A DNA stretch of 64,000 bases, taken from Bradyrhizobium erythrophlei. Its GTDB lineage: Bacteria; Pseudomonadota; Alphaproteobacteria; Rhizobiales; Xanthobacteraceae. The stretch is from positions 6,650,501 through 6,714,500 of the forward strand of contig NZ_LT670849.1 of NCBI RefSeq assembly GCF_900142985.1, in the 5' to 3' direction. Below are positions 1 to 64,000 of the stretch, piece after piece. The translations under genes and the position numbers were made by a program. Position 1 is the first letter of the stretch; the number at the start of each line of letters is the position of its first letter. The notes beneath the pieces are model-generated. The model searched no databases. It saw nothing but the letters and a program-made list of their open reading frames with translations, and was not told the origin of the DNA.

Positions 1-241
<241 letters not shown>

Positions 242-277
242 GCTTCGTTATATAAAAACTCAGCCGGGGAGGACGTC

Positions 278-1417
278 ATGGGTGCCGATGGCAAGAGCGG
301 CCTGCAACTGCGTTCGTTGATCAAGAAGAGCGGCGAACTCGAAATTTCGTTAGCTGAAGTCCCGACCCCGGAGCCTTCGGCCGACGAGGTCGTGGTCCGG
401 ATCGAGGCGACACCGATCAATCCTTCCGACCTCGGTCTTTTGGTTGGCGCCGCTGACATGAGCACCGCGAAGGCGGGCGGCACCAAAGAACTGCCCGTCA
501 TCACCGCAACCGTGCCGGAGCGGGCGATGCGCGCCATGGCTGGCCGGCTGGATGAATCCATGGCGGTCGGCAATGAAGGCGCCGGCGTCGTCATCCGGAC
601 CGGATCGTCGGAAGCGGCCAAGGCGTTGATGGGAAAGACCGTCGCGGTCATCGGCGGCGCGATGTATTCGCAGTACCGCACCATCAGGGCCGGCGACTGC
701 CTGGTGTTGCCGGAAGGCGCGACGCCGGCCGACGGTGCTTCCTGTTTCGTCAATCCGCTGACCTCGCTCGGCATGGTCGAGACCATGCGGCGTGAAGGCC
801 ACAAGGCGCTGGTACACACCGCGGCGGCCTCAAATCTCGGGCAGATGCTCAACAAGATCTGCCTCAAGGACGGGATTGCGCTAGTCAATATCGTTCGTAG
901 CGCCGAGCAGGCGGACATTCTGCGAAAGATCGGCGCCAAGCATGTCGTCGATTCCACTGCGGCATCATTTACCGAGGATCTCACTGCGGCGCTGATCGAG
1001 ACCGGCGCGACGATCGCGTTCGACGCGATCGGCGGCGGCAAGCTTGTCGGGCAAATCCTTGGCGGCATGGAAGTAGCAGTCAACAAGACCGCCAAGGTCT
1101 ATAGCCGCTACGGCTCCAGCGTTCACAAGCAGGTCTATATCTACGGGATGCTCGATGCCGGCCCGACCGAACTGTACCGGACGTTCGGTATGGCCTGGGG
1201 CATCGGCGGCTGGCTGCTAACCCCGTTCCTGATGAAGATCGGTGCGGCCGACGGAGCAAAGCTTCGCGCCCGCGTGGTCGCCGAGCTCAAGACCACCTTT
1301 GCGAGCCACTATACGCAGGTGGTGTCGTTGCAGGAGGCGCTCCAGCTCTCGCACCTTGCGGTCTACGGCAAACGCGCCACCGGCGAGAAGTACCTGATCA
1401 ATCCGAACAAGGCTTGA
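278..1417 (+). CDS. Zinc-binding dehydrogenase / quinone oxidoreductase-like MDR protein
   Basis: A 379-residue protein of the medium-chain dehydrogenase/reductase superfamily. The N-terminal half has the GroES-like fold signature (VRIEATPINPSDLGLLVG, residues about 46-63). The middle holds the Rossmann cofactor region, with HTAAASNLGQML near residue 185 in place of a classical GxGxxG, followed by a long segment reading IGAKHVVDS. No cluster of Cys ligands for structural zinc is visible, so it resembles the zinc-independent quinone reductase branch and probably uses NADPH. The substrate cannot be told from sequence. The ATG follows a strong ribosome binding site (GGGGAGGA, about 7 bases upstream). 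It stands 36 bases after eno and shares its direction with the MAPEG gene downstream. Confidence 0.85.
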   Translation: MGADGKSGLQLRSLIKKSGELEISLAEVPTPEPSADEVVVRIEATPINPSDLGLLVGAADMSTAKAGGTKELPVITATVPERAMRAMAGRLDESMAVGNEGAGVVIRTGSSEAAKALMGKTVAVIGGAMYSQYRTIRAGDCLVLPEGATPADGASCFVNPLTSLGMVETMRREGHKALVHTAAASNLGQMLNKICLKDGIALVNIVRSAEQADILRKIGAKHVVDSTAASFTEDLTAALIETGATIAFDAIGGGKLVGQILGGMEVAVNKTAKVYSRYGSSVHKQVYIYGMLDAGPTELYRTFGMAWGIGGWLLTPFLMKIGAADGAKLRARVVAELKTTFASHYTQVVSLQEALQLSHLAVYGKRATGEKYLINPNKA

Positions 1418-1483
1418 TGGCACCTCGGGCGAATTCAAACGGGGAAGTTATTTAGGAGGACTAGCAAAAAGGGGGAAGCGTTC

Positions 1484-1876
1484 ATGTCTACGGATCTAAA
1501 ATATCTGGCCTTTACGGCCATCCTGACTGCGTCGCTGTGGATTCCCTACATCGTCTGTCAGGTCATGACCAACGGCAATTTAACTCCAGATAATTACGTC
1601 GATCCGACGCCGCGGCCGGTGCCGTTGTGGGGCGCGCGGGCGAACCGGGCCCACATCAACGCGGTCGAGGCGTTTGCGCCATTCGCAGCACTGGTGATCG
1701 CAATTCATCTCGCCGGCAAGGCCAATGCCATGACCGCCTTCTGGGCGATTTCCTTCTTCTGGCTGAGAATGGCCCACGCCGTCGTCTATATTTTCGGCGT
1801 TCCCTACCTGCGTACGCTGATTTACACGCTTGGCTATGTGGCAGTCCTGGGTCTGTTCTGGGAACTGATCAAGTAG
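1484..1876 (+). CDS. MAPEG family integral membrane protein
   Basis: A 130-residue, strongly hydrophobic protein with about four membrane helices (residues about 7-27, 60-80, 83-100 and 105-127). The family pattern of a first helix, a polar loop, then RANRAHINAVEAFAPF fits MAPEG proteins (membrane-associated proteins in eicosanoid and glutathione metabolism). Bacterial members are often annotated this way without known substrates. The start is supported by a GGGGGAAG motif just upstream. Its neighbours, an MDR reductase and an FMN reductase, would be compatible with detoxification of electrophiles or quinones, but that is only inference. Confidence 0.8.
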   Translation: MSTDLKYLAFTAILTASLWIPYIVCQVMTNGNLTPDNYVDPTPRPVPLWGARANRAHINAVEAFAPFAALVIAIHLAGKANAMTAFWAISFFWLRMAHAVVYIFGVPYLRTLIYTLGYVAVLGLFWELIK

Positions 1877-2042
1877 CACCGTCAAAGGACGGCCAGGTGC
1901 CGCTGGCGAGGCCGCGGTCCAAAAACTGTGCCCGCCGAGCCGCAAAGTGACTTGCGTTTGCATCGCAGGGAGGGAACATTCGCGCCTACAATTGCAGCCG
2001 AAAAATCACGACGCTGCATTTAATTTAAAGGGGAGGAACGTC

Positions 2043-3041
2043 ATGAATGATCTGAACCGTCGTGACCTGTTGGCCGGAGCGGCTGCGTTCGGCGCCGCCT
2101 CCATTCTTCCGTTGGCCTCGCGGCAAGCCAACGCCGCGGCACCGGCCGCCGCCGCGCAGGCGCCTGGTTTCTACCGCTACAAGGTCGGCAGCATCGAATG
2201 CACCTCGGTCAATGACGGCGCGCGGACGTTCCCGCTACCGGACAAATGGGTGACCAACGTCAGCAAGGATGCTGCGATTGCCGCAGCGGAAGCCGCCTAT
2301 ATGCCGAAAGGCATGGTGACGGTGCCGTTCAACCCGCAACTGATCAATACCGGCGGAAAGCTGGCTTTGATCGACTGCGGCAACGGCATCGGGGCCTTCG
2401 ATGCCACCAAGGGTCAGGCCGGCCGCATGATGCAAAATCTCGCCGCCGCTGGCGTCGATCCCAAGAATGTCGACATGGTCATCATGTCCCATCTGCATCC
2501 GGACCACACCAACGGCATTCGTGGTGCGGATGGTGGGATGGCGTTTCCGAATGCGCAAATCATGGTCCCGGCGAAGGATTGGGATTTCTGGATGAGCGAT
2601 GAAAACGCCGCCAAGGCCCAGTCGAACGAGATGATGAAGAACTACTTCGCCAACGTGAAGAAGATCTATGCCGGCATCGAATCCAAGGTGACGAAGTACG
2701 ACTGGGACAAGGAAATTGCGCCCGGCATCACCTCGATCGGCACGCCCGGCCATACGCCGGGACACACGGCCTTTGCGGTCGCTTCCGGCGGGTCAAAGGT
2801 TCTCATCCAGTCCGACGTCACCAATATTCCGGAATTCTTCCTGCGCAACCCGGATTGGCACGTGGCCTACGATGTTGATCCCGAGTTCGCGCAAAAGACC
2901 CGACACAAGTTCTACGACATGGCCTCGGCCGAGAAGGCGACGGTGATCGGATTCCACTTCCCGTTCCCGGCGATCGGCCATGTCGAGAAGGACGGCAACA
3001 GCTATCGGCTCATTCCGGTCGCCTTCAATCCGGTCCTCTGA
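2043..3041 (+). CDS. Tat-exported metallo-beta-lactamase-fold hydrolase
   Basis: 332 residues. The N-terminus (MNDLNRRDLLAGAAAFGAA) is a twin-arginine signal with a hydrophobic stretch and a likely cleavage near ANAAA, so the product should be periplasmic. The body has the metallo-beta-lactamase zinc motif HLHPDH near residue 152, a later TPGHTPGH, and a DVTN aspartate region, in the order seen in lactonase and hydrolase members of this fold. Members include AHL lactonases and arylsulfatase-like enzymes; nothing here fixes the substrate. The ATG at 2043 is preferred because GGGGAGGAA precedes it and the Tat signal begins there; the open frame extends further upstream without a good start. A terminator hairpin follows. 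Confidence 0.85.
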   Translation: MNDLNRRDLLAGAAAFGAASILPLASRQANAAAPAAAAQAPGFYRYKVGSIECTSVNDGARTFPLPDKWVTNVSKDAAIAAAEAAYMPKGMVTVPFNPQLINTGGKLALIDCGNGIGAFDATKGQAGRMMQNLAAAGVDPKNVDMVIMSHLHPDHTNGIRGADGGMAFPNAQIMVPAKDWDFWMSDENAAKAQSNEMMKNYFANVKKIYAGIESKVTKYDWDKEIAPGITSIGTPGHTPGHTAFAVASGGSKVLIQSDVTNIPEFFLRNPDWHVAYDVDPEFAQKTRHKFYDMASAEKATVIGFHFPFPAIGHVEKDGNSYRLIPVAFNPVL

Positions 3042-3062
3042 GCATCGCGCTTTGGGGCATGG

Positions 3063-3098
3063 AACAGGCCGCCGACTCCACGGGGGTGGCCTGTTTTC
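3063..3098 (+). terminator. Rho-independent terminator after the MBL-fold gene
   Basis: Perfect 8-base arms AACAGGCC and GGCCTGTT enclose a GC-rich loop and run directly into TTTT, 22 bases after the stop codon of the hydrolase. The form fits an intrinsic terminator for the upstream gene cluster. Confidence 0.7.
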
Positions 3099-3146
3099 GT
3101 TCTGGAAACGATTTCTTGATCGGCCGATGCGGCCTGCCCGTTACAT

Positions 3147-3169
3147 GCACTTGCATCTTTTGCAAGTGC
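3147..3169. promoter_or_regulatory. Perfect 9-bp inverted repeat upstream of the FMN reductase
   Basis: GCACTTGCA and TGCAAGTGC form perfect arms separated by 5 bases, centred about 73 bases before the reductase start at 3231. There is no T run behind it, so it is less likely a terminator. It could be a dimeric repressor operator (redox-sensing HxlR/MarR-type proteins often control such reductases) or a leader hairpin. No regulator gene is adjacent. Confidence 0.45.
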
Positions 3170-3230
3170 CGCTAGGGTGGGGCCGAAATTCCCCGCCCAG
3201 CGCGTTGTCTCATTTACCTGAGGAAAGCAC

Positions 3231-3788
3231 ATGTCCAGCCCGCATCACATCGTCGTCATCGTCGGCAGCCTCCGCAAGGAGAGTTTTTCGCTCAAGGTTG
3301 CCAACGCGCTCGCCAAGCTCGCGCCGTCGTCGTTGAAGCTTGAGGTCGTCACGCCGCACGGCATTTCCTTTTTCAACCAGGACCTGGAAGCCAATCCGCC
3401 GGCCGACTGGCTGGCCTTCCGCGAGAAAATTCAGAAATCGGACGGCGTCCTCTTCGTCACGCCGGAATACAATCGCGCAATTCCCGGCGTGCTCAAAAAT
3501 GCCATCGACGTGGCCTCGCGTCCCTACGGTAAGAGCTCATTCATCGGCAAGCCGACCGGCATCGTCAGCAATTCCCCGGGACCGCTTGGCGGCGTCAACG
3601 CGGCCAAGGCTCTACAGCATATCCTTCCGGGCATCTCCGGCACGATCATGGGGCAGCCGGAGACCTACCTGAATGCGGTTGGAGACGCCTTCGACGAAAA
3701 GGGCAACCTCATCAAGGAATCGCTGCAAAAGGTGCTGCAGCAATATATCGACGCCTTCGCCGTCTTCGTCGGGAAGCAGAGCGCCTAG
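3231..3788 (+). CDS. NADPH-dependent FMN reductase family protein
   Basis: 185 residues with the flavodoxin-like fold of the NADPH-dependent FMN reductase / azoreductase family. GSLRKESFSLKVANAL at the N-terminus is the FMN phosphate-binding loop, TPEYNRAIPGVLKNAID (about residues 79-95) is the family signature for the isoalloxazine-binding loop, and SNSPGPLGG near residue 118 is the third flavin contact. Such enzymes reduce flavins, quinones or chromate in the cytoplasm. The ATG follows GAGGAAAGCAC. It is preceded by a 9-bp palindrome and appears monocistronic. Confidence 0.9.
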   Translation: MSSPHHIVVIVGSLRKESFSLKVANALAKLAPSSLKLEVVTPHGISFFNQDLEANPPADWLAFREKIQKSDGVLFVTPEYNRAIPGVLKNAIDVASRPYGKSSFIGKPTGIVSNSPGPLGGVNAAKALQHILPGISGTIMGQPETYLNAVGDAFDEKGNLIKESLQKVLQQYIDAFAVFVGKQSA

Positions 3789-3875
3789 ACCAGGCTTCGC
3801 GCCGTTCGGGATTTTGCAGGGTTTGAGGGGGTGTGTTTAGCATTCCCTTAACCCGGCGCGATCATCTTTGGCGCT

Positions 3876-4193
3876 ATGGTTTCCCGCAGACGCCTCAAAT
3901 CGTTTCTGACCGGTCTTGCCCTCTACATGATGGCGGCAGGCATGGTCGGCTATTTCGGCGTCAACGCCTATACCGGAAAATATGGGCTGAATGCGCGACA
4001 GGAACTCGATCAGGAAATCATCGCACTGACGGCCGAGCTGGCCCGTCTGAAAAAAGAGCGGAGCGAGGGCGAGCAGCGTGTCTCGTTATTGCGATCCGAC
4101 CGGTTGGACCCGGACATGCTCGACGAGCGCGCGCGCTTTCAGCTCGACTATGCCAACCCGCATGACCTGGTGCGGATGACCGCGCCGAACTAG
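3876..4193 (+). CDS. ftsB: FtsB/DivIC-like septum formation initiator protein
   Basis: A 105-residue single-pass membrane protein: a short basic N-terminus, one transmembrane helix (residues about 10-30), then a coiled coil (about 42-75) rich in Glu, Leu and Lys, and a short C-terminal region. This is the architecture of FtsB/DivIC, which bridges FtsL and FtsQ in the divisome. In alphaproteobacteria such a gene usually lies between eno and the pdh operon, as it does here. The gene symbol is by position and architecture, since FtsB proteins are poorly conserved. Confidence 0.8.
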   Translation: MVSRRRLKSFLTGLALYMMAAGMVGYFGVNAYTGKYGLNARQELDQEIIALTAELARLKKERSEGEQRVSLLRSDRLDPDMLDERARFQLDYANPHDLVRMTAPN

Positions 4194-4371
4194 TGGCCGA
4201 AATCCACTCCGCTAGTCCTCAAATTACAAATTCGTTCCCGATAGATTTCGAAAATGTCGCGCTGCATTGCGGTGCGGCATGACCGGCGCTTTCGTATACT
4301 TGCGCAAATCCTTTCAAGGCGGTTTGAGTTGAGCTAGAGAGAGCAAATTCGCTCTCTCACTCGGAAACGCC

Positions 4372-5388
4372 ATGGCCACATCCAAAAAAAGCGCCGCCAA
4401 CGAAACCGTTCACGAGCAGGGGGCGCCGCCACCCTTCACCAGAGAACAGGAGTTGAAGGCGCTGCGGGACATGCTGCTGATCCGCCGGTTTGAGGAAAAG
4501 GCCGGCCAGCTTTACGGCATGGGCGCAATCGGCGGCTTCTGCCACCTCTATATCGGCCAGGAAGCCGTCGTGGTCGGGATGCAGATGGCCCTGAAAAAGG
4601 GCGATCAGGTCATAACCGGATACCGCGACCATGGGCACATGCTGGCCTGTGGCATGGAGGCCAAGGGCGTCATGGCCGAGTTGACCGGACGCCGTGGCGG
4701 CTATTCCAAGGGCAAGGGCGGCTCGATGCACATGTTCAGCAAGGCCGAGAACTTCTACGGCGGCCATGGCATCGTCGGCGCTCAGGTCTCGCTCGGTACC
4801 GGGCTTGCTTTCGCCAACCGTTATCGCGGCAATGATTTCGTCAGCCTGGCTTATTTTGGCGACGGCGCCTCGAACCAGGGCCAGGTCTATGAGAGCTTCA
4901 ATATGGCTGAGCTCTGGAAGCTGCCGGTCATCTACGTGATCGAGAACAACCGCTACGCCATGGGCACGTCGGTGACGCGCTCCTCGGCCCAGACCGATTT
5001 CTCCAAGCGCGGCATCTCCTTCAACATTCCGGGCGAACAGGTCGACGGGATGGACGTTCGCGCCGTGAAGGCGGCGGCTGACAAGGCGGTCGCCTGGTGT
5101 CGCGCCGGCAAGGGCCCTTACATCCTGGAAATGCAGACCTATCGCTATCGCGGCCATTCAATGTCTGACCCCGCAAAGTATCGCACCCGCGAGGAGGTCG
5201 AGAAGGTTCGCCACGATCAGGACCCGATCGAGCAGGTCCGCAACCGATTGCTCGCGGCGAAAATGAGCGAAGACGAGCTCAAGAAGATCGATGCCGAGGT
5301 GCGCGAGGTCGTCAATGCAGCAGCCGATTTTGCGCAGCACGATCCCGAGCCCGACGTCGCCGAACTCTATACCGACGTCTACCGATAA
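4372..5388 (+). CDS. pdhA: Pyruvate dehydrogenase E1 component, alpha subunit
   Basis: 338 residues, normal length for the heterotetrameric E1 alpha. It decarboxylates pyruvate with thiamine diphosphate. The ThDP/Mg motif is visible as FGDGASNQGQVYESFNMA followed by IENNRYAMGTS (about residues 162-198), and the phosphorylation-loop region YRGHSMSDP is present near residue 260. The first ~20 residues are Lys/Ala/Pro-rich and poorly conserved. It is the first gene of a four-gene operon encoding the whole complex (pdhA, pdhB, pdhC, lpdA), with 51 bases to pdhB. No strong ribosome binding site is visible before the ATG. Confidence 0.97.
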   Translation: MATSKKSAANETVHEQGAPPPFTREQELKALRDMLLIRRFEEKAGQLYGMGAIGGFCHLYIGQEAVVVGMQMALKKGDQVITGYRDHGHMLACGMEAKGVMAELTGRRGGYSKGKGGSMHMFSKAENFYGGHGIVGAQVSLGTGLAFANRYRGNDFVSLAYFGDGASNQGQVYESFNMAELWKLPVIYVIENNRYAMGTSVTRSSAQTDFSKRGISFNIPGEQVDGMDVRAVKAAADKAVAWCRAGKGPYILEMQTYRYRGHSMSDPAKYRTREEVEKVRHDQDPIEQVRNRLLAAKMSEDELKKIDAEVREVVNAAADFAQHDPEPDVAELYTDVYR

Positions 5389-5439
5389 GCGTCTGTAGCG
5401 CTGGATGCGCGCGCTCTAAACCGACTTCGTGGAGTTGAT

Positions 5440-6852
<1,413 letters not shown>

Positions 6853-6870
6853 CCGAGCGGGGCCTCACAC

Positions 6871-8235
6871 ATGCCAATCAATATTCTGATGCCCGCATTG
6901 TCGCCGACGATGGAGAAGGGCAACCTCGCCAAGTGGCTCAAGAAGGAAGGCGACAAGGTCAAGTCGGGCGATGTGATCGCCGAGATCGAGACCGACAAGG
7001 CGACCATGGAGGTCGAGGCGGTTGATGAAGGCACGATCGCGAAAATCGTCGTTCCCGAAGGCACCCAGGACGTCCCGGTCAATGATGTCATTGCCGTGCT
7101 TGCAGGCGATGGCGAGGATGTGAAATCCGCCGGCGCCTCGGCGGGCGCAGCGCCTGCGAAAGCGGAGGCGCCGAAACCGGCTTCGCCACCGCCCGCGACA
7201 GCATCAGCGCCGGTCGTAGCACCTGCTCCCAAACCGGCTGCTGCACCCGCGCCCCAGGCGGCCGCTCCGGCGTCGCAGGCCGCTTCACCTTCGCAAGCGA
7301 ATGGCCACGCGCGCACGTTCTCATCGCCGCTGGCAAGACGTCTCGCCAAGGAAGCCGGTATCGAGATCGCCCGCATCACCGGCACGGGGCCGCATGGCCG
7401 CGTGGTCGCCCGCGACGTGGCGGAAGCCAAGTCCGGCAAGGGGCTGAAGGCTCCGGCGGCCGCGCCAGCCGGAGGACCCGCGCTCGCACCGTCGATGTCG
7501 GACAAGCAGATCCTCGCGCTGTACGAGCCAGGGAGCTACGAGATCGTGCCGCATGATGGCATGCGTCGCACGATCGCGCAGCGGCTCACGGCGGCCGTGC
7601 AGACGATTCCGACTTTCTATCTCACGATCGACTGCGAGATCGGCAAGCTGCTCGCTGCGCGCGAGGAGATCAACGCGTCTGCGCCCAAGGACAAGGAAAA
7701 GAAGCCGCTCTACAAGCTTTCGGTCAACGACTTCGTCATCAAGGCGATGGCAGTCGCATTGCAGAAGATTCCCAATTGCAATGTGAGCTGGACCGAAGGC
7801 GGCATGCTCAAGCACAAGCATTCCGACATCGGCGTCGCGGTGGCGATGCCGGGCGGACTGATCACGCCGATCATACGCAAGGCCGAAACCAAGACGTTAT
7901 CGACGATCTCGAACGAGATGAAGGATTTTGCGGCGCGCGCCCGCGCCCGCAAGCTGAAGCCGGATGAGTATCAGGGCGGCACCACGGCCGTGTCCAATCT
8001 CGGCATGTACGGCATCAGTCACTTCACCGCCGTGATCAATCCACCGCACGCGACGATCCTGGCGGTTGGCACCAGCGAGGAGCGCCCGGTCGTGCGGGGC
8101 GGCAAGATCGAGATCGCACAGATGATGAGCGTGACCCTGTCATGCGATCATCGTGCGATTGACGGCGCGTTGGGCGCCGAACTGATCGGCGCCTTCAAGG
8201 CGCTGATCGAAAATCCCGTGATGATGATGGTGTGA
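6871..8235 (+). CDS. pdhC: Dihydrolipoamide acetyltransferase (E2 of pyruvate dehydrogenase)
   Basis: 454 residues. Order: one lipoyl domain (about 1-80, lysine in [11 protein letters not shown]), an Ala/Pro linker (about 90-145), a peripheral subunit-binding domain ([16 protein letters not shown] to [15 protein letters not shown], about 150-190), a second linker, and the catalytic domain (about 225-454). The catalytic domain ends in the acyltransferase motif [15 protein letters not shown] with the active-site His and Asp. It forms the core that transfers acetyl groups from E1 to CoA. It starts 18 bases after pdhB and ends 3 bases before lpdA, so the operon is tight. Confidence 0.97.
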
Positions 8236-8238
8236 TGT

Positions 8239-9657
8239 ATGGCCGACACTTCCTTTGACGTCGTCATCATCGGTTCGGGTCCCGGCGGCTACGTCACCGC
8301 CATTCGCGCCGCCCAGCTCGGCTTCAAGACCGCGATCATCGAGAAGGACTATCTCGGCGGCATCTGCTTGAACTGGGGTTGCATCCCGACCAAGGCGTTG
8401 CTGCGCTCGGCCGAAATCTACCACTACATGCAGCACGCCAAGGATTACGGTCTGTCTGCCGAGAAGGTCGCCTACGATCCGAAAGCCGTCGTGCAGCGCT
8501 CGCGAGGCGTCTCCAAACGCCTCAACGACGGTGTCGGATTCCTGATGAAGAAGAACAAGGTGACGATCATCTGGGGCGATGCCTCGATCGACGCGCCCGG
8601 CAAGATCACCGTGAAGAAGTCGGCTGTCGAAGCGCCGAAGGGCGCGCTCGGCGAGGGCGCTTATCAGGCCAAGCACATCATCGTCGCAACCGGCGCGCGT
8701 CCGCGCGTGCTGCCGGGACTGGAGCCGGACAAGAAGCTGGTCTGGACCTATTTCGAGGCCATGGTGCCGGAGAAGATGCCGAAGTCGCTGCTCGTCGTAG
8801 GTTCAGGCGCGATCGGCATCGAATTCGCGTCCTTCTTCCACACCATGGGATCGGACGTGACTGTGGTCGAGGTACTGCCGCAGATCCTGCCCGTGGAAGA
8901 CGCCGAGATCGCGGGCCTCGCGCGCAAGCGCTTCGAAAAGCAAGGCATCAAGATCCTCACCAACACCAAGGTGACGAAGCTCGAGAAGAAAAGCGACAGC
9001 GTGGTCGCGACCATCGATGACGGCAAGGCGCCGCAGGTCGTCGAGTTTGATCGCGTGATCTCCGCCGTCGGCGTCGTCGGCAATATCGAAAATCTCGGAT
9101 TGGAGAAGCTCGGCGTCAAAACCGATCGCGGCTGCGTGGTGGTCGATGGCTATGGCAAAACCAACGTGCCCGGCATCTACGCCATCGGTGACGTCTCCGG
9201 CCCGCCGATGCTGGCGCACAAGGCCGAACATGAAGGCGTGATTTGCGTCGAAGCCATCAAGGGCTTGCATCCGCATGCGCTCGACAAGCTCCTGATTCCC
9301 GGCTGCACGTATTGCAATCCGCAAGTGGCGTCGGTCGGTCTCACGGAGGCAAAAGCAAAAGAGGGCGGACGCGAGATTCGCGTTGGCCGATTCCCCTTCG
9401 TCGGCAACGGCAAGGCGATCGCGCTCGGCGAAGATCAAGGCCTCGTCAAAGTTGTCTTCGACAAGAAGACTGGCCAATTGCTCGGCGCGCACATGATCGG
9501 TGCGGAAGTCACCGAGTTGATTCAGGGCTATGTGGTGGCGATGAATCTCGAAACCACGGAAGAAGAGCTGATGCACACGGTCTTCCCGCATCCGACGCTG
9601 TCGGAGATGATGAAGGAAGCGGTGCTGGATGCGTATGGCCGTGTGCTGAATATTTAA
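8239..9657 (+). CDS. lpdA: Dihydrolipoamide dehydrogenase (E3)
   Basis: 472 residues, normal E3 length, with no added lipoyl domain. The FAD-binding GSGPGGYVTAIRAAQ is at the N-terminus, the redox-active disulfide in GGICLNWGCIPTKALL (about residues 37-52), the NAD-binding VVGSGAIGIEFASF near residue 188, a second FAD contact YAIGDVSGPPMLAHKA, and the catalytic His-Glu region HPTLSEMMKEAV near the C-terminus. It reoxidises dihydrolipoamide on E2. Placement directly after pdhC marks it as the E3 dedicated to pyruvate dehydrogenase. The downstream spacer of 145 bases ends the operon. Confidence 0.97.
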   Translation: MADTSFDVVIIGSGPGGYVTAIRAAQLGFKTAIIEKDYLGGICLNWGCIPTKALLRSAEIYHYMQHAKDYGLSAEKVAYDPKAVVQRSRGVSKRLNDGVGFLMKKNKVTIIWGDASIDAPGKITVKKSAVEAPKGALGEGAYQAKHIIVATGARPRVLPGLEPDKKLVWTYFEAMVPEKMPKSLLVVGSGAIGIEFASFFHTMGSDVTVVEVLPQILPVEDAEIAGLARKRFEKQGIKILTNTKVTKLEKKSDSVVATIDDGKAPQVVEFDRVISAVGVVGNIENLGLEKLGVKTDRGCVVVDGYGKTNVPGIYAIGDVSGPPMLAHKAEHEGVICVEAIKGLHPHALDKLLIPGCTYCNPQVASVGLTEAKAKEGGREIRVGRFPFVGNGKAIALGEDQGLVKVVFDKKTGQLLGAHMIGAEVTELIQGYVVAMNLETTEEELMHTVFPHPTLSEMMKEAVLDAYGRVLNI

Positions 9658-9802
9658 TCGGAAAATATTCTGACCAATAAATTTGCTCGCTGCATCGTGA
9701 TTCACAGCGGGCTAGAACTAGATGCAACTGCAACTATCTGCTGAACGCAGCGACACACGGAGCGCCGGGCTCCGTGGTTCGACTGTCTTTGGGAGACTGA
9801 AA

Positions 9803-10006
9803 ATGAAAAAGACAATTCTCACGATTGTCGGTTCGGCGTTGATTATTTTCTCTGCCGTGCAATTGGCGTCCGCTTCCGAACAACATCGTCGCGCGCACCA
9901 TCGCGCCAGCGAATTCCGCGACAGCAACGCTTTTGTCTCGCCGGCCTATGAGTCTGCGGAAGGCTATCGCTATACCGGTGGCTGGTCGGCTCCTGCCGGT
10001 CGCTAA
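9803..10006 (+). CDS. Small secreted protein of unknown function
   Basis: A 67-residue protein with a clear Sec signal peptide (MKKTILTIVGSALIIFSA, likely cleaved after LASAS) leaving a mature peptide of about 42 residues rich in His, Arg, Ser and Tyr. The ATG at 9803 is chosen because it gives a clean signal peptide and is preceded by GGGAGACTGAAA. The frame is open further upstream but that part reads as leader sequence. No known domain is recognised. A strong terminator follows, so it is probably an independent unit after the pdh operon. Confidence 0.7.
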   Translation: MKKTILTIVGSALIIFSAVQLASASEQHRRAHHRASEFRDSNAFVSPAYESAEGYRYTGGWSAPAGR

Positions 10007-10036
10007 GGCCAGTCCAGGTAGTGTTGCAATGCAGAG

Positions 10037-10069
10037 ACCGGCCTTCGGAAGGAGGCCGGTTTCGTCATT
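10037..10069 (+). terminator. Rho-independent terminator
   Basis: Arms ACCGGCC and GGCCGGT (10037-10060) enclose a 10-base loop and are followed by a T-rich tract (TTCGTCATTTTT). It lies 31 bases after the small secreted protein gene and separates it from ilvD. Confidence 0.75.
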
Positions 10070-10294
10070 TTTACCTTCATAAAGGTGACTTTACCGCAAC
10101 GATCGTGTCGCAGGGGCAACACTTTCTGAAGATTTGGTCTTCGTCCCGCCTCCTGCACGGCTACGCCGCTTTTTAGCCACACCCCTCCATGAGATCATAA
10201 CGATCGAGATCTAGGGACTCGGTGTTCGCAACTATGACGGCAGCCATGGGGTTGTCGCCGTGAGCGAGAAGGCCGGGGAAGCGGATTCGCTGAG

Positions 10295-12019
10295 ATGGAC
10301 GCCAAGACCAACCTCAAGAAGCGGCTACCAAGCCGCCACGTCACGGAGGGCCCTGAGAGGGCACCGCACCGGTCCTACCTCTATGCGATGGGATTGACGA
10401 CCGAGCAGATCCATCAGCCGTTTGTGGGCGTGGCGTCCTGCTGGAATGAAGCCGCACCCTGCAATATCGCGCTGATGCGCCAGGCTCAGGCCGTCAAGAA
10501 GGGCGTTGCCTCCGCCGGTGGCACCCCGCGCGAATTCTGCACCATCACCGTGACCGACGGCATCGCCATGGGCCACGACGGGATGCGCTCGTCACTGCCG
10601 TCGCGTGAGTGCATCGCCGATTCGGTCGAACTGACCATCCGCGGCCACGCCTATGACGCGCTGGTCGGTCTTGCCGGCTGCGACAAGTCGCTGCCGGCCA
10701 TGATGATGGCGATGGTCCGGCTGAACGTACCGTCGATCTTCATCTATGGCGGCTCGATTCTGCCCGGAAATTTCCGCGGCCAGCAGGTCACGGTACAGGA
10801 CATGTTCGAGGCGGTCGGCAAGCACTCGGTGGGTGCGATGTCGGATGCTGACCTCGATGAAATCGAGCGGGTCGCCTGTCCGTCAGCAGGTGCTTGCGGG
10901 GCGCAATTCACCGCCAACACCATGGCGACCGTGTCCGAAGCCATCGGGCTTGCGTTGCCCTATTCGGCCGGCGCGCCGGCGCCTTATGAAATTCGCGATG
11001 CCTTCTGCACGGCGGCGGGCGAAAAGGTGATGGAGCTGATCGCCCAGAACATCCGGCCGCGCGACATCGTCACGCGCAAGTCGCTGGAAAACGCGGCCGC
11101 CGTCGTCGCCGCCTCCGGCGGTTCGACCAACGCCGCGCTGCATCTGCCCGCGATCGCCAACGAGTGCGGCATCAAGTTCGATTTGTTCGACGTCGCGGAA
11201 ATTTTTAAGAAAACCCCATATGTCGCAGATTTGAAGCCGGGTGGCCGTTATGTCGCCAAAGACATGTTCGAGGCTGGCGGCATACCAATTCTGATGAAGA
11301 CGCTGCTCGACAATGGCTACCTGCACGGTGACTGCCTGACAGTCACAGGGCGGACAATGGCCGAAAACCTCAAGAGCGTGAAATGGAACCCGCACCAGGA
11401 CGTGGTGCGGCCCGCCGACAAGCCGATCACCGTCACGGGCGGTGTGGTCGGGTTGAAGGGTAATCTCGCACCAGAGGGGGCGATCGTGAAGGTCGCGGGC
11501 ATGTCGAACCTCAAGTTCGCAGGCCCCGCCCGTTGCTTCGACCGCGAGGAGGATGCCTTCGAGGCCGTCCAGAAGAAGACCTACAGGGAAGGCGAGGTCA
11601 TCGTCATCCGTTACGAGGGGCCGCGCGGCGGTCCGGGAATGCGAGAAATGCTTGCGACGACGGCAGCGCTGACGGGCCAGGGAATGGGCGGAAAAATCGC
11701 CCTGATCACGGACGGCCGCTTTTCGGGCGCCACCCGCGGCTTCTGCATAGGCCATGTCGGGCCGGAGGCGGCCATTGGCGGCCCGATCGCACTGTTGCGC
11801 GACGGTGACACTATCGAGATCGACGCCGCCGCCGGAACTCTTAACGTAAAATTGACTGACGCGGAACTCGCCCAGCGCAAGACCGAATGGAGGCCTCGCG
11901 CGACTAACCATACGTCAGGTGCCTTGTGGAAGTACGCCCAGCAGGTGGGACCGGCGGTGACCGGGGCGGTCACCCACCCCGGCGGCGCGCACGAGAAGTT
12001 GTGTTATGCGGACATTTGA
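10295..12019 (+). CDS. ilvD: Dihydroxy-acid dehydratase
   Basis: 574 residues, typical of the shorter IlvD form. It makes 2-keto acids from dihydroxy-acids in valine, isoleucine and pantothenate synthesis, using an iron-sulfur cluster. Visible cluster-ligand regions are the Cys in [13 protein letters not shown] (about residue 50), [11 protein letters not shown] (about 125) and [15 protein letters not shown] (about 197). The C-terminal swivel domain carries [15 protein letters not shown] and [19 protein letters not shown]. The related sugar-acid dehydratases share these motifs, but length and sequence favour IlvD. Its last 14 bases overlap the next gene, which suggests coupled expression. A 234-base spacer upstream shows no clear attenuator peptide. 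Confidence 0.93.
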
Positions 12020-12821
12020 GCGCACCATTTTTGCTTTGATTTTAGCGGCCACACCGGTGGCCACGTCCGGATTCGCCTTCGACGGCGCGCCGATCAATCA
12101 GGATTCGACGATTCCGGTGGTCACGGCGCAGCCGGGTACCGCATCGAGCCTGAAGAAGGTCGTACCGACGGTTCCGGATACCTCGCTCACCGCCTTGGAA
12201 TATGCGGCTGATGGCCCCAATCCGATCGCGCAGTGGCGGCTCGGGCGGATGTACGCCCTTGGCGATGGCGTCGATCAGAACGATCTGCGCGCCTTCGAAT
12301 ATTTCAGCCGCATCGCCGACAAGCATGCCGAAGACAGCCCGTCGGCCCCGCAGGCCGCGATTGTGGCGAACGCGTTCGTCGCGCTCGGCCGCTACTATCT
12401 CAACGGCATTCCGAATTCGAAGATCAAGGCGGATACCGAGCGGGCCCGGGAGATGTTCTCCTATGCTGCGTCCTATTTCGGCAATGCCGACGCGCAATAC
12501 GATCTCGCGCGGCTTTACTTGAAGAGCGCTGGTTCGTCCCGCGACGATTTCCGCTACGGCGCGCGCTGGCTCGGGCTTGCCGCACAGAAGGGGCAGCACC
12601 AGGCCCAGGCGCTGCTTGGCCAGATGCTGTTCAACGGCGATCAACTGCCGCGGCAGCCCGCGCGCGGCCTGATGTGGCTGACGCTCGCGCGCGACAGCGC
12701 GACGCCCGACGAGATCTGGATCCGCGACAGCTACAACAAGGCAATCGCGAAGGCGTCCGAGGAAGACCGTGCGATGGCGCTCCAGATGCTCGAGCACTGG
12801 GTGCAGGGCCGCAGGGACTAA
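12006..12821 (+). CDS. exoR: ExoR-like periplasmic Sel1-repeat protein
   Basis: 271 residues with an N-terminal signal peptide (about 1-25) and Sel1-like/TPR repeats: [19 protein letters not shown] (about 77-95), [36 protein letters not shown] and [14 protein letters not shown]. The order of blocks and the length match ExoR of Rhizobium and Agrobacterium as I remember it. ExoR binds the sensor kinase ExoS in the periplasm and restrains the ExoS-ChvI system controlling exopolysaccharide and motility. The symbol rests on this resemblance and no ExoS or ChvI gene is in the window. It overlaps ilvD by 14 bases, so readthrough from ilvD is likely. Confidence 0.72.
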
Positions 12822-12838
12822 CGGAGATCGCGAGGGGA

Positions 12839-12857
12839 TTCCCCATCGATTGGGGAA
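12839..12857 (+). promoter_or_regulatory. Hairpin covering the GNAT gene ribosome binding site
   Basis: Arms TTCCCCA (12839-12845) and TGGGGAA (12851-12857) pair around a 5-base loop. The right arm contains GGGGA, the only Shine-Dalgarno-like sequence, 7 bases before the ATG at 12864. Folding would hide the ribosome binding site, so the hairpin may dampen or condition translation. Confidence 0.4.
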
Positions 12858-12863
12858 AACACG

Positions 12864-13340
12864 ATGATCATCCGCGACGCGACAGCAGCCGACGCCGTGA
12901 AAGCGTGCGAAGCGATCCGCGCTTCGATCGCCGAACTCTGCGTCGCCGACCACAACCGTAATCCGGAAATTCTGCGGCGCTGGCTCGCCAGCAAGACGCC
13001 CGACAATGTCGCGGCGTGGATGGCAAGCGTCGGTAGTTCGCTGCTGGTTGCGGTCGAGGGTGAGACGATTCTGGCGGTCGGTGGCGTCAAGGACGACGGC
13101 GAGATCACGCTCAACTACGTCGCGCCACAAGCGCGCTTTCGCGGCGTCAGCGCAGCACTTCTGAAGGCGCTTGAGGCGAGGGCGGTCGAACGCGGCGCCA
13201 GCGAGATCACGCTGCTCAGCACCGAGACGGCGCATCGCTTCTATCTGGCGCGTGGATATCGGGACATGGGGCCGTCGCTCGGAAAATTCGGAACGGCGTC
13301 GTCCTATCCGATGGCGAAGGAACTGCGTGCAGTGCGCTGA
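12864..13340 (+). CDS. GNAT family N-acetyltransferase
   Basis: 158 residues with the GNAT fold: VAVEGETILAVGGVKDDGEI forms the central strands and LNYVAPQARFRGVSAALLKAL (about residues 77-98) is the acetyl-CoA-binding motif A with the R-x-x-G-x-(A/G) pattern. A C-terminal FYLARGYRDMG is the usual motif B region. The acetyl acceptor is unknown. It follows exoR by 42 bases with a hairpin over its ribosome binding site and is convergent with xthA, nine bases away. Confidence 0.85.
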   Translation: MIIRDATAADAVKACEAIRASIAELCVADHNRNPEILRRWLASKTPDNVAAWMASVGSSLLVAVEGETILAVGGVKDDGEITLNYVAPQARFRGVSAALLKALEARAVERGASEITLLSTETAHRFYLARGYRDMGPSLGKFGTASSYPMAKELRAVR

Positions 13341-13349
13341 CGCGACAGC

Positions 13350-14141
13350 CTATGCTGCTTCCAGATCGAGATCGATCCAGACCGGCACGTGATCGGACGG
13401 TTTCTCCCAGGCGCGGACGTAACTGTCGATGCCGACATCGACGAGGCGATCGCTGGCTTGCGGTGACAGCAACAGGTGATCGATACGCAGCCCCTGGTTC
13501 TTCTGCCAGGCGCCGGCCTGGTAATCCCAGAATGTATATTGGCCCGGCGCGTCGGTGACCGCGCGCAGCGCGTCCGTCAGCCCTAGTCCGAGTAGCGACT
13601 GAAAGCTCTCGCGGGTTTGGGTGCGAAACAGCGCATCGTCGACCCAGGCTGCGGGATTGGAGACATCAGCGGCTTTCGGGATCACGTTGAAGTCGCCGGC
13701 TAGCACCAGCGGTTCTTCCGCTTTAAGTCGCTGTTTCGAATACTCAAGAAGCCGCGACATCCATTTGAGTTTGTATGGGTATTTGTCGGTATTCGCTGGG
13801 TTGCCGTTGGGCAGATAAAGGCAGGCGATCCGGACCACGCCTTGTTTGAGTGTGACGACGCCCTCGACGAAGCGCGCATGCGCGTCCTCATCGTCGCCGA
13901 CAAGGCCGGACTTTGTCTCGTCGAACGGAAGTTTCGATAACAGCGCAACGCCGTTGAAGGTCTTTTGCCCGTGGGTGACGACGTTGTAGCCGAGGCTCTC
14001 GATCTCCAGCCGCGGAAACGCGTCATCCGTGCATTTGATTTCCTGAAGGCAAACGATGTCGGGCGAGCATTCCTTCAACCAGCTCATCAGATTCTCGATT
14101 CGCTGCCGAACCGAGTTGACGTTCCAGGTGGCGATGCGCAT
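13350..14141 (-). CDS. xthA: Exodeoxyribonuclease III
   Basis: 263 residues of the EEP nuclease superfamily, acting in base excision repair as AP endonuclease and 3'-5' exonuclease. Catalytic signatures are visible: RIATWNVNSVRQR with the first Asn, CLQEIKCTDD with the metal-binding Glu, LAGDFNVIP with the Asp-Asn pair, RIDHLLLS, and the C-terminal SDHVPVWIDLDL with the catalytic His. Length is normal for XthA. It is transcribed leftward, 15 bases after erpA, so the two probably share a transcript. Confidence 0.95.
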   Translation of the reverse strand: MRIATWNVNSVRQRIENLMSWLKECSPDIVCLQEIKCTDDAFPRLEIESLGYNVVTHGQKTFNGVALLSKLPFDETKSGLVGDDEDAHARFVEGVVTLKQGVVRIACLYLPNGNPANTDKYPYKLKWMSRLLEYSKQRLKAEEPLVLAGDFNVIPKAADVSNPAAWVDDALFRTQTRESFQSLLGLGLTDALRAVTDAPGQYTFWDYQAGAWQKNQGLRIDHLLLSPQASDRLVDVGIDSYVRAWEKPSDHVPVWIDLDLEAA

Positions 14142-14156
14142 CGGAACCGGCGAGCC

Positions 14157-14486
14157 TTAGATCGAGAAGCTGGTGCCGCAACCGCAGGAGGCGGTGGCGT
14201 TGGGATTGTTGACGCGGAACGAAGCGCCGATCAGGTCATCCACGAAATCGACCTCCGAACCGGCGAGGAACGGGACCGATGCCGGATCGACCAACACGAC
14301 GGCGCTGTCGCGCGAAATCACCAGATCGTCTTCGGCGCGCGCGCGTTCGACGTCGAACTTGTACTGGAAGCCGGAACAGCCGCCGCCCTCGACGCTGATG
14401 CGCAGCATGGCGCCATCGCCCTCGGTTTTGAGAATCTCTCCAATGCGGCGGGCGGCCCGTTCGCTGATGGTGACGGCTGTGGTCAT
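14157..14486 (-). CDS. erpA: Iron-sulfur cluster insertion protein ErpA/IscA type
   Basis: 109 residues of the A-type carrier family. The three invariant cysteines are visible in EGGGCSGFQYKF (first) and SCGCGTSFSI at the C-terminus (second and third). The start at 14486 is chosen because the A-type fold begins there (TVISERAARRIG-like sequence) and GGAG precedes it; an upstream frame extension of 31 codons is not conserved-looking. The protein delivers Fe-S clusters to apoenzymes, for which IlvD in this window is a possible client. It is divergent from dgt. Confidence 0.93.
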   Translation of the reverse strand: MTTAVTISERAARRIGEILKTEGDGAMLRISVEGGGCSGFQYKFDVERARAEDDLVISRDSAVVLVDPASVPFLAGSEVDFVDDLIGASFRVNNPNATASCGCGTSFSI

Positions 14487-14593
14487 CGTGAAGCTCCGAT
14501 CACTGCGTCCGGCGCAATTATGTGGTATCCGGCGTCTACCATAATTAGGTGCAGCGGGCATCGGAATCAAACCCGTCACGAAAGAGATATCCC

Positions 14594-15805
14594 GTGTCAG
14601 TTGGAATGGCTGCCCCTCGCTCGGTCTATGCCTGCGACCCCGATCGCAGCCGCGGCCGGCAGTTTGTGGAGGCGCCGAGCCGGACCCGTAGCCCGTTCCG
14701 GCGCGACTGTGACCGCGTGATCCATTCTACCGCCTTCCGCCGCCTGAAGCATAAAACCCAGGTCTTCGTGTTCCACGAAGGCGATCATTACCGTACCCGG
14801 CTGACCCACTCGCTCGAAGTCGCCCAGATCGCCCGTGCGCTGGCCCGGCAGCTGGGGCTGGACGAGGACCTGACCGAGACACTGGCGCTCGCCCATGACC
14901 TCGGCCATCCGCCGTTCGGGCACGCCGGCGAACGGGCGCTCGATGCGTGTCTGCGCGGGCATGGGGGTTTCGATCACAACGCTCATACCTTGCGCGTCGT
15001 CACGTCGCTCGAGCATCGCTATCCCGAATTCGACGGGCTCAACCTGACCTGGGAATCGCTGGAGGGCATCGTCAAGCACAACGGCCCGCTGACGGCGCGC
15101 GATGGCAGCCCGCTCGGCCGCTACCGCGAGCATGGCATTCCCGTCGGCATCGCCGAATTCGTCGTGGCCTACGATCTCGAACTCTGGAGCTTTGCCTCGC
15201 TGGAAGCCCAGATCGCGGCGATCGCCGATGACATCGCCTATGACGCGCACGACATCGACGATGGTTTGCGCGCCGGCTTGTTTCAAATCGACGATCTCAA
15301 GGAAATTCCGGTCACTGCGGCGATCATCGCCGAAATCGACGCCCAGTATTCCGGCCTCGACGAAAGCCGCCGCGGGGCCGAATTGGTGCGCGAGCTGATT
15401 TCCCATTTGATCGGCGCCGTTGTCCTGGAAGCACATCGCCGCCTGGCTCTGGTCAGGCCGGCCTCGGCCGAAGACGTGCGCCACCAGAACGAGGCGCTGA
15501 TTGCGTTTCCGGACGAGACGCGGGAGGCGGAAGCCGCGATCAAGGCCTTTCTGAAGGTGAGAATGTATCGCCACGAACGGGTAATGCGGGTGATGCGGGA
15601 CGCCGAACAGCTCGTATCCGACCTGTTTGCGCGCTATCAGGGCGATCCGGCCACGCTGCCGGCCGAATGGCTGCCGCCCGAAAGCCGGTCGGAGGACGAG
15701 GCCGGGCGGGCGCGGCGGATCGGCAACTTCATCGCCGGGATGACCGACCGGTTTGCCCTGACCGAACATCAGCGGCTTTTTGACTCGACCCCGGATTTAC
15801 GTTAG
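14594..15805 (+). CDS. dgt: Deoxyguanosinetriphosphate triphosphohydrolase-like protein
   Basis: 403 residues of the HD-domain dNTPase family. The metal-binding H...HD...D set is visible: [17 protein letters not shown] with the first His, then [19 protein letters not shown] with the HD pair, and [17 protein letters not shown] with the later Asp. It removes triphosphate from dNTPs and influences nucleotide pools. The GTG at 14594 ([10 protein letters not shown]) is preferred to an upstream ATG at 14549, since the conserved region starts with [11 protein letters not shown] and an AAAGAGA motif precedes the GTG. An ATG at 14606 is an alternative. It is followed by argS after nine bases. Confidence 0.93.
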
Positions 15806-15814
15806 GCGGCGGCC

Positions 15815-17596
15815 ATGGCCGACATATCTTCGACACAGCATCTTTTCGCCCAGGTACTGGCGCGCGTTCACGCCGTTTGCACGGCTGAACTGGGCATAGC
15901 TGCGGACCTGTCGCGTGTGGTGGTCGAGCCTCCGAAAGATCCGACCCATGGTGACATGGCGACCAACGCGGCCATGGTGCTCGCCAAGGAGGCCAAGGCC
16001 AAGCCCCGTGACCTCGCCGACAAGATCGCCGGACGGCTGCGCGCGGAAGATATCGTTGCCGCCGTCGATGTCGCCGGTCCCGGCTTCATCAATCTCACTT
16101 TGAAGTCGTCGGTCTGGACCGACTCCCTGCGTGCGATTCTCCGGGCGGGTAACGCTTTCGGCGAAAGCGCGATCGGTGCGGGCGAGAAGGTCAATGTCGA
16201 ATACGTCTCGGCCAATCCGACCGGCCCGATGCATGTCGGCCATTGCCGCGGCGCGGTTTTCGGCGATGCGCTGGCGAGCCTGCTTCAGCTCTCCGGCTTC
16301 GACGTGACGCGCGAATATTACATCAACGATGCCGGCGCCCAGGTCGACGTGCTCGCGCGCTCGGCGTTCCTGCGATACCGCGAAGCGCTTGGCGAAAACA
16401 TCGGCGAAATTCCAGACGGGCTTTATCCCGGCGATTATTTGAAGCCGGTCGGCGTGGCGCTGGCCGCCGAACACGGCAAGGCGTTGCTCGCCAAGCCCGA
16501 GGCAGAGTGGCTGCCGCTGGTGCGGGCCAAATCCATCGACATGATGATGGAGGCGATCAAGGGCGATCTCGCCGCGCTGAACATTGCCCATGACGTATTC
16601 TTTTCGGAGCGGTCACTGGTTGCGGGCGGCAACAACCGCGTCGCCGAGACGATCGATTTTCTCCGCGCCAAGGGCGACGTCTACGAGGGCCGCCTCCCGC
16701 CGCCCAAGGGCGCGCCGGTCGACGACTACGAAGACCGCGAGCAGACGTTGTTTCGCGCCACCAACTTTGGCGACGATGTCGACCGGCCGCTGTTGAAGTC
16801 GGACGGCAGCTATACGTACTTTGCGTCCGACATCGCCTATCACAGGAACAAGTTCGACCGCGGATTTCACAATCTGGTCGACGTCTGGGGCGCTGACCAC
16901 GGCGGTTATATCAAGCGCGTCGAAGCCGCGATCAAGGCGGTGACCGACGGCAAGGCCACACTCGACGTCAAGATCGTGCAGCTCGTGAAGCTCTTGCGCA
17001 ACGGCGAGCCGGTGAAAATGTCGAAGCGATCAGGTGATTTCGTCACCTTGCGTGAAGTGGTCGACGAGGTCGGCAAGGATGCCGTCCGCTTCATGATGCT
17101 CTACCGCAAGAACGACGCGGTGCTCGATTTCGACCTGGCCAAGGTCATCGAGCAGTCGCGCGACAACCCGGTTTTCTACGTGCAATACGGCCACGCCCGT
17201 GGGCACTCGATCTTTCGCACCGCACGCGAGGAGGTGCTGCATGACCTTCCTGAGGACGAGGGGATACGGCTTGCCTACCTCGCCTCGGCTGCGTTCGATC
17301 GGCTGGCCGACCCGGCGGAATTGAGCCTGTTGCGGAAGCTGGCGGTCTACCCCCGGACGGTGGAGGCGGCGGCGGCCGCACACGAGCCGCACCGAATCGC
17401 TTTTTACCTGTATGATTTGGCCAGTGATTTCCATGCGCTATGGACGAAGGGGCGGGATTTGCCCTATTTACGCTTTATTATCAAAGATGATGCCGAGATG
17501 ACGAAGGCCCGGCTAGCGATGGTACAGGGCGTTGTCACGGTTCTGGCATCCGGCCTTGGGGTTCTCGGCGTCGGTGCGCCAAACGAGATGCGCTGA
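15815..17596 (+). CDS. argS: Arginyl-tRNA synthetase
   Basis: 593 residues, a class I synthetase charging tRNA-Arg. The Add-1 N-terminal tRNA-binding domain occupies about residues 1-110. The HIGH-type signature is [14 protein letters not shown] (about 132-145), the KMSKS loop is [11 protein letters not shown] (about 400), and the C-terminal anticodon-binding domain includes [18 protein letters not shown]. It is followed by a SPOR protein, nagZ and scpAB, a gene order shared by many Rhizobiales. Confidence 0.97.
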
Positions 17597-17704
17597 CCTA
17601 AGTGCCGCTCCCTGGGGGAGTTATATTGCGAGTGGCAGCCGGTGGGGACCGGTGCGTTGGACAAGCGGGTTGGCGACTTTCCCTCGAGGGGACACATCAT
17701 CGCG

Positions 17705-19213
17705 ATGGCTGATCGATATCAGGACAGGGCTTATTCCGCCGGCGGCGATTACGATCGCGACGGCGGGGCGAGAGCATCTGACAATGCCGAAAGCGATCCG
17801 CTCGCGGAGCTTGCGCGCCTGATTGGACAGACCGATCCCTTCGGTGCCAAACCGATGAGCCGCGCCAATCTGCAGGCGCAGCCGCAGACGAGGCCAGCTG
17901 ATCCCGAGCCAAACTACGACGACGATTACGCGGATCCCGAACCTTACGAGGCTCCGCCGCCGGCGCCGCCATCCTGGATGCAGCGCGCTGCCGTCAGGCA
18001 AGAGGCGCCGCCACCGCCGCCGCAGCAGGATTACTACGCTGACGAGGATGACTATCCGGCCGAGGTGCATCCGCTTCATCGTTATGCGGCCCCGCAGCCT
18101 CCGGCCCAGCCGGACTACGATGATGCGCATCTGTTTGCGGATGCGCATCAACAGCAGCCTGATACGTCGCGTTACGACGATGCGCTTTACGGGACCTTGG
18201 AGTCCGATGCGCAGAACGCGCAGCATGACCATGGTTACGTCGACAACGCCTACGCCTACGAAGACGATCAGCAGTTTGACCAGGCCGAGGAGCCGCGCAA
18301 ACGCGGCGGCATGATCACGGTATTCGCGGTGCTGGCGCTGGCCGTGTTCGGCGTCGGTGGCGCGTACGCGTACCGTACCTTTACAGGCTCCGCGCGAAGC
18401 GGCGAGCCGCCGATCATCCGCGCCGATGCCGGGCCGACCAAGATCATTCCTGCGCCTGGCGACGGTGGAACGAAAGTGCCGGACCGCATGGCGCCGAGCG
18501 ATGGCACGGAAAAGATCGTCTCGCGCGAAGAAGCGCCGATCGATCCCAACCGGTCCGGACCTCGCGTCGTGTTTCCGCCGCTGACGTCGAACGGCACGGC
18601 GCCGATGCCGACAAGCGTCATTCCGCCGGGTGTTTCACCGCCGGCGGCCAATGGGGCGAACGGCACGTTCTCGAATAACGATCCACGCAGGATCAAGACT
18701 TTCTCGGTTCGAGGTGACCAGGGTGACGCCGCGCCCCCGGCCGCCGCCGCCGCGCAACCGGCCGCACCGGCTGCAAAGGGTGCAGCAGCGCAACGCGCGG
18801 CCGCGCCGAACGCCCGCACGGCTACCAACCCCGCATCAGCCAATGCCAATGCGCCTATGTCACTTGCGCCTCAGTCTGATGCGCCGGCGGCCGAGCCTCC
18901 GGTCCGGATGGCGGCGACCAATCCGACGCAGGCAGTGCCCAGCGCGCCCGCAAGTTCGGGCGGTGGTAATTTCCTCGTGCAGGTCTCCTCGCAAAAGAGC
19001 GAAGCCGACGCGCAGGCGTCGTTCAGGGCGTTGCAGAGCAAGTTCCCGTCGGTGCTCGGCTCGCGCGCGCCGGTCATCAAGCGCGCCGATCTCGGCGACA
19101 AGGGCGTCTACTACCGGGCCATGGTCGGTCCGTTTGGCTCGCCGGACGAAGCCTCGCAGTTCTGCGGCAGCCTCAAGTCTGCCGGCGGCCAGTGCGTCGT
19201 CCAGAGAAATTAG
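17705..19213 (+). CDS. SPOR domain-containing membrane protein
   Basis: 502 residues. An acidic, Pro/Gln/Asp/Tyr-rich cytoplasmic part (about 1-195) is followed by one transmembrane helix (GGMITVFAVLALAVFGVGGA, about 200-219), a long Ala/Pro-rich periplasmic linker, and a C-terminal SPOR domain (about 420-502) starting NFLVQVSSQKSEADAQ. SPOR domains bind denuded glycan strands at the division septum, so a role in cell division or wall remodelling is likely. The start at 17705 is chosen because the acidic domain begins there (MADRYQDRAY). Neighbouring nagZ and scpAB also concern wall recycling and chromosome handling. Confidence 0.88.
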   Translation: MADRYQDRAYSAGGDYDRDGGARASDNAESDPLAELARLIGQTDPFGAKPMSRANLQAQPQTRPADPEPNYDDDYADPEPYEAPPPAPPSWMQRAAVRQEAPPPPPQQDYYADEDDYPAEVHPLHRYAAPQPPAQPDYDDAHLFADAHQQQPDTSRYDDALYGTLESDAQNAQHDHGYVDNAYAYEDDQQFDQAEEPRKRGGMITVFAVLALAVFGVGGAYAYRTFTGSARSGEPPIIRADAGPTKIIPAPGDGGTKVPDRMAPSDGTEKIVSREEAPIDPNRSGPRVVFPPLTSNGTAPMPTSVIPPGVSPPAANGANGTFSNNDPRRIKTFSVRGDQGDAAPPAAAAAQPAAPAAKGAAAQRAAAPNARTATNPASANANAPMSLAPQSDAPAAEPPVRMAATNPTQAVPSAPASSGGGNFLVQVSSQKSEADAQASFRALQSKFPSVLGSRAPVIKRADLGDKGVYYRAMVGPFGSPDEASQFCGSLKSAGGQCVVQRN

Positions 19214-19262
19214 CGCGGGGCCTTGTTGACCCCCGTGGCGTTGGGCGGCTAATCCGCGCCTC

Positions 19263-20291
19263 ATGACGCGCAAGGCATTCATCACAGGCATATCCGGAAC
19301 GGCCCTGAGCGCCGAAGAGCGCGCGTTCATTGCGGCCGAGCGCCCCTGGGGCTTCATCCTGTTCAAACGGAACATCGGGACGCCCGGCCAAGTTGTCTCT
19401 CTGGTTGATGAACTGAAGAAAAGCGCCGGGCGCCCGGACGCCGCGGTCCTGATCGACCAGGAAGGCGGCCGGGTCCAGCGCCTTGGGCCGCCGCAGTGGC
19501 CGTCCTATCCGCCGGGCGCGCTGTTCGGAAGGCTCTACGACCTTGATCCGGCGCTGGGGCTGAAGGCGGCACGCCATAGCTCGCGGCTGATCGCGGCCGA
19601 CCTCGGGGAACTCGGCATCACCGTCGATTGTCTGCCATTGGCGGATGTCCCGGTCGCCGGCGCCGATGCGGTCATTGGCGACCGCGCCTATGGAACCGAG
19701 CCGGGAAAGGTGGCCGCCATTGCGCGCGCCGTCACTGAAGGGCTGGTGCAGGGTGGTATTTTACCGGTGCTGAAACACATCCCGGGTCATGGGCGGGCCA
19801 CGGCCGACAGCCATTTGCGGCTTCCGACCGTGGACACGCCGCCAAATGACCTCGAAACGACGGATTTTGCGGCCTTTCAGCCGCTAGCGGATCTGCCGAT
19901 GGCGATGACCGCACATGTTGTGTTTAGTGCGCTCGACCCGGTCCATCCGGCCACGACTTCTGCGACAATCATCGAACGAGTGATTCGCGGCGTGATCGGG
20001 TTCCAAGGTTTGTTGATGAGTGATGACGTGTCGATGAATGCGCTCTCCGGGTCGATTGCGGAGAGGACGAGAGCGATCTTCTCGGCCGGCTGCGACATCG
20101 CCCTCCATTGCAACGGCAACCTCGATGAAATGCGCGAGGTCGCCGCCGAGACGCCGGAATTGTCAGGGATAGCGCTTGCGCGGGCCGAACGCGCGCTGGC
20201 ATCGCGGGGAGCGCCGCAACCATTCGACAGGGCCGCGGCGCGGGCCGAATTAGACGCGATGATGGTGAGAGCAGGGACGTCGGGCGCATGA
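19263..20291 (+). CDS. nagZ: Beta-N-acetylhexosaminidase
   Basis: 342 residues, glycoside hydrolase family 3. The family motif with catalytic His-Asp dyad is visible in LKHIPGHGRATADSHLRLP (about 171-189), and the nucleophile region in LLMSDDVSMNALSG (about 250-263). DQEGGRVQRL is the substrate-binding loop near residue 64. NagZ removes GlcNAc from anhydro-muropeptides during peptidoglycan recycling in the cytoplasm. Its stop overlaps the scpA start (ATGA), indicating translational coupling. Confidence 0.95.
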   Translation: MTRKAFITGISGTALSAEERAFIAAERPWGFILFKRNIGTPGQVVSLVDELKKSAGRPDAAVLIDQEGGRVQRLGPPQWPSYPPGALFGRLYDLDPALGLKAARHSSRLIAADLGELGITVDCLPLADVPVAGADAVIGDRAYGTEPGKVAAIARAVTEGLVQGGILPVLKHIPGHGRATADSHLRLPTVDTPPNDLETTDFAAFQPLADLPMAMTAHVVFSALDPVHPATTSATIIERVIRGVIGFQGLLMSDDVSMNALSGSIAERTRAIFSAGCDIALHCNGNLDEMREVAAETPELSGIALARAERALASRGAPQPFDRAAARAELDAMMVRAGTSGA

Positions 20292-21115
20292 CCGCGGAAA
20301 TTCTCTCATTCGATACCGGCCGTCCGGCCGAGATCGCCGATGGCGAGCCTGCGCTTGTCGTCGACGTCGAGGGCTACGAAGGCCCGCTCGATCTGCTGCT
20401 GGCGCTGGCGCGGCAACAGAAGGTAGATCTCGCCAAGATTTCGATTCTCGCGCTTGCGGATCAGTATCTGCAATTCATCGAGGAGGCGCGAAAGATCAGG
20501 CTTGAGCTTGCCGCCGACTATCTGGTGATGGCGGCCTGGCTTGCGTTCCTGAAATCGCGGCTGCTGTTGCCGGAGCCGCCGACGGCCGAGGGGCCGAGCG
20601 CCGAAGAGATGGCGACCGCGCTTGCCAACCGGCTGCGCCGCCTGGAAGCCATTCGCGAGGCTTCAAACCGCCTGATGAACCGCCCGCAGCTGCAACGCGA
20701 CATTTTCCCGCGCGGCTTTCCCGAAACCATCGCGGAAATCCGCCATCCCAGATACACGGCGACCTTGTACGACCTGCTCGCGGCGTACGCCGTTCAACGT
20801 CAGCAGACGGTGTTGGCTTCGGTGCATCTTGCACGACGCACGGTGTGGTCGCTGGCCGAAGCGAGGGCATCGCTGGAGCGGCTGGTGGGCCTCGCCGAAG
20901 AGTGGAGCCGCCTCGACGAATATCTCCTCCATTACGTCGTCGACCCCTCGCAAAAGGCGACCGTGTTTGCGTCGAGCTTTGCCGCGGCGCTGGAACTCGT
21001 CAGGGAAGGCCAGGTGGAGTTGCATCAGCAGGAGGCGTTCGCTCCGTTGTTTTTCAGAAAGCGTCCGCCGCAACCGGCGCCCGACGCGATGTCCGCCCCG
21101 GATCAAGCGGGCTAG
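20288..21115 (+). CDS. scpA: Segregation and condensation protein A
   Basis: 275 residues. The kleisin N-terminal domain signature is VDVEGYEGPLDLLLALARQQ (about 22-41) followed by VDLAKISILALADQYLQF, the helix bundle that contacts the SMC neck. A middle helical region and a C-terminal winged helix (about 210-262) complete the kleisin. It bridges the SMC heads and recruits ScpB for chromosome compaction and segregation. It overlaps nagZ by four bases and is followed by scpB. Confidence 0.93.
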   Translation: MTAEILSFDTGRPAEIADGEPALVVDVEGYEGPLDLLLALARQQKVDLAKISILALADQYLQFIEEARKIRLELAADYLVMAAWLAFLKSRLLLPEPPTAEGPSAEEMATALANRLRRLEAIREASNRLMNRPQLQRDIFPRGFPETIAEIRHPRYTATLYDLLAAYAVQRQQTVLASVHLARRTVWSLAEARASLERLVGLAEEWSRLDEYLLHYVVDPSQKATVFASSFAAALELVREGQVELHQQEAFAPLFFRKRPPQPAPDAMSAPDQAG

Positions 21116-21139
21116 TGAGTGGAAGAAGGAGATTGTGCC

Positions 21140-21862
21140 ATGGCAAGCCTGGCGGAAAAGCGCATGGCCGACGTAGACGAGCAACCCGATAACAACCTGC
21201 AGACGCGGCCTGAAGAGCTGCGGCTGCTGGAGGCGCTGCTGTTCGCCTCCACCGAGCCGCTCGACCAGGCGACGCTCGCTAAGCGGATGCCCGATGGCGT
21301 CGACATCAAGGTCGCGCTGGCGCAGTTGCAGGCGGACTATGCCTCGCGCGGCGTCAATCTCGTTCGTATCGCCAACAAGTGGACGTTCCGCACCGCCGGC
21401 GACCTGTCGTGGCTGATGACGCGCGAGAGCACGGAGACACGGCGGCTGTCGCGTGCGGCGATCGAGATGCTTGCCATCATCGCCTACCATCAGCCGGTCA
21501 CGCGCGCCGAGATCGAAGAGATCCGCGGCGTGGTGACTTCGAAGGGAACACTCGACGTGCTGCTCGAGACCGGCTGGATCCGGCCGCGCGGCCGCCGCAA
21601 GACGCCCGGACGCCCGCTCACCTTCGGGACGACGGAAGCCTTTTTGTCGCAGTTCAGCCTCGAAGCGCTGAGTGATCTGCCCGGCCTTGAGGAACTGAAA
21701 GGGACGGGCCTGTTGGATACGCGGCTGCCTTCAGGTTTCACTGTTCCGACACCTTCCGACGACCCGGCCTTGCGCGAGGACGAAGATCCCCTGGAAGCAG
21801 GCGATCTGGAACTGGCTTTGGCCCCTCGGGTCGAACCGGAAACCGGCTCGGGAAGCGAATAA
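21140..21862 (+). CDS. scpB: Segregation and condensation protein B
   Basis: 240 residues with two winged-helix domains: RLLEALLFASTEPLDQATLA (about 21-40) opens the first, and MLAIIAYHQPVTRAEIEEIRG (split here: LAIIAYHQPVTRAEI, about 113-127) the second, followed by GRRKTPGRPLTFGTTEAFL. The C-terminus is acidic. ScpB dimers bind ScpA in the SMC complex. The ATG at 21140 is preferred because AAGGAG lies eight bases ahead; an in-frame GTG at 21119 is possible. A hairpin with a T run follows and probably ends the argS-scpB cluster. Confidence 0.92.
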   Translation: MASLAEKRMADVDEQPDNNLQTRPEELRLLEALLFASTEPLDQATLAKRMPDGVDIKVALAQLQADYASRGVNLVRIANKWTFRTAGDLSWLMTRESTETRRLSRAAIEMLAIIAYHQPVTRAEIEEIRGVVTSKGTLDVLLETGWIRPRGRRKTPGRPLTFGTTEAFLSQFSLEALSDLPGLEELKGTGLLDTRLPSGFTVPTPSDDPALREDEDPLEAGDLELALAPRVEPETGSGSE

Positions 21863-21924
21863 ACGCGAATTTGCCAGCATTCGCATCGGTTAGATAACGC
21901 GGCCATGTCGAGCGTTAACGGTCA

Positions 21925-21976
21925 GCCGCTTAACACGTATTTTAAGCGGCCTAAGTGCTTGTTTTTGGCACCCCTT
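21925..21976 (+). terminator. Probable terminator between scpB and tatA
   Basis: Arms GCCGCTTAA (21925-21933) and TTAAGCGGC (21942-21950) form a perfect 9-bp stem. A T-rich stretch including GTTTTT comes 10 bases later, further than in a classical terminator. tatA starts 98 bases downstream of the stem. Confidence 0.5.
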
Positions 21977-22047
21977 GAGCCTACGTTCGCCTGATGTAGG
22001 TGGGCGCTGCAAGCGTCCCTGATTTCGCGTGTTTGGAGGGTTGCAGG

Positions 22048-22281
22048 ATGGGTTCATTGAGCATTTGGCACTGGATCGTCGTGATCGCAGTCGTCCTGCT
22101 GCTGTTCGGTCGTGGCAAGATTTCCGACCTGATGGGTGACGTCGCTCAGGGCATCAAGGCCTTCAAGAAGGGCATGCAGGACGACGACAAGGCCGTTGAA
22201 AAGACCGAGCCTGTGAAGTCGATCGACCACAACGCCTCGCCGCAGGCGGCGCGGACGGATGTCGGCAGCAAGGCCGTTTGA
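22048..22281 (+). CDS. tatA: Sec-independent protein translocase TatA
   Basis: 77 residues: one N-terminal membrane helix ([20 protein letters not shown]), the Phe-Gly hinge (LLFGRGKI), an amphipathic helix (about 25-45) ending [11 protein letters not shown], and a polar tail. This is the standard TatA plan. TatA oligomers form the transport pore for folded proteins. The ATG at 22048 follows GGAGGGTTGCAGG. Products with twin-arginine signals in this window (the MBL-fold hydrolase and the FAH-like protein) are candidate cargo. Confidence 0.95.
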
Positions 22282-22410
22282 TCCGCCGGGCGCATCGCAA
22301 GCCGGCGCGCATGATTGTGATCATGCAGACGGCAAGACCGGCGGAATAAGGACGCGGACGGGCCAGTCTCGATAGCGGAAGACCTTGGCCTCGCGTGAGC
22401 GGAAGTTTTC

Positions 22411-22881
22411 ATGTTCGATATTGGTTGGAGTGAATTCGCCGTCATCGCCGTGGTTGCGCTGATCGCCATCGGTCCCAAAGAATTGCCGGGCGTGCTGCGC
22501 ATGGTCGGACAATGGGTCGCCAAGGCGCGCAAGATGGCCGGCGAATTCCAGGGCCAGTTTCAGGAAGCGATGCGCGAGGCCGAAATGGCCGACCTCAAGA
22601 AGAGCTTTGACGAGGTCAAGGAGGCCGCGACCGGTTTTACGAGCGGCAACGTGATGACCTCGCTCGAAAAGGACGTCAGCGCCGCCCTTTCGATCGACGA
22701 CAAGCCGGCCGCAACAACCGAGGCAGCCGCATCGCCGGAAGCGAGCGCCGCTGTCGCAGCCGAAACCGCAGCCTCGGAGCCATTGGTGATCACCCCGCCG
22801 ACCGAGCTTGTTTCCTCCACGCCGGATACGCATTCGGCGGCCGTTGAGGCCGAACCCGCGCGGGACGCCAAAGCGTCATGA
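22411..22881 (+). CDS. tatB: Sec-independent protein translocase TatB
   Basis: 156 residues: [20 protein letters not shown] is the membrane helix with the conserved Glu, [20 protein letters not shown] the hinge and amphipathic helix, then a helical and Ala/Glu-rich C-terminal tail. TatB with TatC recognises twin-arginine signal peptides. It is 129 bases after tatA, and its stop overlaps the tatC start by four bases (ATGA). Confidence 0.95.
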
Positions 22882-23696
22882 GCGACGACGATATTGAGGC
22901 CAGCAAAGCGCCGTTGATGGATCACCTGATCGAGCTGCGCTCGCGCCTGATCAAGGCGTTGCTCGGCTTCGGCATTGCGTTCATCCTCTGCTTCTTCATC
23001 GCCAAGCAGATCTACAACTTCCTGGTATGGCCTTTCGTCTGGGTCGCAGGCCCCGAAAATTCGAAATTCATCTACACTGCGCTGCTTGAATATTTCATCA
23101 CCCAGCTGAAGCTTGCGCTGTTTGGCGCCGGCTTCATCTCGTTTCCGATCGTGGCCGGACAGATTTACGCCTTCGTCGCGCCCGGACTTTACAAGCACGA
23201 GCGCAAGGCGTTCGTGCCTTACCTGATCGCGACGCCGTTCTTTTTCGTGCTCGGCGCGATGCTGGTCTATTTCGTCGTGCTGCCGATGCTGGTTCGATTC
23301 TCGCTCGGCATGCAGCAAATGAGCGGCCCGGAGACCCCGCAGATTCAGCTTCTGCCCAAGGTCGGCGAATTCCTGTCGCTGACGATGTCCCTGATCTTTG
23401 CCTTCGGGATTGCTTTCCAGCTTCCGGTGATCCTGACGCTGTTGGGCAGGATCGGCGTCATCACGTCCCAGCAACTGCGCGACAAGCGGCGCTACTTCAT
23501 CGTGATCGCCTTCATTATCGCCGCCGTGCTGACCCCGCCGGATGTCTTGAGCCAGGCTTCGCTCGCGATTCCCTTGCTGCTTCTATACGAAGGCTCGATC
23601 TGGTCGGTGCGGATGGTGGAAAAGAAGGCCGCCGCCAGCAAGACCTCGACCGGGGCAACGCCGCCGGCGCCAACCACGCCGACACCGGCGGAGTAG
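22878..23696 (+). CDS. tatC: Sec-independent protein translocase TatC
   Basis: 272 residues with six predicted membrane helices. The N-terminal signature [20 protein letters not shown] (about 11-30) contains the conserved His-Leu-x-Glu-Leu-Arg signal-recognition site. [17 protein letters not shown] (about 98-114) is the conserved cytoplasmic loop with the key Glu. The C-terminal tail is Thr/Pro/Ala-rich. It completes tatABC and is translationally coupled to tatB. Confidence 0.96.
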
Positions 23697-23718
23697 GGCT
23701 CTTTCGCTGAAAAGTTGG

Positions 23719-23740
23719 ATCATCCGCTTTCGCGGATGAT
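23719..23740. repeat. Short perfect hairpin after tatC
   Basis: ATCATCCGC and GCGGATGAT pair around a 4-base loop, 22 bases after the tatC stop. There is no T run, so it may be a processing or RNA-stabilising hairpin and not an intrinsic terminator. It resembles short palindromes common between genes in this group. Confidence 0.4.
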
Positions 23741-23804
23741 GATGGCCGTGCTAGAGGCGAGCCGTTATGTTGACATGCAGCGTTTTTGGTAATTGTCAAC
23801 GTAA

Positions 23805-25178
<1,374 letters not shown>

Positions 25179-25304
25179 TTCCGAACTACAACACTGGCGC
25201 GATTTGTTTGACGCGTGTCCTGATCGCGGTTGCGCACACCGGTCGCGCGAGTATCCTTGTTTCCGATAGCGTCGAAATGCATTTTTTCGAAAGCGACTTC
25301 GTCC

Positions 25305-25754
25305 ATGCCCCTGCACCGCGACATCCACTGGGTGGGCAAACAATGGGCAGTCACGGGCTATGGCATTCAGGCCTGCAATCAGAGGCAAAGGGGGCAATTC
25401 GACATTGAGGCGTCGCGTCTGTGGGACGATGGGGTGCAGGATGCCATTCGCGCCGAAAAATGGGTCAATGCCGAGGATTTTGAGAAAGCCGTCGCCGCTG
25501 CCCGCAAATACTATCCGGAACCGCCACGCAAGACGCCACCGCCCAAACTGGTTCCACCGTTAGAGGTTAAGCCTGCCCCAACACCGCAGGCCAAGCTGGT
25601 TCCGCCCCCAAAACCATTCGTTGTCTCGGAACCGCAGCCAAAGCCTGAACCGCCGAAATTCGACCTGCGGGTCGAGGGCGGCGGGAAATTGACGCCGGTC
25701 TGGCGGATTCGTACGCCCGTCGCCGTTCAGCCGGACAATCCGACGCCGGAGTAG
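25305..25754 (+). CDS. Proline-rich protein of unknown function
   Basis: 149 residues. An N-terminal part of about 75 residues (MPLHRDIHWVGKQWAVTGYG) resembles a small globular domain with a helix EDFEKAVAAARKYYPEP. A Pro/Lys-rich linker (about 80-120) containing the repeated pattern PPKLVPP / AKLVPPPKP follows, then a short tail DLRVEGGGKLTPVWRIRTP. No known family is recognised. It has no signal peptide or membrane helix. The start is uncertain; the frame extends upstream to 25230. Position between serS and surE suggests a conserved local hypothetical gene. Confidence 0.6.
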   Translation: MPLHRDIHWVGKQWAVTGYGIQACNQRQRGQFDIEASRLWDDGVQDAIRAEKWVNAEDFEKAVAAARKYYPEPPRKTPPPKLVPPLEVKPAPTPQAKLVPPPKPFVVSEPQPKPEPPKFDLRVEGGGKLTPVWRIRTPVAVQPDNPTPE

Positions 25755-25882
25755 ATTGGGTTGTCGGCTGCGCGGATCAGACAGGCAAAACTCACAATAA
25801 AAACAGTGAGTTTGCGTCACGCCCCATAGCCGTCTAAGACGGCACCAGGCCATGGAATCGACTGGAAAGGGCCGCTTTGGCG

Positions 25883-26650
25883 ATGCGGATTTTATGCACC
25901 AACGATGACGGCATTCACGCGCCGGGCCTCAAAATCATCGAGCAGATCGCGCGGGAACTGTCCGATGACGTCTGGGTGGTCGCGCCGGAGCTCGATCAAT
26001 CCGGTGTTTCGCATTCGCTCTCGCTCAATGACCCGCTTCGTCTCCGTGAGGTAGGTCCTCGTCATTTCGCGGTCCGGGGAACGCCAACCGACTGCGTCAT
26101 CATGGGCGCGCGCCACATCCTGGGCGAGAAGCGGCCTGATCTAGTGCTCTCGGGCGTCAACAAGGGACGCAACGTCGCCGAGGACGTCGTCTATTCCGGC
26201 ACCATTGCAGGCGCGCTTGAAGGCACCATCCTCGGCTTGCCGTCTTTCGCCCTGTCGCAGGAGTTTTCGATCGAGACCCGCGAGAAGCCGCTGTGGGACA
26301 CGGCCCTCAAATTCGGCCCCTCGATCCTGCGCAAGGTGATCGATGCGGGGGTGCCAAAGGACACCGTGATCAACGTCAACTTCCCGGCCTGCACGGCCGA
26401 TGAAGTCAAAGGCGTGCGCGTGACCCGGCAGGGCAAGCGCAACCTCGGCTTCCTGAAAGTCGATCAGCGGCGCGACGGCCGGGGCAATCCTTACTTCTGG
26501 ATCGGATTTGAGCGGCTCGCCAAGGTCGACGTTCCGGCGGAAGGCACTGACCTGTGGGCGCTGGCGTCGCGCTACGTCTCGGTGACGCCGCTTCGGCTCG
26601 ACCGCACCGACGAAGCGTTCTCGGCCGCGCTGACATCGACGCTGAAGTAG
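25883..26650 (+). CDS. surE: 5'-nucleotidase SurE
   Basis: 255 residues. The metal site is visible at the N-terminus ([15 protein letters not shown], with the Asp-Asp pair at residues 8-9), then [14 protein letters not shown] and [20 protein letters not shown] (about 91-110), all SurE signatures. SurE dephosphorylates nucleoside monophosphates and polyphosphate and is often found beside pcm, as here. The ATG at 25883 is preferred; a TTG at 25877 is also in frame. It converges with a response-regulator gene nine bases away. Confidence 0.94.
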
Positions 26651-26659
26651 GGGTAAGCT

Positions 26660-27037
26660 TCAAACCGCGGTGCGGTTCAGGGCCTGCTCGATGGTGCGGG
26701 CCAGCGTTTCGATCTGAAACGGCTTTTGCAGCGCCGGCCGGTCGCGATATTCCGCCGGTAGTCCCGAGGACCCATAACCGGTCGCAAAGATGAAGGGACG
26801 GTTGCGCGCCGCAATGAGGTCGGCAACCGGCGAAATCACCTTGCCGTTGACGTTGACGTCGAGAATGGCAAGATCGAAGTCGACCGACTGCGCAAGGCGG
26901 AGGGCGTCGCTGACTTCGCCGGCCTCCGCGGCGATGCTGTAGCCGAGTTCTTCCAGCATGTCGGCAACCATCATCCTGATCATCACCTCGTCTTCGACGA
27001 GGAATATCGATCCACCTGACGTCCGCGCCGCACCCAT
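26660..27037 (-). CDS. Single-domain response regulator
   Basis: 125 residues forming only a receiver domain. The acidic pocket (VEDEVMIRMM, about residues 14-23), the phosphoacceptor Asp in LAILDVNVNGK (about 57), the Thr/Gly switch region FATGYG, and the Lys in LQKPF (about 103) are all present, so it should be phosphorylatable. There is no output domain, as in CheY- or SpdR-type regulators. No kinase is nearby. The start at 27037 follows AAGGA. It is divergent from pcm and convergent with surE. Confidence 0.88.
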   Translation of the reverse strand: MGAARTSGGSIFLVEDEVMIRMMVADMLEELGYSIAAEAGEVSDALRLAQSVDFDLAILDVNVNGKVISPVADLIAARNRPFIFATGYGSSGLPAEYRDRPALQKPFQIETLARTIEQALNRTAV

Positions 27038-27259
27038 CCATGGAATCCTTGAAATCCGGGAAATAAGGATCGCAAATATCGACATCGGGCGCAATCTCGA
27101 CCTGCCGGGCAACGGCGTGAGATGGAACACGAATTCGAAATGTATGTTTCCCGGAATCGGGGTGTTTGTGCCATCACATAGTCCGGTGGCCGATAAGCCA
27201 GTGCGGCGAATTTCAAGTTCCTGTCGGTTTTTCCGCGACTCGGAGCTCTAGGGACCCCG

Positions 27260-27910
27260 ATGCCTGACGCCAAAAATCCGCCCCGGAAGATGATGTTTCA
27301 GCTTGGCCTGCGGCGGCGCGGGATCAGCGATCAGGCGGTGCTGCGCGTCATGGAGGACGTGCCGCGCGAACTTTTCGTCGAACCGGCCGATCGGGATGAT
27401 GCGTATCGGGACACGGCGCTTGGGATCGCGTGCGGGCAAACCATCAGCCAGCCCTTCGTGGTGGCCTACATGACCGAGCAGCTGAGTTTGCAGAAATCGC
27501 ATCATGTACTCGAGATCGGCACTGGCTCTGGCTATCAGGCCGCGATCTTGTCCAGGCTGTGCAAATGGGTGCTCACGATCGAGCGTTACAGGACGCTGGC
27601 CGACCGTGCCCGGAAACGGCTGGAAGATCTCGGCTGCGACAACGTCGAGGTAATGGTGGGGGACGGCTTCGACATTCCCGCAGGTGTCGGCAACTTCGAC
27701 CGCATCCTGGTGACCGCAGCGATGGAGCAGATTCCGGACGCTCTCGCCGAACGGCTCGAACCGGAAGGCGTGCTGATTGCCCCTGTCGGCCCGCAACACG
27801 GCGTCCAGACGCTTGTTCGCCTGGTCAGGACCGAAAGTGGCTTCGAACGCCGGGAGCTGGTCGACGTGCGTTTCGTGCCAGCGCTGCCGGGCATTGCGCG
27901 CGAACTGTAA
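27260..27910 (+). CDS. pcm: Protein-L-isoaspartate O-methyltransferase
   Basis: 216 residues. The SAM-binding motif I is [19 protein letters not shown] (about 84-102), preceded by the isoaspartate-enzyme signature [17 protein letters not shown] (about 58-74). [14 protein letters not shown] near the C-terminus is also typical. It repairs L-isoaspartyl residues in damaged proteins. The surE-pcm-nlpD order is conserved from gamma- to alphaproteobacteria, which supports the call of the next gene. Confidence 0.95.
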
Positions 27911-28018
27911 AATCCCGGATCGGCTGTACCGCCAACATCTTATTCGGAGGCTTAAGCGGTTATTTACTCGGCACGTGTTAACTCAAATGAGTATTTTGTT
28001 GCGTACGAGTGAGTAACC

Positions 28019-29335
28019 ATGTCCCGTGCCGTCGCGTTGCTTTGCTCGCGCCGTGCTCCGCTGATGGCGGCGCTGGCGCTGATGTCGATCGGTTTTGCTG
28101 GTTGCAGCGCCGATATGCAGTCTCGGCTTTCGGAAAATCCCTTTGCTTCCAATGAATCGACGGCCTCCGTGCCGCCGGCCTCAGCCGAGCGCCGGGAGCT
28201 TCCGCAATATTCGCGACCCCAGGCGCAGGTTCAGTCGCAGAACCTTCCGCCGCCGATTTCCGCGCCGCAGTCCTATCCTGCAAGTTCCGGCGTTTCCGGC
28301 GGCGGTCGCGGGCTCGCTTCCTATGCGCCCCCATCGCGTCCGATCGAGACAACCGGCAGCGTTCCGCATTCGGTCGCGGCCGTGCATCCGGTCCAGGGGA
28401 CCAAGATCATCGTCGGCACCAGCGACACGCTGGAAATTCTGGCTCGCCGTTACAATGTGACGCCGGCCGCGATCCTTCAGGCCAACGGCTACAAGGGACC
28501 CCGCGCCCTGTCTCCCGGACAGCAATTGATCATTCCGCGCCCGGGCGCAGTTGCGGCTGCTCCAGCTCCAGCCATGTCGGCACCGGCCAGCAAGCCGGCT
28601 CTCGCCTCTGCCGCGCCTTCGGTCCATGTCGTCAACCACGGCGACACGATGATGGGCATCGCGCGCCGCAACCATATTTCCGTAGGCGAACTCGCCAGGG
28701 CCAATGGCCTGCCGCCGACTGCGCAGCTCAAAATCGGCATGAAACTCAACGTGCCGGTGAAGTCGTCCGCGGTCGCCGCGCCGGTGACGCAGCCGGCGGT
28801 GGCCCAGGCCGCTCCCATATCCGCTGCGCCCGTGACCAAGCTCGCGGCAGTCACCGCTGATCCGCAACAAAAGGTGCGGCTGGCGCAAACGACGAATGTC
28901 GACGAGGCGCCCGCTGCCGAAGCGCCGGTGAAATCGGCTGACGCCACGGGTGCTTTGCCGACCTTCCGTTGGCCGGTTCGGGGCAAGGTGATCACGAGCT
29001 ATGGCGCCAAGACCAACGGCAAGTCCAATGACGGCATCAACCTCGCGGTGCCGGAAGGCACCCCGGTGAAGGCCGCCGAAGACGGCGTTGTCGCTTACTC
29101 CGGCAATGAACTGAAGGGCTACGGCAACCTCGTGCTGGTGCGTCATTCCAACGGCTACGTGACCGCCTACGCGCACGCCAGCGAATTGCTGGTCAAGCGT
29201 GGCGACAGCATCAAGCGCGGGCAGGTGATCGCCAAGTCAGGCCAGTCGGGCGAAGTGAGTTCGCCGCAGCTTCACTTTGAAATCCGCAAGGGTTCGAACC
29301 CGGTCGATCCGCTTCAGTTCCTCAACGGAGCTTGA
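28019..29335 (+). CDS. nlpD: NlpD-like LysM/M23 lipoprotein
   Basis: 438 residues. A lipoprotein signal ends in the lipobox-like FAGC (Cys about 29). Two LysM domains follow (about 122-172 and 201-244), then a C-terminal M23 domain (about 312-436). In the M23 domain the usual first zinc ligands (HxGxD) are replaced by NDGIN, while YAHAS and LHFEI keep the later histidines, as in E. coli NlpD, which activates an amidase and is not itself a peptidase. A divisome role is therefore likely. It follows pcm, the classical nlpD place. Its end overlaps the convergent DUF815 gene by 14 bases. Confidence 0.85.
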   Translation: MSRAVALLCSRRAPLMAALALMSIGFAGCSADMQSRLSENPFASNESTASVPPASAERRELPQYSRPQAQVQSQNLPPPISAPQSYPASSGVSGGGRGLASYAPPSRPIETTGSVPHSVAAVHPVQGTKIIVGTSDTLEILARRYNVTPAAILQANGYKGPRALSPGQQLIIPRPGAVAAAPAPAMSAPASKPALASAAPSVHVVNHGDTMMGIARRNHISVGELARANGLPPTAQLKIGMKLNVPVKSSAVAAPVTQPAVAQAAPISAAPVTKLAAVTADPQQKVRLAQTTNVDEAPAAEAPVKSADATGALPTFRWPVRGKVITSYGAKTNGKSNDGINLAVPEGTPVKAAEDGVVAYSGNELKGYGNLVLVRHSNGYVTAYAHASELLVKRGDSIKRGQVIAKSGQSGEVSSPQLHFEIRKGSNPVDPLQFLNGA

Positions 29336-30293
29336 TCCGGACGCCAAGCCGGCCTGCCAGTTCCTGCGTGAACTGCCAGGCGACGCGGCCTGAACGGGAG
29401 CCGCGGGTGGTTGCCCATTCCAGCGCCTCGCGTTCAAGCTCCTCTTCGGGGAGCTTGATGCCGAAATGGCTGCAATAGCCCTTCACCATCGCAAGGTATT
29501 CGTCCTGGCTGCACCGGTGGAAGCCGAGCCAGAGACCGAAACGATCCGAGAGCGAAACCTTCTCTTCGACGGCTTCGCCCGGATTGATCGCGGTCGAGCG
29601 CTCGTTCTCGATCATCTCACGCGCGAGCAGATGACGGCGATTGGAGGTCGCATAAAGGATCACGTTGTCGGGACGTCCCTCGATGCCGCCCTCGAGCACG
29701 GCTTTCAGCGACTTGTAGGACGCGTCGTTGCCGTCGAAGGAAAGGTCGTCGCAGAACACGATGGCGTTGAACGGCGCATGGCGCAGGATATCCATCAGGG
29801 CCGGCAAGCTCTCGATATCCTCGCGATGGATCTCGATCAGCTTGAGACGGTCGGCCGGTTTGCGATCGCAATTGATGCTGGCGTGCGCCGCTTTCACCAG
29901 CGAGGATTTTCCCATGCCGCGCGCGCCCCACAACAATGCATTGTTGGCGGGAAGGCCGTTGGCGAAACGTTCGGTGTTCTCGATCAGGATATCCCGCATC
30001 CGCTCGATGCCTTTGAGCAGGCCGATATCGACGCGGCTGACATGGGGAACGGGTGCAAGCCGTCCATCGGGATGCCAGATAAAGGCGTCGGCGCGATGCA
30101 GGGTCTCGCCGCCGTCGGCCGTTGGGGCTGCGGCCGCTAGGTGGGCTGCGATGGTCTCCAGCGCTGCGGCAATCCGCTCCGCGGTCTCGTGCCCGGACGC
30201 AGGCGCAGCTGCCGTTGAGACCCGTCGGGGCATCGCTTGACGCTTGAGTTTTTGGGCGGGACGTGAGGCTGATTTTCCGGGCTTTTTCGACAT
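29322..30293 (-). CDS. DUF815-family AAA ATPase
   Basis: 323 residues. After a Lys/Ala-rich N-terminus comes a helical region, then the ATPase core: Walker A in LLWGARGMGKSSLVKAAH (about 121-138), Walker B in VFCDDLSFD (about 184-192), and an arginine-rich sensor region (LYATSNRRHLL). The C-terminal part ends in a helical lid with WQFTQELAGRLG. DUF815 proteins are widespread ATPases without assigned function. The start codon at 30293 lies three bases from a 169-bp double stem-loop repeat, and the leader has only GGA at about -11 as a Shine-Dalgarno, inside the repeat arm. Confidence 0.88.
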   Translation of the reverse strand: MSKKPGKSASRPAQKLKRQAMPRRVSTAAAPASGHETAERIAAALETIAAHLAAAAPTADGGETLHRADAFIWHPDGRLAPVPHVSRVDIGLLKGIERMRDILIENTERFANGLPANNALLWGARGMGKSSLVKAAHASINCDRKPADRLKLIEIHREDIESLPALMDILRHAPFNAIVFCDDLSFDGNDASYKSLKAVLEGGIEGRPDNVILYATSNRRHLLAREMIENERSTAINPGEAVEEKVSLSDRFGLWLGFHRCSQDEYLAMVKGYCSHFGIKLPEEELEREALEWATTRGSRSGRVAWQFTQELAGRLGVRIKLR

Positions 30294-30295
30294 CT

Positions 30296-30464
30296 CTAGT
30301 GGTCCGATTCTAACATTCGCATCCCTTCGCGGCGGTCACTTTTGCGAATGTTAGAATCAAAGGACCACTAGCAAATATAGGTTTCTAGTGGAGTTTAGGA
30401 TTTGACATTCGCTTGACGAACCCGCGGCTAGGCGGGAAAGCGAATGTCAAACCCACTCCACTAG
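30296..30464. repeat. Double stem-loop repeat element, copy A
   Basis: Two adjacent palindromes, each bounded by CTAG. Stem 1 (30296-30371) has 26-base arms, interrupted only by a 3-base bulge, reading CTAGTGGTCC then GATTCTAACATTCGCA. Stem 2 (30385-30464) pairs CTAGTGGAGT and TTTGACATTCGCTT, with an inner small hairpin CCCGC/GCGGG. A second copy at 62442-62610 has the same length and orientation and about 90% identity by eye. The CTAG ends fit a miniature transposon of the IS630 type, which targets TA within CTAG, but no IS630 transposase is present. Confidence 0.85.
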
Positions 30465-30548
30465 CCTTTCTGACGCCGAACCCTTAACGGGCCTTGCAGG
30501 GGGCCGCAAGCGGCCCAAATGAGGGGTCCTGTACAGTGAGTGGCGGCG

Positions 30549-30576
30549 TTGCAATTGGGGCGCTGGCCGCTATAGT
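30549..30576 (+). promoter_or_regulatory. Candidate sigma-70 promoter for yajC-secDF
   Basis: TTGCAA (30549-30554) and TATAGT (30571-30576) are separated by 16 bases and lie 84 bases before the yajC start. The match is four of six and five of six to the -35 and -10 consensus, plausible but unproven. Confidence 0.4.
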
Positions 30577-30659
30577 CCGCGCGAAATTCGCCCCGGACCG
30601 GCCGGGCGCCGGACCCGCGCGCCTATCTCGGCCACACCCGCTCCACGAGGATTGAACGA

Positions 30660-31016
30660 ATGCTGATTACCCCTGCGTTTGCCCAGGCCGCAGCCGGCGG
30701 CGATACCAACAGCATGTTGATGTCGCTGCTGCCGTTCGCGTTTATCTTCGTCATTATGTACTTCCTGATCCTGCGGCCGCAGCAGAAGAAGGTGCGCGAT
30801 CACGCCGACCTCGTGAAGAATATCCGCCGTGGTGATACCGTGGTGACGACGGGTGGCCTGGTCGGCAAGGTGACCAAGGTCGTCGACGATGACCAGATCG
30901 AGTTCGAGATTTCGGACGGCGTTCGCGTTCGCCAGATGCGGCAGATGATCTCCGGCGTTCGCGCCAAGGGCGAGCCGGCCAAGGAACTCGGCAAGGACGA
31001 GACCGCCGCGAGCTGA
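30660..31016 (+). CDS. yajC: Preprotein translocase accessory subunit YajC
   Basis: 118 residues: a short periplasmic N-terminus, one membrane helix (MLMSLLPFAFIFVIMYFLIL, about 20-39) followed at once by RPQQKKVRDHADLVKNIRRG, the invariant YajC motif, then a cytoplasmic beta-rich domain with VVTTGGLVGKVTKV. YajC joins SecD and SecF in the holotranslocon. It is followed by secD after 41 bases. Confidence 0.96.
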   Translation: MLITPAFAQAAAGGDTNSMLMSLLPFAFIFVIMYFLILRPQQKKVRDHADLVKNIRRGDTVVTTGGLVGKVTKVVDDDQIEFEISDGVRVRQMRQMISGVRAKGEPAKELGKDETAAS

Positions 31017-31057
31017 CGTTCGGGCGCCGCTTTCTCTGGATCTGACGAGTCAATTCG

Positions 31058-32656
31058 ATGCTTTATTTCACGCGGTGGAAAGCGCTGGCGATCATCCTGA
31101 CAGCGCTGGTGGTGTGCCTGTGCGCGGTGCCGAACTTCTTCCCGGAGGCGCGGGTCAAGACCTGGCCGCTATGGGCGCAGCGTCATCTGGTGCTCGGTCT
31201 CGACCTGCAAGGCGGCTCCTATCTGCTGCTCGAAGTCGATTCCAACTACATCAAAAAGACAAAGCTCGATCAGATCAGAGACGATGCGCGGCGAGCGCTG
31301 CGCGACGCGAAAATTCGGTTCTCGGGCGGCGTGGCGGTTCGGGGCGATGCGGTGGAAGCTCGCATTTCGGAACCGGCGGATGTGCCGACCGCCCTTTCCA
31401 AGTTGCGTGAACTGTCGCAGCCGCTGGGCGGCCTGTTGGGCTCAAACGGTCAACGCTCACTCGAAGTGACGGACGCTGGCAACGGGTTAATCCGTCTCAC
31501 CGTGCCGCCGGCAGCCATCACAGAGCGCATTCGGCAAACCATCGAGCAATCCATCCAGATCGTCGAAAAGCGCGTCAACGAACTCGGCACCGTTGAGCCC
31601 GTGATCCAGCGCCAGGGCACCGATCGTATTCTGGTGCAGGTGCCGGGCTTGCAGGATCCGACGCGGTTGAAGATATTGCTCGGCCAAACGGCCAATATGG
31701 AATTCCGCATGGTCGACGAGACGGTCGCACCCGATGCGGTCGCCAAGGGAACGATCCCGCAGGACGACGAACTCGTGCCGGAGGTCGGAGGGCAAAATCT
31801 GCCCCTCAAGAAGCAGGTGCTGGTTTCGGGCGGCGATCTGAGCGACGCCCAGACCGCGTTCGACCAGCGCAGCGGCGAGCCGGTCGTGAGTTTCAAATTC
31901 AATTCGTCAGGCGCGCGCAAGTTCGCGCAAGCCACGACCGAAGGTGTCGGGCAGCGCTTTGCCATCGTGCTTGACAATAAGGTGATCTCCGCTCCCGTTA
32001 TCCGCGAGCCGATCATCGGCGGGCAGGGACAGATTTCCGGCAATTTCACGGTGCAGTCCGCCAACGACCTTGCGATCCTCTTGCGCGCGGGTGCGCTGCC
32101 GGCGCCGCTGACCGTCATCGAGGAACGCACCGTGGGTCCGGGCCTCGGTCAGGACTCGATCGAAAAGGGTGAACTCGCCGCCTATGTCGGTTCGATCCTG
32201 GTCATCGTCTTCATGCTCGTGACCTATCGGCTGTTCGGGCTGTTCGCCAACATCGCGGTTGCCATCAACGTCGCCATGATCTTCGGTGTGTTGTCACTGC
32301 TCAATGCGACGCTGACGCTGCCGGGCATTGCCGGCATCGTGTTGACGGTCGGCATCGCGGTCGATTCCAACGTGCTGATCTATGAGCGCATTCGCGAAGA
32401 AATTCGCGGCGGGCGCAACGCGATTTCAGCCATCGATGCCGGCTTCAAGCGCGCGCTCGCCACTATTCTCGACTCCAACATCACCACTTTTATTGCGGCA
32501 GCCGTGCTGTTCTATATCGGTACCGGCCCGGTGCGCGGTTTTGCCGTGACGCTCGGCATCGGCATTCTCACCACGGTTTTCACCGCTTTCACGCTTACCC
32601 GGCTGATCGTGGCCTGGTGGGTACGGTGGAAGCGGCCGCAAAGCGTGCCGATCTGA
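31058..32656 (+). CDS. secD: Protein translocase subunit SecD
   Basis: 532 residues with an N-terminal membrane helix, then LVLGLDLQGGSYLLLEVD (about 45-62), the SecD signature. A large periplasmic domain (about 65-355) with the P1 region follows, then five membrane helices (about 370-520) including GIVLTVGIAVDSNVLIYERI, with the conserved Asp of the RND-type proton path. SecD uses the proton gradient to complete export through SecYEG. It ends 13 bases before secF. Confidence 0.96.
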   Translation: MLYFTRWKALAIILTALVVCLCAVPNFFPEARVKTWPLWAQRHLVLGLDLQGGSYLLLEVDSNYIKKTKLDQIRDDARRALRDAKIRFSGGVAVRGDAVEARISEPADVPTALSKLRELSQPLGGLLGSNGQRSLEVTDAGNGLIRLTVPPAAITERIRQTIEQSIQIVEKRVNELGTVEPVIQRQGTDRILVQVPGLQDPTRLKILLGQTANMEFRMVDETVAPDAVAKGTIPQDDELVPEVGGQNLPLKKQVLVSGGDLSDAQTAFDQRSGEPVVSFKFNSSGARKFAQATTEGVGQRFAIVLDNKVISAPVIREPIIGGQGQISGNFTVQSANDLAILLRAGALPAPLTVIEERTVGPGLGQDSIEKGELAAYVGSILVIVFMLVTYRLFGLFANIAVAINVAMIFGVLSLLNATLTLPGIAGIVLTVGIAVDSNVLIYERIREEIRGGRNAISAIDAGFKRALATILDSNITTFIAAAVLFYIGTGPVRGFAVTLGIGILTTVFTAFTLTRLIVAWWVRWKRPQSVPI

Positions 32657-32669
32657 GGGAAATGCGGCC

Positions 32670-33674
32670 GTGACTCACACTGTTCTGATTGGACTGGGCA
32701 TTCTGATCGTCGTGCTGACGATCGTCAGCATCTTCGGGCTGCTGCCGCCGCTGCGTATTGTCCCCGACAATACGCATTTCGATTTCACGCGTTTTCGCCG
32801 CATCAGCTTTCCGATCTCGGCGCTGCTCTCGATCGTCGCGATTACGCTGTTCTTCACCCACGGGCTGAATTTCGGCATCGACTTCAAGGGCGGTACGTTG
32901 CTCGAGGTGCAGGCCAAGTCCGGCACTGCCGATATCGCCGCGATGCGCACGGCCTTGAATGCTCTTGGTCTCGGCGACGTTCAGTTGCAGCAGTTTGGCG
33001 GCCCTGCCGACGTTCTGATCCGCGTCGCAGAGCAGCCCGGCGGCGATGCCGCACAACAGGAAGCGGTGCAGAAGGTCCGTGGCGCGCTCGGCGATGCCGT
33101 TGAATACCGTCGCGTCGAGGTGGTCGGACCGCGCGTTTCCGGCGAGCTTCTCGCTTATGGCATGCTCGGACTGATGCTCGCGATCGTCGGCATCCTGATC
33201 TATCTCTGGTTCCGCTTCGAGTGGCAGTTCGCGTTGGGCGCCATGATCGCCAACGTGCACGATATCGTGCTGACGATCGGTTTCATGTCGATCTCTCAGG
33301 TCGACTTTGACCTGACCAGCATCGCCGCGCTTTTGACCATTCTCGGCTATTCGCTGAACGATACCGTCGTCATTTACGACCGCATCCGTGAAATGCTGCG
33401 GCGTTACAAGAAAATGCCGATGCCGGAACTGCTCAACGAGTCCATCAATTCGACATTGTCGCGCTCGATCATTACCCACGTCACGGTGACGCTGGCCTTG
33501 CTCGCGCTGCTTCTGTTCGGCGGCAATGCGATCCACAGCTTTACGGCCGTGATGATGTTCGGCGTCGTGCTGGTCGGCACCTATACGTCGATCTTCATCG
33601 CCGCGCCGATCCTGATCTATCTCGGCGTTGGCACCAACCGCGCCGACGCTCCGGATACGCCTGCGAAGAAGTAA
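32670..33674 (+). CDS. secF: Protein translocase subunit SecF
   Basis: 334 residues. The start is GTG at 32670. N-terminal helix, then the SecF signature GLNFGIDFKGGTLLEVQ (about 66-82), a small periplasmic domain, and five membrane helices with GYSLNDTVVIYDRIREML (about 228-245). It pairs with SecD as a proton-driven export motor. The next gene starts five bases after the stop, so the Mth938-like gene is very likely in the same transcript. Confidence 0.95.
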   Translation: MTHTVLIGLGILIVVLTIVSIFGLLPPLRIVPDNTHFDFTRFRRISFPISALLSIVAITLFFTHGLNFGIDFKGGTLLEVQAKSGTADIAAMRTALNALGLGDVQLQQFGGPADVLIRVAEQPGGDAAQQEAVQKVRGALGDAVEYRRVEVVGPRVSGELLAYGMLGLMLAIVGILIYLWFRFEWQFALGAMIANVHDIVLTIGFMSISQVDFDLTSIAALLTILGYSLNDTVVIYDRIREMLRRYKKMPMPELLNESINSTLSRSIITHVTVTLALLALLLFGGNAIHSFTAVMMFGVVLVGTYTSIFIAAPILIYLGVGTNRADAPDTPAKK

Positions 33675-33679
33675 CAGCC

Positions 33680-34063
33680 ATGACAGACCGCTCGGATGCA
33701 CCACATCTTCCGAGATCGGCGCCGATCGATGCCTATGGCAAGGGCGGCTTCGCTTTTGCCGACATGTCGCATCGGGGCTCGCTGTTGTGCTTGCCGGATG
33801 CGATTTGGGCCTGGCCTGTAACGAGAGTGTCCGAAATCGACGAGCACACGCTGTCACGCGTATTCGCGGCGGCCAATAGAATCGACACGTTGATTATCGG
33901 AACCGGAACAGAGGTCTGGGTTGCGCCCAACCGGCTGCGCGAGGCGCTTCGCGCCGTTCATGTCGGTCTCGATTCCATGCAGACGGGACCCGCCATCCGC
34001 ACCTACAACATCATGATGGGCGAGCGGCGGCGCGTGGCTGCGGCCCTGATCGCCGTGTCATGA
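33680..34063 (+). CDS. Mth938-like domain protein (NDUFAF3-like)
   Basis: 127 residues of the Mth938/DUF498 family. GGFAFADMSHRGSLLCLPDA opens the single beta-alpha domain and TLIIGTGTEVWVAPNRLREAL (about 70-90) is the family core. The mitochondrial member NDUFAF3 is a complex I assembly factor, and its bacterial homologues are known to lie beside secD/secF, as here. Its stop overlaps the start of the next gene (ATGA), which itself resembles NDUFAF6, so the two probably act together. No catalytic residues are known. Confidence 0.85.
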   Translation: MTDRSDAPHLPRSAPIDAYGKGGFAFADMSHRGSLLCLPDAIWAWPVTRVSEIDEHTLSRVFAAANRIDTLIIGTGTEVWVAPNRLREALRAVHVGLDSMQTGPAIRTYNIMMGERRRVAAALIAVS

Positions 34064-34920
34064 ACGCCGCTGAGGACAAGAACGCGGCCGATCATTGCGC
34101 CGGGCTGGTACGGACGCACGACTTTGTCCGCTACGCGTCAACGCTGTTTTTGCCGACGCCGGAACGCCGGGCGTTACTGGCGCTCTATGCTTTCAATGTC
34201 GAGATTTGCCGCGTTCCTGCCCAGGTGAGCCAGCCGCTGCCGGGCGAAATAAGGCTGCAATGGTGGCGGGACATGCTGGCGGGCCAGGGCCACGGCGGCG
34301 TCGAGGGTAATCCCGTCGCCGCCGAAATACTGCTGGCGATCCGCAGCCACCACTTGCCGGTCGAACGGCTCTCGCGGCTGATCGAGGAGCACCAGTTCGA
34401 TCTCTACAACGATCCGATGCCGACCATGTCGGCCCTGGAAGGCTATCTCAACGACACGGTGGCGGCGCTGTTTTCGCTGGCTGCGGCGATGATGGGGCCT
34501 GCCTCCTCGGAGGTCGAACACCTGGCGCGCCATGCGGGCCTGGCGCAGGGGATGGTGCAGGTTATGGCCTCGCTGCCACTTGACGCGTCCCAGCGCCGTT
34601 TGTTCGTCCCGCGGCAAGTGCTGGCCAAACATGGTTGTGATCTTGAAGACGTCTTTGCTGGCAAGCAAACGCCGGCGCTGCGTCTAGCCCTGGACGACAT
34701 CCTGAACGACGCACGCCGTCATCTCGACACAGCCTATGGGCTTCTGGGCTCGGTTGCGCCTGACGTCCGGCCTGCTTTTCTTTCTTTGGCGCAGACCAAG
34801 CACGATCTTGCCATGTTGAAGCGGGCCGATAACGACCCCTTTGTGGTGCGGCCGGCATCTCGCTTCAAGACACTTTGGACGCTATGGCGCGCGTCGCGCT
34901 CGCGCGCTTTCGTCGGCTGA
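34060..34920 (+). CDS. Squalene/phytoene synthase-fold protein (NDUFAF6-like)
   Basis: 286 residues with the all-helical fold of squalene/phytoene synthases. The substrate-binding aspartate motifs are missing: the first DxxxD position reads YAFNVEICRV, and the second reads AQGMVQVMASLPLDASQRR. Both lines resemble the complex I assembly factor NDUFAF6, which also lacks these aspartates. An isoprenoid-synthase activity is therefore doubtful despite the usual automatic annotation. It is coupled to the Mth938-like gene by a four-base overlap, and its last 39 bases overlap the end of the convergent kinase gene. Confidence 0.8.
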   Translation: MNAAEDKNAADHCAGLVRTHDFVRYASTLFLPTPERRALLALYAFNVEICRVPAQVSQPLPGEIRLQWWRDMLAGQGHGGVEGNPVAAEILLAIRSHHLPVERLSRLIEEHQFDLYNDPMPTMSALEGYLNDTVAALFSLAAAMMGPASSEVEHLARHAGLAQGMVQVMASLPLDASQRRLFVPRQVLAKHGCDLEDVFAGKQTPALRLALDDILNDARRHLDTAYGLLGSVAPDVRPAFLSLAQTKHDLAMLKRADNDPFVVRPASRFKTLWTLWRASRSRAFVG

Positions 34921-36021
34921 TCGATTCAGATCCGTCGCTTCGAAGTTGAAGCGGTCGCGGAAATTTTTTCGGGATTCAAGAATAGCTTGCAAGAAGGCCC
35001 GGTCGGGCTCGTTCGTGATCATGGTCTCGATCAGATCGAGCTGATTGGTCGCGACCAGTTGCAAAAATTCGATGCGCGGTTTTCCGCTGGCGTCGCGCGG
35101 TAGCGCCTTGACGATCTGGATATGCTCCGGCGGTTTCGGACCTCCGGCCGCGGAAAGATCGCCCTTTAACTTGGCCTCGAGAGATGCCTGGTCGGATTCG
35201 ACGAACGCGTAGAGACCGACGCCGACGCGGCGATCGGGGAAGGCAACGATCGCAGCGTCCCGCACGGCCGGATTTTTCCGGATTTCCTCGACGAGCACTG
35301 GCGCGTCATTGACGAGACGCCTTCCACCGCCCTCACGATCGGTGAAATTGAACAGGCCGCGGGTGATGGCTTGATAGACCTTCTTGCCCGTCATCAGCCA
35401 GAGGCTTGCCGCCAACGACTTGCGCGCAAGGATCTGGAGCTCCTTCGGCGTCAGCGCCGCCGGCGCGTAGCTGCGTTTGTGCTTCAGGAGATGCCGGATG
35501 TCTTCATAGGCCAGGATGCGAAACAGGCGGCTGCGCCGCTTGAAGCAGGCGGCAAGCTGAAAGTCGGTGAGATAGGCGCGGCCGTCGCGTCCGACCAGCC
35601 AGTTCTGTTCCTTGGCGAGATCGTTATGGCAGACGCCCGCGCGATGCAGGCGTCGCAGCGCTTGCTTGGCCGAACGGAAATAGGCGACGTTGCCGGCCGG
35701 CTTGACCAGATGCAACGCCACGCCGTCGATGAAACCGCGGACCAAGGCCTGCCGGCCGCCCCAAAGCAACGTCGGTCCGACATCAAGGCCTCGCGCCACC
35801 GCCAAAGCATGCCGTTCGCGCCGGAACAAATGTCCCGCGAGCAAATAGGACCACCACGGCACCTGGTCGATCCGGCGCAGGATCGCGTCGACTTCACCAT
35901 CGGCTGTGCGGAATCGGCCGCGCTCGACGGACGAGAACACGTCGCGCTTGAGAAGAACGCCTTCGGTCCACTGCGCCGACAGGATCGCTGCGTCATCTCT
36001 TGGTAAGCCCATGATGGTCAC
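34882..36021 (-). CDS. Kinase-like protein fused to an acyl-adenylate-ligase C-terminal domain
   Basis: 379 residues with two parts. Residues about 15-215 form a protein-kinase-like domain related to lipopolysaccharide/RIO-type kinases: [14 protein letters not shown] is the catalytic loop (H-x-D-L-x4-N) and YLTDFQLA the metal-binding loop, with DFQ instead of DFG. Residues about 240-345 match the C-terminal subdomain of AMP-forming ligases: [11 protein letters not shown] and [15 protein letters not shown], the latter with the catalytic A10 Lys. The large adenylation domain is absent. The GTG start overlaps the trmFO stop by four bases, so translation is probably coupled. Substrate unknown. 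Confidence 0.8.
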
Positions 36022-37448
36022 GCTGCTGCGGCGAGCCGTAAGTGATCGGCAATCCAGCGATCGATATCGCTCAAGGCGCGTGCACTTAGCGCCTGGCGTT
36101 TGGCGATCGCCTTTTCGTTGCCGCGCAGGCGCGTTCCGTCCGCCTTCCGCGTCGGCGGGTTGGCCAGCGGCGGAAACAGTCCGAAATTGACGTTCATCGG
36201 CTGGAACGAGCGCGGGCCGTTGTCGATCGTCTCGATGTGGCCGCCGGTGATGTGGCCGAGCAACGATCCCAAGGCGGTAGTCGGCGGTGGCGGCGGCAGC
36301 TCACGACCTCGCGCTTCGGCCGCCGCATAAAGACCCGCGATCAGGCCGATGCCGGCGGACTCCACATAGCCTTCGCAGCCCGTCATCTGGCCAGCGAAGC
36401 GCAGGCGTGGCGCGGCCTTCAGGCGCAGTTGCGGATCGAGCAGTTTCGGTGAATTGAGGAAGGTGTTGCGATGCAGACCGCCAAGGCGCGCGAATTCGGC
36501 GTTCTCAAGTCCGGGAATCATCCGGATGATGCGCTGCTGCGCGCCGTACTTCAGCTTGGTCTGGAAGCCCACCATGTTGTAGAGCGTGCCGAGCTTGTTG
36601 TCCTGTCGCAGCTGCACGATCGCGTAGGCCTTCACGGTCGGATTGTGCGGATTGGTCAGCCCGACGGGCTTCATCGGGCCGTGACGCAGCGTCTCGACGC
36701 CACGCTCGGCCATCACCTCAATCGGAAGACATCCGTCGAAATAGGGTGTGTTGGTTTCCCAGTCCTTGAAGTCGGTCTTCTCGCCCGCAATCAGCTCCGC
36801 GACGAACGCGTCGTACTGATCCTTTGTCATCGGACAGTTGATGTAGTCGGCGCCGGTGCCGCCTGGGCCAACCTTGTCATAGCGCGACTGAAACCACGCG
36901 CTGGACATGTCGATGCTGTCGCGATGCACGATCGGCGCAATCGCGTCGAAAAACGCCAGCGCGTTCTCGTCCGTCAACGCACGGATCGCCTCCGCCAGCG
37001 GCGCCGAGGTGAGGGGGCCGGTCGCGACGATGACATTGCCCCAGTCCTCGGGCGGCAAGCCTTCGACCTCGCCGCGTCGAAGTTCGATCAGCGGGTGGTC
37101 TTCCAACGTCTTGGTGACGGCGGCCGAAAAGCCGTCGCGGTCAACCGCGAGCGCCCCACCGGCCGGGACCTGGTTCGCGTCCGCCGCCCGCATGACCAGC
37201 GATCCAAGCCGGCGCATTTCGGCATGCAGCAAGCCGACCGCGTTGTTGGCTGCATCGTCGGAGCGGAACGAATTCGAACAGACGAGCTCGGCAAAGCCCT
37301 CCGTCCGATGGGCCTCCGTCATCCGATGCGGGCGCATCTCATGGAGGACGACGCGTACGCCCGCATTCGCCGCCTGCCAGGCCGCTTCCGAGCCGGCAAG
37401 ACCGCCGCCGATGATGTGAATAGGTTCCGATGAGGGGGTGCCTGTCAT
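36018..37448 (-). CDS. trmFO: Methylenetetrahydrofolate-tRNA-(uracil-5-)-methyltransferase TrmFO
   Basis: 476 residues. The FAD-binding motif [20 protein letters not shown] is at residues 10-29, close to the usual start, so the ATG at 37448 is chosen over a 23-codon extension. Other family blocks are [39 protein letters not shown] and [20 protein letters not shown]. The enzyme makes 5-methyluridine at position 54 of tRNAs using methylene-THF and FADH2. It overlaps the downstream kinase gene by four bases. Confidence 0.95.
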
Positions 37449-37506
37449 GCGGCACAGGTAGCGCGTTTCGCAAGCGAGTGGAATGTGCGCATCGATAGAT
37501 ACGACA

Positions 37507-37528
37507 ACGCCCGCCATGAGGCGGGCGC
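37507..37528 (-). terminator. Hairpin after the DUF1127 gene
   Basis: ACGCCCGCC and GGCGGGCG pair around ATGA, 28 bases past the DUF1127 stop on the minus strand. The strand downstream reads TTGTCGTATC, a weak T tract, so this is a possible but not strong terminator between DUF1127 and trmFO. Confidence 0.45.
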
Positions 37529-37555
37529 TATCGGCTTTGAAGTCGGCGGCTGAGA

Positions 37556-37708
37556 TCAGCCGTTGTAGTTGCCGGCCGCAACGCGCGGAATGTCCGAGCG
37601 GTCGAGGCCAATGTCGGCCAGTTCCCGATCGCTGAGCTGGGACAGCTCCGCAACGTTACGCTGATAGTCGCGGAACGCCTGGATCATTCGGATGAGCGAG
37701 AGCAGCAT
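37556..37708 (-). CDS. DUF1127 small protein
   Basis: A 50-residue protein (start [18 protein letters not shown]). The DUF1127 core is visible as [20 protein letters not shown], an Arg/Leu/Asp-rich helix-turn-helix-like pair ending [11 protein letters not shown]. Members in Agrobacterium and Rhodobacter affect phosphate uptake, RNA turnover and sRNA maturation, and are often stress-induced. AAGGAGACT precedes the ATG. The frame is too short for many gene finders. It stands alone, divergent from nothing, with about 340 bases upstream. Confidence 0.9.
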
Positions 37709-38045
37709 GGTAGTCTCCTTGAATTCTTGATTCAGCTCTTAAGTTCCCGCTGAATCGTCGAGGAGAATATAGAGGTCCATGCCGCAGCGCAGAAGTCAAA
37801 ATGCTGCGATGCAGCTAATCTTTCTGTGCATAGCTAAGTAAGGATTGATTAACGGTTCGGCTTATGGCGAGCCCAGCGTGGGCCGCGAAAGGTGGGCTGT
37901 GTGGTAGCCGATTCGATCAAGAAGCCGATCTTTAGAGGTAAAACCGGCTACCTTGGCCAGTTTTCCTGACTAAATATCATCCTACGTATGCATGCCCCAT
38001 GTGCATGCCAATAACTGAACAAATAATCACTTCATTGTTGCCAGC
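37709..38045. other. Intergenic region with inverted repeats
   Basis: 337 bases without a credible gene. It holds the leader of the DUF1127 gene, an AT-richer stretch, an 8-bp inverted repeat GGTAGCCG (37903-37910) / CGGCTACC (37945-37952), and GCATGC-N7-GCATGC (near 37990-38010). A small RNA is conceivable; nothing proves one. Confidence 0.4.
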
Positions 38046-38864
38046 TTAAGGGGCGCGGGCGAGCTGAGTCGCGAAATAGGCAACGGTCTTGGCGTAGACG
38101 TCGCTTTTGTTCCATTCTTGGAGGGCTGGGAAATTCGGGCTGCCGGGCTGCCAATCCTTGCCCTTTTGCCAACCGTGGTTTTGCAGAAAATTGGCTGTGG
38201 AGGCGAGAACGTCCGCGGGGCTCTTCAGGAGGTCGCGGCGGCCATTGGAGTCAAAATCGACGGCGAACTTGATGTAGTTGGACGGCATGAACTGGGTCTG
38301 ACCGATTTCGCCGGCCCAGGCGCCGCGCATTTCGGCGGGCGTTAGATCGCCGCGGTCGATGATGCGAAGCGCATCGAGCAGTTCGCCGCGGAACATCTCG
38401 GCTCTGCGGCAGTCATAGGCCAAGGTCGCCAATGAACGCAGTGTCGGAAACTTTCCGATGTTGACGCCGAAGTCGGTCTCGAGGCCCCAGATCGCCACCA
38501 GCACTTCGCCGGGCACGCCATAGGTATCTTCGATGCGTGACAGCACCGATCCGTACTGCTTCAGCATGTTGGCGCCGCGTGTCAGGCGCGGCGGCACCAT
38601 GCGGCCGGAGAATTCCTCAAAACTCTGGCTGAAGACTTTCTGCGAGTGGTCGCGCGAAAGGACGCTCTGATCGAGGGTGATGCCGTTCAGGCCGGACGCA
38701 ATAGTCGACGGCGAGATCCCCTTCGAGGCGGCCTCGGCCTTGAAGTCGTCCAGCCAGCCCTGGAAGTTGCCGGCCCCGCACGGCACTGCTGCGCTTGCCA
38801 CCGTCGATACGACCAGGCCGAGGCCGATCGCCAGGGCGCAACCGAAAAACCGCTGATATCGCAA
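38046..38864 (-). CDS. Lytic murein transglycosylase, MltB family
   Basis: 272 residues with a Sec signal peptide (about 1-26). The MltB-type domain shows FEEFSGRMVPPRLTRGANML, then VLVAIWGLETDFGVNIGKFP with the catalytic Glu (about residue 129), YDCRRAEMFRGELLDALRI and GEIGQTQFMPSNYIKFAVD. The C-terminal block ends LQNHGWQKGKDW. There is no lipobox, so it is a soluble periplasmic form and has no peptidoglycan-binding domain. It cleaves glycan strands to 1,6-anhydro ends, which feed the recycling pathway including NagZ. Confidence 0.93.
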   Translation of the reverse strand: MRYQRFFGCALAIGLGLVVSTVASAAVPCGAGNFQGWLDDFKAEAASKGISPSTIASGLNGITLDQSVLSRDHSQKVFSQSFEEFSGRMVPPRLTRGANMLKQYGSVLSRIEDTYGVPGEVLVAIWGLETDFGVNIGKFPTLRSLATLAYDCRRAEMFRGELLDALRIIDRGDLTPAEMRGAWAGEIGQTQFMPSNYIKFAVDFDSNGRRDLLKSPADVLASTANFLQNHGWQKGKDWQPGSPNFPALQEWNKSDVYAKTVAYFATQLARAP

Positions 38865-39024
38865 CTGAATCGCCTTCCACGCTGGATAAGGGATGGGCGA
38901 TATGTCAGGCGCAACCGCGGCTAAAACAAGGCTTGCGCTGTATCGCGACAGAACGAGTGACGGACTGCCGGTGAAGCGTCAACCGGCAATCCGATCACTT
39001 TCTAACAAGCGCCTGTCCTGCCGA

Positions 39025-39954
39025 TCAAGCACCGTCCTTGCGCCGCCAGGGGAACAGGTTGGCCGGGAAATCGGCCGCTGGCCGCTTTTCGCGCGGCGGC
39101 CGGGGCGTGACAGGACGCAGATTCGGATCCGGCGCAATCACTTTGCGATAGAGATGCCAGGTCGCGTGACCGAGCAGCGGGACAACGACGGCGAGCCCGA
39201 GGAATAGCGGGATCGATCCCGCCACCAGCAACGCGGCCACGATCAAGCCCCAGGCCGCCATGGTCATGGGATTGGCGGCGACGACGCGGAGCGACGTCAC
39301 CATCGCCTCGCCGGCGCTGGCGTGCCGATCCAGCATCAGCGGGAAGGAGACCACGCTGATGCATAACGCTACGAGCGCGAACAGAAAGCCGACGCCGCAT
39401 CCGACCACGATCAGCCACCATCCCTGTGGTGTGGTCAGGACGCGCCGGGCAAAGTCCGAAATTCCAGCGACGCCCTCGTAGCCGAATGTCGCCACGTAGA
39501 TAGCCTGCGCAACCGCGATCCAGACCACGAACAAGGCCAGCAGCAGCGTACCAACGCCGAGCATGGCGCCGAATGACGGTGACGAGAAAACGTCGAGCGC
39601 ATCCCAGGCGGAAGCATTCATGCCGAGTTCGCGCCGGCGGCTGAGTTCGTAGAGGCCAAGCGCTGCAAACGGGCCGAGCAGGGCAAAGCCCGCCGCCAAG
39701 GGAAACAGCAGCGGCAGGACCGAGTAGCCCATCACCGCGCGGGCGAGGCCCAGGCCGAGGACCGGATAGATCACGCAGAGGATGATCGCGTGGCTCGGGA
39801 CTTCCTTGAAATCTTCCCAGCCGCGCCGCAACGCGTCGTGCAGATCGGACATTCCGATCCGGCGGATGACGGGACCCGTGGTGTCTTGCGCTGGCTGAGC
39901 CAGCGAAGGGGCATTGCCTTGAGAAGGGGCATTGCCTTGATATGGAGTGGCCAT
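39025..39954 (-). CDS. DUF2189 integral membrane protein
   Basis: 309 residues. A Gln/Ala/Pro-rich N-terminus with a short repeat (GNAPSQGNAPSLAQP) precedes VIRRIGMSDLHDALRRGWED (about 36-55), the typical opening of DUF2189 proteins. About six membrane helices follow, and a basic Arg/Pro-rich C-terminus ends the protein. Function is unknown; members have been linked to cytochrome oxidase subunits only by annotation. The ATG at 39954 follows GGGAGA. Confidence 0.8.
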   Translation of the reverse strand: MATPYQGNAPSQGNAPSLAQPAQDTTGPVIRRIGMSDLHDALRRGWEDFKEVPSHAIILCVIYPVLGLGLARAVMGYSVLPLLFPLAAGFALLGPFAALGLYELSRRRELGMNASAWDALDVFSSPSFGAMLGVGTLLLALFVVWIAVAQAIYVATFGYEGVAGISDFARRVLTTPQGWWLIVVGCGVGFLFALVALCISVVSFPLMLDRHASAGEAMVTSLRVVAANPMTMAAWGLIVAALLVAGSIPLFLGLAVVVPLLGHATWHLYRKVIAPDPNLRPVTPRPPREKRPAADFPANLFPWRRKDGA

Positions 39955-40219
39955 GGTCGCTATCTCCCGTGACGCGGCAGGCCGCATTCAGCGTCAAAAA
40001 AATGACGCTCGGGGCTGTCCGCAAAAACGATCGCGATCAGGCTAGACGCGAAGAAAACCGGGATGGCCATGTCGCGAACTGATGACACCATGCTACTCCG
40101 ATTTGCTCGCGTTGTCTCTCACGCTTGGGTGACGCCAGCTGGCAACATAGGCTCGCAAACATTCGCCTTAATTTGAATGGTTTTGCTGTCGCTTCGGCGG
40201 CGCAAGAGAGGACGATCAC

Positions 40220-40969
40220 GTGAACATTGCCAGGCGGGTCATGAAGGCGGCGGCAATCGCTGTGTTCTTTTGCGTCGCGCCGGCGGGAACGGCCGTGGCG
40301 GCGTTGACCCATCCGCAGCCGCTGTTTCCTTATCATGCGGAGTACGGGCGGCTTTCGCTCCATTCTGACCGGCCGTTTGATGCCGGGCGCGCCAATCAAA
40401 TTCTCGCCGATGTTGAGCGCCGCCTGTCGCGCTCTTCGCTGAATGACGACAACGCGCACCGGATTTTCATTATCAGTTCCGAATGGCGGCGCCGCGCTCT
40501 GTTGCTCTGGAATGCCGGTGCGGCAGGCGTCAATTACTATCCGCTAACGCGCAATGTTTTCCTGGCCCGGGCAAACATCGACCGCGATCGCGTGATGACG
40601 TCAACCGGAGAGCCAAAGTCCCCGCCGCGTACGCTCGGCTATTACGCTGCGCACGAAATCGCCCACACTCTGATCAAGGAGCAACTGACGCCGTTGCAGC
40701 AGTTGAAGCTGCCGCGGTGGATCAACGAGGGGCTGGCCGACGATATCGGCTTCGGCGACGATGCCGATATCGAAGGCCTCATCCAGCGTCTGCAAGCCGG
40801 CGACCCCGACCTCGATCCGGCCCGTTCCGGCTACTACGACCGCTACAGGCTCCTGGTCGGCTATGTGATGAAGCACAGGGGCTGGGTACCTGGGGGACTC
40901 ATTGCGTCCTGCATGCCGCAGAGCGAAGCGGAGGGGGAGCTCGCCGCAGATCGTGGGCGCGTGCGGTAG
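40220..40969 (+). CDS. Exported putative zinc metallopeptidase-like protein
   Basis: 249 residues beginning with GTG and a Sec signal peptide (about 1-28, ending AVAAL). The centre carries HEIAHTLIKEQLTP (about 149-162), an HExxH-type zinc site with the pattern H-E-I-A-H, and WINEGLADDIGFGDD further on, where the Glu-Gly-Leu-Ala pattern is like the gluzincin third ligand region. It thus looks like an M1/M48-like or related gluzincin peptidase, but the family is not named with confidence. It stands alone. Confidence 0.65.
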   Translation: MNIARRVMKAAAIAVFFCVAPAGTAVAALTHPQPLFPYHAEYGRLSLHSDRPFDAGRANQILADVERRLSRSSLNDDNAHRIFIISSEWRRRALLLWNAGAAGVNYYPLTRNVFLARANIDRDRVMTSTGEPKSPPRTLGYYAAHEIAHTLIKEQLTPLQQLKLPRWINEGLADDIGFGDDADIEGLIQRLQAGDPDLDPARSGYYDRYRLLVGYVMKHRGWVPGGLIASCMPQSEAEGELAADRGRVR

Positions 40970-41165
40970 AGCCGGGTGCTTCACGCGGGTCTTTCATGTC
41001 ATTCCGCCGTCATTGCGCCGTAGTTCAGTCAAACGGTCGCGGGTCATCTGCATTGGCAAGGTTTGCCGGGCGGACTAGGCTCGCGTTACCGGCTGGGGTG
41101 CTGCCGGCATTGAGGATAACCTTCACGTCTTCACACGGATCTTACGATTCATCAGGGAGTGAGCG

Positions 41166-41561
41166 ATGAGCATTTTCGGAAAAATCATGAGCGCGATCTT
41201 CGGCACCTCGGCCAGTGCGACCCCCGCAAGCGGTGGGGCCACCGCGACCGCCTCGGGCGGCGGAGCTGCATCATCGGCCAGCGCGTCCGCGACGCCTGCC
41301 GCGACCGTCGACGTCGCGCCGATCCTGGACAAGGCTGTCGCAGCCAAGCACGAGAAGCTGGAATGGCGCACGTCGATCGTCGACCTGATGAAGGCGCTCG
41401 ACATCGATTCAAGTCTGTCCGCGCGCAAGGATCTCGCCCATGAACTCGGCTACACCGGCGACACCAACGATTCCGCGACCATGAATATCTGGCTGCACAA
41501 GCAGGTGATGGCCAAGCTCGCCGCGAACGGCGGCAAATTGCCGTCCGACGTCAAATGGTGA
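41166..41561 (+). CDS. DUF3597 domain protein
   Basis: 131 residues. The N-terminus MSIFGKIMSAIFGTSASA and an Ala/Ser/Thr-rich linker lead into the DUF3597 domain (about 50-130): VAPILDKAVAAKHEKLEWRT, SIVDLMKALDIDSSLSARKD and LAHELGYTGDTNDSATMNIW. The fold is a small helical domain also seen with LysM-type proteins; no function is assigned. No classical signal peptide. A strong terminator follows, so it is monocistronic. Confidence 0.9.
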   Translation: MSIFGKIMSAIFGTSASATPASGGATATASGGGAASSASASATPAATVDVAPILDKAVAAKHEKLEWRTSIVDLMKALDIDSSLSARKDLAHELGYTGDTNDSATMNIWLHKQVMAKLAANGGKLPSDVKW

Positions 41562-41581
41562 GCTGATTTTCATATCGTGGC

Positions 41582-41610
41582 AAAGGCCCGCGACAAGCGG
41601 GCCTTTTTCA
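41582..41610 (+). terminator. Rho-independent terminator
   Basis: Perfect arms AAAGGCCCGC and GCGGGCCTTT with a 5-base loop, then TTTCA, 20 bases after the DUF3597 stop. Textbook shape. Confidence 0.85.
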
Positions 41611-41697
41611 TGCCGTTTTGCGGCGGATGCGGCTTGCCGGGCCGGACGGTTGAGCGATAGATAGCTCCCAATATCAAGAACAAATCGGAGCACGCGA

Positions 41698-42489
41698 ATG
41701 GATACCGTCGATCGCAGGACCCTTCTGACCACAGGCGCGCTGGCGCTGGCGGGAACGACGGCTGCGAGCCGTTCGGCCGACGCCCAGTCGGGACCGAAGC
41801 CGGTTTTCGATGTGCCCGCCGTGACCATCCCGATCGCGGGTGAGAAAGAGGTCTTTCCGGTTCGCCGCATCTATTGCATCGGGCGCAATTACGCGGCGCA
41901 TGCGATCGAACGCGGCTCCGATCCGACCCGCGAACCGCCGTTCTTCTTCCAGAAACCGACCGACGCGATCCAGTTTGTCGCGCCGGGCGCGGTAGCCGAT
42001 CATCCCTATCCTTCGCTCACCAAAAACTATCACCACGAAGTCGAACTCGTGGCGGCGCTGAAATCCGGCGGCACCAACATCGCGCCGGAGAAGGCGCTTG
42101 AGCACGTCTATGGCTACGCGCTCGGCCTCGACATGACGCGGCGCGATCTTCAGAACGGCATGGCGGCCGAGAAGAAGCCGTGGGAGATCGGCAAGAGTTT
42201 TGACCATGCGGCCGTGATCGGGCCGATCCACCCGGTCAGCAAGACCGGTCACTTCACCAAGGGCGCGATCTCTCTCGCGATCAACGGCGCCGTCCGCCAG
42301 TCGTCCGATCTCGACAAGATGATCTGGAGCGTGGCCGAGCAGATCGCAAAACTCTCGGAAGCCTTCGAACTGAAGGCCGGCGACATCATCTATTCCGGCA
42401 CGCCGGAAAATGTCGGACCGGTCGTCAAGGGCGACGTGCTGCTCTGCAAGCTCGACGGCTTGCCGGACATGTCGATCAAGATCGCATAG
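41698..42489 (+). CDS. Exported fumarylacetoacetate hydrolase-family protein
   Basis: 263 residues. Residues 1-30 (MDTVDRRTLLTTGALALAG) look like a twin-arginine signal with R-R and a hydrophobic run, cut near ADAQ. The remainder is a FAH-fold enzyme: RIYCIGRNYAAHAIE, PPFFFQKPTDAIQFV, HHEVELVAALKSGG with the metal-binding Glu pair, and GDIIYSGTPENVGPVVKGD. FAH-family enzymes cleave C-C bonds or decarboxylate in the cytoplasm, so an exported one is unusual (see findings). Confidence 0.85.
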   Translation: MDTVDRRTLLTTGALALAGTTAASRSADAQSGPKPVFDVPAVTIPIAGEKEVFPVRRIYCIGRNYAAHAIERGSDPTREPPFFFQKPTDAIQFVAPGAVADHPYPSLTKNYHHEVELVAALKSGGTNIAPEKALEHVYGYALGLDMTRRDLQNGMAAEKKPWEIGKSFDHAAVIGPIHPVSKTGHFTKGAISLAINGAVRQSSDLDKMIWSVAEQIAKLSEAFELKAGDIIYSGTPENVGPVVKGDVLLCKLDGLPDMSIKIA

Positions 42490-42522
42490 GCCGCGTTCGG
42501 CGGCCGTTCTTCACTTAGAGTG

Positions 42523-42795
42523 CTACCCCACCATGTCCGCATATTCCGGATGCTTGCGCAGATAGTCGACGACAAAACCGCACCCCGCGATCACCTTGTG
42601 GCCGTCGGCGCGGATCAGCGCCAGCGCGCCCTTGACCAGCTCTGAGGCAATGCCGCGGCCGCGCAAGGCGCGCGGCGTCTCGGTATGCGTGATAATGACG
42701 GCCGAAGGCGCCAGGCGATAATTGGCGAAGGCCACATCACCTTCGACGTCCAGCTCGAAACGGCTCAGTGCCTTGTTGTCGCGAACGGCTGCCAT
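42523..42795 (-). CDS. Small GNAT-like N-acetyltransferase (first of pair)
   Basis: 90 residues of the YjdJ-type one-domain GNAT family. ITHTETPRALRGRGIASELVK carries the acetyl-CoA-binding R-G-R-G-I-A motif (about 46-51), and GCGFVVDYLRKHPEYADMVG is the C-terminal helix. The family N-acetylates unknown small targets. It lies nine bases after its homologue at 42805-43083 in the same direction; the two share the same plan and look like a tandem duplication. Confidence 0.85.
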   Translation of the reverse strand: MAAVRDNKALSRFELDVEGDVAFANYRLAPSAVIITHTETPRALRGRGIASELVKGALALIRADGHKVIAGCGFVVDYLRKHPEYADMVG

Positions 42796-42804
42796 GGATG
42801 AGGC

Positions 42805-43083
42805 TCAGCTTGTCAGAAGGAGGTCGGCATATTCGGCGTGCTTGCCGATATAGGCTTTGACGAAGGGGCATTGCGCGATGACCTTCAAGCCGTCGGCGCG
42901 CACCTGATCCAGCGCCCCCTTCACCAACGCCGAGCCGACGCCTTTGCCACCGAGCTCCGGCGGCACCTCGGTGTGGATGAAGGTGATGACACCATCGGCT
43001 ATGCTGTAATAGGTCGCGGCGAGGTGGCCTTCGACCGTCAGCTCGTAGCGATGGTGCGCCTTGTTGTTGATAACGTCTGTCAT
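42805..43083 (-). CDS. Small GNAT-like N-acetyltransferase (second of pair)
   Basis: 92 residues. FIHTEVPPELGGKGVGSALVK contains the CoA-binding G-G-K-G-V-G motif and CPFVKAYIGKHAEYADLL the C-terminal helix, both aligned with the neighbouring 90-residue protein. The ATG at 43083 (MTDVINNKAHHR) is chosen because both proteins then begin with a similar VRDNKALSRFEL / INNKAHHRYELT region; the frame is open 37 codons further. It probably shares a transcript with the next GNAT gene. Confidence 0.85.
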   Translation of the reverse strand: MTDVINNKAHHRYELTVEGHLAATYYSIADGVITFIHTEVPPELGGKGVGSALVKGALDQVRADGLKVIAQCPFVKAYIGKHAEYADLLLTS

Positions 43084-43192
43084 GGAATTTTCTGTTCCCC
43101 GCATTTTACAGATCGCGCGCCACCTTAACAAACCGGCCCGAATCTGCTTCAAGCTCGCGTCCGCAATCGAACTTAGCTCAAAGGAATAGCTC

Positions 43193-43393
43193 ATGAAACT
43201 AATTCTCTCGCTGATCGGCGTTGTCCTTTTGATTGTTGCCGCGGTTTATTTCCTGCTGCCGGCGGATCAGTTGCCGAGTTTCATGCCGGGTCATGAGGCC
43301 GGAGTGGCGCGCGTGCATACCAAGCACGGCATCGTGGCCGGTGTGGCCGGGATTGTGCTGCTGGTCGCCGGCTGGTGGTTCGGTCGCAGATGA
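43193..43393 (+). CDS. Small two-helix membrane protein of unknown function
   Basis: 66 residues: a first membrane helix (KLILSLIGVVLLIVAAVYFL), a short loop (PADQLPSFMPGHEAGVARVH) and a second helix (GIVAGVAGIVLLVAGWWF) ending GRR. No family name is certain. It is divergent from the GNAT pair and is followed by intergenic repeats. Confidence 0.65.
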   Translation: MKLILSLIGVVLLIVAAVYFLLPADQLPSFMPGHEAGVARVHTKHGIVAGVAGIVLLVAGWWFGRR

Positions 43394-43420
43394 GGGCGCT
43401 CAGCGTGATTTTCAGTGTTC

Positions 43421-43509
43421 GTCATGGCCGGGCTTGACCCGGCCATCCACGTCTTGGCCTTGGCGGAGAATAGGAAGACGTGGATGCCCGGCACAAGGCC
43501 GGGCATGAC
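43421..43509. repeat. Long imperfect palindrome (REP-like)
   Basis: The first 35 bases (starting GTCATGGCCGGGCTTG) and the last 35 (ending CCGGGCATGAC) form an imperfect long hairpin with the shared arm CCACGTCTT / AAGACGTGG. Translations of it produce the well-known spurious peptide AIHVLALAE on both strands. I remember the same type of palindrome many times in Bradyrhizobium genomes. It is probably a mobile palindrome and not a gene. Confidence 0.8.
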
Positions 43510-43590
43510 GAGCTTCGACGAGATCGCTCTGTTCTCCATTTTCAAATTTCATACAGCCACGCCTTCGCGTTGCCGCGGCGCTGGTTGCGT

Positions 43591-43734
43591 CCGGATGATG
43601 CGAAGACAGACCCTCGAAAAACAGAGGGCGCAGGAAACGCCGGGTGCCGACCGCACCCGCAGCCTCGCGTGCAAAAATGAAAGCACACGAGCAAGTCACC
43701 ACAGGCAAGCCGGATCATCCGGCGTTTCCTGCGC
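43591..43734. repeat. Multibranched structured repeat / candidate RNA element
   Basis: An outer perfect 16-bp stem joins 43628-43643 and 43719-43734 (GCGCAGGAAACGCCGG / CCGGCGTTTCCTGCGC). Inside are hairpins GGGTGC/GCACCC (43642-43658) and CTCG-GTGC/GCAC-CGAG (about 43663-43690). Just outside lies CCCTC/GAGGG (43611-43628). An alternative pairing joins CCGGATGAT (43591-43599) with ATCATCCGG (43714-43722) and excludes the outer stem. No protein-like open frame fits. I recall similar sequences as dispersed repeats in Bradyrhizobium; function unknown. Confidence 0.6.
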
Positions 43735-44272
43735 AACGGTTTTAACGGCTGCTTCGTGCTCTCCCCGGTGATCGGGCTTTCTTGTCACCGTCCCTAGCGT
43801 AATGCGAAGCATTATCGCCAAGTTGATATCGGCGTCGAGATATCAGGACCACACGACTTCGCCGTCCGCATTCCCATCACTCGTCAGTTGATGAGCCTGC
43901 GTCCATCGCATCCCGCGCTCAACGTTCGTGACGATCGCGATACGTCCCTCCTGGTGGAGACGGGATGTGTTGGATTCTGCCAGTGATTTGTGGTTGTGAA
44001 CAATCGCGGAGCGCCGCGACAGATTGGCACGACGGGCAAATCACCCCGCATATTTCGCAAAGGTGTCAACACACATTCAACTGAATCCGCCGCAGTTGAT
44101 TGAGCGTGCCGCAGCGACGACGTCGCGACGCCGCAACCGTTTCCAGTTTTCGACTCAATTTCGCCCGCCGACTCAAATCCAGTCGGTCCCATCGACGGTG
44201 CGCGAACAGGGGCGATTCGCGCGGCTTTATCTGCCACGCCCCGTTAGTTGAAGGTGGAGGCGAGCAGGTGTC
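43735..44272. other. Intergenic region upstream of minCDE
   Basis: 538 bases with no supported gene. Open frames of about 75-117 residues on both strands (for example 44024-44251) have no protein-like pattern. The region holds the minC promoter and AAGGTGGAGG as its ribosome binding site. No LexA-type or other clear operator is seen. Confidence 0.5.
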
Positions 44273-44965
44273 ATGGATGCAGTAGCGCGGACCAGACCCA
44301 AGCCCATTCGCCTGCGAGGGCGATCTTATGTCGCTTTTGTGTTTTACCCCATTGTTCCCATCATCGAGTGGCTTGAAGAGATCGACGTCACGCTGCGCCA
44401 ATCGCCCGGCTTCTTCGCCGGCAAGCCGGTGGTACTGGATCTCTCCGCGGTCGATCTGAGCCAGAACGCGATTGCGCAACTGGTCTCGAATCTCGAGCAG
44501 CGCGAGCTTCGCGTTCTCGGCATCGAGGGCGTCGACGCCTCGCGGCTTTCGGCCAGCATGCCGCCCCTGCTGATCGGCGGCCGACACTGCGCGATCGGGC
44601 AGGAACAGCCCAAGAAGCCAGAGGCGAAGAAGGCCGCCTCGCTGCTGCTCGACAGCCAGGTTCGCTCCGGCCAGTCGATCGTGTTTCCGGATGGCGATAT
44701 CACGATCGTGGGGTCGGTCTCGTCCGGCGCCGAAATCGTCGCCGGCGGCTCCATCCACATTTACGGAACACTCCGCGGCCGCGCCATGGCCGGGATCAAC
44801 GGTAATTTGAGCGCGCGTATCTACTGCCAGAAGATCGAAGCCGAGCTTCTGGCAATCGACGGATATTATCGGACTGCGGAAGAAATCGACGCCGCTGCCT
44901 ATCACGGGCCGACACAGGTCTGGCTCGAAGGCGACGTTGTGCAAATCACCCCTTTGAATTCGTGA
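44273..44965 (+). CDS. minC: Septum site-determining protein MinC
   Basis: 230 residues. An N-terminal FtsZ-inhibiting domain (about 1-110) is followed by a linker and the C-terminal right-handed beta-helix: RSGQSIVFPDGDITIVGSVS, GAEIVAGGSIHIYGTLRGRA and NGNLSARIYCQKIEAEL (about 140-210). MinC blocks FtsZ assembly away from midcell, brought to the membrane by MinD. It is the first gene of the complete minCDE operon, 28 bases before minD. Confidence 0.96.
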   Translation: MDAVARTRPKPIRLRGRSYVAFVFYPIVPIIEWLEEIDVTLRQSPGFFAGKPVVLDLSAVDLSQNAIAQLVSNLEQRELRVLGIEGVDASRLSASMPPLLIGGRHCAIGQEQPKKPEAKKAASLLLDSQVRSGQSIVFPDGDITIVGSVSSGAEIVAGGSIHIYGTLRGRAMAGINGNLSARIYCQKIEAELLAIDGYYRTAEEIDAAAYHGPTQVWLEGDVVQITPLNS

Positions 44966-44993
44966 ATGGATTAGTGGATTGGGAGATCAAAGA

Positions 44994-45809
44994 ATGGCCA
45001 AAGTACTGGTCGTGACATCGGGCAAGGGCGGCGTCGGCAAAACAACCACCACCGCCGCACTCGGGGCGACGCTCGCGCAGATGGGAGAAAAGGTCGTCGT
45101 CGTCGATTTCGACGTCGGTCTGCGTAATCTCGATCTCATCCTCGGCGCCGAGCGGCGTGTGGTGTTCGACTTCATCAACGTGGTGCAGGGCATCGCCAAT
45201 CTTTCGCAGGCGCTCATTCGCGACAAGCGGCTGGAGAATTTGTGGCTGCTGCCGGCCTCGCAAACCCGCGACAAGGATGCATTGACCGACGAGGGCGTCG
45301 GCAAGATCATCGCGGAGTTGCGGGAGAAGTTCGACTGGATCATTTGCGACAGCCCGGCCGGCATCGAGCGTGGCGCCATGCTGGCGATGCGCTACGCGGA
45401 CGAGGCGATCGTCGTCACCAATCCCGAGGTGTCCTCGGTGCGCGATTCCGACCGCATCATCGGCATGCTCGATTCCAAGACCGTGCGGGCCGAAAAGGGC
45501 GAGCAGGTGCAGAAGCATCTCCTGATCACCCGGTTCGACCCGGCGCGCGCGGCACGCGGCGAGATGCTTTCGATCGAGGACGTGCTGGACATTCTGGCCA
45601 CGCCCTTGATGGGCATCATCCCGGAAAGCCAGGACGTCCTGCGCGCCTCCAACGTCGGCTCACCGGTGACGCTGAACGACGCCACGAGCGCGCCAGCCCG
45701 CGCCTATATCGACGCGGCTCGCCGCCTGAAGGGCGAGACCGTCGCGATGACGGTGCCGGAGGCGCGAAAGGGCCTGATGGATCGTCTGCTTGGACGGAGG
45801 GCTGCATGA
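44994..45809 (+). CDS. minD: Septum site-determining ATPase MinD
   Basis: 271 residues of the deviant Walker A family: [19 protein letters not shown] (residues 5-23). Further blocks are [37 protein letters not shown] with the Walker B Asp, and a C-terminal membrane-targeting amphipathic helix ([13 protein letters not shown]). MinD binds membranes when ATP-loaded and recruits MinC or MinE. The ATG at 44994 is chosen because the P-loop sits at the usual distance. Its stop overlaps the minE start by four bases. Confidence 0.97.
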
Positions 45810-46111
45810 TGGGTCTGCGGCTGTTCGGCGGTGGCCGCGCTGCCCGCGCTGTCCCCGTTACTCAAGTGGCCAGCGCTCCCGTCGCGCGGGAGCGCTTGCA
45901 GATTCTGCTGGCGCATGAGCGCGGGCTGCGCGGTCAGCACGATTTGCTGGAATTGCTCAGGGCGGAGATTCTGGCGGTGGTCTCGCGCCACGTCACGTTC
46001 GACCCGGAAAAGCTCCAGATCAAGATGGACCGCGGCCTCCATGTTTCGCTGCTGGAAATCGATATCGAGGTGCCCAATACCAGCGAGGGACGGGCGGCGG
46101 CGGTTGCCTAA
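45806..46111 (+). CDS. minE: Cell division topological specificity factor MinE
   Basis: 101 residues. The N-terminal anti-MinCD region is [18 protein letters not shown] (about 27-44), which stimulates MinD ATPase. The C-terminal topological domain follows ([31 protein letters not shown]). The start is the ATG inside ATGATG at 45806, giving a four-base overlap with minD. MinE drives pole-to-pole oscillation that places the Z ring at midcell. Confidence 0.95.
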
Positions 46112-46122
46112 TGCTGATCGGA

Positions 46123-47577
46123 TCAGAGCGCGCCGAGCGTCTTGAGTTCGGATCGGGCGCTTTCGAAATGGATCAGGTCCTTCTGGCACCCCGCGGCCAC
46201 CGGCTTGAACAGGCGCGCGGCGTCATCTTTCTTGCCCTGTTGCAGCAAGTACTCTCCGGCGTAGAAGTTGGCCGCGCACATCCGGGCCGCGCGGACTTCG
46301 GCATTGGGGTTGTCGGCGGCGGCGAATAGCGCCTCCGGCGTCAACTGGCCGAGATACAAACGAACGACCGGTGCGGGCCAGATCGTCATGTCAAACTGTG
46401 CGGCCGCTTGCGACAGCCGGCTGTTGACCTTGCTGCGCGTGTTGGCGATCTCGAGCCAGAGCGCCGGATAGATGTTCTTCGGCATCATGTCGGCAGCCTG
46501 GTTGAGATCGGCCAGCGCCGCCGGCATCGCGCCGGTCAGGACCGCGAGGTGGCCGCGCGAAAAAATCGCGCTCCAGTTTTTCGGATCGAGCTGAAGTGCC
46601 TGCGTGTAATCGGCCGTGGCGGCAGCGAAGTCGCCTTTGTACCGGTAGGCGAGGGCACGGTTGTTATAAAGCGCAACGACTTTCGGGTTGATTTCGATCG
46701 CCTTGGTGTAGTCGGCGATGGCGCGGTCGAAATCGGCCTTTTCCTTGTAGACGCTGCCGCGGTCGTTATAGGCGGAGATCGACGGCGCGAGCGCGATCAG
46801 TTGCGAATAATCCGCGATCGCGCGATCGAGGTCGCCCTTGGCCTGATAGAGGCTGGCGCGATTATCGTAGGCCATGGCGTATTTTGGATCGATCGCGATC
46901 GCCTGCGAGTAGTCGGCAAACGCACGATCAACGTCGTTCTTGTTGACGTAGGTGGCGCCGCGGTCGTTAAAGGCGGTGGCGAACTTCGGATTGATCTCGA
47001 TGGCCTTGCTGTAGTCGGCGATCGCGTGGTCGTAATCCTTCTTGTTCAGATAGGCCGCGGCGCGGCCAAAATAGGCCATGGCGTATTTTGGATCGAGCGT
47101 GATCGCCTGCGCGTATTCCAGGATCGCGTGATCGTAATCCTTCTTGTTCTGATAGGCGGCGGCGCGGCCGAAATAGGCGAAGGCGTATTTTGGATCGAGC
47201 GCGATCGCCTGCGTGTATTCCGGGATCGCGTGATCGAAATCCTTCTTGTCCGCATAGGCGTTGCCGCGATTGTACCAGGCGATCGCGTATTTCGCGTCGA
47301 GCTCGATGGTCTTGTTGTAGTCGGCGAGCGCGCGATCGGGATCGCCTTTGTCGCGGTAGGCGATGCCGCGGTTGTTGTAGGAAACCCCGAGGTTGTGACC
47401 TTCCCACTTGCCGGACTCGATCTGGCGGGTGCAGGCGGCGACGCGCCCGTCAGGCGCGCCCGTGATCTGGTTGCACGTCTGCTGGTCTTCGTTGAAATCG
47501 GCTTGCGCGGCTGGCGCAAGGACAGCGGCGCCGGCCATGGTGAGGAGGGCGGTCCGCAACGCGACAAAAGCCTTCAT
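46123..47577 (-). CDS. Periplasmic tetratricopeptide-repeat protein
   Basis: 484 residues with a Sec signal peptide (about 1-25, ending AAQAD), a Cys-containing N-terminal part (QQTCNQITGAPDG), and about eight tandem 34-residue TPR units from about residue 50 to 330, such as YAYFGRAAAYQNKKDYDHAI-type blocks, then a less regular C-terminal part ending in a Cys-containing helix. Several units are almost identical at DNA level. TPR arrays mediate protein-protein contacts; partner unknown. The ATG at 47577 follows GGGGGAAA. It converges with minE. Confidence 0.9.
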   Translation of the reverse strand: MKAFVALRTALLTMAGAAVLAPAAQADFNEDQQTCNQITGAPDGRVAACTRQIESGKWEGHNLGVSYNNRGIAYRDKGDPDRALADYNKTIELDAKYAIAWYNRGNAYADKKDFDHAIPEYTQAIALDPKYAFAYFGRAAAYQNKKDYDHAILEYAQAITLDPKYAMAYFGRAAAYLNKKDYDHAIADYSKAIEINPKFATAFNDRGATYVNKNDVDRAFADYSQAIAIDPKYAMAYDNRASLYQAKGDLDRAIADYSQLIALAPSISAYNDRGSVYKEKADFDRAIADYTKAIEINPKVVALYNNRALAYRYKGDFAAATADYTQALQLDPKNWSAIFSRGHLAVLTGAMPAALADLNQAADMMPKNIYPALWLEIANTRSKVNSRLSQAAAQFDMTIWPAPVVRLYLGQLTPEALFAAADNPNAEVRAARMCAANFYAGEYLLQQGKKDDAARLFKPVAAGCQKDLIHFESARSELKTLGAL

Positions 47578-47761
47578 GAGTTTCCCCCGGAAGAAATGTC
47601 TGTCGCCGGCCCAAATCGACCCGGCCGGCCGCTTCAATTTAGGGGCGTCGGCCTAAAATTCCGCTAATCGGGGGATACGGCGCAGGGATTGAACCTGGCC
47701 CCCGCATGCGCCGTCGAAACAGGCACCCGTGGAGAACACCGGCTAGCGTGGAGAGAATGAT

Positions 47762-47926
47762 ATGCAAGGCGATTGGCTATCGAGCGTTGTGTCGTGGTTG
47801 CCCTTCCTGGTCCTGATGGGGGTCTGGTTCTGGTTTGCGCGATCCTCGGGCATGCGGGCGCGCGGATCGTCGGGCGTGACGATGATTGATCTTTATGAGC
47901 AACAGGTCGCGAGACGCGACGCATGA
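47762..47926 (+). CDS. Small single-helix membrane protein with FtsH-like segment
   Basis: A 54-residue protein: GDWLSSVVSWLPFLVLMGVW then FWFARSSGMRARG resembles the second membrane helix of FtsH proteases, followed by a tail SGVTMIDLYEQQVARRDA. The stop overlaps ATG in ATGA at 47923, and the next frame reads MNALLERIAVTLEKRG up to 47973, which looks like the continuation of a tail helix. The gene may therefore be frameshifted, or the two pieces may be coupled. Function unknown; it lies divergently from the TPR gene and convergently with rlpA. Confidence 0.6.
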   Translation: MQGDWLSSVVSWLPFLVLMGVWFWFARSSGMRARGSSGVTMIDLYEQQVARRDA

Positions 47927-47976
47927 ACGCGTTGCTGGAGCGAATTGCCGTGACCCTGGAGAAACGCGGGTAGTTA

Positions 47977-48558
47977 TTATGGGACCACGTCGAGCTTGAC
48001 CTTTGCGGTGCCGCTTCCAACCATTCCTAGCGCATTGGCCGCGGAGTAAGAGACGTCGACGACGCGTCCGGCCACGTACGGACCGCGGTCGTTGACCCGC
48101 ACCGTCACGGATCGCCCCGTCGATACGTTGGTGACCCGCAAGCGGGTGCCGAACGGCAAGGTCGGGTGAGCGGCGGTCAAATCGTGCGTATTGAACTTTT
48201 CGCCGCTCGCGGTCTGTTGCCCTTCTGTGTAGAAGCTCGCAATTCCCTGCGACGCGGTCTGGGTCGGGCTCGCATTGTGGTGCCGCGCGAACGGGGTGTG
48301 CGTTCTCGCTGTGGCGACGTGCCTGTCGGGGGAGAAGAACGCCGTTCGATCGTGTTGCCACGACGCCTGCCGGCTTTGACCGCTAAACCCGGAAGTCCGA
48401 ACTGCGTTGGACTGTGCGCAGGCGGCAAGCGAAGCAGCCCCGAGAACGGCGACCAGCGACTGAAAGACCTTTCGGACGCGCGTGGAGGAGACCGGCGCGT
48501 CCGGAGGATGATTGGCTTCGACAGCGACGTCCGAATTCTCGGCGAGAATGGAAGACAT
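47977..48558 (-). CDS. rlpA: RlpA-like septal ring lipoprotein
   Basis: 193 residues. After a 30-residue N-terminus, VFQSLVAVLGAASLAACAQ carries a lipobox (Cys about 52). The C-terminal double-psi beta-barrel (DPBB) domain shows GIASFYTEGQQTASGEKFN, HPTLPFGTRLRVTNVSTGRS and VRVNDRGPYVAGRVVDVSY (about 105-190), with the catalytic-type His-Pro and Asp. No SPOR domain, unlike E. coli RlpA. Such proteins cleave peptide-free glycan at the septum. It lies head to head with the LexA-box/IS1595 region. Confidence 0.9.
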   Translation of the reverse strand: MSSILAENSDVAVEANHPPDAPVSSTRVRKVFQSLVAVLGAASLAACAQSNAVRTSGFSGQSRQASWQHDRTAFFSPDRHVATARTHTPFARHHNASPTQTASQGIASFYTEGQQTASGEKFNTHDLTAAHPTLPFGTRLRVTNVSTGRSVTVRVNDRGPYVAGRVVDVSYSAANALGMVGSGTAKVKLDVVP

Positions 48559-48762
48559 GCTGAGTCTCCAACTTCCGCCCCCGGCCTGAGCCCGGACCGC
48601 AATGAGGGCAGAACGGTGGCTCGACACGGTCCGGAGCGTTATCTACCCGGCGATTTCCCCTATGGTGTGGCCATTGCACCACAAATTGCCTTAGCGATGC
48701 CGCCCTTGAGGCCCTAACGACCTGTGCCTGCTCGCGAAATACCGCGCTTTACCCCGCATAAT

Positions 48763-48777
48763 GTTCCGGTTATGTTC
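48763..48777 (+). promoter_or_regulatory. Putative LexA box upstream of the tandem ATPase genes
   Basis: GTTC-CGGTTAT-GTTC, a full match to the alphaproteobacterial LexA box GTTC-N7-GTTC. It differs from the ssb box (reverse complement) at only two positions. Before the IS1595 insertion it would have lain about 40 bases upstream of the first ATPase start; today the distance is over 2.4 kb. It could alternatively serve rlpA, about 205 bases away on the other strand. Confidence 0.6.
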
Positions 48778-48803
48778 CATACACGCCGGGGGGGATTATA
48801 TAC

Positions 48804-49013
48804 TTGACACCACACGCCCCCACATGTAGTTCCGCGACTGCGGAAGGCGAAAAGCCTGATGCTGGCGCGCCCGAGATTGAAGTGACCCCGGCTATGATCG
48901 AGGCTGGGCTTAGTGAAATAGAACCATTCGATTTGCAGGAGGCGTATGAAAGCCAGATCGCCTGCATTGATCTCATTTCAAGAGTGTATCGGGCGATGCG
49001 TCGATCTCAGTGA
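48804..49013 (+). CDS. Transposon passenger: small hypothetical protein
   Basis: 69 residues if the TTG at 48804 inside the left terminal repeat is the start. The conserved-looking core is EIEVTPAMIEAGLSEIEPFD followed by a helix YESQIACIDLISRVYRAMRR. Similar short VTPxMIEAG proteins are common in rhizobia, without known role. The start is uncertain (an ATG at 48894 would cut the core motif). Its last 41 bases overlap the end of the opposite 186-residue gene. Confidence 0.5.
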   Translation: MTPHAPTCSSATAEGEKPDAGAPEIEVTPAMIEAGLSEIEPFDLQEAYESQIACIDLISRVYRAMRRSQ

Positions 49014-49533
49014 GGAGAAGCAGAAGCATCTCTTTCATTTTTGTTATTTTCTCTACTATGAGATACATCCGGCTGGACGGAAACGTCTCGCCCGTGACCT
49101 GATCCGGTTTTGATTTAGCTCGCAGAGACATCGCCAGTGGCGTTCCATCTGGTTCTATTCGTCCCCATGCGCCATGGACGATGAAGTTACGATCGTCCCT
49201 GAGCGAATCAACAGCATCCAATACGAGCAATAGCGCCTCAAGTTTGTCGTCATTTGCCAAATGACGTGGGGCGATAATGCGCAAAAGGCTTATCTTAGTT
49301 GTTGCGTCGTCTCGACCAGTTATGGCGCGGCCATCTTCGAAACTTAGGTTCAGAAAACGCCAAATAACGTCATTCAAAACGTTTTCGAGCCGGCTCCATT
49401 CGATGGTGACGCGGCCAACTAGTCTCTCATGCTGCATACTAACGCCGAACACTGGCCTATGGTCGGGTCGCAACTCCTTGAACGGAGGTTTCGGCGGTAT
49501 GAATTTCTTTCGTTTCGGTTTATCCTCAGACAT
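48973..49533 (-). CDS. Transposon passenger: hypothetical protein with HEPN-like R-x4-H motif
   Basis: 186 residues. A basic N-terminus (SEDKPKRKKFIPPKPPFKEL) precedes a helical domain: HERLVGRVTIEWSRLENVLN, ISLLRIIAPRHLANDDKLEA and ALLLVLDAVDSLRDDRNFIV, ending in RNFIVHGAWG. The R-N-F-I-V-H spacing equals the R-x4-H motif of HEPN domains, many of which are RNases in toxin or defence systems. The rest of the fold was not confirmed. Its start codon shares CATG with the start of the plus-strand 54-aa frame, so the two genes diverge from the same point. Confidence 0.6.
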   Translation of the reverse strand: MSEDKPKRKKFIPPKPPFKELRPDHRPVFGVSMQHERLVGRVTIEWSRLENVLNDVIWRFLNLSFEDGRAITGRDDATTKISLLRIIAPRHLANDDKLEALLLVLDAVDSLRDDRNFIVHGAWGRIEPDGTPLAMSLRAKSKPDQVTGETFPSSRMYLIVEKITKMKEMLLLLLTEIDASPDTLLK

Positions 49534-49696
49534 GCCCAACGATCCCGATCAATACGACGAGAAGGAAGCCAAAAAGCGGTTTGAGGCAGCACTACGCGCT
49601 GGCCTAAAGACGCCTCACAAGCCGCTAAAGGAAAAGCCTAAGATTAGCCAAAAGAAGAAGATGGAACGGGACCGCGCAAAACGAGATGATCGCTAA
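49532..49696 (+). CDS. Transposon passenger: small basic hypothetical protein
   Basis: 54 residues: an acidic helix (MPNDPDQYDEKEAKKRFEAA) and a Lys/Pro-rich tail with LKTPHKPLKEKPKISQ and KKKMERDRAKRDDR. Similar short proteins (helix plus TPPKP-like tail) are frequent in Bradyrhizobium and are sometimes seen next to toxin-like genes. The start is uncertain because the frame is open upstream. Its start overlaps the divergent 186-aa gene, and its end overlaps the 118-aa gene by four bases. Confidence 0.5.
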   Translation: MPNDPDQYDEKEAKKRFEAALRAGLKTPHKPLKEKPKISQKKKMERDRAKRDDR

Positions 49697-50049
49697 TTTT
49701 TTGGACCTGACCGTAGCGGGCGAATTGACGCCGGGATATCAATGTCTGGACTGTCTACGAACTCGTAAGAGGATGATTGTGGGTCTACCGTTCGCATCTC
49801 CAAGAGCGCTCTGGGTACTGGACCGTTTAGAATATATTCCGGGAAGCCCTGTTTCGATGCTTCCGGAACGTATTGATGCTGTCGATTATCGAACCGAATT
49901 ATTCGGGCTGGTCTGGAGACTTTGTCTTTTGGCAGTTCTAGCCAATGTGGAACAAGCCATAGCTTTCCGTCGTGCTTTAGAACGTCGATTGAAAACATAT
50001 TTCCGTCTGTGTCGTTTCCCACGAGTGCTTGGTAAATTCGATCAGTCAT
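49693..50049 (-). CDS. Transposon passenger: hypothetical protein, 118 aa
   Basis: MTDRIYQALVGNDTDGNMFS begins a compact beta-rich protein with KLWLVPHWLELPKDKVSRPA and FPEYILNGPVPRALLEMRTV. AAGGGGAGAG lies just before the ATG. The opposite-strand frame at 49686-50051 is rejected as less protein-like. No family is recognised. It could be an accessory or cargo protein of the element. Confidence 0.6.
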   Translation of the reverse strand: MTDRIYQALVGNDTDGNMFSIDVLKHDGKLWLVPHWLELPKDKVSRPARIIRFDNRQHQYVPEASKQGFPEYILNGPVPRALLEMRTVDPQSSSYEFVDSPDIDIPASIRPLRSGPKN

Positions 50050-50170
50050 AAACTCTCCCCTTGGTTGCATTTAGGGAAGCTAGCGCGTCCGCCAGTATTT
50101 GACGAATCTTGGTTTTGACTTTTTCAGCTTTGACCGCCAGCGCAGGAAGCGCCGCGCCTTCCGTTTAAAG

Positions 50171-51085
50171 TCAGGCTTTGTGAGGTTGACGGTACGTCAG
50201 ACGTTTGCCAGCAGCACCCTTGATGGCAAGGTCTGATCGTTCCCCATCGTTGACGCCCAACGCGACACGGTGCGAGTAACGGAAATCAAATTCTGAGAGA
50301 TAGCGGTGAAGGTGCTTCTCGGAGCAGTGCTGATAGATGCCCTTCATGCCGCGTTTGAAGATTGAGTAGTAGCCCTCAACAGTATTGGTGGTCACATCCC
50401 CGCGCGCGTATTCCTCGCGGCCATGATTGACGGTCTCATGGTCTACGCCGAGATCGCGGGCGATCACCTTGTAGGACGGCATTTCGTCAGTATGCAGGCG
50501 GCTTTCACGGTCGAGATTGGCGCTGATGATTGAGCCGATATCAGCAACCGAAACGCTATCGACATGGAAGCTACGGGCAGAACCGCCGCGTTCAACGAGC
50601 GTCACGACAATATTCTGAAAACCACGGCGATGCTTCGGAGCGCCGTCCTGCCGTCCGATATAGGTTTCGTCAGACTCTACGACCTTGCCAGAACCGCCCA
50701 TAGGCGGCAGCAAGCCGCCAGAGCGCATGGCCTCACGGATACGATGGGCAAGGAACCACGCGGTCTTGTAGGTCACGCCAAGGGTACGGTGCAGCTGATG
50801 GGCGGAAACGCCTTTCTTGCTGGACGCCATCAGGAAGAACGCCTGTAGCCAGACGTTGAGCTTGATGTGGCTGGACTCCATGACGCTCTTGGTCGTGACG
50901 GAGAAGTCCTTGCGGCATTCCTTGATGCGGCAGCGATAGACGCCGGGCTTCTTGGTCGCGAATGACTCGCTGACCGTCCCACAATGCGGACAAACGCGCT
51001 CGCTGCCCCAGCGGAGACCTTCAAGGTACTCGCGGGCTGCTTCCGGGCTCTGGAAGTGCGGGGCGTTGAACATGGATTTGGACAT
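50171..51085 (-). CDS. IS1595-family transposase
   Basis: 304 residues. The N-terminal zinc ribbon (CPHCG...C..CRKDFSVTTKSV, about 33-65) is typical of the ISPna2/ISNwi1-like branch. A helical region follows (HQLHRTLGVTYKTAWFLAHR), then the DDE-type domain: VVESDETYIGRQ with the first Asp, LHTDEMPSYKVIARDLG with the second, and VTTNTVEGYYSIFKRGMKG with the Asn-Glu region. It moves the element by cut-and-paste. It is intact in length. Promoter probably lies in the right terminal repeat. Confidence 0.93.
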   Translation of the reverse strand: MSKSMFNAPHFQSPEAAREYLEGLRWGSERVCPHCGTVSESFATKKPGVYRCRIKECRKDFSVTTKSVMESSHIKLNVWLQAFFLMASSKKGVSAHQLHRTLGVTYKTAWFLAHRIREAMRSGGLLPPMGGSGKVVESDETYIGRQDGAPKHRRGFQNIVVTLVERGGSARSFHVDSVSVADIGSIISANLDRESRLHTDEMPSYKVIARDLGVDHETVNHGREEYARGDVTTNTVEGYYSIFKRGMKGIYQHCSEKHLHRYLSEFDFRYSHRVALGVNDGERSDLAIKGAAGKRLTYRQPHKA

Positions 51086-51190
51086 GGGGACCGATCCGGG
51101 TGTTTTGATGGCCTTAGTCTACCCATGGTATTTGTGGTGTCAAGTATATAATCCCCCACGCCGGGCGTGTCAAACGGCGTGAGGCAGAGC

Positions 51191-51976
51191 ATGGGTTCAC
51201 GAGGCAAACGCGACATCAATCTGCCGGCGCCCTACCTCAAGCGGATCTGGCTCGATCCGGAGCGCATTCCCGATCGCGACGCCTATCCGTTCTGCCTGCC
51301 GTTTCTGCACGACGATTTCTCGCTGACCTTCGATCGCGCCATCACGATCATCGCCGGCGAAAATGGCGCCGGCAAATCGACGCTGCTGGAGGGACTGGCC
51401 GTCATGGCTGGCTTCGATGAAGCCGGTGGCGGGAAGGGCTACCGCACAGTCGATCATTCGCAAGCCGTGGAAGAGGGCGGCGGAGAATTGACAGTAGCGC
51501 TACGCGCAAGCTGGGTGCCAAAAGTCAGCTACGGCTGGTTTTTCCGCGCGGAAACCTTTTTCTCGGTCGCGAGATATCTGGACGCAGTCGGGAGTACGTC
51601 GGCAGATTTCCTGTCCTATTCGCACGGTGAGGGGTTCCTTCGCTTCTTCGAGGAGCGCTGCCAGCGGCAGGGCATCTTCATCTTCGACGAGCCGGAGTCG
51701 GCGCTGTCGCCCACGCGCCAAATGGAATTTCTGAAGCTGCTTTATCGCATGGACAAATCGCAGCGCTGCCAGGTGGTCATGGCGACGCATTCGCCGGTCC
51801 TGATGGCCTATCCCAACGCGACGCTGCTGGAATTCACCAAATACGGACTAGAGCCGACCACCGTCGAGCAGACCGATCACTACAAGGCGATGCAGGAGTT
51901 CTTCTACGATCCGCGGGGGTTTGTGGAAGCGGCGATTGAGGAGGTCGACCTCGAGGAACGAGAGGGCGACGCTTAG
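51191..51976 (+). CDS. RecF/SMC-like predicted ATPase (COG3910 type), copy 1
   Basis: 261 residues. GRIDINLPAPYLKRI-like N-terminus (RDINLPAPYLKRIWLDPERI), Walker A in IIAGENGAGKSTLLEGLAVM (about 53-72), Walker B in GIFIFDEPESALSPTRQ (about 172-188) and the switch His in MATHSPVLMAYPNATL. This is the ABC-type ATPase pattern of COG3910 predicted ATPases, related to RecF/SMC heads but without coiled coil. An acidic tail VDLEEREGDA distinguishes it from copy 2. Its own upstream region, including a LexA box, was separated from it by the IS1595 element. Copy 2 begins 35 bases downstream. Confidence 0.85.
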   Translation: MGSRGKRDINLPAPYLKRIWLDPERIPDRDAYPFCLPFLHDDFSLTFDRAITIIAGENGAGKSTLLEGLAVMAGFDEAGGGKGYRTVDHSQAVEEGGGELTVALRASWVPKVSYGWFFRAETFFSVARYLDAVGSTSADFLSYSHGEGFLRFFEERCQRQGIFIFDEPESALSPTRQMEFLKLLYRMDKSQRCQVVMATHSPVLMAYPNATLLEFTKYGLEPTTVEQTDHYKAMQEFFYDPRGFVEAAIEEVDLEEREGDA

Positions 51977-52011
51977 ATACATTGTCCTTTATACGCAGCG
52001 CGAGATAGCAC

Positions 52012-52785
52012 ATGAATTCACGAGCAAAACGCGACATCAACCTGCCGGCGCCGTACCTCAAGCGGATATGGCTCGATCCGGAGCGCATTCCCGATCCCGA
52101 GGCCTATCCGTTCTGCCTACCGCTCCTGCATGAGAATTTCTCGCTGACCTTCGATCGCGCCATCACGATCATTGTTGGCGAAAACGGCACCGGGAAATCG
52201 ACGCTGCTGGAAGGCATCGGCGTGCTCGCCGGCTATGACGAAGCTGGCGGCGGCAAGGGCTACGCGTCGGTCGATCACTCCGATGCGCTGGAGAAGATGG
52301 GCGGACATTTGTCGAAAGCGCTGCGTGCAAGCTGGCTGCCCAAGATCACCAATGGCTGGTTCTTCCGCGCCGAGAGCTTCTTCTCGGTCGCGCGCTATCT
52401 CGATCGGGCGGCCCTGGACGATCCGTTTGGTCCGCCGCCGCCCGACTTCCTGTCTCACTCCCATGGCGAAGGCTTCTTGCGCTTCTTCGAGGAGCGCTGC
52501 CAGCGCCAGGGCATCTTCATCTTCGACGAACCGGAATCCGCCTTGTCCCCCGCGCGTCAGATCGAATTCCTGAAGCTGATGCGGCGCATGGACGACAGCC
52601 GCCGCTGCCAGGTGATCATGGCAACGCATTCGCCGTTGCTGATGGCGTACCCCAACGCGACGCTGCTACAGTTCACCAAATACGGTTTGGAGCCGACGAC
52701 CCTCGAACAGACCGATCATTACAAGGCGATGCAGGAGTTCTTCTACGATCCAAGAGGATTTGTGGAAGCGGCGATTGAGGAGTGA
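52012..52785 (+). CDS. RecF/SMC-like predicted ATPase (COG3910 type), copy 2
   Basis: 257 residues, a close paralogue of the preceding gene from the first residues on (RDINLPAPYLKRIWLDPERI) with the same Walker A (IIVGENGTGKSTLLEGIGVL), Walker B (FIFDEPESALSPARQ) and switch His. They differ mainly in a loop near residues 135-150 (RAALDDPFGPPPPDFLSHSH here) and at the end, where this copy stops after AAIEE. The 35-base spacer with no promoter-like sequence suggests one transcript. Biological role unknown. Confidence 0.85.
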   Translation: MNSRAKRDINLPAPYLKRIWLDPERIPDPEAYPFCLPLLHENFSLTFDRAITIIVGENGTGKSTLLEGIGVLAGYDEAGGGKGYASVDHSDALEKMGGHLSKALRASWLPKITNGWFFRAESFFSVARYLDRAALDDPFGPPPPDFLSHSHGEGFLRFFEERCQRQGIFIFDEPESALSPARQIEFLKLMRRMDDSRRCQVIMATHSPLLMAYPNATLLQFTKYGLEPTTLEQTDHYKAMQEFFYDPRGFVEAAIEE

Positions 52786-52795
52786 GGGAGGCTTG

Positions 52796-52833
52796 TCATT
52801 CCAGGGTGCGTCGAAAATGCGAACCCGGAATGA
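52796..52833. repeat. Short palindromic repeat after ATPase copy 2
   Basis: TCATTCCAGGGT and ACCCGGAATGA arms with GCGTCGAAAATGCGA between. It resembles a common Bradyrhizobium intergenic palindrome (CATTCCGG...CCGGAATG). A closely similar copy at 53689-53727 follows the third, broken ATPase copy. Confidence 0.7.
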
Positions 52834-52861
52834 TCATGCAGGATAGGCATACCGCCGCAAG

Positions 52862-53491
52862 CTACGTCTCGCGCTTTCGATGCGGATCGTACTTTGAGAG
52901 CACGTCCTTGAGGTAATCCCGGCTTTTCCATTCGGGGGCCGGCGGCTCGTAGCCGGGACGTGGGACAAACTGGTTCGGTGGTACCGAAGCGGAAGCACCC
53001 ATCAAGTCCGGAACGTAGCGCGGGCAGTTCGGAAAGATCTCGCATGTGACGCGCACGACCACTTTCGCTCCATGATGCCGGCTGCGTGTCTCCGCGTCGT
53101 CGTGGATCGTTGCCTTGCCCCGGATGCGGGTGCGGAACGTCTTGCCGTCGAAGCGCACGAACAACAATCCGACATTCGAATTGCGATGAATATTGCCGAG
53201 CGTGCGGTACATGTTGTTGCCGTCATACTCGGGGTATTCAATCGTGTCGGGCCCGGTAATCTTGACGAAGCCGGGATCGCCTGAACGCATGGAGCAATCG
53301 ACATTGTCCTGATAGCTCGTGGCGATAAAAAAGAACCGCGCTTCCTCGATGAGGGTGCGGTCCTGTTCCCAGAATTCGAAGTGGAGGCGATGCTTCTCGA
53401 GACCGTCGGCGACACGGCGGCCGTCGAAGCGGTCCTGCAGCTCGCGCATGCCGCCATGGTAGAAGGGAGCGCGTTCGATCGGTGTGGTCAT
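52862..53491 (-). CDS. Pyridoxamine 5'-phosphate oxidase-family flavin-binding protein
   Basis: 209 residues with the split-barrel FMN-binding fold: TLIEEARFFFIATSYQDNVD, CSMRSGDPGFVKITGPDTIE (about 58-77), the GNNMYRTLGNIHRNSNVGLL strand set, and a C-terminal basic tail. Such proteins bind FMN, heme or F420 and reduce or sequester small molecules. The ATG at 53491 is chosen because the fold starts near it; the frame is open 12 codons further. The gene stands between ATPase copy 2 and the broken third copy. Confidence 0.85.
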   Translation of the reverse strand: MTTPIERAPFYHGGMRELQDRFDGRRVADGLEKHRLHFEFWEQDRTLIEEARFFFIATSYQDNVDCSMRSGDPGFVKITGPDTIEYPEYDGNNMYRTLGNIHRNSNVGLLFVRFDGKTFRTRIRGKATIHDDAETRSRHHGAKVVVRVTCEIFPNCPRYVPDLMGASASVPPNQFVPRPGYEPPAPEWKSRDYLKDVLSKYDPHRKRET

Positions 53492-53582
53492 GGGAGCCTC
53501 GGCGGACTGCTTGCGGCAGATCGCCAATTGATAGCAGACCGCCGCGTGCTGCGCGATGGCCGCATGCGCATTAGGATGGGAT

Positions 53583-53681
53583 CTGGAGTCCGAGACCGCA
53601 GAGCAGACGGATCACTACAAGGCGATGCGTGAGTTCTTCGACGATCCCAGGGGATTTGTGGAAGCCGCGACTGAGGAGTGA
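53583..53681 (+). pseudogene. Third ATPase copy, 3' remnant
   Basis: Only the last 33 codons remain, reading LESETAEQTDHYKAMREFFD then DPRGFVEAATEE and TGA. This matches the ends of both intact ATPase copies (EQTDHYKAMQEFFYDPRGFV, AAIEE) and shares the copy-2 style ending. It is followed by the same palindromic repeat as copy 2. No start codon or Walker motif is left, so it is a remnant of a former duplication. Confidence 0.85.
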
Positions 53682-53688
53682 CCGGCGT

Positions 53689-53727
53689 TCATTCCGGGGC
53701 GCATCGAAGATGCGAACCCGGAATGAC
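53689..53727. repeat. Short palindromic repeat after the ATPase remnant
   Basis: TTCATTCCGGGGCGCATCGA and the facing arm TGCGAACCCGGAATGA form an imperfect hairpin very similar to the one at 52796-52833. The shared repeat after both copies suggests the gene end and repeat were duplicated together. Confidence 0.7.
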
Positions 53728-53769
53728 GAAAAGCTGGATTGCTTCGCTGCGCTCGCAATGAGCTGGAAC

Positions 53770-54188
53770 TCAAGCGTCAGCAAGGTAAATATTCAGGTCC
53801 AACGCGATTTCCATATCCGTCATTTGGCGCAAAATCTCGCTGCTAAGCGTCTCGCCGGTGTCATTGTCGCAGAACCATCCAACGTAGAAACTGATCCGTC
53901 CGCCTGTCGAAGTGAGTCTTCGGAGAATAGCCCGGTGAGGCTTAAGCGAGCGCACCGCAGATTCTATTTTCTTTGATAATTCGACTTTTGACGTGGCTCC
54001 CAGGTCGATCGAGCAATAGGAGCTCTCGCGTACGCCTGCGAGACGGCGCCCCTTGGGCGTTCGCCGTTCTTCTCCCTCTTTCCAAATAATCTTCGGGCGT
54101 ACGCCGAGCGTTCGACAGATAGTCGATAAATCGCGAGTTGGGTGCTTGAGGTGTAACGAGAGCTTGGTCCGCTGCGTTCCCAAGCTGC

Positions 54189-54192
<4 letters not shown>
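53770..54192 (-). CDS. DUF4279-like protein coupled to uvrA
   Basis: 140 residues from a GTG at 54192 that overlaps the uvrA stop (GTGA, four bases). The fold pattern fits DUF4279: [20 protein letters not shown] (first strand and helix), [20 protein letters not shown], then [20 protein letters not shown] and [14 protein letters not shown] at the end. Members are small proteins of unknown function, sometimes antitoxin-like neighbours. The longer upstream frame into uvrA is rejected. The overlap implies transcription with uvrA. Confidence 0.7.
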
Positions 54193-57179
<2,987 letters not shown>

Positions 57180-57245
57180 ACCGGGGTTCCAGAAACGGGA
57201 GCCGGCGCGTCGCGGAAGCGATCAGGCGCCAACGGCAATATAGGC

Positions 57246-57260
57246 GAACGTAGGAAGAAC
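57246..57260 (-). promoter_or_regulatory. Putative LexA box upstream of uvrA
   Basis: On the minus strand GTTC-TTCCTAC-GTTC, a full match to the alphaproteobacterial box GTTC-N7-GTTC, about 67 bases upstream of the uvrA start. uvrA is a typical SOS gene, which supports the assignment. Confidence 0.75.
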
Positions 57261-57385
57261 GTGCGCCAATTTCCAGTGCTGCGTGAAAGCCATCAACGGA
57301 ATTGATTCGGCGCATCGCGGTTTCACGCGAAGTGGCAGCAAGCGTCAGCAGAACGGCTTGCCCATGGTCAACAAAAAAGGCCAAC

Positions 57386-57417
57386 AAAAAAGCCGGCTGA
57401 AGGCCGGCCTTTTCGAA
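57386..57417 (-). terminator. Bidirectional-looking terminator after the barrel gene
   Basis: AAGCCGGC and GCCGGCCTT enclose a short loop with A/T-rich flanks on both sides (AAAAAA before, TTTTCG after in plus orientation). It serves the leftward barrel gene whose stop is at 57439 and could stop transcription either way. Confidence 0.7.
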
Positions 57418-57438
57418 TTTCGTGTGCTCGAGTTGCGA

Positions 57439-58185
57439 TCAGTACTTGGCGACGACCGGGCCGCCCCAGCGGTAGTTCACGCGCACCGAAACCAGATCGG
57501 CATCGCCGTGGACGCGGTCGGTGGTCAGCAGGGTTCCCGCCGGCGTGATCATCTGGGTGTTGTTGTTCGGAATGAACAGGTGATTGTACTCGATCGCGGC
57601 CGACCAGTTCGGCGCGAACGAGAATTCGATGCCGGCGCCAACGGTGCCACCCCAGCGGTTGTCGCCGGAAGCGGTTGCGAGCACCGCGCCGTTGGTCAGG
57701 ACTTCGTTGCGATCGGCAACGACCGCCGCGCCGCCCTTGAAGTACAGCAGCGCCGTATTCCAGGCGTAACCGACCTGGCCGGTGAACAGGCCGAAGTCGT
57801 CGATGTGCGAGCGATTGACGTTGGCCGGCGTGAGGATGCTGACGTTGCTGCCCTTCAGATCGGCCCAGTCGCCCTGAAGGTCGAAGCCAAACACCCACGA
57901 CGACATCTGCCAGCGGTAGCCGATCTGGCCACCGGCAAAACCGCCCGAGGTGTCGTGGCAGCCGTCGGGGCCGATCACGGTCGGACCTGTCTGGTCGAAG
58001 CAACGGCGCGATGTGCCCCAGCCGCCGTTGACGCCGACATAGACGCCGCTCCAGTCGTAGAACGCAGGCACGAATGCTTCAGGCGCTTTGGTATAGGTTC
58101 GTGCCGGAAGATCTGCGGCCACAGCTGGCGCAACGCCAAGCGAGATCAGTGCCAGCGCACCAAACAGGAAGCTTTTCTGCATCAT
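57439..58185 (-). CDS. Outer-membrane beta-barrel protein
   Basis: 248 residues: a signal peptide (about 1-23, ending VAAD), a short [14 protein letters not shown] region, then an OmpA/porin-like 8-strand barrel with repeated amphipathic strands, such as [20 protein letters not shown] (split across strands), [20 protein letters not shown] and [17 protein letters not shown], ending [15 protein letters not shown]. The Bradyrhizobium group has many such proteins with DLPARxYTKAP after the signal. The ATG at 58185 is chosen; a GTG at 58200 is possible. A terminator follows. Confidence 0.88.
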
Positions 58186-58574
58186 CCCGATCTTCTTCAC
58201 CCGTGCTTCGCTTTCGCGAAGCGTATTTCCATCCCCGGGGCGGACGCCCATCCACCCCAATTTCGACCACGACCATAAATCATCCGCCGCCCCAACGCCG
58301 TCTCCCAAAAGCCACAGTCGACCACGAACTGTGTCTCAGGGAAGCCGATGAATTGTCTGGCTTTTTGCAGGGCGGCTGGCGCCTGGCCGGCAAGCGGCGG
58401 GAATCCGGGGCCAGAGGCGTCGAATGTCAGCTTTTCCCGGCTGTTTCAGGGAACAAAACTGGAACATTCGGGTTTGCGATGCTATATGTGGATAACCGCC
58501 GATGGCACGGCGCACTGGCCGCCAGCGAGCGTATAGGGTCGGCCGATATTGCGGATGTTGTGGAGATCAAGGCG
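58186..58574. other. Divergent regulatory region between barrel gene and ssb
   Basis: 389 bases. It contains the barrel gene leader, a GC-rich central part, and a LexA-like box at 58451-58465 followed by a TATATG -10-like element at about 58481. Apparent open frames here are in front of ssb and have no protein-like pattern. Confidence 0.5.
58451..58465 (+). promoter_or_regulatory. Putative LexA box upstream of ssb
   Basis: GAAC-AAAACTG-GAAC, the reverse complement of GTTC-N7-GTTC, about 110 bases upstream of ssb. A TATATG 16 bases after its end may be the -10 element, placing the box near -35, a good position for repression. Confidence 0.75.
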
Positions 58575-59072
58575 ATGGCAGGAAGCGTGAACAAGGTGAT
58601 TCTGGTCGGAAATCTCGGCAAGGATCCCGAAATCCGGCGTACCCAGGACGGGCGGCCGATCGCCAATCTCTCGATCGCGACGTCGGAGACCTGGCGCGAC
58701 AAGGCGACCGGCGAGCGCAAGGAAAAGACCGAATGGCACCGCGTGGTGATCTTCAATGAAGGGCTCACCAAGGTCGCCGAGCAGTACCTGAAGAAGGGTG
58801 CCAAGGTTTACATCGAAGGCCAGTTGCAGACGCGCAAATGGACCGACCAGAGCGGCGCGGAAAAGTATTCGACCGAGGTGGTGCTGCAAGGCTTCAACTC
58901 GAACCTGACCATGCTGGATGGCCGCGGCGGCGGCAGTAGTGGTGGCGGAAGCTTCGGAGCTGAGGACCAGGGTGGTGGCGACTTCGGGTCGAGCTCCCCC
59001 TCGAGCGCGCCGCGCCGTGCGGTCGCGGCAGGCAGCCGTAACAGCGACATGGACGACGACATTCCGTTCTGA
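58575..59072 (+). CDS. ssb: Single-stranded DNA-binding protein
   Basis: 165 residues. The OB-fold DNA-binding domain runs about 1-112 ([20 protein letters not shown], then [20 protein letters not shown] and [16 protein letters not shown]). A Gly/Ser-rich linker follows and the C-terminus is the interaction tip DMDDDIPF, which recruits repair and replication partners. The ATG at 58575 follows GGAG with good spacing; the frame reaches further upstream. SSB protects single strands during replication and repair. Confidence 0.97.
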
Positions 59073-59106
59073 GAAACCAAGGCGAATATCCCGGGATCGG
59101 CGAGGG

Positions 59107-59130
59107 CATGATCCGGCTTTCCGGATCATG
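59107..59130. repeat. Perfect 10-bp hairpin after ssb
   Basis: CATGATCCGG and CCGGATCATG pair around CTTT, 34 bases after the ssb stop and 24 bases before the next start. There is no T run. It may attenuate or protect the mRNA 3' end. Similar CATGATCCGG palindromes occur widely in Rhizobiales. Confidence 0.5.
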
Positions 59131-59154
59131 CGAGGTGAGAGGAGACTGCGCGTT

Positions 59155-59553
59155 GTGAGCCTCGCACCCCTCCTCAATGCCGCGCCGGCCATTCCCGTTC
59201 ATGCCTTCGCGGCGATGGCGGCGTTCGTGCTGGGCGTGGTCCAGTTCGCCGCGCCAAAGGGAACGCTGCCTCACCGCACCATCGGCTGGATCTGGGTCAT
59301 CCTGATGCTGGCGGTGGCGTTGAGTTCATTCTGGATCCACCAGCTCAAGCTCTGGGGTCCCTGGAGCCCGATCCATCTGCTGTCGATCCTGGTGATCGTT
59401 AGTGTTCCGCTCGCGGTATGGAAGGCGCATCACCACGAGGTCGTGGATCATCGCCGCATCATGATCTTGGTTTTCTCGGGCGCGCTCGTGGTGGCGGGCC
59501 TGTTCACGCTGCTGCCGGGACGGATCATGCACGCGGTGATTTTCGGCCCCTGA
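59155..59553 (+). CDS. DUF2306-like membrane protein
   Basis: 132 residues from a GTG (MSLAPLLNAAPAIPVHAFAA) with GAGGAG 10 bases ahead. Four membrane helices: AFAAMAAFVLGVVQFA, TIGWIWVILMLAVALSSF, IHLLSILVIVSVPLAVW and ILVFSGALVVAGLFTL, with His residues between (HQLKLWGP, HHHEVVDH), as in DUF2306 proteins that may bind heme. No function is assigned. An alternative ATG at 59128 lies inside the upstream hairpin. Confidence 0.75.
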   Translation: MSLAPLLNAAPAIPVHAFAAMAAFVLGVVQFAAPKGTLPHRTIGWIWVILMLAVALSSFWIHQLKLWGPWSPIHLLSILVIVSVPLAVWKAHHHEVVDHRRIMILVFSGALVVAGLFTLLPGRIMHAVIFGP

Positions 59554-59709
59554 AACGGGCCTTTTGGCCCGGTTCGAGATGCATCCCGGTCTGGCCTCTA
59601 AGTTACTGGAAAAACTAAGGGAAAAACCCCCGGCGAAAGCGAGTTAGAGGTGGTTTTGTAGCCCCTGATGCGCTATATGAACATGATTCTGAATTGACCG
59701 GATTTTCCC

Positions 59710-62445
59710 TTGTCTGAACCTGAAGATACCAAGCCCGGCGAACCGCCGGTGCCGTCCGACGTTCGTCCCGTTTCCATCCTCGACGAGATGAAGCGCTCCT
59801 ACCTCGATTACGCCATGAGCGTGATCGTGTCGCGCGCGCTGCCGGATGCCCGTGACGGTCTCAAGCCGGTTCACCGCCGCATCCTCTATGCGATGCATGA
59901 GAACGGCTTCGACTGGAACAAGTCGCACAACAAGTCGGCGCGCACGGTCGGCGACGTCATCGGTAAATACCATCCGCACGGCGACCAGTCGGTCTACGAT
60001 GCGCTGGTTCGTTTGGCACAAGACTTCTCGATGCGCGTGCCGCTGATCGACGGGCAAGGCAATTTCGGCTCGATCGACGGCGACGCCGCCGCCGCGATGC
60101 GATACACGGAATCACGGCTCACCAAGATCGCCCATACGCTGCTGGATGACCTCGACAAGGACACCGTCAATTTCCAGGCCAACTATGACGACAAGGATCA
60201 AGAGCCGACTGTCCTTCCGGCCAAATTCCCCAATCTTCTCGTCAACGGCGCCGGCGGCATCGCCGTCGGCATGGCGACCAACATTCCGCCGCACAATCTC
60301 GGCGAAGTCATCGACGCCTGCACGGCGCTGATCGACAATCCCGGCCTCACGATCGATCAGCTCATCGAGATCATTCCGGGTCCGGATTTTCCGACCGGCG
60401 GCATCATTCTCGGCAAGCAGGGCATCCGCTCTGCCTATCATCTCGGCCGCGGCTCGATCGTCATGCGCGGCAAGGTGTCGATCGACACCATCCGCAAGGA
60501 CCGCGAAGCGATCGTGATCACCGAAGTTCCCTATCAGGTCAACAAGGCTACGATGGTCGAGCGCATCGCCGAACTGGTGCGCGAAAAGAAGATCGAGGGC
60601 ATCGCGGACCTGCGCGATGAGTCCGATCGCCAGGGTTATCGTGTGGTCGTGGAGTTGAAGCGCGACGCCGTGCCGGATGTGGTGCTGAACCAGCTCTACA
60701 AATTCACGCCGTTGCAGACCAGTTTCGGCGCCAACATGGTCGCGCTCGATGCCGGTCGGCCGCAGATCATGAACCTGAAGGACCTGCTGACCATTTTCGT
60801 TGCCTTCCGCGAGCAGGTGGTGACGCGGCGGACCAAGTTCCTGCTCAACAAGGCGCGCGATCGCGCCCATATCCTCGTTGGCCTTGCCATTGCGGTCGCC
60901 AATATCGACGAAATCATTCGCGTGATCCGCACCTCGCCCGATCCGAACACCGCGCGCGACGCGTTGATGTCGCGCGACTGGCCGGCGCAGGACGTCGCCG
61001 CCATGATCACGCTGATCGACGATCCGCGCCATCGCCTCGCGCCGGATGGCACTGCGCGGCTGTCGTTCGAGCAGGCCAAGGCGATCCTCGACCTGCGTTT
61101 GCAGCGGCTCACCGCGCTTGGCCGCGAGGAAATCTCCGAAGAACTCGACAAGCTCGCGGCCGAGATCAGTGACTATCTCGATATCCTGCGCTCGCGCGCC
61201 CGCGTTCAGACCATCGTCAAGACCGAGCTTGCGGAAGTGAAGTCGGAATTCGCGACGCCGCGCAAGACCGTCATCATCGAGCAGGAAGGCGAGGTCGAGG
61301 ACGAGGACCTCATTCAGCGCGAGGACATGGTCGTTACCGTCTCGCATGCCGGCTACGTCAAGCGCGTGCCGTTGTCGACCTATCGCGCGCAGCGCCGCGG
61401 CGGCAAGGGCAGGGCGGGCATGCAGACCCGTGACGAGGATTTCGTCAGCCGCCTGTTCGTCGCCTCGACGCACACGCCGGTGCTGTTCTTCTCCTCGCGC
61501 GGCCAGGTCTACAAGGAAAAGGTCTGGCGGCTGCCGATGGCGGCGCCGAATGCCCGCGGCAAGGCCATGATCAATATCCTGCCGCTCGAACAGGGCGAGC
61601 GCATCACGACCATCATGCCGTTGCCGGAGGATGAATCCTCCTGGGGCAATCTCGACGTGATGTTCGCCACGACCGGCGGCACGGTCCGCCGCAACAAGCT
61701 CTCGGATTTTGTCGATGTCCGCCGCTCCGGCATCATCGCCATGAAGCTCGACGAGGACGAGGCGATCGTCGACGTGCAGATCTGCACCGAGCACGACGAC
61801 GTGCTGCTCACGGCGGCCGGCGGCCAGTGCATCCGCTTCCCGGTGACCGACGTGCGGGTATTCTCGGGCCGCACCTCGATGGGCGTGCGTGGTATCGCGC
61901 TGCCCGGCGGCGACCGGCTGATTTCGCTTGCGATCCTCCGGCATGTCGAGGCGACGTCGGACGAACGTTCGGCCTATTTGAAGATGCGACGGGCGGTGGC
62001 TGGTGAAGGCGTCGGAGAAGATGCGGCCGCGGAGGGCGAGGCCGAGGAGGCCTCCAGCACCATTCAGCTCTCGTCCGAGCGCTACGTCGAGATGTCGGCG
62101 CAGGAACAGGTGGTGCTGACGGTCTCCGTGAACGGATTCGGCAAGCGCACCTCGTCTTACGAATACCGAACGACCGGGCGTGGCGGCAAGGGCATCGTCG
62201 CGATGTCGGTCAACGACCGCAACGGCAAACTGGTTGCTTCCTTCCCCGTCGAAGAGTCCGACCAGATCATGCTAGTGACCGACAAGGGCCAGCTGATCCG
62301 TTGCCCGGTGGAAGACATCCGCATCGCCGGCCGCTCGACGCAAGGCGTCATCGTGTTCGATACCGCCGACGACGAACACGTCGTGTCGGTCGAACACATC
62401 GGCGAGGAAACCGAGAACGGCAACGGGAACGGCGGCTCGGCCTAG
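59710..62445 (+). CDS. gyrA: DNA gyrase subunit A
   Basis: 911 residues from a TTG start ([16 protein letters not shown]). The breakage-reunion domain shows [20 protein letters not shown], the quinolone region [19 protein letters not shown] and the catalytic Tyr in [14 protein letters not shown] (about 134). The C-terminal beta-propeller includes the gyrase box in [13 protein letters not shown] Glu-rich insert ([15 protein letters not shown]) lies in the propeller. It cuts and rejoins DNA to introduce negative supercoils. Its stop codon TAG is the start of repeat copy B (62442-62610). Confidence 0.97.
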
Positions 62446-62610
62446 TGGTCCGATTCTAACATTCGCATTCCTTCTCAGCGGCCACTTTTGCGAATGTTAG
62501 AATCAAAGGACCACGAGCAAAATATAAGTTTCTAGTGGAGTTTTGGATTTGACATTCGCTTGTTGGACTCGCGGCCGAGCGGGTAGCGAATGTCAAATCC
62601 ACTCCACTAG
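62442..62610. repeat. Double stem-loop repeat element, copy B
   Basis: Same layout, length and orientation as copy A (30296-30464): stem 1 at 62442-62517 (one arm base changed to CCACGAG) and stem 2 at 62532-62610, each beginning CTAGTGG. About 16 differences in 169 bases by eye. The first CTAG provides the TAG stop of gyrA. It sits between gyrA and the convergent methyltransferase gene. Confidence 0.85.
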
Positions 62611-62622
62611 AGCCGCCTCAAC

Positions 62623-63288
62623 TCATCCCATCCGCATCGACAATTCGACATCCTCGGCGAATGGCGTCGACAGATAGCCGTTCGCCGGCGAGCGCACGCG
62701 CGCCAGATACTCGGGACTGAAATCGGCGTTGTCGGCGATAACAATCGCGCCGGGCTTGAGGCGGTCTTCCAGCAGGCTGAGGATACCCGGATAGAGCGAC
62801 TTGGCGCCGTCGAGCAGCACGAGATCGATGGTTTCCGGCAAATCGACGCGGAGTGTTTGCAGTGCATCGCCTTCCCGAATCTCGACGAGATCGTTGAGGC
62901 CGCCCGCCGCCAGGTGATCGCGTGCCCTGGCTACCTTGGAGGGCTCGAACTCGCTGGTGATGATCTGGCCGCCGCCGTTGTCGCGCAGCGCGGCCGCAAG
63001 GTGCAGGGTCGAGATGCCGAACGAAGTCCCGAACTCGACGATCGTTCGCGCCCGAGAGCTGCGCGCCAGCATGTAGAGCAGTTGGCCGGTTTCTCGCGAG
63101 ACCGCGAGAGAGGCATCCTTCAAGCGCCCGTAGAACTCCCGATATTCCGTCTTGCTCTGCATCAGGCGGGCCAGTTCTCCTTTGGAGAGCGTGGCGGTGG
63201 CCGCCTCTAGTTCTGCTTCCGATGCCCTGGCTTCTTGGAACAGGCGGCGCAGCAACGGTGCCAGGGGAGCAGTGGTCAGGGTGGTCAT
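62623..63288 (-). CDS. SAM-dependent O-methyltransferase
   Basis: 221 residues of the family 3 (catechol-type/caffeoyl-CoA) class I methyltransferases. The SAM site is IVEFGTSFGISTLHLAAAL (about 83-101), with SEFEPSKVARARDHLAAGG as motif II region and IDLVLLDGAKSLYPGILSLL with the metal-binding Asp. GAIVIADNADF carries a further metal ligand. The acceptor is unknown. It is divergent from the TetR regulator with 96 bases between, so the regulator may control it. Confidence 0.88.
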   Translation of the reverse strand: MTTLTTAPLAPLLRRLFQEARASEAELEAATATLSKGELARLMQSKTEYREFYGRLKDASLAVSRETGQLLYMLARSSRARTIVEFGTSFGISTLHLAAALRDNGGGQIITSEFEPSKVARARDHLAAGGLNDLVEIREGDALQTLRVDLPETIDLVLLDGAKSLYPGILSLLEDRLKPGAIVIADNADFSPEYLARVRSPANGYLSTPFAEDVELSMRMG

Positions 63289-63384
63289 GGAAGGATCTCC
63301 GGTCAGCTCTTGGGTTGATTTCGTGCCGAGTCAGAAATACGACTAATTATTCGCATTCGCTATTCGCGTTATTGGAGAGTGTTC

Positions 63385-64000
63385 ATGGCCAACCGGCGAA
63401 GCCCTTCAATTTCCTTGCGAAAAAGTCCGCAGCAGGCCCGCTCGGAGGGGCTTGTGGCGACCATTCTGGAAGCTGCGGTTCAGGTTTTGGCGAAGGAGGG
63501 CGCCCCGCGCTTTACGTGCGCGCGTGTGGCGGAAAAGGCCGGCGTCAGCGTCGGGTCGCTGTATCAGTATTTTCCGAACAAGGCGGCGATCCTGTTTCGT
63601 CTGCAAAGCGATGAATGGCGGCAAACGTCGGAATTGCTGCGCAGCATTCTCGAAAATGTCGAGAAGCCGCCGCTTGAAAGGTTGCGTACGCTGGTCCGTG
63701 CCTTCATCCAATCGGAATGCGACGAGGCTAAAATGCGCATCGCGCTCAATGACGCCGTTCCGCTCTATCGCGATGCGCCGGAAGCGCAGGAGGTGCGGGC
63801 GTCGGGAAGCCGCACGGTTGAAGTCTTCATGCGGGAAGTGTTGCCCGAGGCGTCGGATTCAGTGCGCGCTTCAGTCGGCGATCTGATCAAGCGAACGCTG
63901 AGTTCGGTGGGGAAGGATTTTTCGGAAACGCCCCGCACCTCCGCGGAGATCAAATCCTATGCGGATGCGATGGCTGATATGTTCTGCGCCTATCTCACGA
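63385..64000 (+). CDS. TetR-family transcriptional regulator (partial, runs off window)
   Basis: At least 205 residues, open at the window end. A basic N-terminus leads to the HTH: TILEAAVQVLAKEGAPRFTC, then ARVAEKAGVSVGSLYQYFPN and KAAILFRLQSDEW (about 24-75). The rest is an all-helical ligand domain (LRTLVRAFIQSECDEAKMRI). The ATG at 63385 follows GGAGAG. A divergent O-methyltransferase gene is the best local candidate for its target, as TetR proteins often regulate their divergent neighbour. Confidence 0.9.
   Translation, partial: MANRRSPSISLRKSPQQARSEGLVATILEAAVQVLAKEGAPRFTCARVAEKAGVSVGSLYQYFPNKAAILFRLQSDEWRQTSELLRSILENVEKPPLERLRTLVRAFIQSECDEAKMRIALNDAVPLYRDAPEAQEVRASGSRTVEVFMREVLPEASDSVRASVGDLIKRTLSSVGKDFSETPRTSAEIKSYADAMADMFCAYLT

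Follow-up and report, generated by a model that had tools for sequence, protein, structure and literature searches.

The window, that is, the whole stretch of 64,000 nucleotides analysed here, corresponds to positions 6650501-6714500 of the 7.5-Mb single-contig genome of Bradyrhizobium erythrophlei; the coordinates given below are counted from its first letter. Read from left to right, the locus comprises the gene rlpA (47977..48558, minus strand), a LexA-type operator sequence (48761..48777, plus strand), an IS1595-family element of about 2.4 kb (48791..51156, no strand assigned) and two tandem genes for ABC-type ATPases, ATPase 1 (51191..51976) and ATPase 2 (52012..52785), both on the plus strand.

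The element is a member of the IS1595 family. Its transposase of 304 aa (50171..51085, minus strand) matches NF033547 with 196.8 bits against a cut-off of 75, together with PF12762 and PF12760, and its inverted ends, 25 bp long and perfect, are flanked on both sides by the direct repeat CACGCCGGG (left copy 48782..48790, right copy 51157..51165, both read on the plus strand). The transposase family, the short inverted ends and the target duplication are thus as in other members. The element differs in its two passenger ORFs, of 188 aa (48973..49539) and 125 aa (49693..50070), for which the family search found none, in its length, and in a duplication that reads 9 bases, compared with the 8 bases of the family. 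All three genes lie on the minus strand. Stretches of G and C leave the boundaries uncertain by ±1 base. In another genome, a related copy (L319) has GAATA before GGGGATT, which supports an end beginning with GGGG; the limits are therefore most simply read as 48791-51156, with a repeat of 9 bp. A search of its own genome found no second full-length copy. Matches at E ≤ 1e-20 occur in 45 of 257 genomes of the genus, its own included, and among the matches listed those outside its own genome are partial; in this search, as in that for the ATPase pair, two candidates were scored per genome. An inward promoter-like site, TTGACA-16-TAGACT (51116..51143, minus strand), probably serves the transposase; it is a consensus match only, and shuffled sequences yield as many.

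ATPase 1 is a single-domain protein of 261 aa (AAA_21/AAA_15), and its tandem copy, of 257 aa, is 82 per cent identical to it. Both frames are intact, and the residues invariant among 15 aligned relatives are present in both. The predicted structure fits ABC-type ATPases in general, with a fold match that spans most of the domain (a first model, built from 32 close sequences, was poor, with a pLDDT of 60, and was set aside). The description 'RecF/SMC-like', used in an earlier note made from the sequence of the window, is too narrow, as the model agrees with ABC-type ATPases as a class. The scores for RecF, 35.6 and 33.9 bits, fall below the curated cut-off of 172. PtuA, the Septu or retron effector ATPase, was rejected as an identity as well (34.1 and 34.8 bits against a curated cut-off of 500), and the PADLOC label was, like those of RecF and PtuA, set aside because the profile matches are weak. 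With the AAA_21/AAA_15 ABC-type ATPases such as PtuA, AriA and the OLD family, the pair shares the Walker A, Walker B and H-loop motifs and weak profile matches; it differs in its size of about 250 aa and its one domain, in which a nuclease part was not found. Proteins with 84-89 per cent identity to ATPase 1 occur in metagenome data. The C-terminal end of a third ATPase copy, 74 per cent identical over 35 residues, lies as a remnant at 53577..53681 (plus strand) and is absent from the earlier note.

The box GTTCCGGTTATGTTC (48763-48777) is the GTTC-N7-GTTC core of the operator sequence ATGTTC-CGGTTA-TGTTC. It stands 13 bases before the left end of the element, exactly where the earlier note had placed it. 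When the flanks are rejoined by coordinates, the distance to the ATG of ATPase 1 is 53 bases from its start and 38 from its end (about 40 bases in that note), and recomputation gave the same likeness to the ssb box of this genome as had been reported, with 13 of 15 positions identical. By itself, GTTC-N7-GTTC is a common motif and not a rare one. The window contains five, against 2.23 expected, a number reached by 7 of 100 shuffles, and the 212 occurrences in the genome compare with 216 for the reversed pattern. The stricter form (T/A)TGTTC-N6-TGTTC occurs twice in the window, in the ATPase box and the ssb box, against 0.07 expected. As the loose pattern is frequent in the genome, it is the comparison of relatives that decides whether the box exceeds chance.

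Matches to the ATPase pair at E < 1e-60 occur in about 219 of 265 genomes of the genus. The comparison of upstream regions covered 80 named loci, those ranking best among 434; 77 of the 80 carry Bradyrhizobium in their titles, the others being entitled Bradyrhizobiaceae, Hyphomicrobiales and Frankia. In 54 of the 80, GTTC-N7-GTTC precedes the ATPase ATG by 36-85 bases, always in the forward direction, and no reverse-oriented box occurs within the 200 bases upstream of the gene in these loci. Local density predicts 0.18 boxes, 200 shuffles averaged 0.18 and never exceeded two, and eight other tetramers were found zero times each. Mean identity among the 54 loci is 85 per cent in the box and falls to 30 per cent both in the preceding 60 and in the following 20 bases. 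Two further samples, which overlap each other and the named set, contain the exact box in 18 of the 25 loci whose upstream DNA could be used (that of L030 and L036 could not) and in 18 of 29 (11 without). Among the loci fetched, the one closest to ATPase 1 in DNA (82 per cent identity over one gene) has GTTCCTGTTACGTTC at -56. The G at the sixth position of the window's box is rare, occurring in one of the 54 boxes. Where both tandem ATPases are matched, the box precedes the first gene in five of eight loci; none precedes the second in the seven loci in which our script recognized a second gene, and ATPase 2 of the window is likewise without a box of its own.

The orthologue comparison suggested in the earlier note was positive for the 54 boxed loci and negative for 24 others; the remaining two have a box with one mismatch. 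Presence and absence cluster on the tree, with 10 changes against a mean of 22.9 after shuffling (81 rows; the locus L072, with a frame of 529 aa, was left out), so that SOS control of this ATPase would not be universal. A motif resembling ATCTAGGAT lies about 68 bases before the ATG in 20 of the 24 boxless loci. A motif of the type ATCT(A/G)GG(A/G)T is also found, closer to the ATG, in 6 of 18 boxed loci with a long leader and in 2 of 36 with a short one. We had regarded the boxless loci as having a quite different leader; this was too simple, since they share the motif with boxed loci, and because it is shared with the long-leader loci the boxless lineages may have lost the box.

In the relatives, the box is associated with promoter-like elements in two layouts. 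In short-leader loci, CTT stands at -16 from the box in 30 of 36 cases, compared with none of the 18 long-leader loci and a background of 0.016 per position, and TATG or TACG lies within the box in 33 of 36. In 9 of the 18 long-leader loci, TTGA follows the box immediately on its 3' side. The window's leader has the short-leader layout: a -35-like CTTTAC (48747..48752, plus strand), with CTT at the same offset as in the short-leader relatives, and a -10-like TATGTT within the operator (48771..48776, plus strand), where these relatives have TATG or TACG. The conserved box is thus likely to overlap or abut the core promoter in both layouts, and such an overlap with a predicted core promoter is as expected of a repressor site.

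GTTC-N7-GTTC is the LexA operator motif of Alphaproteobacteria (PMC8565304), and (T/A)TGTTC(N6)TGTTC is the experimentally defined LexA consensus of Caulobacter (PMC13384398). To this consensus, in the form given there, both the window's box and the ssb box are an exact fit. In the whole genome it has 13 matches, against one for a reversed control; they include recA, ssb, a TIGR03915 DNA-repair gene and a PA0069-family radical SAM gene, and at least three of the 13 (L298, L301 and L302) are inside longer reading frames. No more than 13 of the 80 ATPase loci have the full consensus, and the uvrA box departs from this stricter form. In the 300 bases before lexA, recA and ssb the looser motif is present in each case in 30 of 30 genomes; the boxes listed are opposite in orientation to their own gene. 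Before uvrA it lies within 250 bases in 55 of 55 loci and points in the direction of the gene (15 of 70 uvrA-bearing loci, in which the start or the 200 bases upstream are missing, were left out of this count). The ATPase boxes have the same orientation as their gene, like those of uvrA. On a matrix built from the lexA, recA, ssb and uvrA boxes, the window's box scores 16.6 bits and the boxes of its relatives 19.2 on average (range 14.8-22.4); 11 of 100 listed genomic GTTC-N7-GTTC sites, out of 212 in all, reach 16.6 bits or more. The window's box is thus middling on the local SOS matrix. This score speaks against the reading as a LexA operator, as do the boxless orthologues, the rare G, the few loci with the full consensus and the orientation that differs from that of the lexA, recA and ssb boxes.

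The ancestral ATPase gene is a candidate member of the LexA regulon: the GTTC-N7-GTTC box lies in its predicted promoter and is conserved across species beyond the flanks, though not in the boxless orthologues. With the known alphaproteobacterial regulon it shares the half-sites, their spacing, the predicted overlap with the core promoter and the company of uvrA and ssb; it differs in that boxless orthologues occur. Taken together, the comparison points strongly to a link with the regulon, and the proposal of the earlier note that the pair stood under a LexA-type promoter before the insertion appears well supported by the 54 boxed orthologues among 80. The protein itself is most likely a damage-response ABC-type ATPase that would act without a transporter partner.

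The insertion is real and lies between the ATPase operon and a conserved promoter of LexA type; an empty site with an identical rlpA-box-ATPase junction was not found among the relatives. The interpretation that we favour, with a probability of about 0.82, is that the box is the predicted LexA operator of the ancestral ATPase promoter and that the IS1595 insertion then parted this promoter from the pair. Bound LexA would cover the -10 element TATGTT (48771-48776), with the -35 element CTTTAC upstream. Upon DNA damage, LexA would be released from the operator, and transcription, the start of which we infer to lie near 48783, would have run through both ATPase genes. The element would have been inserted a few bases beyond this start, so that the whole promoter was parted from the genes. 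In the strain today, operator and promoter no longer adjoin the ATPase gene, the 2.4-kb element lying between them. As the element now separates the -35, the -10 and the operator, on its left, from the coding pair on its right, the SOS promoter should no longer feed the pair, unless RNA crosses 2.4 kb against three opposed genes.

Several other readings of the locus, or of its present state, may be considered. It is conceivable, as a tentative possibility, that the promoter still works and fires into the element, so that damage would induce a transcript antisense to its transposase and passenger genes. The set of promoter elements to the left of the element is complete, and the three element genes are on the opposite strand, as this would demand, but Rho or terminators may end such an RNA early. 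We find it rather doubtful that an outward promoter in the right inverted end now drives the ATPases constitutively. A new promoter from this end had been raised in the earlier note; a perfect TATAAT (51147..51152, plus strand) is indeed directed towards the ATPases, and the intact frames with their invariant residues fit continued use, or else a recent insertion. However, no -35 is recognizable at 16-18 bases from the TATAAT, and the consensus scan gave the inward site only, in a number no higher than in shuffles, so that a new promoter here is possible but weak.

The conserved motif could also be the operator of another regulator with a LexA-like site, which we consider improbable. The ATPase boxes are in part unlike those of lexA, recA and ssb, both in their spacer (of CTGTTAT type) and in their orientation; against this, they share with the boxes of uvrA, recA, lexA and ssb both half-sites, the spacing of 7 bases and a T or C ahead of the second GTTC, their orientation is that of the uvrA box, and the neighbours uvrA and ssb are classical SOS genes. 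Finally, that the box serves the divergent rlpA, its proximity to the ATPases being fortuitous, is highly improbable: on the box side of the element no intact gene is nearer than rlpA, which starts 205 bases from the box, but no box is found within about 400 bases upstream of rlpA in 27 of 29 relatives examined (29 fetched loci of 97 matching genomes), and the boxes of the other two differ from the window's in spacer sequence. One of these two is the closest relative examined (L243, 74 per cent), in which the upstream box GTTCAGCGGCGGTTC has the opposite orientation to rlpA. Moreover, rlpA is found in none of the 80 ATPase loci at E ≤ 1e-10, while the box stays with the ATPase. The comparison thus disfavours service to rlpA alone, the outcome by which, according to the earlier note, its proposal would have been refuted.

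In 70 of the 80 loci, uvrA is present and convergent with the ATPase gene as printed; ssb is near it in 12 of 80, a count to be read with the fetched flank often ending before ssb. A more far-reaching version, which we regard as unlikely, would make this ATPase, widespread and single-domain, a regular SOS gene of Bradyrhizobium, grouped with uvrA and ssb into a damage cluster and acting in repair or phage defence; the insertion would here have rendered the promoter antisense to the transposase and left the ATPases on another promoter or silenced.

Our literature search returned no study of the Bradyrhizobium SOS regulon or of this ATPase, and the gene is not named in the passages covered on the alphaproteobacterial LexA regulon. 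Earlier comparisons of LexA regulons, such as that of 2004 by Erill and others cited in PMC1839093, may list it. The conservation of the operator lends a testable role to an ATPase family otherwise without a name: damage induction is predicted in many Bradyrhizobium species, and none in the boxless lineages or in the insertion strain, which would serve as natural controls. In addition, the locus provides a clean instance, found in nature, of an insertion that separates a whole operator-promoter block from its operon.

Among more distant relatives, the box is present in the locus L274, a tandem resembling those of Bradyrhizobium although its genome is binned elsewhere, and in L279; the other starts listed are unboxed, L281/L292 having a near-box. 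Two of 14 genomes in the family of L279 contain the ATPase gene, and the second of them (L294) has no box near its start.

A ATCTAGGAT-like motif, located about 68 bases 5' of the ATPase ATG, is common to 20 of the 24 orthologues lacking the LexA-type box (loci L043, L047, L062, L069 and others), and a similar one, nearer the ATG, is found in six of the 18 long-leader loci that possess the box. These motifs may represent traces of promoter turnover at the ATPase gene.

The uninterrupted target of the IS1595-family element, CACGCCGGGCGTG (window positions 48782–48790 joined with 51166–51169), is a near-palindrome. In another lineage, a related IS1595-type transposase, whole or partial, lies 5' of the box at the same ATPase locus (upstream of position 3369 in locus L050; contig 31, 2360–3084, in genome G193), and there it does not part the box from the ATPase gene.

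A third copy of the ATPase survives in the window as a C-terminal fragment (53577–53681), separated from the tandem pair by a PNPOx-like gene (52862–53527) on the strand opposite to the pair. This fragment suggests that the gene has been tandemly duplicated more than once and that copies have decayed.

The ATPase of locus L102, from a record titled Frankia sp. RB7, falls inside the Bradyrhizobium branch and is close to uvrA; the record looks mislabelled or contaminated. In one genome binned in another family, whole or fragmentary ATPase genes of Bradyrhizobium-like type follow one another (L274, L291 and L293), and one of them is preceded by a box; this suggests transfer or a binning error. 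L279, a distant ATPase relative that matches a protein labelled Pacificispira at 80%, carries GTTCTGTTATAGTTC at −79; no such site precedes the ATPase of its sister, L294.

Elsewhere in the strain's own genome, strict LexA-type sites adjoin small ORFs at about position 1501 of loci L299 (94 aa) and L300 (70 aa, with no family match in Pfam or NCBIfam). Both are candidates for undescribed small SOS proteins.
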